From a virus, in the IMG/VR virus record IMGVR_UViG_3300046536_000032, positions 1 to 31,119 of that record: 31,119 nucleotides of DNA; one strand, written 5' to 3'. A program made the position numbers and the translations under genes. The notes under the pieces were generated by a model. That model was not told the DNA's origin and ran no database searches. It saw nothing but the letters and a program-made list of their open reading frames with translations. This document shows, in pieces, positions 1-31,119 of the stretch (its first letter is position 1; each line of letters starts with the position of its first letter).

Positions 1-249
1 CAGCTGGAGATCAAGCGCGGTGACGGTACTCGGGACTTCTACGCGCACATGCGTACCCGGAGCGTCCCGAACGGGGCCAAGATCCGGGCTGGGCGCAAGA
101 TCGGTGAGGTCGGTGCGGAAGGCAACGTGACCGGACCTCACCTCCACTTCGAGCGGCATTCGGTCGCTACCGGAGGCTGGTCCTGCGCGATCGTGCGCAA
201 CCCACAGCCCTCGATCGACTTCCAGCCGCCGAAGCCGAAGAAGAAGTAG
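1..249 (+). CDS. Endolysin C-terminus, M23 metallopeptidase domain (5' partial)
   Basis: The frame is open from the first base of the window, so this is the C-terminal 82 residues of a longer protein; an internal ATG at 49 is not the real start. The visible part carries the second half of a zinc-dependent M23 (lysostaphin/LytM-type) endopeptidase: a YAHM segment at about residue 14 and the HLHFE motif, whose two histidines are the usual catalytic and zinc-binding pair, preceded by a typical VTGP turn. M23 enzymes cut peptide cross-links in peptidoglycan. The protein ends in a basic KPKKK tail. A two-helix holin candidate follows 9 bases downstream, so this is most likely the lysis endopeptidase rather than a tail hydrolase. 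The first zinc ligands and any cell-wall-binding domain lie outside the window. Confidence 0.85.
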   Translation, partial: QLEIKRGDGTRDFYAHMRTRSVPNGAKIRAGRKIGEVGAEGNVTGPHLHFERHSVATGGWSCAIVRNPQPSIDFQPPKPKKK

Positions 250-258
250 GAGGCCGTC

Positions 259-495
259 ATGGCCAACTGGCAGGAGTACTGGAAGGGCATCCTCGGGTTC
301 TTGGTGCCAGGAGCAGTGGTCATCGGAAGCTCGGTGCTCAGCGACTCCGATGGAGGCACCTCGATCACGGGTAGTGAGTGGGTGACTGCCATCGTGGCGA
401 TGATCGTGACTGGAGCTGCGGTGACTCTGAAGGGGAACGCAGCTGCTCCTACCGCCACTCCACCCGTTGAGCCACCTGTTGTGCCTCAGGTGTAG
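259..495 (+). CDS. Putative holin, two transmembrane helices
   Basis: This is a 78-residue protein with two hydrophobic segments, roughly residues 12-29 (ILGFLVPGAVVIG...) and 42-58 (VTAIVAMIVTGAAVTL). A short acidic/polar loop separates them, and a Pro/Ala/Val-rich tail follows. The size, two-helix topology and position directly behind the endolysin fit a small holin that permeabilises the host membrane so that the endolysin can reach the wall. A GGAGG-like ribosome site (aggaggc) precedes the ATG at 259. The assignment rests on topology and context; no family-specific motif is visible. It could instead be another small lysis-associated membrane protein. Confidence 0.65.
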   Translation: MANWQEYWKGILGFLVPGAVVIGSSVLSDSDGGTSITGSEWVTAIVAMIVTGAAVTLKGNAAAPTATPPVEPPVVPQV

Positions 496-512
496 TGGAT
501 AGGATGGGATCC

Positions 513-830
513 ATGCCGAGAACAGTGACAGTCACAGGATCCTTCCAGTACAAGAACGGTCGTCCGGTCCATGGCCTGGTCCGGTTCATGCCGAGCAGGC
601 TCTGGGTGATCCAGCAAGAGATCGCCTGGGCCTGCTTGGCACCGGAAGTCCAGCTCGCGCGGGACGGGAGCTTCGCGGTAGAGCTCACTCCGACTGATAC
701 CGATGTGATCTGGTGGCGATACCGTGTGGAGTCGCCGGCGGGTGCCTGGGAGCTCTCAGTGCCCTGGGTCAAGACCGGGTACACGCTGAAGGAGCTGGTC
801 AGTGAGCATCATCCTGGGACGCGGACCTAG
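513..830 (+). CDS. Small unknown protein, beta-rich, upstream of terminase
   Basis: The reading frame opens with GTG at 495 and has ATGs at 504 and 513. I prefer 513 because an AGGATGG element sits a few bases upstream and the protein then begins MPRTVTVTGSF, directly with a beta strand. The 105 or so residues alternate hydrophobic and polar positions (TVTGSFQYKNGRPVHGLVRF, then DGSFAVELTPTDTD, then WRYRVESPAGAWELSVPW), which suggests a small beta-sandwich. The pattern 'ngrPv.G.v.F.P......dGsF.v.L..td' resembles domains in actinophage minor tail or fibre proteins. The 3' end overlaps the terminase start by 29 bases. Its function is not known, and a structural or fibre-accessory role is only a guess. 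Confidence 0.6.
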   Translation: MPRTVTVTGSFQYKNGRPVHGLVRFMPSRLWVIQQEIAWACLAPEVQLARDGSFAVELTPTDTDVIWWRYRVESPAGAWELSVPWVKTGYTLKELVSEHHPGTRT

Positions 831-2304
831 GACCGACGACGAGCTCTACGAGGTAGTCAAGGCCCTCTGGGGCTACACCATCCCCAGGCACAAGGTCTGC
901 TCCGACCACGATGCACCGTTCGACGCCTTCGCCACTGCCTACTTCAACCGAGAGCCGCAGATCCTGATCCACGGCTCTCGTGGTCTGTCCGGGAAGTCCA
1001 GGCTGCTCTCGGTGCTGGGACTCACGGTGGCAGCCATCCAGGGCTCAGACGTGAACATCGTCGGTGGCTCCCTGAACCAGTCGATCAACATCCACAACAC
1101 CATCCGTGACGCCTGGGAGCACAGCAACGCTCCCTCCTACCTGGTTCGGGAGGAGTCGGCGACCAAGATCAAGCTCACCAACCGGGCCACGATCATGCCG
1201 CTCACGGCCTCCCAGAAGACGGTCCGAGGCCCGCACCCACCCACTCTGCTGCTCGATGAGATCGACGAGATGGACCAGGCCATCTTCGACGCGGCCAAGG
1301 GCCAGCCGATGCCCCAGAAGAACTGGCAGGGCGACATCATCCGGCCTCGGACCGCGATGTCCTCGACCTGGCAGTACCCGGACAAGACCTTCGCGCACGA
1401 GTACGCGCGGTTCCAGGAGGAGGGTCTGCCGATCTTCACCTGGTGCTACAAGGACACCTCCAACCCGATCGACGGCTGGCTGGACCAGGAAACCATCGAC
1501 CAGAAGCGCCGTGAGATCCCTGCCGAGATGTGGCGGGTGGAGTACGACCTCGGTGAGCCCAGCATCGGTTCCCGTGCGATCGACTCGGAGTCGGTGGAGA
1601 AGATGTTCTCGCTGCCCGCAGAGGCGATCCGAGAGTCGGTGAGCAAGGAGCGCCAGGTCCACCGGTTCGAGGATCCCAAGAGCGACGCCGAGTACGTGAT
1701 CAGCGCGGACTGGGCCAAGGAGCAGGACTGGACGGTGATCACTGTCTCTGACGTGACCAGGTTCCCGTGCCGGGTCGTGCACTGGTCACGGATGCGCCGG
1801 CTGCCCTACCCGGTGATGATCGGGGAGTTCAACCGGCTGATGAAGGAGTACAACGCCGAGGGCATCCACGACGCGACGGGGCTGGGTGGGGTGGTGGCGG
1901 ACTACATCGACAGGCGGGCGCGAGGTTTCCTGATGACCGGAGCCCAGCGGGACAACATGTTGAGCGAGTACGTGAGCTCGATCGAGAACCACCGCTGGCT
2001 GGCTCCTCGGGTACCGGTCTTCTACAAGGCCCACCTGTACGCCTCGGTGGACATGCTCTACGCACGCGGGAAGGAGTTCCACCTCCCCGACGAGATCTGC
2101 TCGATGGCACTGGGCTACCGGCTGGTCTCCAAGCGCGCGATCCCCGCGCACCCGATCATGATCCCGGGTGACGACGGGCCCACCTTCATCGAAGAGGAGA
2201 TGCGCCAGAACAAGGACGCCCAGCGGAAGCCCGGGAACTGGGTGGTGGGCAGTGTCCAGAACAAGAGCCAGGAGGTTGCTGAGGACCTGGACCTGATGGT
2301 GTGA
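802..2304 (+). CDS. terL: Terminase large subunit (packaging ATPase/nuclease)
   Basis: This 500-residue protein powers DNA translocation into the prohead and cuts the concatemer. The N-terminal ATPase has a Walker A-type loop at residues 58-66 (GSRGLSGKS, with K65) and a Walker B strand at 148-153 (TLLLDE) followed by EMD. The C-terminal RNase H-like nuclease shows D303 in SADWAKE and D357 in HDATG as probable metal ligands; the third acidic ligand is not certain. The GTG start at 802 is preceded by AAGGAG at 789-794 and overlaps the upstream gene. No separate small terminase subunit is recognisable in the window; it may lie upstream. The length is usual for the family. Confidence 0.93.
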   Translation: MSIILGRGPRTDDELYEVVKALWGYTIPRHKVCSDHDAPFDAFATAYFNREPQILIHGSRGLSGKSRLLSVLGLTVAAIQGSDVNIVGGSLNQSINIHNTIRDAWEHSNAPSYLVREESATKIKLTNRATIMPLTASQKTVRGPHPPTLLLDEIDEMDQAIFDAAKGQPMPQKNWQGDIIRPRTAMSSTWQYPDKTFAHEYARFQEEGLPIFTWCYKDTSNPIDGWLDQETIDQKRREIPAEMWRVEYDLGEPSIGSRAIDSESVEKMFSLPAEAIRESVSKERQVHRFEDPKSDAEYVISADWAKEQDWTVITVSDVTRFPCRVVHWSRMRRLPYPVMIGEFNRLMKEYNAEGIHDATGLGGVVADYIDRRARGFLMTGAQRDNMLSEYVSSIENHRWLAPRVPVFYKAHLYASVDMLYARGKEFHLPDEICSMALGYRLVSKRAIPAHPIMIPGDDGPTFIEEEMRQNKDAQRKPGNWVVGSVQNKSQEVAEDLDLMV

Positions 2305-2325
2305 CACCGATGGGAGACTGAAGAC

Positions 2326-4185
2326 ATGGCTGACGTGAGGCTCCCCCAGGGAGACATCTCCACCTGGGACGAGGACAACGCTGGCGACGAGATCCCCCAG
2401 CGCGTCGGCCCGATGGAAGAGCTCGGTGTCTCCGGGCTGAAGCGGGTCTCGGGCTACATCGACGAGGAGTTCCTGCCGGCGCTGCGTGGCCGCAAGGCGG
2501 TCCGGGTCTACCGGGAGATGGCGTCCAACGACTCCATGGTCGGGGCGCTGCTGTTCAGCATCGACAAGTTGATCCGCGAGGTCGAATGGAAGGTCCTCCC
2601 TCCCGAGGGTGGCAAGGAGGGCGAGCAGGCCCAGGAGTTCCTCGAACAGTGCATGGAGGACATGTCTCACAGCTGGGACGACCTGATCGGCGAGATCCTC
2701 TCGATGATGACCTACGGCTGGTCCTGGCACGAGATCGTCTACAAGAAGCGGATCGGGCCCTGGGAGAAGGATCCACGGAAGCGCTCGAAGTACACGGACG
2801 GCAAGATCGGCTGGCGGAAGATGCCGATCCGCGCGCAGGAGACGCTGATGCGCTGGTCCTTCGACGAGACCGGCGGGATCAGGGCAATGGTCCAGATGGC
2901 CCCGCCCCGGTACGCGACCACAGTGATCCCGATCGAGAAGAGCATCCTGTTCCGGACCTCCATCGCCAAGGGCAACCCCGAGGGTCTGTCCCTGCTCCGT
3001 AGCTCCTACCGCTCCTGGTACTTCAAGAAGCGCCTGGAGGAGTTCGAGGCGATCGGCGTTGAGCGAGACTTGGCGGGCATGCCTGTAGGAAGGGTCCCCG
3101 CGGACTACCTGACGGCGGCCAAGGGGACGCCTCAGGCGAAGACCGTGGATGCCTTCAAGAAGATGGTCCGCGGGGTCAGGCGTGACGAGAACGAGGGTCT
3201 GGTCCTGCCCACCCAGTACGACCCGGACACCAAGCAGCCGCTCTTCGACTTCGAGCTGATGAGCTCGGGTGGCACCCGTCAGTTCGACACCAACGGGATC
3301 ATCAACCGCTACGAGCAGCGGATCCTGATGAGCGTGCTGGCTGACTTCATCCTGGTCGGGCACGAGGACACCGGCTCCTACAGCCTGCACACCGACAAGA
3401 CCGGCATCTTCCGGGCCGCTCTGAACGCCATCACCAAGTCCATCGCAGATACTCTGAACCGGTACGCCGTGCCTCGGCTGTTCGCGGTGAACGGCTGGAA
3501 GCTCGACGAGCTGCCCCGGTTCGAGCCCACCAACGTGGACCCGCCGGCCCTGGACCAGCTGGCTGCCTTCATCTCCTCGACCGCTGGAGCCGGCATGCAG
3601 TGGTTCCCGGACCCGGAGCTGGAGAAGTACATCCGCGAGATCGCTCGCCTGCCCGAGATGACCGACGAGGACGTGGACTACAAGCGGATCATGCTGGAGC
3701 AGCAGCAGGCCATGGAGTACGGCTCGGGGCAGATGGAGCTGCTCGGTCTGCAGCAGAAGGCTCAGATGACGGCACAGGGGATGACCCCGGAGCAGGCTCA
3801 GCTCCACTCCGAGACTCCGCACCCGGCGACTGCGGACGCTCAGGCCCAGCAGGCGCAGATGCAGGCCGAGGCCACCAACCAGCCCCCGCCCGAGGACCCG
3901 AACGCAGGACCGCAGCATCAGCGCGAGAAGGAGAAGATGCTGCTGGCGGAGAAGACCGCTCAGAGTGCACACTCGCGCGAGAAGGAGAAGATGCGGCTGC
4001 AGGACGTGATGGCGAACCGGGACCACAAGCGGACCAAGGAGCAGATCCGGATCAAGGACCGCTCAGCCGCCACGAACACCAAGCTGAAGCTCCAGCAGCA
4101 GAAGGCCCAGAAGCCGGTCAACGCGCTGGCCGCGAAGAAGACTGCGAAGACGGCGAAGAAGCCGCCGCCGAAGAAGGGACGCTGA
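2326..4185 (+). CDS. Portal protein with long Gln/Lys-rich C-terminal tail
   Basis: This 619-residue protein lies directly after terminase. Its core (about residues 30-450) has portal features: an N-terminal segment of the form 'MxxSDxxVgaaLxxxkxxixxxxWxv' (here ending REVEWKVLPP), a long helical stem region and a 'TDKTGIFRAAL' segment like those in DUF935/Mu gp29-type portals. Portals form the dodecameric ring at one capsid vertex through which DNA passes. From about residue 456 the protein becomes low-complexity: Gln/Ala-rich stretches, then two copies of a REKEKM.L helix repeat, and finally an extremely basic end (KKTAKTAKKPPPKKGR). The portal C-terminus normally points into the capsid, so this tail may touch packaged DNA or internal proteins. 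A GGGAG ribosome site sits about 9 bases before the ATG. Confidence 0.88.
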   Translation: MADVRLPQGDISTWDEDNAGDEIPQRVGPMEELGVSGLKRVSGYIDEEFLPALRGRKAVRVYREMASNDSMVGALLFSIDKLIREVEWKVLPPEGGKEGEQAQEFLEQCMEDMSHSWDDLIGEILSMMTYGWSWHEIVYKKRIGPWEKDPRKRSKYTDGKIGWRKMPIRAQETLMRWSFDETGGIRAMVQMAPPRYATTVIPIEKSILFRTSIAKGNPEGLSLLRSSYRSWYFKKRLEEFEAIGVERDLAGMPVGRVPADYLTAAKGTPQAKTVDAFKKMVRGVRRDENEGLVLPTQYDPDTKQPLFDFELMSSGGTRQFDTNGIINRYEQRILMSVLADFILVGHEDTGSYSLHTDKTGIFRAALNAITKSIADTLNRYAVPRLFAVNGWKLDELPRFEPTNVDPPALDQLAAFISSTAGAGMQWFPDPELEKYIREIARLPEMTDEDVDYKRIMLEQQQAMEYGSGQMELLGLQQKAQMTAQGMTPEQAQLHSETPHPATADAQAQQAQMQAEATNQPPPEDPNAGPQHQREKEKMLLAEKTAQSAHSREKEKMRLQDVMANRDHKRTKEQIRIKDRSAATNTKLKLQQQKAQKPVNALAAKKTAKTAKKPPPKKGR

Positions 4186-4186
4186 G

Positions 4187-7100
4187 ATGCCGTACAAGAG
4201 TGCTGCACAGCGCCGGTTCATGCACGCTCGCCACCCGGACATCGCCTCCCGCTGGGACGCTGAGATCAGGACCGCGAAGAAGAAGGGGAAGTACCGCAAG
4301 CCGCCCGAGCGGGTCGAGAAGATGTCGGCCAAGGACTCCGGCTGGCTGAAGCCCGTCATCGCCGGCACGGTCGCTGGTGGACTGGCCAACCAGTTCCCGC
4401 GCGTGCAGGACATCGAGCGAGCCCATCGTCGGAAGAAGAAGGGGCTCGTGAAGAAGATGCTGCTCCCGCTCTCCGACGACCCTGACTTCAACCAGGAGGC
4501 TGCTCAGCGGGCGTTCGACCTGGTGATGAAGATGGACGATGACACCGCCGAGATGTTCACCCACATCATGGTGGCCGAGCTGTTCACCGACGACATCGAG
4601 AAGAATCTCGGTGCTCTGCAGCACCACCTGGACGACGTGATCGCCAAGCGCGTCGAGCTGATCAAGCAGTCCCACCTCCGGATGGTCAGCAAGGGCATGG
4701 ACCCCGAGCAGTCGGTGGCCTACGCCCAGGCGCTGGCGCTGATCTCCAAGGCCGTGGAGTGGGAGGAGAAGCTCCACCCCCGTGGTACGGCTGGTCGGTT
4801 CCGGACCAAGATCACCCACAACCAGGCCAAGGAGCTGCACCCGAAGACGGCACAGGCTCTGTTGGGTGTGGACACTCCCAGCCATCACCAGGCCTCGAAC
4901 CACAAGCTCACCTCACCGGAGCGCACCCAGTTCCAGGATGAGTACCGGCAGCTGGCCGACTTCCTGTCCTCGGTGAACCAGTCCACCGGTGGGAGCGGCA
5001 ACCACGAGGTGACCCTGCACTTCCAGGACCGCACTGGTCGCCAGTTCATGGAGCGGATGACGGGCACCCGCCCGGACGCTCAGCTCCTGGCTGACCCCAG
5101 CCTGACTCTGATCGGAGCCGAGGCTCGTCCGACCACGCTCACCGCTGGTGGTGCTGCCTTCGGTCTGGCTGGTGCGATGGGCACCAACATGTCTCCGTCC
5201 CAGGTCGGGGTGGTGAACGCTGCCAGCCGCAGTGGTGGCGCGTTCGCCGACCAGTGGACCCAGGCTGGGGATGCTGCACACTCCAACGCCAAGCTCTACG
5301 GCCGTACGGCTGCGGCTGGTCAGTTCCTGAGTGCAGTCGGTCCTCCGGGATCCAAGGCTCAGCTCGCCGGCAAGTTCGCCGAGATCGTCGGGAACGCGGG
5401 CCCGCAGGCGGAGAACGTGCTCGGTCCCACAGCCCGGAAGACCGCCTACCGGTACCGGGGCACCGAGAAGACCCCGGACACCGAGCTCGTGCGCTCGTAC
5501 GGGACGGGCATCGAGCAGGGCAAGCAGGCCGGTGTGGAGACCGGTGGCGCTCCGCTGTCGATGACCCAGATGGTGGCTCGTCGGAAGGCTCTGTCGGACC
5601 GTGCTCCTACCTGGGATGAGCGGGAGCTGGGCCGTCGCGCGGTGCTGTCGAACCTCCGGGAGACGCTGCCCAGCCAGGGGCTGTACGCCCTGCAGCTGGC
5701 CTCTGGGAACACTCCGCCCTCCGAGGGCGTGATCATCAACGCCGATGGGCAGCTGGCCACTCAGGCAGTGGGCTACGCCGATGACCACTACCTGCCGTTC
5801 AACCTGAAGAACCTGAAGGCGCTGAAGGGCGGGGAGTACATCCGGACTCGCTCGGTGGGCGGGCTGACCGCTGAGGACGTCTACACCGGTCTGATCTCCG
5901 GAGCACGCCAGGTCACGGTGACCTCGCGCTCGGGCACGTTCACCATGGAGTTCCAGGGTGACCTCCGTGGTGGTCGCCGGTACTCCGACAAGGCGCGTCG
6001 GATGACCCGGCGCTACGAGCAGATCCTGGACGCGGTGCAGTCCGGGCAGGTGGAGCGGGCTCAGATCCCGCCCGAGATCAAGGCCACCATCGCGCGGCAG
6101 GTCCGGGAGCAGAACCCCGGCGAGGGCAACGTGACGATCCGAAACATCATCAAGGAGCGGGAGAAGGAGTACCGAAACGACCCGGAGCTGAGCGATGTCG
6201 ACGAGCAGGCCGCTCGACACCTGGCGATGGCCCGGTTCAACGACGACAACTCACCGGAGTCCAAGGCCTTCATCCGGCAGCGCCTGAACGACCTGCAGCG
6301 GAAGAAGCAGGTCAACTGGCAGCTGAACGGGGATGGGTACAAGGCTGCACTGGACGCGCTGGCCGAGCAGTTCCCGTACTACATCAAGACCGACTCGCAC
6401 GTCCTGGACGACGAGGACAAGACCAGCCTGGAGCCGGACCGTGGCTACGTGGAGCCGGGGCGGAACCGGCCCACTGCGGCTCGGGGTGTGGGGCTGTACG
6501 GCACCACGATCAACCCCGGACTGAAGCGAGAGGGTCTCGCGGCTTCCACGGCCTCGCGCGCGGACTACCAGCGCGGTCGGTTCGAGCCTCGATCCAAGCC
6601 CGAGAGCGAGACCACTGAGGCGGGCGAGAAGAAGGAGGAGTCCAAGGACTCGCCCAAGAAGTTCGCTGCCCAGGTGGCCCAGGACATCAAGCACCGGACA
6701 GCGGCCGACTCGCTGTACGACGGGATGCAGTCTCCCCAGGTCGGGGAGAAGGTGAAGGCTGCCTTCCCCTGGCTGAACGACCGGGACCAGTACAACAAGA
6801 TGATGGAGTCGCCCGAGGGTCCGGCTGCTGTGGACGCGCTGGTGTCCGCGATCACTCCGAACCTGTCGGCGTTCCCGCAGGAGGTGCAGAACGCGGCACG
6901 GGCCTGGAAGATCTCTGGCGTTCCGGTCGGTGACCAGAAGTTCGTGGCTGGCCGTTGGCCGACGACACCGATCCCCTTCTCAGGCCCAGGGTTCCAGAAG
7001 GGCGCACCGTTGGAGGCCCAGCAGGCTGCTTTCCGACAGGTCAACTCTGAGTACGGGCGGAGCTTGAAGTTCGGTGGCAATATCGGCTCGCTGAACGATG

Positions 7101-7693
7101 CCCAGCTGAAGCAGGAGCATGACTCTCTGGTGGGTGTGCTGCGCGCGATCCGGGCCAACCCGGACATGGTGCAAGCGGCCAACGAGCAGGGTGCTGAGGT
7201 CCGCCGGCAGATCGCTGCGGAGTTCTACGACAGCGCTGCTCCGGACACCGTGGCCACTCTGATGAAGCGGCCCGAGCAGATCGAGCACCAGATGCTGAAC
7301 CTCCAGAAGATGCGGACGCTGAAGGCGAACGGGTCTTGGCCGGAGGGCACCGAGTACCAGCACACCGCTCGGGTGCCTGGTGTGTTGAACGAGGCTCAGC
7401 CGGCTGCTCCGATCTTCCGCACCGAGAACAGCGCAGACATCGTCGACGCCGAGGTAGTCGAGGAGCCGGTCAGCAATGAGCCCGAGCGCGCGAAGATGAT
7501 GAAGCAGATGACTGACCAGCTGGCTCGTACGGCTGGACATCGACTGCGGCAGAAGCCGGAGGCGGAGTGGTCTGAGTCTGACTACGACCTGGACACCGCG
7601 CTGAAGGACTACGCCGAGAACCCGCCGGCCAACTCAGCTGAGCTGGATGCCGTCCATGAGCACCTGTACGACCTGCACCGCCGGTCCATCTGA
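4187..7693 (+). CDS. Large unknown structural protein (1168 aa) between portal and MuF
   Basis: I do not recognise the family of the whole protein. The N-terminus (MPYKSAAQRRFMHARHPD, then IASRW) matches a motif common in short stand-alone phage proteins, here fused to a long polypeptide. A hydrophobic Gly/Ala segment follows at about 55-68, next to a basic run (RRKKK). Residues 100-190 look helical. A short motif 'EW....HPRG..GRF' lies at 191-205 and recurs in the next gene. Residues 315-420 are Gly/Ala-rich. A compact, conserved-looking block spans about 510-615 (EGVIINADGQLATQAVGYAD, then LPFNLKNLKALKGGEYIRTR and a beta-rich stretch). The rest is helical and charged. Overlap with the MuF gene (TGATG) and position between portal and MuF suggest a virion head or vertex protein. 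No enzyme signature was found. Confidence 0.8.
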   Translation: MPYKSAAQRRFMHARHPDIASRWDAEIRTAKKKGKYRKPPERVEKMSAKDSGWLKPVIAGTVAGGLANQFPRVQDIERAHRRKKKGLVKKMLLPLSDDPDFNQEAAQRAFDLVMKMDDDTAEMFTHIMVAELFTDDIEKNLGALQHHLDDVIAKRVELIKQSHLRMVSKGMDPEQSVAYAQALALISKAVEWEEKLHPRGTAGRFRTKITHNQAKELHPKTAQALLGVDTPSHHQASNHKLTSPERTQFQDEYRQLADFLSSVNQSTGGSGNHEVTLHFQDRTGRQFMERMTGTRPDAQLLADPSLTLIGAEARPTTLTAGGAAFGLAGAMGTNMSPSQVGVVNAASRSGGAFADQWTQAGDAAHSNAKLYGRTAAAGQFLSAVGPPGSKAQLAGKFAEIVGNAGPQAENVLGPTARKTAYRYRGTEKTPDTELVRSYGTGIEQGKQAGVETGGAPLSMTQMVARRKALSDRAPTWDERELGRRAVLSNLRETLPSQGLYALQLASGNTPPSEGVIINADGQLATQAVGYADDHYLPFNLKNLKALKGGEYIRTRSVGGLTAEDVYTGLISGARQVTVTSRSGTFTMEFQGDLRGGRRYSDKARRMTRRYEQILDAVQSGQVERAQIPPEIKATIARQVREQNPGEGNVTIRNIIKEREKEYRNDPELSDVDEQAARHLAMARFNDDNSPESKAFIRQRLNDLQRKKQVNWQLNGDGYKAALDALAEQFPYYIKTDSHVLDDEDKTSLEPDRGYVEPGRNRPTAARGVGLYGTTINPGLKREGLAASTASRADYQRGRFEPRSKPESETTEAGEKKEESKDSPKKFAAQVAQDIKHRTAADSLYDGMQSPQVGEKVKAAFPWLNDRDQYNKMMESPEGPAAVDALVSAITPNLSAFPQEVQNAARAWKISGVPVGDQKFVAGRWPTTPIPFSGPGFQKGAPLEAQQAAFRQVNSEYGRSLKFGGNIGSLNDAQLKQEHDSLVGVLRAIRANPDMVQAANEQGAEVRRQIAAEFYDSAAPDTVATLMKRPEQIEHQMLNLQKMRTLKANGSWPEGTEYQHTARVPGVLNEAQPAAPIFRTENSADIVDAEVVEEPVSNEPERAKMMKQMTDQLARTAGHRLRQKPEAEWSESDYDLDTALKDYAENPPANSAELDAVHEHLYDLHRRSI

Positions 7694-9648
7694 TGACAGC
7701 AACCCCGTACGTCGAGCTCAGGTTCAACCCGACTGATCTGCGGCCCCGGGACCTCCCCAAGACGGCGGAGTTCCTGGGGAAGCCATCGGACGCGATAGAG
7801 GCTGCGCTGTGGGCTGCTCGGATGCGGATGATCGAGGAGCTGAGGGACGAGGTCCGGGGGATGGTAGAGCCCACCCAGGCCTCGCTGCTGCGTGCTGCTG
7901 ACCTGGCCTGGCAGGCAGTGTTCTGGCGGTACCGGAAGATCTCAGCCCCGATCATGGCCGATGCCTACATCCGCGCGTACCGGGCTGCTGGAGCCGGTGA
8001 TGTGCCGATGAGCGTGATCTACGACCTGGCTGACAAGCATGCGGAGAAGATCGGGGACTACTTCCACAACACCTCTCGTGACGCGCTGGCCGAGGGCTTC
8101 AACACCCTGGTCAACCGCAGGGTGCCAGCCAAGGCTGCGGCGGATCGAATCCTGGATGCCTACGGACTGACCCCGCGCCAGATGCGTGGGTTCACCTCGA
8201 ACAAGCAGCTCATGATGTCGGTGGAGTCGGTCTCTCCGCTGGACGTGAAGGCTCGCGCGCGGGCCTACATCGACCGCTCCTTCACCCAGCGAGTCCGGAA
8301 GCTGGCGAACCAGGAGGAGCACAACATCGACGAGCAGGCGAAGCAGTTCGCCTGGATGTGGATGCAGGACAAGGGGAAGATCTCCCCCAACGCTCAGAAG
8401 ATGTGGGTCACCGCTCACGACGAGCGGGTCTGCCCGGTGTGCGGGCCTCTGCACGGTCAGAAAGTGGGGGTCAACGAACAGTTCCGGTCCCACGTCGGAC
8501 AGTTCTGGACACCTGGCCTGCACCCGAACTGCCGGTGCGTGGTGCGGCTGATCGAGAACCGGTTCTCCAAGGTGCTGGTCCGCAAGGACGACTGGGACCC
8601 CAGGGAGCACCCGCGCGGGGGCGACCCGGAGAATCGTGGTCGGTTCTCTCGGGTGGCCGAGCGGCCTCAGGGAGACGTGATCAACATCGCGGAGCCTGAT
8701 GTGATCGCGCCGGCTTCTCCGGTAGCTGACATCTTGGACAGCGTCCTGGCGGACATCCAGCTCCAGGCTGGAGCGTTGCGCCCGATCGCAGACATCGTGG
8801 CTCCTGCAGACATCACTGCACCGGTGGTTGACATCACTCTGCCGGTGGCGGACATCGACGTGGCTCCAGTAGCAGACATCGCAGACGCTCCGGTAGCAGA
8901 CATCCTGGGGCTGCTGCGAACGACACCCGTGGCTCCGCAGGTCTCCGACATCACGGTGGTCCAGAAGCCCAAGAAGAGGTTTGTTCAGTACCAGCATGTT
9001 CGCGACTTGTCGCAGCCCTACTACGCAGTCGTGGAGGGTGCTGTTGGTTCCCACCAGTTCGACCAGACGACCTTCTCTGCTGACCGGGAGCAGGTGATTA
9101 ACGATGCTGCGGACACCCGAGAGAACGTGATCAACGACATCATGCGAACACACGTCGTCGGCGGGGAGGTGAAGTACTCCGAGATGGTGGGCTCTTACGG
9201 TGTGCCTCTGCAGGCTCGGATACCTGCTGAGGAGTTCCGGAACATTCTGGAGGCTGCGGCACAGCACTACACGTCGGAACCGCCATACGACGCGATGATC
9301 GACGTGGACTACTACGACCCAGACGGCCAGGAGGGGGACGCTCCGATTGAGACCACTGGGCGGACGGTGCTGGACATCATTCACGCGGTGGGTGTCGACG
9401 CCGATCATCTAGAGGTCAGCGTGGTGATGTTGGACCAGGTGCACTCCGAGGACGTTGGTCGAGGAACTGCCCAGCGTGGTGAGCGTGTGGGACATCTATA
9501 CGACCAGTACGACGTCACCGGAGATTACGTGGTGAACGACTGGCAGCCGGAGTACGAGGAAGGCACGGGGACCCCGAACGGGGTAGACATCTACTACATC
9601 CAGCCTCACGATCCAGCCACCGGCTGGATGGAGGAGCCCGCCGACTAG
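7693..9648 (+). CDS. MuF-like minor head protein with repeat linker and unknown C-terminal domain
   Basis: Residues 1-320 form a phage Mu protein F-like head morphogenesis protein: a long helical N-terminus, then the diagnostic block at 238-287 with a CPVC pair (C247, C250) and HPNCRC (H277, C280, C282), a likely metal-binding cluster. MuF proteins attach near the portal and are often internal to the capsid. A 'HPRG....GRF' motif lies at 306-318. From about 335 to 420 comes a linker built on nine variants of P-V-A-D-I. Residues 428-651 form a separate acidic C-terminal domain with many Asp/Glu and few Lys, of no family I recognise. MuF proteins are known to carry variable C-terminal effector domains, so this could be cargo. 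The start ATG overlaps the previous stop as TGATG. Confidence 0.85.
   Translation: MTATPYVELRFNPTDLRPRDLPKTAEFLGKPSDAIEAALWAARMRMIEELRDEVRGMVEPTQASLLRAADLAWQAVFWRYRKISAPIMADAYIRAYRAAGAGDVPMSVIYDLADKHAEKIGDYFHNTSRDALAEGFNTLVNRRVPAKAAADRILDAYGLTPRQMRGFTSNKQLMMSVESVSPLDVKARARAYIDRSFTQRVRKLANQEEHNIDEQAKQFAWMWMQDKGKISPNAQKMWVTAHDERVCPVCGPLHGQKVGVNEQFRSHVGQFWTPGLHPNCRCVVRLIENRFSKVLVRKDDWDPREHPRGGDPENRGRFSRVAERPQGDVINIAEPDVIAPASPVADILDSVLADIQLQAGALRPIADIVAPADITAPVVDITLPVADIDVAPVADIADAPVADILGLLRTTPVAPQVSDITVVQKPKKRFVQYQHVRDLSQPYYAVVEGAVGSHQFDQTTFSADREQVINDAADTRENVINDIMRTHVVGGEVKYSEMVGSYGVPLQARIPAEEFRNILEAAAQHYTSEPPYDAMIDVDYYDPDGQEGDAPIETTGRTVLDIIHAVGVDADHLEVSVVMLDQVHSEDVGRGTAQRGERVGHLYDQYDVTGDYVVNDWQPEYEEGTGTPNGVDIYYIQPHDPATGWMEEPAD
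8716..8952 (+). repeat. Nine degenerate P-V-A-D-I repeats coding a linker
   Basis: Within the MuF-like gene, codons for a V/I-A-D-I core recur about nine times (residues 342-420: PVADI, VLADI, PIADI, PADI, PVVDI, PVADI, PVADI, PVADI, QVSDI) at irregular spacing of roughly 5-16 residues. The nucleotide copies are related (for example gtagcagacatc occurs twice) but have drifted. The Pro/Val/Ala/Asp/Ile composition suggests an extended linker between the MuF head domain and the C-terminal domain. Confidence 0.8.
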
Positions 9649-9670
9649 CGCGAGTGAGGACGATGGAGAC

Positions 9671-10666
9671 ATGAGCGACATCCACGAGCTGCTGGCCACG
9701 GACGAGACGTTCCGCGAGGTCGCTGATCTGCTGTTCGGTGGCGGAGGAGATGAGCTCATCTCCAAGATCAGCCCGACTCAGTCTGATCTGGCCACTCACG
9801 ACAAGCGCAAGCGCATGACCACTGCGGGTCTGAGCGCTATCGGAGCCACGGCTGGTGCAGCTGGTCTGGGTCTGGCCGGCAAGGAGACCTACCACGGGAT
9901 CAAGAACGCCCCGAAGGGCCTGTCGGCGACCGGAAAGCTCGTGCACGCGGCGAAGACCAAGAAGCTCGCCACTGCGCTGGTCCCGCTGGAGGTGGCAGGC
10001 CTGGGTGGTGAGCTGATGGCCACCAAGATCCTGCACGGAGACACCAAGAAGAAGATCCCGGTCTCCAAGGCCTCCGACCTGCTGCTGAACAACGCCAGCG
10101 AGATCCCCACCTCCAAGGGCAAGCTGACCCGGGCTGTGATCTCCAGCCCCAAGGTCCGGAAGAAGGGGGTGGAGTACACCAAGAAGGGCGCGGGTGTGCT
10201 GAAGCGAGTCCCGGACAAGCTGGTCACCCACCACAAGGTCGAGAAGGCCGACACCGAGATCGACGTGGTCTGGGAGGGCGACTTCGCCAAGGCCGACGCT
10301 GACAAGCAGCAGGTCTTCGGCTGGGCCAGCGTGGTAGAGGTGGACGGCCAGCCGGTGGTGGACCTGCAGGGCGACTACATCTCCACCGACGAGATGGAGA
10401 AGGCTGGCTACCAGTACGTGATGAAGTCCCGGAAGGGTGGCGACATGCACCTGAGGGACAACTGGGCTCCGATCCAGAAGTCGGAGATGATCGAGAGCTT
10501 CATCGTCACCCCCGAGAAGCGGGACGCGATGGGCCTGCCGGACTCGGTGCCGACCGGCTGGTGGGTCGGGTTCCAGGTCCAGGACCAGCAGGTCTGGAGC
10601 GACATCAAGGACGGGAAGCGGACCGGGTTCTCCATCCACGGTCACGGGAAGCGGAGCCCGGCATGA
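9671..10666 (+). CDS. XkdF-like prohead protease with hydrophobic N-terminal extension
   Basis: The C-terminal part (about residues 190-331) matches the PBSX XkdF-like putative serine protease: the entry segment DKQQVFGWASVV, 'DLQGDYIS.DEME.A.Y', GGDMHLRD with H260, a conserved IESFIVTPEK with S276, 'PTGWWVGFQV' and the ending TGFSIHGHGKR. H260 and S276 are the likely catalytic pair. Such proteases process scaffold and capsid proteins during head maturation. The N-terminal 190 residues are not typical: a helical start, a Gly/Ala-rich hydrophobic stretch at about 50-70 (TAGLSAIGATAGAAGLGLAG) and a Lys-rich, probably helical region. The protein stops right after the protease domain, where many relatives continue into a scaffold part. 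The next gene overlaps by ATGA. Confidence 0.8.
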   Translation: MSDIHELLATDETFREVADLLFGGGGDELISKISPTQSDLATHDKRKRMTTAGLSAIGATAGAAGLGLAGKETYHGIKNAPKGLSATGKLVHAAKTKKLATALVPLEVAGLGGELMATKILHGDTKKKIPVSKASDLLLNNASEIPTSKGKLTRAVISSPKVRKKGVEYTKKGAGVLKRVPDKLVTHHKVEKADTEIDVVWEGDFAKADADKQQVFGWASVVEVDGQPVVDLQGDYISTDEMEKAGYQYVMKSRKGGDMHLRDNWAPIQKSEMIESFIVTPEKRDAMGLPDSVPTGWWVGFQVQDQQVWSDIKDGKRTGFSIHGHGKRSPA

Positions 10667-12021
10667 GCCTCTCAGCCTTCGGGATCGACCACGGTGGCAT
10701 CTCCAAGGCCGAGGACCCGAACCGGAAGAAGCAGGTCGCTGTAGCTGCCGGCGGCACTGCTGCGGCGGGCGGAGTCGGACTGGCTGCGACCAAGATCCCT
10801 GAGCACTCCCACTACGACAAGAAGACCCGGAAGTACCTGCACTCGCTCCCCGCGGGCGAGCACGAAGTGCCGACCTCGATGCTGTCGACGCGACCCAGGA
10901 AGCTCGGTGCTCGGAAGCAGCAGGCTCCGTACGTGGCAGCGATGGCGCAGGAGCGTCCGCTGGAGTCCTTCCACGCCTCTCCGGTCCCGGTCACCCGATA
11001 CAAGGGCAAGGGCCACCCCACCATCCAGCGGGACAACGCGCACACGGTGATGGCCAACGCGATGAAGGGCCGCACCACCAAGATCAAGATCGAGGATGCT
11101 CCTGGCTACCGCCCGAACCGGAGGACTGGCGAAGAGCTGGTCAGACGCGGGCAGATGCGGTATCAGCAGCGCCGGCTGAAGCTGCACACCAACCTCTCGG
11201 AGAAGGCGATCGAGGGGATCCGAGGGAAGTACACCGACAAGTCCCGAGCGGCCAACACGACCAAGCGCCCGCACGGGGTGGTAGAGGACACCCTGAAGTA
11301 CAACCCGAAGAAGTACTCGGTGGCCCGAGCGGTGGGACGAGCCGGGAACCTCGCGGCAGTGGTGAAGAGGGATGATCGCCGGGGGCGAGACACAGCCGCC
11401 GGCGTCACCGGGGCGGCTGGGGTAGGAGCGCTGGCATCTACGCCGGTGCGGCGCTCAGCGGCCAAGGTGGATGTCTCCGGCGGCTCGATGAGCGCGTCTG
11501 ACGCCAAGAAGGTCGTCTCTCCTGGATACCGCCCTGGGAACAAGCGCGCGATCCGGACGATGGCCGCGAACCTGGGTCACCTGGAGAACAAGCCCACCAC
11601 GGTGGTCAGGTACAAGGGCGGACACGTGGTCCCCTTCGACGGGAACCACCGAGCCTCTGCTCGGGTCGCACGCGGGGACGCACGAGTCCCGGTGAACGTG
11701 GTCGAGGGCGGCGAGCGCCCTGCGGTCTCCGTGGCTCGGAACGCCTACCACGTCGCTCAGCAGAAGGTGCACCAGTCGCGGCTGGACCGGGACGTGTTCA
11801 AGCCCAACTCCAAGATCGGCCGGCACGCTGGTGAGACCAAGGCCTACTCTGCGATCGCCAACGCATCTCCGCTCCGGTCCGGGAAGCGAGTCGCGATCGG
11901 GTCCACCAAGCTAGGTTCGGGCCCGACCAAGGCAGTGTTGAGGACCAAGCAGGGTCTGGCGCTGGGTGCCAGTGCCGCGCTACTGGGTACCTCTGCTCAC
12001 CTGCACAGGAAGAAGAGCTGA
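10663..12021 (+). CDS. Tagged virion-type protein with tandem ParB-like segments
   Basis: The start is the ATG at 10663, which overlaps the protease stop as ATGA; an in-frame ATG at 10561 lies inside the protease gene and is unlikely. The 452-residue product begins MSLSAFGIDHGGISK, the tag shared with three other proteins here. A hydrophobic Gly/Ala segment follows at 25-43. Residues 284-350 show a ParB/sulfiredoxin-like layout: a strand TTVVRYKGG, then PFDGNHRASARVARGDARVP (D326-R330 in the position of the ParB GERR box), then VNVVEGG. An earlier copy at about 86-145 (VTRYKGKGHP...RDNAHTVMANAMKG) looks like a degenerate duplicate. A second Gly/Ala segment lies near 244-259. The C-terminus is a hydrophobic helix plus basic end (LALGASAALLGTSAHLHRKK). 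Proteins with this fold include CTPases and nucleases; the activity here is unknown. Confidence 0.75.
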   Translation: MSLSAFGIDHGGISKAEDPNRKKQVAVAAGGTAAAGGVGLAATKIPEHSHYDKKTRKYLHSLPAGEHEVPTSMLSTRPRKLGARKQQAPYVAAMAQERPLESFHASPVPVTRYKGKGHPTIQRDNAHTVMANAMKGRTTKIKIEDAPGYRPNRRTGEELVRRGQMRYQQRRLKLHTNLSEKAIEGIRGKYTDKSRAANTTKRPHGVVEDTLKYNPKKYSVARAVGRAGNLAAVVKRDDRRGRDTAAGVTGAAGVGALASTPVRRSAAKVDVSGGSMSASDAKKVVSPGYRPGNKRAIRTMAANLGHLENKPTTVVRYKGGHVVPFDGNHRASARVARGDARVPVNVVEGGERPAVSVARNAYHVAQQKVHQSRLDRDVFKPNSKIGRHAGETKAYSAIANASPLRSGKRVAIGSTKLGSGPTKAVLRTKQGLALGASAALLGTSAHLHRKKS

Positions 12022-12896
12022 TGAAGCCACTCATGAGCGACGCGGAGATGCGTCGTCGGCAGAAGCTGCAGGGCAAGATCGGCCGGACCACCTCCACGCT
12101 GGGCCTGTCCGGAGTGGCGCTGACCGGTGCTGCGATCGCGACCAAGAAGAAGCCAGGCGCGCTGAAGGCAGTCACCAAGGTCCCAGGACTCAGCCGAGTC
12201 AGCCATGGTGGTCTGAAGAACGCCGCCTTCCACACCTCGATCGCGGCTGGCGGCATCGGCGGTGTAGGAGGGTTCAACCAGGCAGCGATCTACTCGGCAG
12301 AGTCCAGGAAGCGCAAGGCAGCGACTGTGGTGAAGAAGGAGTTCGGCATGGAGATGGGCTACTACGGGGAGGAAGGCCGTCCCCTCACTCACCAGCAGAT
12401 CGAGGCCGAGATCGAGAAGGCCTGGACGCCATCGGCCTCCAACTTCGACTCCGAGCGTAGCCGGCACCGACGTACTGGTGCCTATCAGGCCGGGGCCATG
12501 GCAGCTGCCGGTGCTGGTGGTGCGTACGCCGCCCGGCACGGGGTGAAGGCCGTACAGCAGGGCAAGAAGATCCAGTCGATCCCGGACTCGGCTCAGATCA
12601 AGACGGTCGAGGAGACGGTCAGGCCGAAGGCAGGCAAGGAGTTCACCCGGAACGTGAAGCGGGCCGGGAAGACGTTCCGGGCTCTCGACGCGGACGTGGT
12701 CGGGCGGACCCTGAAGCATGGGGGCAAGGCCGGGCTCGGGCTGGCGGCGGTCGGTGGCGCGGCTGCCACTCACTCCGCGATCAACCGAAAGAAGAGCGGT
12801 TCCTGGCAGTCGTACGCCAAGCGCGATGCCACATCAGCGTTCGGAGTCGATCACAGCGACAACCCGAATGGACAGCACCGTGAGACTGAGAACTAG
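12021..12896 (+). CDS. Tagged unknown protein with four Gly/Ala-rich hydrophobic segments
   Basis: This 291-residue protein has no family I recognise. Hydrophobic Gly/Ala segments occur at about residues 26-40, 71-90, 156-171 and 236-251, each flanked by Lys/Arg clusters, which suggests membrane insertion or tight packing inside the virion. After the last segment comes a basic NRKKS, and near the C-terminus (272-278) the peptide SAFGVDH, otherwise found at the N-termini of its neighbours. The start overlaps the upstream stop by one base (TGATG). The gene lies between the ParB-like protein and the scaffold-like protein, within the capsid assembly block. A role as an internal or ejected virion protein is inferred from context and the shared motifs only. 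Confidence 0.7.
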   Translation: MKPLMSDAEMRRRQKLQGKIGRTTSTLGLSGVALTGAAIATKKKPGALKAVTKVPGLSRVSHGGLKNAAFHTSIAAGGIGGVGGFNQAAIYSAESRKRKAATVVKKEFGMEMGYYGEEGRPLTHQQIEAEIEKAWTPSASNFDSERSRHRRTGAYQAGAMAAAGAGGAYAARHGVKAVQQGKKIQSIPDSAQIKTVEETVRPKAGKEFTRNVKRAGKTFRALDADVVGRTLKHGGKAGLGLAAVGGAAATHSAINRKKSGSWQSYAKRDATSAFGVDHSDNPNGQHRETEN

Positions 12897-12907
12897 AGGT
12901 AGATGAG

Positions 12908-13726
12908 ATGCCACGACCGAAGAACAACCTGACTGACATGGAGATCGACGAGATCTCCACCGTCGACAAGGCCGCGAACCAGCACTCACGGTTCGTCATC
13001 GCGAAGCGGGCTCCCGAGGAGGAAGAGATGCCCAAGCTCTACAACCAGGAGGGCCAGCCCCTCGACGAGGACCAGCTGGAGTTCGGCGACATCGTGTACG
13101 ACGACACAGGCGCTGCCTACGAGTACGTCGAGAACGAGGTCGAGGACGAAGCTGTCGAGAAGGAAGAGGACCAGCCAGTGCCCGAGCTCGCAGGAGTGGG
13201 CAAGTCGGCGTTCTTCGAGAAGCAGGCCAAGGCCGGCAGCTTCAGCGCATCGGTGATGGAGGAGCTCAGCAAGGCGTTCTCCGACAAGGACCGTGACGCG
13301 GTCATCGCCAAGGCGCTCGGTCGGGTCGAGGAGCTGGAGAAGGCTCAGGCCGAGTCCACGAAGATCGCCAAGGCCGAGCGCGACCTGCGCCTGACCCGTG
13401 AGTACATCTCCAAGGCGGCGGAGTACAACCTCCCGATCCCCGCCCAGGAGCTCGGCCCGGTGCTCTACCGGATGGCCGAGACCATGAGCTTCGAGGACTG
13501 CTCGGTGATCGCCAAGGCTCTGGAGACGGCGGGCGAGATCATCTTCGAGGAGAAGGGCTACACGGGCGGCGGCGACAACTCCGACGTGTACTCCCAGGTC
13601 GAGGCTCACGCCTACGAGGCCTTCGGCAAGGCCGAGAACTTCGACGCTGTCTCAGCCATCAACACGGTGTTCGACCAGAATCCGGACGCCTACGACGAGT
13701 ACCTGCGCTCGCAGCAGGCCCGGTAG
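12908..13726 (+). CDS. Scaffold-like capsid assembly protein
   Basis: This 272-residue, strongly acidic protein has predicted helical and coiled-coil content (the middle region EELEKAQAESTKIAKAERDL) and sits just before the cement and major capsid genes, the usual scaffold position. Residues 11-34 (MEIDEISTVDKAANQHSRFV, then IAKR) match the 'EIS.VD..AN.HA...l.KR' segment that often follows XkdF-like protease domains in fused protease-scaffold proteins. Here that segment starts an independent gene. The middle portion is rich in Glu and Asp (EVEDEAVEKEEDQ) and the C-terminal part is helical, as expected for the capsid-binding end of a scaffold. The protein is probably cleaved or expelled during head maturation. 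No scaffold family was directly verifiable. Confidence 0.7.
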   Translation: MPRPKNNLTDMEIDEISTVDKAANQHSRFVIAKRAPEEEEMPKLYNQEGQPLDEDQLEFGDIVYDDTGAAYEYVENEVEDEAVEKEEDQPVPELAGVGKSAFFEKQAKAGSFSASVMEELSKAFSDKDRDAVIAKALGRVEELEKAQAESTKIAKAERDLRLTREYISKAAEYNLPIPAQELGPVLYRMAETMSFEDCSVIAKALETAGEIIFEEKGYTGGGDNSDVYSQVEAHAYEAFGKAENFDAVSAINTVFDQNPDAYDEYLRSQQAR

Positions 13727-13741
13727 GAGGGGAAGTAGCTC

Positions 13742-14143
13742 ATGGCCTACGAAGAGAGCCTACGGTCGATCACGCTGAACGCGGACTCGTCCCTGGGCAT
13801 CTACACGGGAGTCCCGGGTCAGCCCGGTTCCCCTGATCCGCACGGAGGGCGTCAGTACCACTTCGTGAAGGTGACCGGGGTCCACCAGGTTGGTCTCGGT
13901 GACGGCACCGGCCCCTGCATCGGAGTGATGCAGAACAAGCCGCAGGGGACCGGGCAGGCGGCTACCGTCGCCATCGCCGGTGTCTCCAAGGTGGTTGCCG
14001 ACGCACCGATCACTGCCGGGGCCAAGGTCCAGGTGAGTGCGGATGGCCAGGCCACCAGTGCTGGTGCCACCGCGGTCGTCGGAATCGCACTGTCCACTGC
14101 CGCCAACGCTGGAGAACTCGTCAACGTTCTCCTGACGATCTGA
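13742..14143 (+). CDS. Capsid cement/decoration protein (DUF2190-like)
   Basis: This 133-residue beta-rich protein lies immediately before the major capsid gene. Its second half has the pattern of DUF2190-type cement proteins: 'GVMQNKPQGTGQAATVAIAG', then SKVVADAPITAGAKVQVSADGQA and VVGIALSTAANAGELVNVLL. In this family the repeated 'G..k.v....i..G..v..d..G....' strands form a beta-tulip fold that binds at capsid three-fold axes and stabilises the shell. A purine-rich ribosome site (gaggggaag) precedes the ATG. The short spacing and shared orientation with the major capsid gene imply co-expression at high level. Confidence 0.75.
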   Translation: MAYEESLRSITLNADSSLGIYTGVPGQPGSPDPHGGRQYHFVKVTGVHQVGLGDGTGPCIGVMQNKPQGTGQAATVAIAGVSKVVADAPITAGAKVQVSADGQATSAGATAVVGIALSTAANAGELVNVLLTI

Positions 14144-14156
14144 GAGGAGAGAAGCC

Positions 14157-15155
14157 ATGCCGAACCCCACTCAGAGCGATCTCCACGTCAACGTGCCGCT
14201 GACCAACGTCAGCGTTGCGTACATGCAGGACAAGGCGCAGTTCATCGCGGACAAGGTCTTCCCGCGTGTGCCAGTGCAGAAGCAGAGCGATCTGTACTGG
14301 AAGTACTCCAAGTCCGACTGGCGCAGGACCGACGCGCAGAAGCGCGCCCCCGGCACCGAGACGGCTGGAGTCGGCTGGAAGGTCGACACGGGGCAGTACT
14401 TCTGCGAGGTCTGGGGTGTCCACAAGGACATCGACGACCAGGTCCGCGCGAACGCCGACTCGAACTGGAGGCTCGACTCTGACGCCACCACGTTCGTCAC
14501 CAACCAGCTCCTGCTCCGGCGGGACCTGGACTGGAACGCCAAGTTCTTCACCACCGGCCAGTGGGGTACCGACCTCGCCGGCGTGACCGGGACGGTCGGC
14601 GCAGGGCAGTTCCTGCAGTGGAGCGACCCGGCCTCGGACCCGATCGTGCAGTTCTCCGACCTGCAGACGAACTTCGTGGAGCAGTCAGGCCGCAAGGCCA
14701 ACACGCTGGTCCTCGGTGCTCGGACGATCACCCAGCTGAAGAACCACCCGGACATCATCGACCGCATCAAGTACACCCAGCGTGGTGTGGTGACCACCGA
14801 CCTCCTCGCGTCGCTCTTCGACGTCGAGCGGATCCTGGTCAGCTACGCGACGGTGACCGGTGTGGCCGAGCTGAACGACGCCAAGGCGCAGGACGCTGCC
14901 GCGACGTACAGCTTCATGTCCAACTCCAAGTCGGCGCTGCTGGTCTACACCCCCAGCTCGCCGTCCCTGATGACCCCGGCCGGCGGCTACACCTTCACCT
15001 GGAACGGGTACCTGGCTGGCAACAGCTACGGGATCCGGATGAAGAACTTCCGGATGGAGCCGATCGCTGCGGACCGCATCGAGGGCGAGATGACCTACGA
15101 CATGCGGGTGGTCGCCAAGGACATGGGCATCTTCCTGTCCAACGCGGTGGCGTAG
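14157..15155 (+). CDS. Major capsid protein
   Basis: This 332-residue protein sits after scaffold and cement genes and is followed by a strong hairpin, as expected for the most abundant virion protein. Its sequence has the organisation of HK97-fold capsid proteins of the E-like type: an N-terminal arm, 'AQFIADKVFPRVPVQKQSDL' and 'YWKYSKSDW', then 'RRDLDWNAKFFTTGQW', a central 'LVLGARTITQLKNHPDIIDR' helix-strand unit and a C-terminal 'EPIAADRIEGEMTYDMRVVA' strand region typical of the P-domain/A-domain end. A very good ribosome site (GAGGAGAG, about 14143-14150) precedes the ATG. No long N-terminal delta domain is present, in line with a separate scaffold protein. The family assignment is by pattern; the role is well supported by context. 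Confidence 0.9.
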   Translation: MPNPTQSDLHVNVPLTNVSVAYMQDKAQFIADKVFPRVPVQKQSDLYWKYSKSDWRRTDAQKRAPGTETAGVGWKVDTGQYFCEVWGVHKDIDDQVRANADSNWRLDSDATTFVTNQLLLRRDLDWNAKFFTTGQWGTDLAGVTGTVGAGQFLQWSDPASDPIVQFSDLQTNFVEQSGRKANTLVLGARTITQLKNHPDIIDRIKYTQRGVVTTDLLASLFDVERILVSYATVTGVAELNDAKAQDAAATYSFMSNSKSALLVYTPSSPSLMTPAGGYTFTWNGYLAGNSYGIRMKNFRMEPIAADRIEGEMTYDMRVVAKDMGIFLSNAVA

Positions 15156-15168
15156 TCAGATCTACTCT

Positions 15169-15204
15169 GAGACGGGCTGTGGGTTTCGGCCCGCGGCCCG
15201 TCTC
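15169..15204 (+). terminator. Long hairpin directly after the major capsid gene
   Basis: GAGACGGGC at 15169-15177 pairs perfectly with GCCCGTCTC at 15196-15204. Pairing continues inward (TGTGGG with CCCGCG, including one G-U) to a TTTCGG loop, giving a stem of about 15 base pairs. It starts 14 bases after the stop codon. Only a weak T-rich stretch (tctggtta) follows. It may be a leaky terminator that sets capsid mRNA level, or a stabilising 3' end for the capsid transcript. Confidence 0.7.
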
Positions 15205-15219
15205 TGGTTAGGAGTGCAG

Positions 15220-15768
15220 ATGGCCATCCAGCTGCTGAAGAACGACGGGATCTCCTTCGTCGCGGCCAAGAACTTCACGTACGCCGGCGAGGAGTACGTG
15301 ATGGGGCAGGAGTTCCCCCAGGAGAAGGCCAAGAACATCGAGACGCTCGTCCGCGCTCGGTTCGTGATCCCGGTCCTCGAAGAGGGCGCGCTGCGTCCTC
15401 GGCACTGGCACACCCATGTCCGCACCCGCGAGGAGGCGGAGGAGTACCTGAACCGGGACCGGGTGCAGCTGGTCTGGCCTGCGGAGCCGGACACCCAGGT
15501 AGACCTGGAGGTGCTCACCAACCCCGAGCTCACTCCTGAGCCGGAGGGAGATGGCGAGGATGCCCTGGCTCCTGCTGAAGATTCTGTGGAAGAGCCTCCT
15601 GCTGACCCTGAGCCGCCGGAGAGCCTCGAAGAGACCTACGACCCGGCTGAGCACAACGTAGACGCGGTCCTGGAGTACCTGGACGAGCATCCTGAGCAGC
15701 GGGACGCGGTCCTGGCGATGGAACGCGCAGGACGCGGTCGCAAGGGGCTCCTGGGAGACGATGAGTGA
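15220..15768 (+). CDS. Unknown post-capsid protein, acidic with C-terminal helical motif
   Basis: I chose the ATG at 15220 because TAGGAG at 15209-15214 is a well-placed ribosome site; an in-frame GTG at 15214 overlaps that site. The 182-residue product starts with a small beta-rich region (MAIQLLKNDGISF, YAGEEYVMGQEFP) that resembles the short proteins found after capsid genes in many actinophages. A very acidic Pro/Glu-rich linker at about 110-145 follows, and it ends with a helical motif 'VLEYLDEHPEQRDAVLAMER' plus GRGRKGLL. The C-terminal pattern '(V)L.yL......R..Vl..E..G..RkgiL' is recurrent in phage head proteins, but I cannot name a function. It is likely a head completion or head-fibre-type protein. 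Confidence 0.65.
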   Translation: MAIQLLKNDGISFVAAKNFTYAGEEYVMGQEFPQEKAKNIETLVRARFVIPVLEEGALRPRHWHTHVRTREEAEEYLNRDRVQLVWPAEPDTQVDLEVLTNPELTPEPEGDGEDALAPAEDSVEEPPADPEPPESLEETYDPAEHNVDAVLEYLDEHPEQRDAVLAMERAGRGRKGLLGDDE

Positions 15769-16070
15769 TGGAGAGCGCATTCGGCGTTGACCACGGCTCC
15801 GAGGAGATCTCGAAGCTGGGACTGAAGCCGCCTGGCATGGGCACGCTGAAGCCGATGGTCCAAGGGATGCAGAGCGCGTTCAAGATGGGCGCTCAGGGCG
15901 TGCACGGCCCAGCAGCTTCGGTTGGTGCTGGGCGCGCGATGGGCGCTGGTGCGATGACCCGCAAGGTCGGCCAGTTCGGGATGAAGAACAAGAAGCCGCT
16001 GGCCATCGGCGCAGGAGCAGCTGGCGCTGGTGCTGCTGGAGGCATGCTCACGAGCCGTAGGCGGTTCTGA
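15768..16070 (+). CDS. Small tagged protein A with hydrophobic C-terminus
   Basis: The ATG at 15768 overlaps the previous stop by one base (TGATG); a GTG one codon earlier is less likely. The 100-residue product begins MESAFGVDHGSEEISK, the tag shared with three other proteins in the window. The middle is Gly/Met/Lys-rich. The end is a single hydrophobic Gly/Ala segment (LAIGAGAAGAGAAGGML) capped by SRRRF. The C-terminal third aligns by eye with that of the next gene (VGQFGMKNKKPLAIG against VGRFMQNRPGLTGTA), so the two are probable paralogs from an old tandem duplication. The function is unknown; one transmembrane helix with a basic end suggests membrane or internal virion association. Confidence 0.7.
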   Translation: MESAFGVDHGSEEISKLGLKPPGMGTLKPMVQGMQSAFKMGAQGVHGPAASVGAGRAMGAGAMTRKVGQFGMKNKKPLAIGAGAAGAGAAGGMLTSRRRF

Positions 16071-16390
16071 TGCAGAGCGCGTGGGGGATCGAGCACGGGG
16101 ACGCGGTCTCCAAGATGCGCCTGCCCCGTCGACTGGTGGGTCCGAAGCCACCCCCTCCGGGGGCCCAGCGAGCTCCGTCTCGGGCCACTCAGATCAAGGG
16201 CAAGCTGAACCGCCTGGGAGAGAAGGACATCTCCGTCAAGGAGCTGGGCGCGAGCGCGGGACGTGGCGTGGGCAACGTCGGTAGGTTCATGCAGAACCGT
16301 CCCGGTCTCACCGGTACTGCACTGGTGGGAGGAGGCGGCGCGGCGGGCTACAAGCTCGTGAACGACAGGTCCAGGAAGAAGACGCGCTGA
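16070..16390 (+). CDS. Small tagged protein B, paralog of protein A
   Basis: This is a 106-residue protein starting MQSAWGIEHGDAVSK, a variant of the shared tag. A Pro/Arg/Lys-rich middle (GPKPPPPG) follows, then 'VGNVGRFMQNRPGLTGTALV', a Gly/Ala hydrophobic stretch and a basic end (NDRSRKKTR). It overlaps both neighbours by one base (TGATG at each end), so it is translationally coupled to protein A and to the head-tail adaptor. Codons in the tag differ from those in protein A, while the peptide is kept, which argues for selection on the peptide. No family is recognised. Confidence 0.7.
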   Translation: MQSAWGIEHGDAVSKMRLPRRLVGPKPPPPGAQRAPSRATQIKGKLNRLGEKDISVKELGASAGRGVGNVGRFMQNRPGLTGTALVGGGGAAGYKLVNDRSRKKTR

Positions 16391-16911
16391 TGACCGGTAC
16401 CTACACCTATGACGTGCCAGGAGCCTCTGAGGTAGACACCCAGCGATTCCTGATCCAGGACACTGGCCCCGGTGCTCACCAGTCCGGTGACTGGATGATC
16501 TCCAACGAGGAGATCCAGTGGGCCTACGACACCTGGTACCCGCTCTACCACTCCGAGTACTACGTGGCCTCGATCCTGGCCGACACCATCGCTGCCAGGT
16601 TCGCCAACGAGGCGTCCTACTCCGCTGATGGCGTGAGCGTGAACCTGGGCCCGGTCGGAGACCAGTACCGAGCCCTCGCGGAGAAGCTGCGGGAGCAGTA
16701 CAAGGCCGCGAACGTGGGCACTCTGGTGGATGCCGGCGGGATCAGCCCCAACGAGCCCCTGGAGCCTGACACCAAGCCGTTCGCCTTCGGCAAGGGCATG
16801 CACGACAACCTGGAGGCCGGCGCTCAGGACTACGGCGGGGTCTACCCGCCTGATGTCCCGATCACCGGGAACATGAACGTGCCGGACTACGAGAAGATCG
16901 TCGAGCCGTGA
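16390..16911 (+). CDS. Head-tail adaptor (gp6/gp15-like connector)
   Basis: This 173-residue protein contains the connector-like segment 'EVDTQRFLIQDTG' followed by 'ISNEEIQWAYDTW' and a helical region with several Tyr (YPLYHSEYYVASILADTIAA, then RFA). Head-tail adaptors of the HK97 gp6/SPP1 gp15 class have this helical start with a 'l.DeeI..ll' element and dock under the portal. It lies first in the typical series adaptor, stopper, gp10-like, tail terminator. The start overlaps the upstream stop (TGATG), and the stop overlaps the next gene's GTG start (GTGA). The C-terminus is Pro/Gly-rich and probably extended. Confidence 0.75.
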   Translation: MTGTYTYDVPGASEVDTQRFLIQDTGPGAHQSGDWMISNEEIQWAYDTWYPLYHSEYYVASILADTIAARFANEASYSADGVSVNLGPVGDQYRALAEKLREQYKAANVGTLVDAGGISPNEPLEPDTKPFAFGKGMHDNLEAGAQDYGGVYPPDVPITGNMNVPDYEKIVEP

Positions 16912-17324
16912 CGACCAATCCGATCTCCGATCACGCGATCGCCTACGTGCGCGGGCAGGCCACAGCGGTGATGACCACCACCTGCCAGATCTTCAGTCGT
17001 GAGGTCCCAGAGGCCTACGACGAGGAGACCCTGGTCTACACCGCGGCGGGTCTGGCGCAGATGGTCTACGAGGGCGTCTGTCGGATCTGGGAGGTGGCCA
17101 ACTCGTCCTCGGTGATAGTCGGCGACACCGACGTGTACCAGCAGACCACCAACCTCTCGATCCCCTGGGACACCACTGCGGTGATCAAGCGCTACGACGA
17201 GGTGATCATCGTCGACGAGCCCAACGACCCACAGATGGCCGGCAGGCGTTACGAGATCCAGACGGTGGCCAAGGCTGGTGCGATGCGCGCGACCCGGCGC
17301 TTCGAGGTCACCGGGATCATGTGA
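16908..17324 (+). CDS. Head-tail stopper (DUF6093-like)
   Basis: This is a 138-residue protein with a GTG start in a GTGA overlap with the adaptor gene. An N-terminal helix is followed by a beta-rich part: 'CQIFSREVPEAYDEETLVYT', 'YEGVCRIWE', then 'LSIPWDTTAVIKRYDEVIIV' and 'GRRYEIQTVAKAGAMRATRR'. The order 'r......d....tlv....yeG.cri......... t..i.iPw.t....v.D.v.v......p.l.Gr.y.V..v....' is that of the DUF6093 family and of stopper/closure proteins that seal DNA in the head. Gene order supports this. Confidence 0.75.
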   Translation: MTTNPISDHAIAYVRGQATAVMTTTCQIFSREVPEAYDEETLVYTAAGLAQMVYEGVCRIWEVANSSSVIVGDTDVYQQTTNLSIPWDTTAVIKRYDEVIIVDEPNDPQMAGRRYEIQTVAKAGAMRATRRFEVTGIM

Positions 17325-17782
17325 TGGGGGCAGTCGGACAGGCTGACATCTCCAAGCTGGCGGACGCACTCCGGCAGACCGCAGACGACTCCCAGATCAC
17401 CACTCAGCAGGTACTGGTCCAGAGCGCCAACCAGATCCTGGCGGAGATGGAGGCGCTGGTTCCGGTCGACACCGGCAGGCTGCGCACTTCATTGCAGATC
17501 CGGGTGGACACAGACCGGGTCATCATCGGACCCAACGAGAACATCGCTCCGTACGGCGGCTACGTCGAGTTCGGCACCAAGCCCCACACGATCGTCCCGA
17601 AGAAGCCGGGTGGCGTCCTGGTGTTCAAGATGAACGGCCAGACCGTCTACACCAAGAAGGTCCGGCACCCGGGCACCAAGGCTCAGCCGTACGTCCGCCC
17701 TGCGTTTGAGGCATGGGTGGACTCCCTTGGGACGATGGCAGCAGAGGCCAACATCAAGGTGCTGAAGGACGGTGCGAGGTAG
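17324..17782 (+). CDS. HK97 gp10-like tail completion protein
   Basis: The ATG at 17324 overlaps the previous stop (TGATG); a GTG one codon earlier is possible. The roughly 152-residue product has the hallmark of HK97 gp10-like proteins: a helical N-terminus, 'EALVPVDTGRLRTSLQIRVD', then 'IGPNENIAPYGGYVEFGT' and 'KAQPYVRPAFE'. The set 'vDTGrLr.S', 'Ya.yvEfGt' and 'a.PflrPa' is diagnostic. Proteins of this family lie at the head-tail interface or help tail completion in siphoviruses. Gene order (stopper before, terminator after) agrees. Confidence 0.9.
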   Translation: MGAVGQADISKLADALRQTADDSQITTQQVLVQSANQILAEMEALVPVDTGRLRTSLQIRVDTDRVIIGPNENIAPYGGYVEFGTKPHTIVPKKPGGVLVFKMNGQTVYTKKVRHPGTKAQPYVRPAFEAWVDSLGTMAAEANIKVLKDGAR

Positions 17783-18246
17783 TGCCAAGCTCCATCTCAC
17801 GAGGACCGATCACCACTCGGCTGCTGGGCGAACTGGCGACCGAGGGGTTCCCTGTGGGCGACAACGCCTCACCGACTGCCCCGTTCGGGTGGCAGGGAGA
17901 GCCGAACGAGCCCGGGACCACCTTCACCCCGTGGCTCTCCCTGTCCCCTGGCGCAGCCACCCTCCAGAGCCCCGGAGGGGCGATGGGGGACAGCCAGTCC
18001 GAGTGGCGTCTGTCCTACTCGGTGGTCTACGCCGGCATCTCCAGGAAGCAGACGGAGGCGCTGGCTGACCGGATGAGGATGAACCTGACGAACATCGCCA
18101 GGGAGAACGTGGACTCCGACACAGGTCCATGGAGGATCCAGAAGATCACGTGCACCACGATCGGCAACACCAACCGGATCGGGTCTGCCTATCCGGACTA
18201 CTTCACACAAGCAGACTCGTTCGAGGTCTGGGTCACGAAGGGATAG
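17782..18246 (+). CDS. Tail terminator protein
   Basis: The reading frame is open from 17713, but the GTG at 17782 that overlaps the previous stop (TAGTG) gives the sensible start, yielding 154 residues (MPSSISRGPITTRLLGEL...). An N-terminal helix is followed by beta strands: 'YSVVYAGISRKQTEALADRM', the strand-helix unit of the tail terminator/lambda gpU-like fold, and a C-terminal 'SFEVWVTKG' strand. The protein caps the tail tube and joins it to the head. The call depends mainly on position between the gp10-like gene and the major tail gene. Confidence 0.72.
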   Translation: MPSSISRGPITTRLLGELATEGFPVGDNASPTAPFGWQGEPNEPGTTFTPWLSLSPGAATLQSPGGAMGDSQSEWRLSYSVVYAGISRKQTEALADRMRMNLTNIARENVDSDTGPWRIQKITCTTIGNTNRIGSAYPDYFTQADSFEVWVTKG

Positions 18247-18249
18247 CAC

Positions 18250-18450
18250 ATGCCACGAGCTCAGCAGATCAAGATCACCAAGGACGGCGAAGAGGGCTTC
18301 GTCCTCCGCGAGTCGGTCAAGGCGTGGGAGCGCAACGGCTGGACGGTTGCGGATGATGAGAGTAGTGAGACAGAAGCTGCCAAGGTCACCGAGAAGCCAG
18401 CGGAGACCCAGGCTGCAGCGAAGAAGACGACCACGAGGAAGGCTGACTGA
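18250..18450 (+). CDS. Small unknown protein, 66 aa
   Basis: This small protein begins MPRAQQIKITKDGEEGFVLR and continues 'SVKAWERNGWTV', a short domain that resembles peptides common in actinophage late operons ('itk.g.......s....W...GWtv.d'). It is followed by a low-complexity charged tail (ETEAAKVTEKPAETQAAAKK, then TTTRK). It is tightly packed between tail terminator and major tail protein, with a one-base overlap (TGATG) to the latter. The function is not known; a tail assembly accessory role is possible. Confidence 0.6.
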   Translation: MPRAQQIKITKDGEEGFVLRESVKAWERNGWTVADDESSETEAAKVTEKPAETQAAAKKTTTRKAD

Positions 18451-18929
18451 TGGCCCGGATCATCCCGAATGAGAACACCTGGATCGGGTTCTCCACTGCC
18501 ACGATCAGTGACATCGAGGCCCCGACCGCTGCACAGGTTGCAGCTGCGATCGACCTGACCGGCTACTGCATCAGCCTCAACGCCTCCGCGCGCGGCAACA
18601 CGGTGCCGACCCCTGCGTTCGACAGTCTCTTCGAGACCAGCACTGCTGGTACCTCGGCAGCGACCTTCGACGCGGACTTCTACCGAGACGACGAGGAAGA
18701 CACGGCCTGGGAGACTCTCCCGCGCGGTACCCGTGGCTTCTTCATCATCGCCCGGTTCGGTGGCAAGGGCCCAGCCAACCTCCCTGAGGCGACCGACGAG
18801 GTCGAGGTCTGGCCGGTGATGGTGACGTCGCGGACGATGGCGAACATGAGCTCCAACACGGTGCTCACCTTCACCGCGTCCTGCTCGGTGAACATCGAGC
18901 CCGCCGAGGCCGCGATCGTCGCAGCGTAG
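18450..18929 (+). CDS. Major tail (tube) protein
   Basis: This 159-residue beta-rich protein is followed by a strong hairpin and then the frameshifted chaperone genes, the standard place of the siphovirus tail tube subunit. Visible pattern: 'DLTGYCISLNASARGNTVPT' then 'FETSTAGTSAATFDADFYRD', 'GTRGFFIIARFGGKGP', 'VEVWPVMVTSRTMANMSSNT' and 'VLTFTASCSVN'. The alternation of strands, the 'WPV.V' segment and the end 't.tas.s..' fit the tube fold of the gpV/YSD1_22-like superfamily. The protein stacks as rings around the tape measure to form the tail tube. Confidence 0.85.
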   Translation: MARIIPNENTWIGFSTATISDIEAPTAAQVAAAIDLTGYCISLNASARGNTVPTPAFDSLFETSTAGTSAATFDADFYRDDEEDTAWETLPRGTRGFFIIARFGGKGPANLPEATDEVEVWPVMVTSRTMANMSSNTVLTFTASCSVNIEPAEAAIVAA

Positions 18930-18934
18930 GTCCT

Positions 18935-18977
18935 GGCGGAGGGATAGCATCAGATCGACTACATCCCTCCGCCCAGG
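18935..18977 (+). terminator. Hairpin directly after the major tail gene
   Basis: GGCGGAGGGAT at 18935-18945 pairs exactly with ATCCCTCCGCC at 18963-18973. After a one-base bulge, three more pairs (CCT with AGG) extend the stem. The loop is 17 bases. It begins 6 bases after the major tail stop and ends 9 bases before the next start. There is no clear T run. It is probably a partial terminator or an mRNA 3'-end protector that lowers expression of the chaperone genes relative to the tube protein. Confidence 0.65.
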
Positions 18978-18986
18978 AAGCGACCG

Positions 18987-19424
18987 ATGCCTACACCTCC
19001 AGCAGCCAAGACCGTCGAAGCCCGTCAGAAGCAGTCGACCGCGTCCAAGCGCGCCACCCTCGACCAGCTGGTCAACAAGCCTCGTTCGGTCACCGAGTTC
19101 TCGCTGTACCTCAGCGATGGCAACGGTGGCACGAACGAGGTGACCCTGAAGTACCAGGCGATCGGGATGCGGGCCTACGACCGCCTGGTCGCGAAGCATC
19201 CGCCGAAGCCGGAGCAGCGTGCAGAGGGCTCCAGCTTCGACATCGACTCGTTCGCGCCGGCGCTGATCGCGGCCTGCTCGGTAGAGCCTGAGCTGTCCCC
19301 GGCCGAGGCCAAGCAGATCTGGGAGTCCGACGACTGGTCTCGCGGCGACGTGATGGTGCTGTTCCGGAACGCTGTGGAGCTCAACAACCGGGGGCTCGAC
19401 ATCCCTTTCAGCGTGAGCGGCTGA
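18987..19424 (+). CDS. Tail assembly chaperone, short (G-like) form
   Basis: This 145-residue protein is the unshifted product of the chaperone locus, equivalent in position to lambda gpG. It has a basic N-terminus, then a domain with 'TEFSLYLSDGNGGTNEVTLK' and 'YQAIGMRAYDRLVAKHPPKP', then a C-terminal helical part ending 'VELNNRGLDIPFSVSG'. Chaperones of this kind hold the tape measure protein in extended form during tail assembly and are not in the finished virion. The position between major tail protein and tape measure, and the -1 frameshift to the next frame, support the call. Confidence 0.85.
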   Translation: MPTPPAAKTVEARQKQSTASKRATLDQLVNKPRSVTEFSLYLSDGNGGTNEVTLKYQAIGMRAYDRLVAKHPPKPEQRAEGSSFDIDSFAPALIAACSVEPELSPAEAKQIWESDDWSRGDVMVLFRNAVELNNRGLDIPFSVSG

Positions 19425-19777
19425 GGAAGGATCGCAACTTCTACCTAGAGATGTCCTACTGCTTCGAGCACGGGATCCCGCACTCGAAGTGGCTGAAGTG
19501 GGATGCCGAGGACCGAGCGAAGACCATCGCCTACGCGATGGAGTCCTCGGCACGTTGTCAGATGTGCGGGACCGCACCGTGGGAGTGGGAGGAGAACAAG
19601 TTCGCGTTCACAGCCGTCGATGAGTTCTGTCAGGGCTGCTATCAGAAGTCCGTGTTCGGGGACACACAGGGCTCGTCACTCCCGGGGACCAATGTCAAAC
19701 TGATCCCGACCACTCCACAGCTGACCGCCCAGATGGCTGTGAAGGCCAAGAAGCGACACTCGCTGAAGATGGAGTAG
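18987..19777 (+). CDS. Tail assembly chaperone, -1 frameshifted (GT-like) form
   Basis: The -1 frame relative to the short chaperone stays open from before its stop to 19777 and contains no well-placed independent start with a good ribosome site (the first ATG is at 19451). Slippage at 19403-19409 would join ...DIPF to QRERLRKDRNFYLEMSYCFE and give a product of about 263 residues. The T-like part holds a probable zinc-binding module: CQMC and CQGC, arranged CX2C-X20-CX2C, with 'PWEWEENKFAFTAVDEF' between them. Such a -1 programmed frameshift is a conserved feature of siphovirus tail chaperones. The ratio of the two forms controls tape measure loading. Confidence 0.85.
19403..19409 (+). promoter_or_regulatory. 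Programmed -1 ribosomal slippery site CCCTTTC
   Basis: In the zero frame the codons read ATC CCT TTC. The seven bases C CCT TTC fit the X XXY YYZ rule exactly, so both tRNAs can re-pair on CCC TTT after a one-base backward slip. The zero frame stops 13 bases later at TGA (19422-19424), while the -1 frame continues to 19777. Its location in the last codons of the short chaperone is the usual one. Confidence 0.85.
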
Positions 19778-19780
19778 GAC

Positions 19781-22700
19781 GTGACGGCTCAGCCGGTTGA
19801 AGCCAACGTCGTACTGACGAGCGACAACTCTCAGTACGACCGGGCGATGACCACATCGGCTGGGAACACCGACAACCTGTCGATGTCGGTCGACAACCTC
19901 GGCCGCAAGATCAACAACCTCGCCAAGACCGCCGGCAAGACGCTGATCGGGATCAGCGCTGCCGACGTGGCCACGATCACGGGTGCCACTGCGGCCTGGT
20001 CCAGCTACGAGAAGCAGGTGTCTCGGCTGCAGGCGCAGTCGGCGATCCTGACTCGTACCAACGCCCAGCAGACCCTGGTGATGAAGGACTACACCGCGGC
20101 GGTCAAGGGGCTGCGGACCGAGTACGGGACTACCACCAGCGAGGCCTCGAAGCTGGTGGAGACCCTGTCCAAGGTCACCAGCATGCGGCAGACCCGGGAC
20201 CTGCAGGACCTGAGCAAGGTCTTCGTGGACATGTCCCACGCCACCGGTGAGAGCTCCGATGGCCTGGCCTCCTCGCTGACCAACCTGCAGCGGGTGATGG
20301 GCACCCCGATCAACTCCAAGAACACTCGGCAGTACGCCGACCAGTTCACCTACCTGGCTGCCCAGACCAACACCTCGGCCCAGGGTCTGATCGACTTCAC
20401 CTCCCAGCTGGCTCCGGCCGGGCGGCAGATCGGGATCACCTCGAACCAGATGGCCGGGTTCGCCACCGCCTTCGCCAAGGCTGGCCAGGACAGCGGACCC
20501 GCAGCCACCGTCTTCACCAAGATCACCACCGACATCGCGCACTCGATGCAGACCGGGTCTCCGGAGATCGCGCACTACGCCAACATGCTGGGGGTCACCC
20601 AGAAGGCGTTCAAGGCGATGTCGGGTGGCGAGCAGGTCGTCGCGATCCTGCAGAACCTGCAGGACCGGGGCAAGGGCGCTGCTACCGAGCTGAGTCGGCT
20701 GGGTCTGGACGGACCTCGTTCGATCCGAGCGATCCAGGCAGTGCTGCAGCAGGGTGGTCTCGCGGAGTCGATGCAGCTGGCGACGAGTGGCGGGTCCAAG
20801 GGCGCTGCTGCTGAGGGTGCTGCTGCCTCCACCAAGGGTCTGTCCGACGAGGTCAACAGGCTGACCCAGAACTTCCAGCAGCTGGCCGAGACCATGGGTG
20901 GCTACTTCGGGCCGGTCATGGAGAAGTTCCTCCAAGGCATGAACAAGGCCCTGGAGGTGGTCAACAAGATCGCTGAGGGCCCGATGGGCAAGTTCGTGGC
21001 CCTGGTCATGACCGTGGTAGCTCCGCTGGCCAGTGGAGCCGGGATGCTGCTGCTCTTCGCCGGTGCGCTGATGAAGGTGGCTACGGCCTTCGCGGCGTTC
21101 CGTTCCAGCGCGGCGTACGGCATCCGCGAGGGCTTCGCGGGTGGTGGACCACTGGGCTCAGGAGCTGCGGGCCTGCGCGGGCAGCAGCTGGAGCAGGCTG
21201 GCACCTGGTTCCAGCGGGCCCAGTATCGCGGTGGTCAGACTGCTGGCAGCCTGGCTTCCAGTGCGTTGGGTGCTGCTCGTGGGGGATGGCAGACCGCGCG
21301 AGGCTGGGCTGACCCGAACTACACCCCGGGACCGCCGCGGAGCGCGCTGTCCTACATGGCTGGCGGACTGGGTCGTGGGATCGACATGTTCCTGACCCCG
21401 ACCTTCGACCAGATGCGGTACGCCGACCCGACCAAGCGCGAGCGCAGCCGGTTCTGGCAGCGGACCCAGATGGGACAGAGCGCGGCTGTCTCCGACGCCG
21501 CGGCCACCGCTGACGCGGCCAGGGAGCGAGCGCGCACTGCTGGCGCGGTCTACCAGTCGATGCTGGGCTCGCAGGGCGCGAGCGCTGATCAGACCGAGCA
21601 GGCTCGGCGGGACATGCACCGGGCCAACCAGGAGGCGCTGTCGACCACGCGAGCCTCGGTCGCTGCTCAGAAGGACCAGATCGCGACGGTTCAGCGGCTG
21701 AACCAGGAGACCGGCAACACCACCACCGGGTTCCGCCGGCTCGCCCAGTCCGCTGGCGGGTTCGCGGCTGGTGCCGGCGGCGGAGTCCTGGGAGCTGGCC
21801 GGGCGGGGCTCAGCGCCCTGGCGCGTTCCCCGATCGCTGGGAACATCGCGTTCGGGCTGGGTGGGGCGGCACTAGGGGCTGCTGGCGTCCAGTCGCAGGC
21901 GCTGATGTTCGGTGCGATGGGCGGGATGATGGGCGGGGCTCCGGGTGCTGTCGCCGGTGGCGTGATCGGGGCGGCTCTGGACGCTCGGCAGCGGACCCAG
22001 AACTTCAACCAGATCGTGGCTGCTCGGCAGCAGGCACTGAGGGAGGGTCTACCGTCCGGGATCCTCTCCGCGAACCAGGCTGCGACGTCGGAGTTCCAGC
22101 CGTACCAGCAGTACCAGCAGGAGAGCATCTGGGGTCGGCTCACTCATCCGGGGTCGATCGTCGGGAACGTCGGACGAGGGTTGGGCTCCGCCTGGCAGTT
22201 CGCCAGTGGCGGCGGCGACGCCTACAAGACCAGGCAGGACCAGGCCGACGCGGCCAAGACGCAGTCCACAGCCCTGATCGGCGCGTTGACCGACGTCTCG
22301 CGGCGGCAGGGCGTGTCGCTGAAGGGCATCGACCCCACCACCCAGTCCGGCATGGCCAAACTGGACGAGGTCACCAACAAGCTCGCTCCGACCATGGAGA
22401 AGCTGGGGATCACCACCGACGACATCGTCAAGGCCTACCAGGGTCGAGGCACCTCGGGTGGAGCGCAGACCTGGAAGACCATGATGGGGAACCTGGTCAG
22501 CCCGGACCAGGCACTGGGGTACATCAGCGCAGCAGGGGGCACGGCTGCTGGCGCGGCGATGGCAGACTCCGCGTCGGCTCGTCGGTCGATCCGGCTCCAG
22601 GAGGACGTCGGGGCCTTCTACAACGCCACCAGCGACATCTTCAGCAAGCTGCACAAGCAGGGGCTGACCGACCAGCAGATCATGGCCTCGACCGAGAAGG

Positions 22701-25474
22701 CGCAGGCCCGGATCGGAGACGAGAACAGCCGCTCCTACGAGCTGCAGATGGCGGTCTCCCAGAAGGCCCAGCAGAACATCCAGATGCAGATGCCGCTGAT
22801 GACCCGGGCCCAGCAGTTCCAGGCCACCATCGGTCAGATGAACGCGCTGAGTGGGATCACTCCGCGCACCCAGGAGCAGGCTGCCCAGCTGGAGCAGCAG
22901 AAGACGGCCACCGCCCAGGGGTTCGTCGACCAGGCGTCCTACTTCAAGCAGCTGCTGCTGATGCAGGACCAGTACGAGATCCAGCGAACCCGGGCCCAGC
23001 AGGACTACAGCCTGCAGCGCTCCTACCAGGAGCACGACTACCAGCTCCAGCGCTCCCGGCAGGAGTACCAGTTTCACCTCTCCCAGAACCGAGCCACAGC
23101 GGACTACTACCGGAGCGTGCGTCGGGCGCAGTACGACTTCAACCTGCAGCGCAGCCGGAGCGAGGCCGACTACCAGCACTCGGTGTCGGTCCAGGCCAAG
23201 CAGATGGCGCAGAGCGTCTACGACATCTACTCCAGGGTGCAGGTACAGCGGACCAGTTCGGCCTCACAGATCCTGAGCAACGCTGCTGACCAGCTCCAGC
23301 GGATGCGCCAGCAGGAGTCGGACCTGCAGCGACTCCGGGCCATGGGTGCCTCGGACTCCATGATCCAGCAGATGAAGTTCACCGACCCCCAGAACCAGCA
23401 GCAGCTGGCTCGGTTCCTGACCGAGGCCACTCCGCGGGTGATCAGGCAGTTCAACCAGGTGGCCGGGTCTCTGCGAGAGGGTGCGGCCAAGGCACTGGCG
23501 ACTGACCCGTCCTCGCTGGACTGGCAGGAGCAGCAGCGCTCGCATCGGCTCCAGATGCAGCGGTCTCGGCAGGACTTCCAGCGCCAGCTGGAGCTCGGTC
23601 ACGAGGACTTCGCGCGCTCGCTGAGCCGGCAGCGCAAGGACTTCAACCTGATGATGGACCAGCAGGCCACCGACTTCAGCACCCAGATGGGACGCCAGGC
23701 GGACGCCTACCAGCTGTCCATGCAGCGCTCAGCTCAGGACCTGGCCAACGTCGGCAAGGAGATCGACGGGAACTTCGAGAGCACCTTGGTCCAGGCCACG
23801 AAGCGGCTGTCTGGACACGCGCAGGCGCAGGCCGCGGCAGTGCTGAAGTCCTTCACGACCCTGAAGTCCTCCACCAGCGCCCAGGCAGTGGCCACCATGA
23901 AGGACCTGGCCTCGATCTTCGGGTTCAAGTACCAGGCTCCGGCTGGCATCAACACCACTCCGGTCTCGACTCCCCGGGGTACCCAGGACATGTCGTTGCA
24001 CGGCACGGGTGGCCACGTCGTGGGTGGCAACGCCGAAGGTGGGATCGTCCCCGGCTGGTCCCCAGGCCGTGACGACAAGATGGTCCCGCTCTCCGGTGGC
24101 GAGGCGATCATGCGTCCGGAGTGGGCTCGCGCGATGGGTGGAGCGGCGATCGACGCGATGAACCACGCTGCCAAGCACGGCGGACTCGCGGCCGGCGGGA
24201 TCTACCGGCCGATCAAGGAGCCGGTGTCGCGTGGTCTGCACGACCAGTTCACCGGGTACAGCGCAGTCGACTTCGCAGCTCCGGTGGGCATGCCGGTCTA
24301 CGCAGTGGCTGGTGGCCGGATCTCTCGGTCCTACGACATCCCTGGTCCGCTGCCCAGTGACAGCTACCACGACCCCAAGTACGGCCCGTACGGCTCCTAC
24401 GGGCGGGTGATGTACCTGAAGACCGACATGGGTCCTGAGGTGCTGTACGCGCACCTGTCCAAGCGCGGTTTCGGCCAGGGAGCCATGGTGAGCGCCGGCC
24501 AGCCGATCGGGCTCTCGGGCTCAGCTGGTAACTCCTCCGGCCCGCACCTGCACTTCGGTGACAACGACGGGAACCCGTACGAGTTCATCACCGGTGCTGG
24601 TCGCGGGGCTGGCACCATCAACGGCTTCGTGGGCGGTCAGGTAGCGAGCACTCGGGCCCAGCTGAGGAAGGTCTTCAAGAGGCTCTATCCTGACGCTGAG
24701 AGGGCGGCGTGGGACATGCAGGGCGTGCACCCGCTGAACCCTGGCGACATCTCCTCGGTGATCAACCAGATGGGCCGCGACGTCGTGCGGAGGATCCGCC
24801 AGGACTCCACCGACACTGCAGGTGTCGGGGCGACCAACCTGGGCCGCGCTCCATCCGGGAACCTGTCCAACGAGGCGATCGTGCACACCGCGGCGAACCG
24901 GATGGGTTGGGGCAAGGAGTGGAGCGCGCTGCGTCAGATCGTGATGCACGAGTCCGGGTTCAACAACACCGCCCAGAACCCGAACAGCACGGCGTACGGG
25001 ATGTTCCAGTTCCTGGACTCGACCTGGGGCAACTACGGAGGTCACAAGACCTCTGACCCGTGGCTGCAGGCCAAGTACGGGATGAACTACATCAGGGACC
25101 GGTACAACGACCCGAACGGGGCCTGGAACTTCTGGCAGTCCCACAACTGGTACGGCGACGGCTCGGTGTTCACCAGCCCGAACATGATCGGGGTCGGGGA
25201 GAAGGGCCCCGAGGCGGTGATCCCTCTCAACGACCGAGGCGGGGAGTTCCTGACCAAGGCGATGATGGGTGTGGACGCGCGTCGGATCGGGATGAGCAGC
25301 ACTCCGGTGGGTGGCGGGCTGCATGTCTTCAACACCCGGATCGACAAGTCCACCAACTTCACCGGCCCGATCACGGTCCAGGCCAACGACCCCAACGAGC
25401 TGCTGAACAAGCTGCAGGCTCGCCAGCGGGTGATGGCCCTGAGCCGGCCATCCCTGACAGGATCAGCTGCATGA
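19781..25474 (+). CDS. Tape measure protein with M23 peptidase and SLT domains
   Basis: This 1897-residue protein fixes tail length and fills the tube until ejection. It has a GTG start at 19781, 3 bases after the chaperone stop. The N-terminal 400 residues are helical. Hydrophobic Gly/Ala-rich stretches lie at about 402-437 and 660-733. Gln/Arg-rich helical repeats of the form 'dy.LQRsrqE' occur at about 1065-1150 and 1250-1323. The C-terminus carries an M23 endopeptidase (about 1475-1605; VDFAAPVGMPVYA with D1497, YAHL, HLHF with H1589 and H1591) and a lytic transglycosylase-like SLT domain (about 1690-1790; MHESGF with E1724, then 'AYGMFQFLDSTW'). These enzymes probably open peptidoglycan during DNA entry. 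Typical tape-measure motifs (SGGEAIMRPEW near 1430 and GEKGPEAVIPL near 1805) flank the enzyme part. Confidence 0.95.
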   Translation: MTAQPVEANVVLTSDNSQYDRAMTTSAGNTDNLSMSVDNLGRKINNLAKTAGKTLIGISAADVATITGATAAWSSYEKQVSRLQAQSAILTRTNAQQTLVMKDYTAAVKGLRTEYGTTTSEASKLVETLSKVTSMRQTRDLQDLSKVFVDMSHATGESSDGLASSLTNLQRVMGTPINSKNTRQYADQFTYLAAQTNTSAQGLIDFTSQLAPAGRQIGITSNQMAGFATAFAKAGQDSGPAATVFTKITTDIAHSMQTGSPEIAHYANMLGVTQKAFKAMSGGEQVVAILQNLQDRGKGAATELSRLGLDGPRSIRAIQAVLQQGGLAESMQLATSGGSKGAAAEGAAASTKGLSDEVNRLTQNFQQLAETMGGYFGPVMEKFLQGMNKALEVVNKIAEGPMGKFVALVMTVVAPLASGAGMLLLFAGALMKVATAFAAFRSSAAYGIREGFAGGGPLGSGAAGLRGQQLEQAGTWFQRAQYRGGQTAGSLASSALGAARGGWQTARGWADPNYTPGPPRSALSYMAGGLGRGIDMFLTPTFDQMRYADPTKRERSRFWQRTQMGQSAAVSDAAATADAARERARTAGAVYQSMLGSQGASADQTEQARRDMHRANQEALSTTRASVAAQKDQIATVQRLNQETGNTTTGFRRLAQSAGGFAAGAGGGVLGAGRAGLSALARSPIAGNIAFGLGGAALGAAGVQSQALMFGAMGGMMGGAPGAVAGGVIGAALDARQRTQNFNQIVAARQQALREGLPSGILSANQAATSEFQPYQQYQQESIWGRLTHPGSIVGNVGRGLGSAWQFASGGGDAYKTRQDQADAAKTQSTALIGALTDVSRRQGVSLKGIDPTTQSGMAKLDEVTNKLAPTMEKLGITTDDIVKAYQGRGTSGGAQTWKTMMGNLVSPDQALGYISAAGGTAAGAAMADSASARRSIRLQEDVGAFYNATSDIFSKLHKQGLTDQQIMASTEKAQARIGDENSRSYELQMAVSQKAQQNIQMQMPLMTRAQQFQATIGQMNALSGITPRTQEQAAQLEQQKTATAQGFVDQASYFKQLLLMQDQYEIQRTRAQQDYSLQRSYQEHDYQLQRSRQEYQFHLSQNRATADYYRSVRRAQYDFNLQRSRSEADYQHSVSVQAKQMAQSVYDIYSRVQVQRTSSASQILSNAADQLQRMRQQESDLQRLRAMGASDSMIQQMKFTDPQNQQQLARFLTEATPRVIRQFNQVAGSLREGAAKALATDPSSLDWQEQQRSHRLQMQRSRQDFQRQLELGHEDFARSLSRQRKDFNLMMDQQATDFSTQMGRQADAYQLSMQRSAQDLANVGKEIDGNFESTLVQATKRLSGHAQAQAAAVLKSFTTLKSSTSAQAVATMKDLASIFGFKYQAPAGINTTPVSTPRGTQDMSLHGTGGHVVGGNAEGGIVPGWSPGRDDKMVPLSGGEAIMRPEWARAMGGAAIDAMNHAAKHGGLAAGGIYRPIKEPVSRGLHDQFTGYSAVDFAAPVGMPVYAVAGGRISRSYDIPGPLPSDSYHDPKYGPYGSYGRVMYLKTDMGPEVLYAHLSKRGFGQGAMVSAGQPIGLSGSAGNSSGPHLHFGDNDGNPYEFITGAGRGAGTINGFVGGQVASTRAQLRKVFKRLYPDAERAAWDMQGVHPLNPGDISSVINQMGRDVVRRIRQDSTDTAGVGATNLGRAPSGNLSNEAIVHTAANRMGWGKEWSALRQIVMHESGFNNTAQNPNSTAYGMFQFLDSTWGNYGGHKTSDPWLQAKYGMNYIRDRYNDPNGAWNFWQSHNWYGDGSVFTSPNMIGVGEKGPEAVIPLNDRGGEFLTKAMMGVDARRIGMSSTPVGGGLHVFNTRIDKSTNFTGPITVQANDPNELLNKLQARQRVMALSRPSLTGSAA
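22973..23230 (+). repeat. Gln/Arg helical repeats in tape measure protein
   Basis: About eight short units with aromatic and Gln-Arg-Ser positions (such as DYSLQRSYQE, DYQLQRSRQE, DFNLQRSRSE) follow each other in a long helix. A second group of similar units lies at about 23529-23750 (LQMQRSRQDF, RQRKDFNLMM, YQLSMQRSAQDL). Tape measure proteins often show repeated helical units that set tail length. Confidence 0.6.
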
Positions 25475-25923
25475 CATCGACGACAGGTCTGGACTACCTG
25501 GCTGTCGAGGTCAGCTACGGAACCCGTTGGGTGAACATCAACAACGGGGAGACCTACAAGATCGCTGCTGACACCACTCGGGACTCCACGGCGAAGACCT
25601 GGCGGAAGGTGGTCGCGGAGTCGCCGATCCTGGGTGGCAACTACCTGATCCACGCGGTCCCGGAGATGGTCCAGGAGCAGATCGGGGTGTGGGTGTACGG
25701 GACCACCCAGACAGAGGTGAACGACAACCTGTTCGGGCTGACCGACCTGTTCGAGCAGTACGACTTCCGGATCAGGTGGACCTTCGACGAGTACCGGGAG
25801 TACTGGCGCTGCCAGCTGGCCGACGCCACGATGAGCCGGGGCCAAGTCTGGACTCATTCAACTATGGCCAGAGTGGAGTTCGCGGTGCCTCGGTACCCCG
25901 ACATCACCACGGAGCAGATCTGA
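25471..25923 (+). CDS. Distal tail/minor tail protein
   Basis: The frame is open further upstream, but the ATG at 25471 in an ATGA overlap with the tape measure stop gives the natural start and a 150-residue product (MTSTTGLDYLAVEVSYGTRW...). It is beta-rich with 'DTTRDSTAKTWRKVVAESPI' and 'GNYLIHAVPEMVQEQIGVWV', then 'FDEYREYWRCQLADATMSRG' and a C-terminal 'RVEFAVPRYPDIT' strand. The position immediately after the tape measure is that of the distal tail (Dit) or an equivalent baseplate protein. I base the name mostly on position. Confidence 0.7.
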   Translation: MTSTTGLDYLAVEVSYGTRWVNINNGETYKIAADTTRDSTAKTWRKVVAESPILGGNYLIHAVPEMVQEQIGVWVYGTTQTEVNDNLFGLTDLFEQYDFRIRWTFDEYREYWRCQLADATMSRGQVWTHSTMARVEFAVPRYPDITTEQI

Positions 25924-26363
25924 TGTCCGGCCGGCTCACGGTGTGGGGAGCCAGCCAGCTCCTCACCACCTACTTCACGATGGCCACCACCCCGCCACCC
26001 TCGTTCTGGCTGGCCCTGGTCCGGACTACTCCACCGGATCCGTACATGTCCGGGAGCGAGCTGGACGAGCCGGACAGCGATGACTACTCCCGGATCGAGA
26101 TCCCCAACGACCTGGCGAACTGGGCCAACGACTCCCAGCCCCAGGAGATCTACAACGTGCTGTCGGCGCAGTACGTCACTGCCACCGCGGACTGGGGACA
26201 GATCGGGTACTGGGCGCTCTGCAACGCTCCGGTGGACGGCTACAACTTCATCGTGGGCTATCTGGACAACCCGCTGCTGGTCTCGACCGGAGACCAGGTG
26301 GAGATCTCGGAGGGTGATCTGAGCGTGTCCCTGGGGCCGTTCTTCCTCGCTGAGGAGGCCTGA
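25923..26363 (+). CDS. Minor tail protein (Gp80-like small tail protein)
   Basis: The ATG at 25923 overlaps the previous stop (TGATG) and yields 146 residues; the longer open frame upstream is a shadow. The sequence follows a pattern common among actinophage tail genes: 'LTVWGASQLLTTYFT', 'PSFWLALVRTTPPDP', 'GSELDEPDSDDYSRIEIPND', then 'ADWGQIGYWALCNAPVDGYN', 'IVGYLDNPLLVSTGDQVEIS' and a final 'LSVSLGPFF'. This family recurs as a small tail or fibre-associated protein. It sits in a block of tail tip genes. The exact place in the virion is not known. Confidence 0.7.
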   Translation: MSGRLTVWGASQLLTTYFTMATTPPPSFWLALVRTTPPDPYMSGSELDEPDSDDYSRIEIPNDLANWANDSQPQEIYNVLSAQYVTATADWGQIGYWALCNAPVDGYNFIVGYLDNPLLVSTGDQVEISEGDLSVSLGPFFLAEEA

Positions 26364-27340
26364 TGGCCACTCTCCCCATGGTGCCTGGGAAGACCGAGGC
26401 TCAGCTCACCGCACGGGCGCGAGGTCAGCGGATCCCGCCGGCGCTGCTGAACGTGCCGGGTGGGCTGTACCCACTGATGAGCGCGGCGTACGAGGTCGAC
26501 GAGTACCGGATCATGTCTGGTTGGCCAGTCCCGGTTCCGGAGTGCGACATCCGGATCGACTGCCTGGTCTCGGCTGAGGGCGATCTCCTGAGCAACCGGG
26601 ATGCACCCACTGCCCTGGTCACCACTGCGGACATGCGCTGGGTGGCTGACGACTCCTTCTACGACCAGACAGCGTTTCTGTGGGCTCCGATCCAGGGCAG
26701 CTCCTCGCCCTGGCAGACCTCGGTCTCCGCTGCCCCCACTCTGGTCACCGACTACGAGTACACGGTCGGGGACGAGCGGTTCACCTCGATGACCGCCCTG
26801 AACTTTGACTCCAACACCGGCGACTACATGTGGAACAACCTCGACCTGTACATGGGTGGGGTGACCGGTTACACCGTGCTGATGGTGCTGAGTCCGAACT
26901 CGATCTACGGCAACGACGACACGGTCGACAACAACGCGCTCTGGGGTCCGGACTCGGTCAGCGGGGCCTGGACGATGTTCACGGTCAAGGACCAGGCGAT
27001 CTGGATGCGGACCGAGGAGCAGCCGGACCAGATGGGAGTGGCGATCGGGAACGGACTGGCCAGCACCGCGCTGACCTACGTGGCACTGGTGGTAGGTAGG
27101 CCCCAGACGACCCTGTACGCCGCCTCAGGGCCCTCCAAGGTGCTGCACAAGGCTCTGGCCGCCGGAGCGGCTCCTGAGCCCCTGAGCACCCGTTTCTGGC
27201 TGGGGAACGGCCCCTTCCTCGACTCGGCCACCATGGACATGGCGTTGCTGGACCTGGGCATCTACGGCAGGCCGCTGAGCCAGGCCGAGGTGGTCTCCGA
27301 GATCACCTCTCTGAGCACCGTCTACGGAGGCGACAGTTGA
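26363..27340 (+). CDS. Minor tail protein with LamG/concanavalin-like domain
   Basis: This 325-residue protein's second half looks like a LamG/concanavalin A-like beta-sandwich: 'FDSNTGDYMWNNLDLYMGGV', 'YTVLMVLSPNS', 'AWTMFTVKDQAIWMRTE', 'LTYVALVVGRPQTTLYAASG', 'RFWLGNGPF', and the end 'MALLDLGIYGRPLSQAEVVS', which has the classical 'd..iy.r.Ls..Ei' finish. Such domains bind sugars and are frequent in phage tail tip proteins. A role in host surface recognition is possible. The start overlaps the previous stop (TGATG), and the stop overlaps a TTG start of the next gene. Confidence 0.75.
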   Translation: MATLPMVPGKTEAQLTARARGQRIPPALLNVPGGLYPLMSAAYEVDEYRIMSGWPVPVPECDIRIDCLVSAEGDLLSNRDAPTALVTTADMRWVADDSFYDQTAFLWAPIQGSSSPWQTSVSAAPTLVTDYEYTVGDERFTSMTALNFDSNTGDYMWNNLDLYMGGVTGYTVLMVLSPNSIYGNDDTVDNNALWGPDSVSGAWTMFTVKDQAIWMRTEEQPDQMGVAIGNGLASTALTYVALVVGRPQTTLYAASGPSKVLHKALAAGAAPEPLSTRFWLGNGPFLDSATMDMALLDLGIYGRPLSQAEVVSEITSLSTVYGGDS

Positions 27341-29589
27341 AGTCCCTGACCGCGTACCCCTCCGAGCAGCAGCCGATGGGCTTCTTCCGGATCTTCGCCA
27401 CGCCTCCCGGTGGGTACCAGCGCGAGATCACCCTGTTCCGGGACGCCCCGACCAAGATCGGCACGGTCTCCACCCAGGACCCGTTCACCGAGGTGACTGC
27501 CCAGCTGTCCTTCCCACAGATCACGGTCTTCGACACCCCGGGCGAGGGCGACCTGGACTGGCTGGTCCCGAACAGCGACATCGACATCGTCTGGCAGAAC
27601 GTGGGTGGCTACGACTTCCAGTGGCGCTGGGAGGGCTACATCGCGGCGTACAGCTTCTCGCTGACCGGTACCGAGTCCTCGTTCAACATGGACCTGAAGG
27701 GAGCCTTCTACGGTCTGGACGACTACCTGGCCATTCCGTCCTTCCCGAAGCAGCCGATCCCCTACGAGATCCTGATGGCTCAGGCCTTCGACCAGGACGA
27801 GCACCCCGCGCACCTGGGGAAGTTCCGGATCCTGTTCCCCGAGGACTGGGACCTGACTGTTCCTCCGTTTAACGACCCGAACTACCTGGTGGCGCTGAAG
27901 CCCTGGGGAGTGGCCACCGGACAGCGCTGGACCGGGTTCACCTCCAGGTCCACCGGGAGCTGGGAGCCGCTGCTGACCGGTCACGTCCAGTCCCTGCTCA
28001 CCGTGATGTTCGCGGAGGGTGGGTCGCAGTGGAGCATCCGGAACCGGGGGCAGCGCCGGCCCGAGCTGTTCCTGCGTCGGATCCCGGACAGCCAGGACGA
28101 CTCGATCATCGAGATCACCCTGGGTGCGCCGGGGGTCCAGCTGGACGGGAGCCGTGACTACACCCAACGAGCCGGCGTGATCTACGGAACCGGTACCGAC
28201 GAGGCTGGGATCGCGTTCTCCAACATCCAGGTCACTCCAGACGGGAAGACCACCTACTTCGAGCCGTTCGCCTACAACTCGCGGATGTACCCGAGGAAGA
28301 ACAACCCGAGCTACGACCCGAGGGTGAAGCCCAAGGAGACCCTGCTCCGGTTCCAGGATGGAGTGGATGAGCTCAGTGCCCTGAAGATCGCGCAGGGCCA
28401 GTATCAACGGTTCGCCGAGCCTGGGATCACCGGCTCGATCACGCTGACCTCGGACCCGCGCACCTCAGCTGGTGCGCTGATGCCCCGGCTGATGATCCGG
28501 GGTGGTCAGACGATCCGGCTGAACGGGCTGCTGGGAGTCAAGGAGGGGGTGCTGGCTCACGTCACCCAGGTGAACGCGGACTTCGACACTCTGAGTGTGC
28601 AGCTGACCTACGACACCAAGTACCGCGACCAGCTGACTGTGGAGGAGGTGAAGGCCAGGACCCGGGACGCACTGACCCCGATGCGCGCGCTGCAGGTGGG
28701 GAAGTACTCCAACACGATCCAGGATCTGGTGCTGCCGTGGTCCTACAAGGCGGGGTCCGGGATCATCCCCACCGGGGCCAAGGAGTTCTTCGTCGAGAAG
28801 CTGCCCAGCACAGCCACCTTCCCGTACGAGGACTGGACCACGAAGTGGCCGCCGTCGAACCCCAAGTCGAAGCCGTACTACATCGAGCTCACCAAGACCG
28901 ACCGGGCCAACTCCCTGAACAACTGGAGCTCCATGAAGCGGGATGGGATCGCCCTGGCTGCGATCCCGATCCGGATGTCCCAGGCGGGCAACATCCGGTC
29001 CACCCAGATCGCGGCGTACGACAAGAACGGCCACGTGCTCCCGGTGAAGTTCCACGTCAGCGTGTACTCCAACTCGGGCGTGGACGCGAAGGCGATGCCC
29101 CGGTTCCCGGTCATCCGGACCGACCCGTTGTTCCCGGACTATCTGCCGGCGCGCAGGGTGGACGGCTCGGTGATCCCGACTACCTACCAGGCGAACCTGA
29201 CCCCGGCGATGACCCATCCCTTCTACAAGGGCGGGTGGGAGAGCATCCAGCCGAACGGCACTCACTTCCCCTGGGGTCCCGATGTCCAGCTGACCGCGCA
29301 AGGAGCCGATCTGCTGGTCGGGTGGGGAAACTACTACGAGCCTGCCGGCTACTCCCCGGGCCGGTTCTCCAAGGGCGCATCCCGGACCGGACTGCTGGAT
29401 GACGATGCGTCCTGGAGCTGGGACCTGAGCTCGCTGCTGAACCTGGACAAGCCCAAGGACCCCAAGCTCGGGAACCAGAACGAGGAGTACTCGGGGATGC
29501 TCTTCGTCATGATCTACTGCGACGATCAGGACGATCAGTCTGTGTACTTCATGGGCCGCTTCATAAGGCAGGAGCCTGGTCAGTCATGA
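27337..29589 (+). CDS. Large minor tail protein (tail hub/Tal-like)
   Basis: This 750-residue protein has a TTG start at 27337, supported by a GGAGG ribosome site at 27326-27330 and by overlap with the previous stop (TTGA). The N-terminal half has the strand-rich organisation of baseplate hub proteins: 'FTEVTAQLSFPQITVFDTPG' followed by 'VPNSDIDIVWQNVGGYDFQW' and 'WEGYIAAYSFS', then a region 'ALKIAQGQYQRFAEPGITGS', 'MIRGGQTIRLNGLLGVKEGV', 'HVTQVNADFDTLSVQLTYDT' resembling the late hub domain. The C-terminal 280 residues are a separate beta-rich region, possibly a carbohydrate-binding or tip domain. No peptidase motif is visible; hydrolases are in the tape measure instead. Confidence 0.78.
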   Translation: MKSLTAYPSEQQPMGFFRIFATPPGGYQREITLFRDAPTKIGTVSTQDPFTEVTAQLSFPQITVFDTPGEGDLDWLVPNSDIDIVWQNVGGYDFQWRWEGYIAAYSFSLTGTESSFNMDLKGAFYGLDDYLAIPSFPKQPIPYEILMAQAFDQDEHPAHLGKFRILFPEDWDLTVPPFNDPNYLVALKPWGVATGQRWTGFTSRSTGSWEPLLTGHVQSLLTVMFAEGGSQWSIRNRGQRRPELFLRRIPDSQDDSIIEITLGAPGVQLDGSRDYTQRAGVIYGTGTDEAGIAFSNIQVTPDGKTTYFEPFAYNSRMYPRKNNPSYDPRVKPKETLLRFQDGVDELSALKIAQGQYQRFAEPGITGSITLTSDPRTSAGALMPRLMIRGGQTIRLNGLLGVKEGVLAHVTQVNADFDTLSVQLTYDTKYRDQLTVEEVKARTRDALTPMRALQVGKYSNTIQDLVLPWSYKAGSGIIPTGAKEFFVEKLPSTATFPYEDWTTKWPPSNPKSKPYYIELTKTDRANSLNNWSSMKRDGIALAAIPIRMSQAGNIRSTQIAAYDKNGHVLPVKFHVSVYSNSGVDAKAMPRFPVIRTDPLFPDYLPARRVDGSVIPTTYQANLTPAMTHPFYKGGWESIQPNGTHFPWGPDVQLTAQGADLLVGWGNYYEPAGYSPGRFSKGASRTGLLDDDASWSWDLSSLLNLDKPKDPKLGNQNEEYSGMLFVMIYCDDQDDQSVYFMGRFIRQEPGQS

Positions 29590-29951
29590 GCGACGGCAGC
29601 ATCACCGATGAGCAGGCCCACCTGTGGCTGCAGGACATCGCGAACAAGGGCTACGTGAGCCTGCACTACGACAGCCCGGCGCTGGGTGGTGAGGACCGTG
29701 CAGAGATCGCTGGTGGTGGGTACCAGCGGGTCAAGATGAGCTTCTCCCAGCCCAACAACCGGGCGATCTGGTCCCTGGTCGACGCCAGGTACACCGGGCT
29801 GCAGCAGACCAAGCTGGTCTACTTCGGGATCTGGGACTCCCTGACCCAGGGGATGCTGCGCTCCTACGGTGAGCTCCCGGTGCCGGCGGTGGTGCTGAAC
29901 GGGAAGGGCTACGTCCTGCACGCTGGCCTGATCGCCATCTCCTTCGGCTGA
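29586..29951 (+). CDS. Last tail gene, small minor tail protein
   Basis: This is a 121-residue protein with an ATGA overlap to the hub gene. It starts 'ITDEQAHLWLQDIANKGYVS', an N-terminal helix, then strands 'YQRVKMSFSQPNNRAIWSLV', 'TKLVYFGIWDSLTQGMLRSY' and 'VVLNGKGYVLHAGLIAISFG'. The pattern 'Y.r......w......g...n......f......W..vth.giwd......G.l....l..p..v..Gd...i..g.l.isl' is frequent in a family of small phage tail proteins. It ends the rightward late operon. Function beyond tail tip membership is unknown. Confidence 0.7.
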   Translation: MSDGSITDEQAHLWLQDIANKGYVSLHYDSPALGGEDRAEIAGGGYQRVKMSFSQPNNRAIWSLVDARYTGLQQTKLVYFGIWDSLTQGMLRSYGELPVPAVVLNGKGYVLHAGLIAISFG

Positions 29952-29993
29952 GGTTTATGAACTTTAGGTCGGTTTACGAGAATCCTGTAAACC
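29952..29993. promoter_or_regulatory. AT-rich repeated GGTTTA half-sites, operator-like
   Basis: Just after the last tail gene there is an AT-rich island with GGTTTA at 29952-29957 and 29971-29976 and its complement TAAACC at 29988-29993. The last two form GGTTTAC-9 bases-GTAAACC, a 23-base dyad. The A+T content stands out from the surrounding DNA. It could be a protein-binding site or a weak terminator stem; no T run follows directly. Confidence 0.4.
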
Positions 29994-30003
29994 CCTAGAA
30001 CGC

Positions 30004-30055
30004 AAAAAAGGGCCGTTGAGGGCCCTGCCTCCACCCGTAGGCAGAGACAGGGCCC
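30004..30055 (-). terminator. Intrinsic terminator at convergent junction
   Basis: On the minus strand, GGGCC, a six-base loop and GGCCC (plus coordinates 30025-30010) are followed by TTTTTT (30009-30004), a classic intrinsic terminator for the leftward HNH transcript. An overlapping larger stem (GGGCCCTG at 30020-30027 with CAGGGCCC at 30048-30055, and TGCCT with AGGCA inside) is also present. This larger stem could stop rightward late transcription as well, so the element may be bidirectional. Confidence 0.75.
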
Positions 30056-30148
30056 GCTAGGCCATGGAGACTCGCTGACGCATTAGCTATCTCCGTTCCC
30101 CTCAACCGCCCGCAGGGATGCGCCGTGCAGCGGTGTGGTTGGGGTGGA

Positions 30149-30673
30149 TCAGGCGACCATCTTGTCGCGTACAGGACAGGGCGGCATGCGCTTCGACTCG
30201 TCGCGCAGCATGGGCCAGTTCCAGTGCTTCATGTCAGTCCTGTTGTACAAGGGGTGGCCCTCGTACTTCGGGTTCTGAGTAACCCAGAGCGGTGTGATCC
30301 ACACTCTGGGTGCACCGATGAATGCTCTGCGCCACGCTCGTTCTGGCTGAGCCTCTGATCCGAGGGCCAGGGGCCTAGAAGCTTCAAACCGCTGCGCGCG
30401 GTGGAGCCTGTGATTCCACTGGCCCGCTGCCTCTCTGAGGTCGATGGTCTGGATCCCCTTGTGCAGGTTGCAGGCCATGCAGAGAGGCTGGAGGTTCTCG
30501 ATGACGGTGAGGCCACCGAACTTCTCCGGGAGTACGTGGTCGAAGGACAGTGTGTCCGGGCGAACCCTGCTGTCCGGGTACCTGTGCATCGGTCTCCCGC
30601 AGCACAGGCAGTTCCAGCCGTGTAGCTCTATCACCGCCATCTTCATCTCGGCGGGTATCGGTGTGATGCTCAT
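30149..30673 (-). CDS. HNH endonuclease
   Basis: This is a 174-residue leftward protein. The HNH/zinc-finger core is clear: CLCC (C22, C25), 'LSFDHVLPEKFGG' with D45-H46, 'ENLQPLC' with N60, CMAC (C65, C68) and H71 in NLHKG. The D-H, N and H residues form the metal-dependent nuclease site, and the Cys pairs bind structural zinc. The C-terminal 100 residues are Arg/Trp-rich without a known domain. The start ATG (complement of 30671-30673) has a purine-rich GAAGGGA upstream. It may be a free-standing homing endonuclease or an accessory of DNA packaging or processing. The gene is on the opposite strand from all late genes and far from terminase. Confidence 0.88.
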   Translation of the reverse strand: MSITPIPAEMKMAVIELHGWNCLCCGRPMHRYPDSRVRPDTLSFDHVLPEKFGGLTVIENLQPLCMACNLHKGIQTIDLREAAGQWNHRLHRAQRFEASRPLALGSEAQPERAWRRAFIGAPRVWITPLWVTQNPKYEGHPLYNRTDMKHWNWPMLRDESKRMPPCPVRDKMVA

Positions 30674-30703
30674 GTGCTTCCCTTCGGTTATGGGTATGTG
30701 AGA

Positions 30704-30744
30704 GACCCCCGCCTCCCCTAGATCACAGGGGGGAGGCGGGGGTC
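30704..30744. terminator. Perfect 15-bp GC-rich hairpin upstream of HNH gene
   Basis: GACCCCCGCCTCCCC at 30704-30718 pairs without mismatch with GGGGAGGCGGGGGTC at 30730-30744, with an 11-base loop. It lies between two leftward genes, so on the minus strand it follows the zinc-ribbon gene and precedes the HNH gene. No T run is present on either side. It may be a terminator, an RNA processing site or a protein-binding cruciform. Confidence 0.6.
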
Positions 30745-30754
30745 GGTTGTCCCG

Positions 30755-30797
30755 GACCCCAGGCCCTACCCGAGGGCAGGACCGGGGCCCGGGGGTC
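30755..30797. terminator. Second nested hairpin after the leftward zinc-ribbon gene
   Basis: GACCCC at 30755-30760 can pair with GGGGTC at 30792-30797, enclosing GCCCT (30763-30767) with AGGGC (30773-30777). It abuts the stop codon of the leftward gene, so it is well placed as its transcription terminator. Together with the neighbouring 15-bp hairpin it makes about 95 bases of almost continuous inverted repeats. Confidence 0.5.
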
Positions 30798-31119
30798 TAG
30801 ATACCTAGCTGCTTGTCCTCAGCCAGGCGTCGCTCTTCGTCCTCCGCGCGGTGTGTCTCGCAGAGGGTCTTCAGCCATTGGCGTGTGGCCTTGCACTCAC
30901 CCGGTTCTCCACACACCTCGCAGAGATGGAAGGACGCCTCCTCTGCCAGCGAGATCAGCTGGTGGAAGGAGTCGTAGGCTCCCGTCTCACCAGAGGTCTG
31001 GGCGTAGTACCGCAGCCCACCGAACTTCTCCTTGACCTGCTGGAGCTCGAACTCCGGGTCGATCTTGTTGAGATTCTCCTCCAGAGTCCGGATCAGCTCG
31101 TGCCAACCCTCACCGACGT
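30797..31119 (-). CDS. Conserved zinc-ribbon-type unknown protein (5' partial)
   Basis: The reading frame on the minus strand is open from the right end of the window to the TAG at complement 30799-30797, so about 106 C-terminal residues are seen and the start lies outside. The segment reads 'GWHELIRTLEENLNKIDPEF', 'LQQVKEKFGGLRYYAQTSG', then 'LISLAEEASFHLCEVCGEPG', 'WLKTLCETH' and an acidic/basic helical end. The pattern 'GW..li..L...l......f...qvKeKfGgLRyY........li..Ae..S...Ce.CG..g.......w..tlC..H' recurs in many phage accessory proteins. The Cys pair CEVC and the later C..H look like a zinc site. The function is unknown; it is probably an early or accessory gene. Confidence 0.75.
   Translation of the reverse strand, partial: VGEGWHELIRTLEENLNKIDPEFELQQVKEKFGGLRYYAQTSGETGAYDSFHQLISLAEEASFHLCEVCGEPGECKATRQWLKTLCETHRAEDEERRLAEDKQLGI

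Follow-up and report, generated by a model that had tools for sequence, protein, structure and literature searches.

DdrB, a ParB-domain protein, is present in the P1 head (PMC9024508, PMC5512222), and the N-terminus of another P1 protein, DarB, is capsid-targeting (PMC9024508). The internal proteins of T-even phages also carry their packaging signal at the N-terminus (PMC12373910). In ParB-fold proteins the arginine of box II is needed for NTP binding, and a survey of the fold detected no NTP binding in 17 of the 28 proteins that were purified (PMC12704722).

The window analysed here, the whole 31,119-nucleotide stretch, is a metagenomic 31-kb IMG/VR contig of a soil phage. Its gene at 10663–12021 encodes a 452-residue accessory protein for which P1 DdrB is the nearest described system. 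The protein carries two predicted domains of the ParB/sulfiredoxin (Srx) type in tandem, one with and one without the box II arginine.

Genomic setting of the tandem-domain protein

Annotation with Pfam and PHROGs places the gene in a late block that runs from terminase through portal, an unknown protein of 1168 residues, a MuF protein and an XkdF-type protease to the 10663–12021 product. On its 3' side follow a tagged unknown, scaffold-like, cement and major capsid genes, and then neck, tail tube and tape measure. The gene begins with a start codon that overlaps the protease stop, and its own stop overlaps the start of the next gene. The features are as follows.

7693–9648, plus strand: MuF-type minor head protein; a ParB/Srx domain stands at its C-terminus in the relative L063
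9671–10666, plus strand: XkdF-type prohead protease (Peptidase_S78_2); fused to a ParB/Srx domain in relatives
10663–12021, plus strand: 452-residue accessory protein with tandem ParB/Srx domains, as translated
10672–10692, plus strand: N-terminal tag SAFGIDH, found again on many of the clade's head-block proteins
10735–10791, plus strand: weak Ala/Gly-rich hydrophobic stretch, residues 25–43, with a mean hydropathy of 1.44; a doubtful membrane segment
10810–11112, plus strand: domain 1, residues 50–150, predicted ParB/Srx fold lacking the arginine of box II
11032–11046, plus strand: degenerate box D124-N-A-H-T128 of domain 1, with T or S for the arginine in all six relatives
11446–11757, plus strand: domain 2, predicted ParB/Srx fold with intact box, residues 262–365
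11638–11652, plus strand: box II (GxxR), D326-G-N-H-R330, at the strand-to-helix turn of domain 2
12021–12896, plus strand: next gene, with a C-terminal tag SAFGVDH at 12834
14157–15155, plus strand: major capsid protein (phrog_1005), anchor of the gene block

The initial annotation had placed the product among capsid-assembly genes, and the order of protease, MuF and capsid genes bears this out. It had also described the protein as tagged and as containing a membrane segment. The tag is present at the N-terminus and recurs in the head block; the membrane segment is weak, being a single Ala/Gly-rich stretch with a Kyte–Doolittle mean of 1.44. Elsewhere in the window, the 1168-residue protein between portal and MuF (4187–7693) had no match in Pfam and PHROGs scans, and the C-terminal part of the 1897-residue tape measure protein (19781–25474) contains peptidase- and transglycosylase-like regions.

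Single-sequence searches of Pfam, PHROGs and PDB with the 452-residue protein found no family, and the assignment of its fold therefore rests on relatives and structure. A tblastn search of phages gave one match (E = 9), in a Microcystis phage, to a protein that is ParB-like by an independent scan. About 180 related loci (numbered L below) were gathered with the protein and three of its neighbours as queries, and iterative HMM searches recovered relatives with two domains, with one domain, or with the domain fused to other proteins. The sole match in a genome contig (L200) was dropped, since the family HMM does not confirm it and phage context is absent.

Domain 2 retains the GxxR box

The translated frame of domain 2 reads TTVVRYKGG (residues 312–320), PFDGNHRASARVARGDARVP (324–343) and VNVVEGG (344–350), with D326, G327, N328, H329 and R330 just as first reported. 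The AlphaFold model follows the order β-α-α-β-β-α-β (pLDDT 74.5, pTM 0.65), and the first 39 ranks of a Foldseek search of it against the PDB are all sulfiredoxin, KorB, SbnI/SerK, ParB or Noc. Viral Foldseek matches that bear names are mostly ParB/sulfiredoxin. The models of both domains are of moderate confidence (pLDDT around 74, pTM 0.59–0.65), the best Foldseek E value being only about 4e-3. D326-G-N-H-R330 occupies a strand-helix turn of the domain 2 model, which is the place of the GxxR P-motif and agrees with its earlier assignment to the active-box position. Within it G327-N-H-R330 sits at the turn between strand 60–65 and helix 67–76 of the model, and its G, H and R are invariant among the relatives.

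Profile comparisons point the same way. A profile built from domain 2 with its relatives found six PDB sequences at E < 10, all of them SbnI or ParB, the best at E = 0.023. L145 has the domain fused to its protease, and the domain 2 HMM scored 32.6 there, with shuffles reaching at most 12.9; this fused domain itself matches ParB PHROGs at 3.2e-7, with many others, and PF02195 at 0.0085. In L063 the domain fused to MuF matches phrog_1033 (ParB-like) at 4.5e-6. A single-domain class with the box GGTHR occupies the same slot as 10663–12021 in related contigs; it is linked to domain 2 less strongly, with 58 of 2000 shuffles reaching the score in one direction and 0 of 2000 in the other. The curated threshold of Pfam PF02195, an annotation convenience rather than a physical property, is reached neither by the window protein, which has no match, nor by its relatives, which lie at only 0.0085–0.16. 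On the strength of the model and profile results, domain 2 is almost certainly of the ParB/Srx fold. Its predicted binding of NTP is about an even prospect. Nuclease or toxin activity gets no direct support; an NTP-binding role is the safer reading.

Domain 1 is a conserved copy without the arginine

The initial annotation had also noticed a second, arginine-less region, described it as a degenerate copy, and proposed to check both segments for a ParB/Srx fold. The region is real: it contains PVPVTRYKGKGHP and RDNAHTVMANAMKG within a domain of about residues 50–150, and its box reads D124-N-A-H-T128, so that the GxxR P-motif is replaced by N-A-H-T. The box is DNAH[T/S] in six of six relatives. 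Profile–profile comparison of the two domains gave P = 2.2e-4 over 86 columns, and with HMMs built from only one domain or the other, the other copy outscored all but 1 of 2000 shuffles in both directions. Structure comparison returned the proposed fold in domain 1 as it had in domain 2, with Foldseek ranks 1–45 in the PDB all ParB/Srx, the alignment behind this model having also included relatives of the domain 2 type. Domain 1 thus very probably adopts the modelled ParB/Srx fold.

Although described as degenerate, domain 1 is not decaying and is under about the same constraint as the intact copy: against the nearest relative its dN is 0.027 and its dN/dS 0.08, compared with 0.048 and 0.13 for domain 2, and in the remaining pairs of relatives its dN is likewise equal to or below that of domain 2. 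Going by the published effect of an arginine-to-alanine change in box II, which is a loss of NTP binding, domain 1 should not bind NTP. In L048 (6846–8731) the two ParB/Srx domains are encoded in separate, overlapping frames, which reflects either a contig error or a real split between the domains.

A recurrent tag on head-block proteins

The tag SAFG[VI][DE]H(G-x-[IV]-S-K-A) occurs in the window at 10672, 12834 and 15774, and in the degenerate form SAWGIEHGDAVSK at 16070. Across the related loci, which overlap one another, a loosened form of SAFG[VI][DE]H gave 365 matches on the plus strand and 1 on the minus strand. Eight long contigs contain 46 matches, which all fall on one strand per contig, mostly around the portal-to-capsid genes, and a reversed control pattern gave zero matches in the same contigs. 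The tag is found near the protein start or at the extreme end of some 189 distinct ORFs of the head block, mostly small and basic, which fall into about 55 otherwise unrelated clusters. A query with the tag in cultured phages gave no match. One tagged protein (L104:1508–1873) is a GNAT acetyltransferase (PF00583, 2.4e-6), and hence the tag occurs on enzymes too.

Tentatively, SAFG[VI][DE]H may be the general capsid-targeting peptide of this clade, which at either protein end would load swappable small proteins; the tandem ParB/Srx protein would then be an NTP-sensing member of the injected cargo. We hold this to be possible, with the odds somewhat against it.

An interchangeable slot between protease and capsid genes

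The 10663–12021 gene occupies an accessory slot flanked by the prohead protease gene and the capsid genes. In L010/L174, whose major capsid, scaffold and protease proteins are 98.5%, 95% and 89% identical to those of the window, two unrelated proteins with tags at their C-terminal ends replace it. Among contig clusters with protease plus scaffold or capsid genes, the domain was seen in 12 of 42 and no recognisable copy in 30 of 42, one cluster in this tally merging L174 with the window-like L002/L008 and the L174 class there not being used. Other tagged, Gly/Ala-rich proteins in the same slot (L174:525–2211, L022:2489–3529, L177:11224–12321, L017:6298–8712) gave nothing informative and no known domains in Pfam.

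The domain also occurs joined to neighbouring head proteins. It is fused at the C-side of the protease in L143 and L145, at the C-terminus of MuF in L063, and at the N-side of the protease in nine cultured phages of Rhizobium, which have a capsid protein of 45% identity. The protease and MuF act in the prohead, and the fusions therefore point to the head interior. In RHph_Y52 and the eight other Rhizobium phages the fusion (L189:9719–10456) is named 'DNA methyltransferase/prohead protease'; it has the appearance of a ParB-like domain plus an XkdF protease, and the methyltransferase part of its name, like that of phrog_1530, looks wrong. In L192, L194 and L195 a DGNHR ParB/Srx domain lies within proteins of 2300–3816 residues, as in polyvalent proteins.

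These fusions, to either side of the protease and to MuF, would also fit a protein that helps morphogenesis. It would work inside the prohead as the head is assembled, perhaps holding the protease, MuF or tagged cargo or controlling their timing, and would play no part after injection. P1 offers a parallel, DdrB being listed as an aid to the addition of DarB to the capsid (PMC9024508). Such help is not a general need of assembly, however, since a recognisable copy is absent from 30 of the 42 clusters and other genes take its place in a very close relative. We regard a pure assembly role as rather unlikely, although it is the most serious competitor to packaged cargo.

Other possible functions

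An injected, NTP-regulated nickase or nuclease directed against host or competitor DNA is a good deal less likely. The ParB-like domains of Osa, GmrS and a ParB-methylase have been reported as nucleolytic (as cited in PMC5512222), but Pfam shows no nuclease family here beyond the ParB/Srx box, and such an activity is unassignable because for this fold the sequence does not reveal even the nucleotide specificity.

A small-molecule enzyme of the SerK/SbnI or sulfiredoxin type, a serine kinase or a sulfinyl reductase, is suggested by the fact that SbnI and sulfiredoxin are the closest solved relatives by profile and fold. SerK and SbnI have a catalytic glutamate upstream of the box, and sulfiredoxin has a catalytic cysteine within its GCHR box. 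N328 stands at the position of that cysteine, and no conserved glutamate was found in residues 262–305 of six relatives, its position being judged from the sequence. We therefore consider this function highly improbable. That the motif is coincidental and the fold absent from both segments is more improbable still: the empty single-sequence searches of Pfam, PHROGs and PDB would fit such a reading, but profile, shuffle and fold searches converge on ParB/Srx. A genome-partition ParB of a plasmid-like phage, which would have the same N-terminal fold, can be dismissed, as neither an HTH nor a ParB dimerisation domain was detected with Pfam and PHROGs and the gene lies in the late head block. The identities of partition ParB, sulfiredoxin and serine kinase were accordingly rejected, their defining features being missing.

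Discussion

The computation shows the fold of both copies, the intact GxxR of the second, the conserved arginine-less first copy and the swappable slot between protease and capsid genes. The reading we favour, that of a packaged, NTP-binding, head-associated protein, falls a little short of an even chance when taken as a whole up to packaging. Weighing against it are the many ParB-fold proteins of the survey that bound no NTP, the moderate confidence of the models, the lack of a tag match in cultured phages and the 30 of 42 clusters in which no copy was recognised. Its parts differ in strength. The product probably associates with the head; delivery into the cell is a possibility that we would not yet bet on. 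Packaging is made more likely by the fusion of the domain to prohead protease and MuF, the recurrence of the tag and the swapping of the slot. The initial annotation proves right in its sequence observation, while its interpretation is supported in part only.

On the favoured reading, the protein would be a late accessory protein of a tailed phage, taken into the prohead by its N-terminal SAFGIDH tag together with other tagged proteins. Domain 2 would bind a nucleoside triphosphate via R330. Domain 1, without the arginine, would bind none and may serve as a fixed pairing or regulatory partner, making a built-in pseudo-dimer. Carried in the head, the protein would pass into the cell along with the DNA, and NTP binding there might switch its activity during the earliest minutes of infection. 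That activity would most plausibly protect or handle the entering DNA, much as the P1 Dar and T-even internal proteins do.

Most ParB/Srx-fold proteins of phages are unassigned. In this one phage lineage the fold turns up repeatedly in association with the prohead protease, MuF and capsid genes, either as a separate protein or as a fusion, and together with a conserved twin domain that lacks the arginine. Whether phage heads carry NTP-binding modules can here be tested concretely, and the related protease fusion in culturable Rhizobium phages provides experimental material for it.

Comparison with known systems

Several described proteins share the fold. SbnI/SerK, the free serine kinases that are the best PDB profile matches, have a DGxHR-type box in common with the window protein, which differs from them in size, in its phage head-block context and in having no conserved upstream glutamate. 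Sulfiredoxin, which gives the best Foldseek matches, has the single compact ParB/Srx fold and the GxHR box in common with the window protein, which has N328 in place of the catalytic cysteine and no peroxiredoxin context. The CTP clamps ParB, KorB and Noc have the same fold and GxxR P-motif; the window protein lacks their HTH, dimerisation domain and partition context.

Other comparisons come from phage systems. The RHph_Y52 group likewise joins a ParB-like domain to an XkdF protease, but the domain is single, the fusion is on the N-side, and no SAFG tag was found in that stretch. The T-even proteins Ip1–Ip3 (PMC12373910) are apparently non-homologous proteins with a common terminal capsid-packaging signal. 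The logic of the SAFG tag, here a candidate signal, resembles those N-terminal signals and that of P1 DarB (PMC9024508), although signal and proteins are unrelated to Ip1–Ip3 and packaging by the tag is putative.

P1 DdrB and the DdrB-like ParB of polyvalent proteins (PMC5512222, PMC9024508) likewise combine a ParB/Srx-superfamily domain with a head-associated late protein encoded beside structural genes, and P1, as may be the case here, has cargo with a capsid-targeting signal. None of 19 family members matched PF18763 (ddrB-ParB) at E up to 10, and the extra tyrosine-bearing helix of the DdrB type is absent, the domain 2 model running directly from helix 67–76 to strand 80–87. The window protein further differs from DdrB in having no peptidase domain and in carrying two tandem domains, one of them without the arginine. 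The kind of protein is already known, as in P1 DdrB, and the tandem arrangement with an arginine-less copy is a new variation of it.
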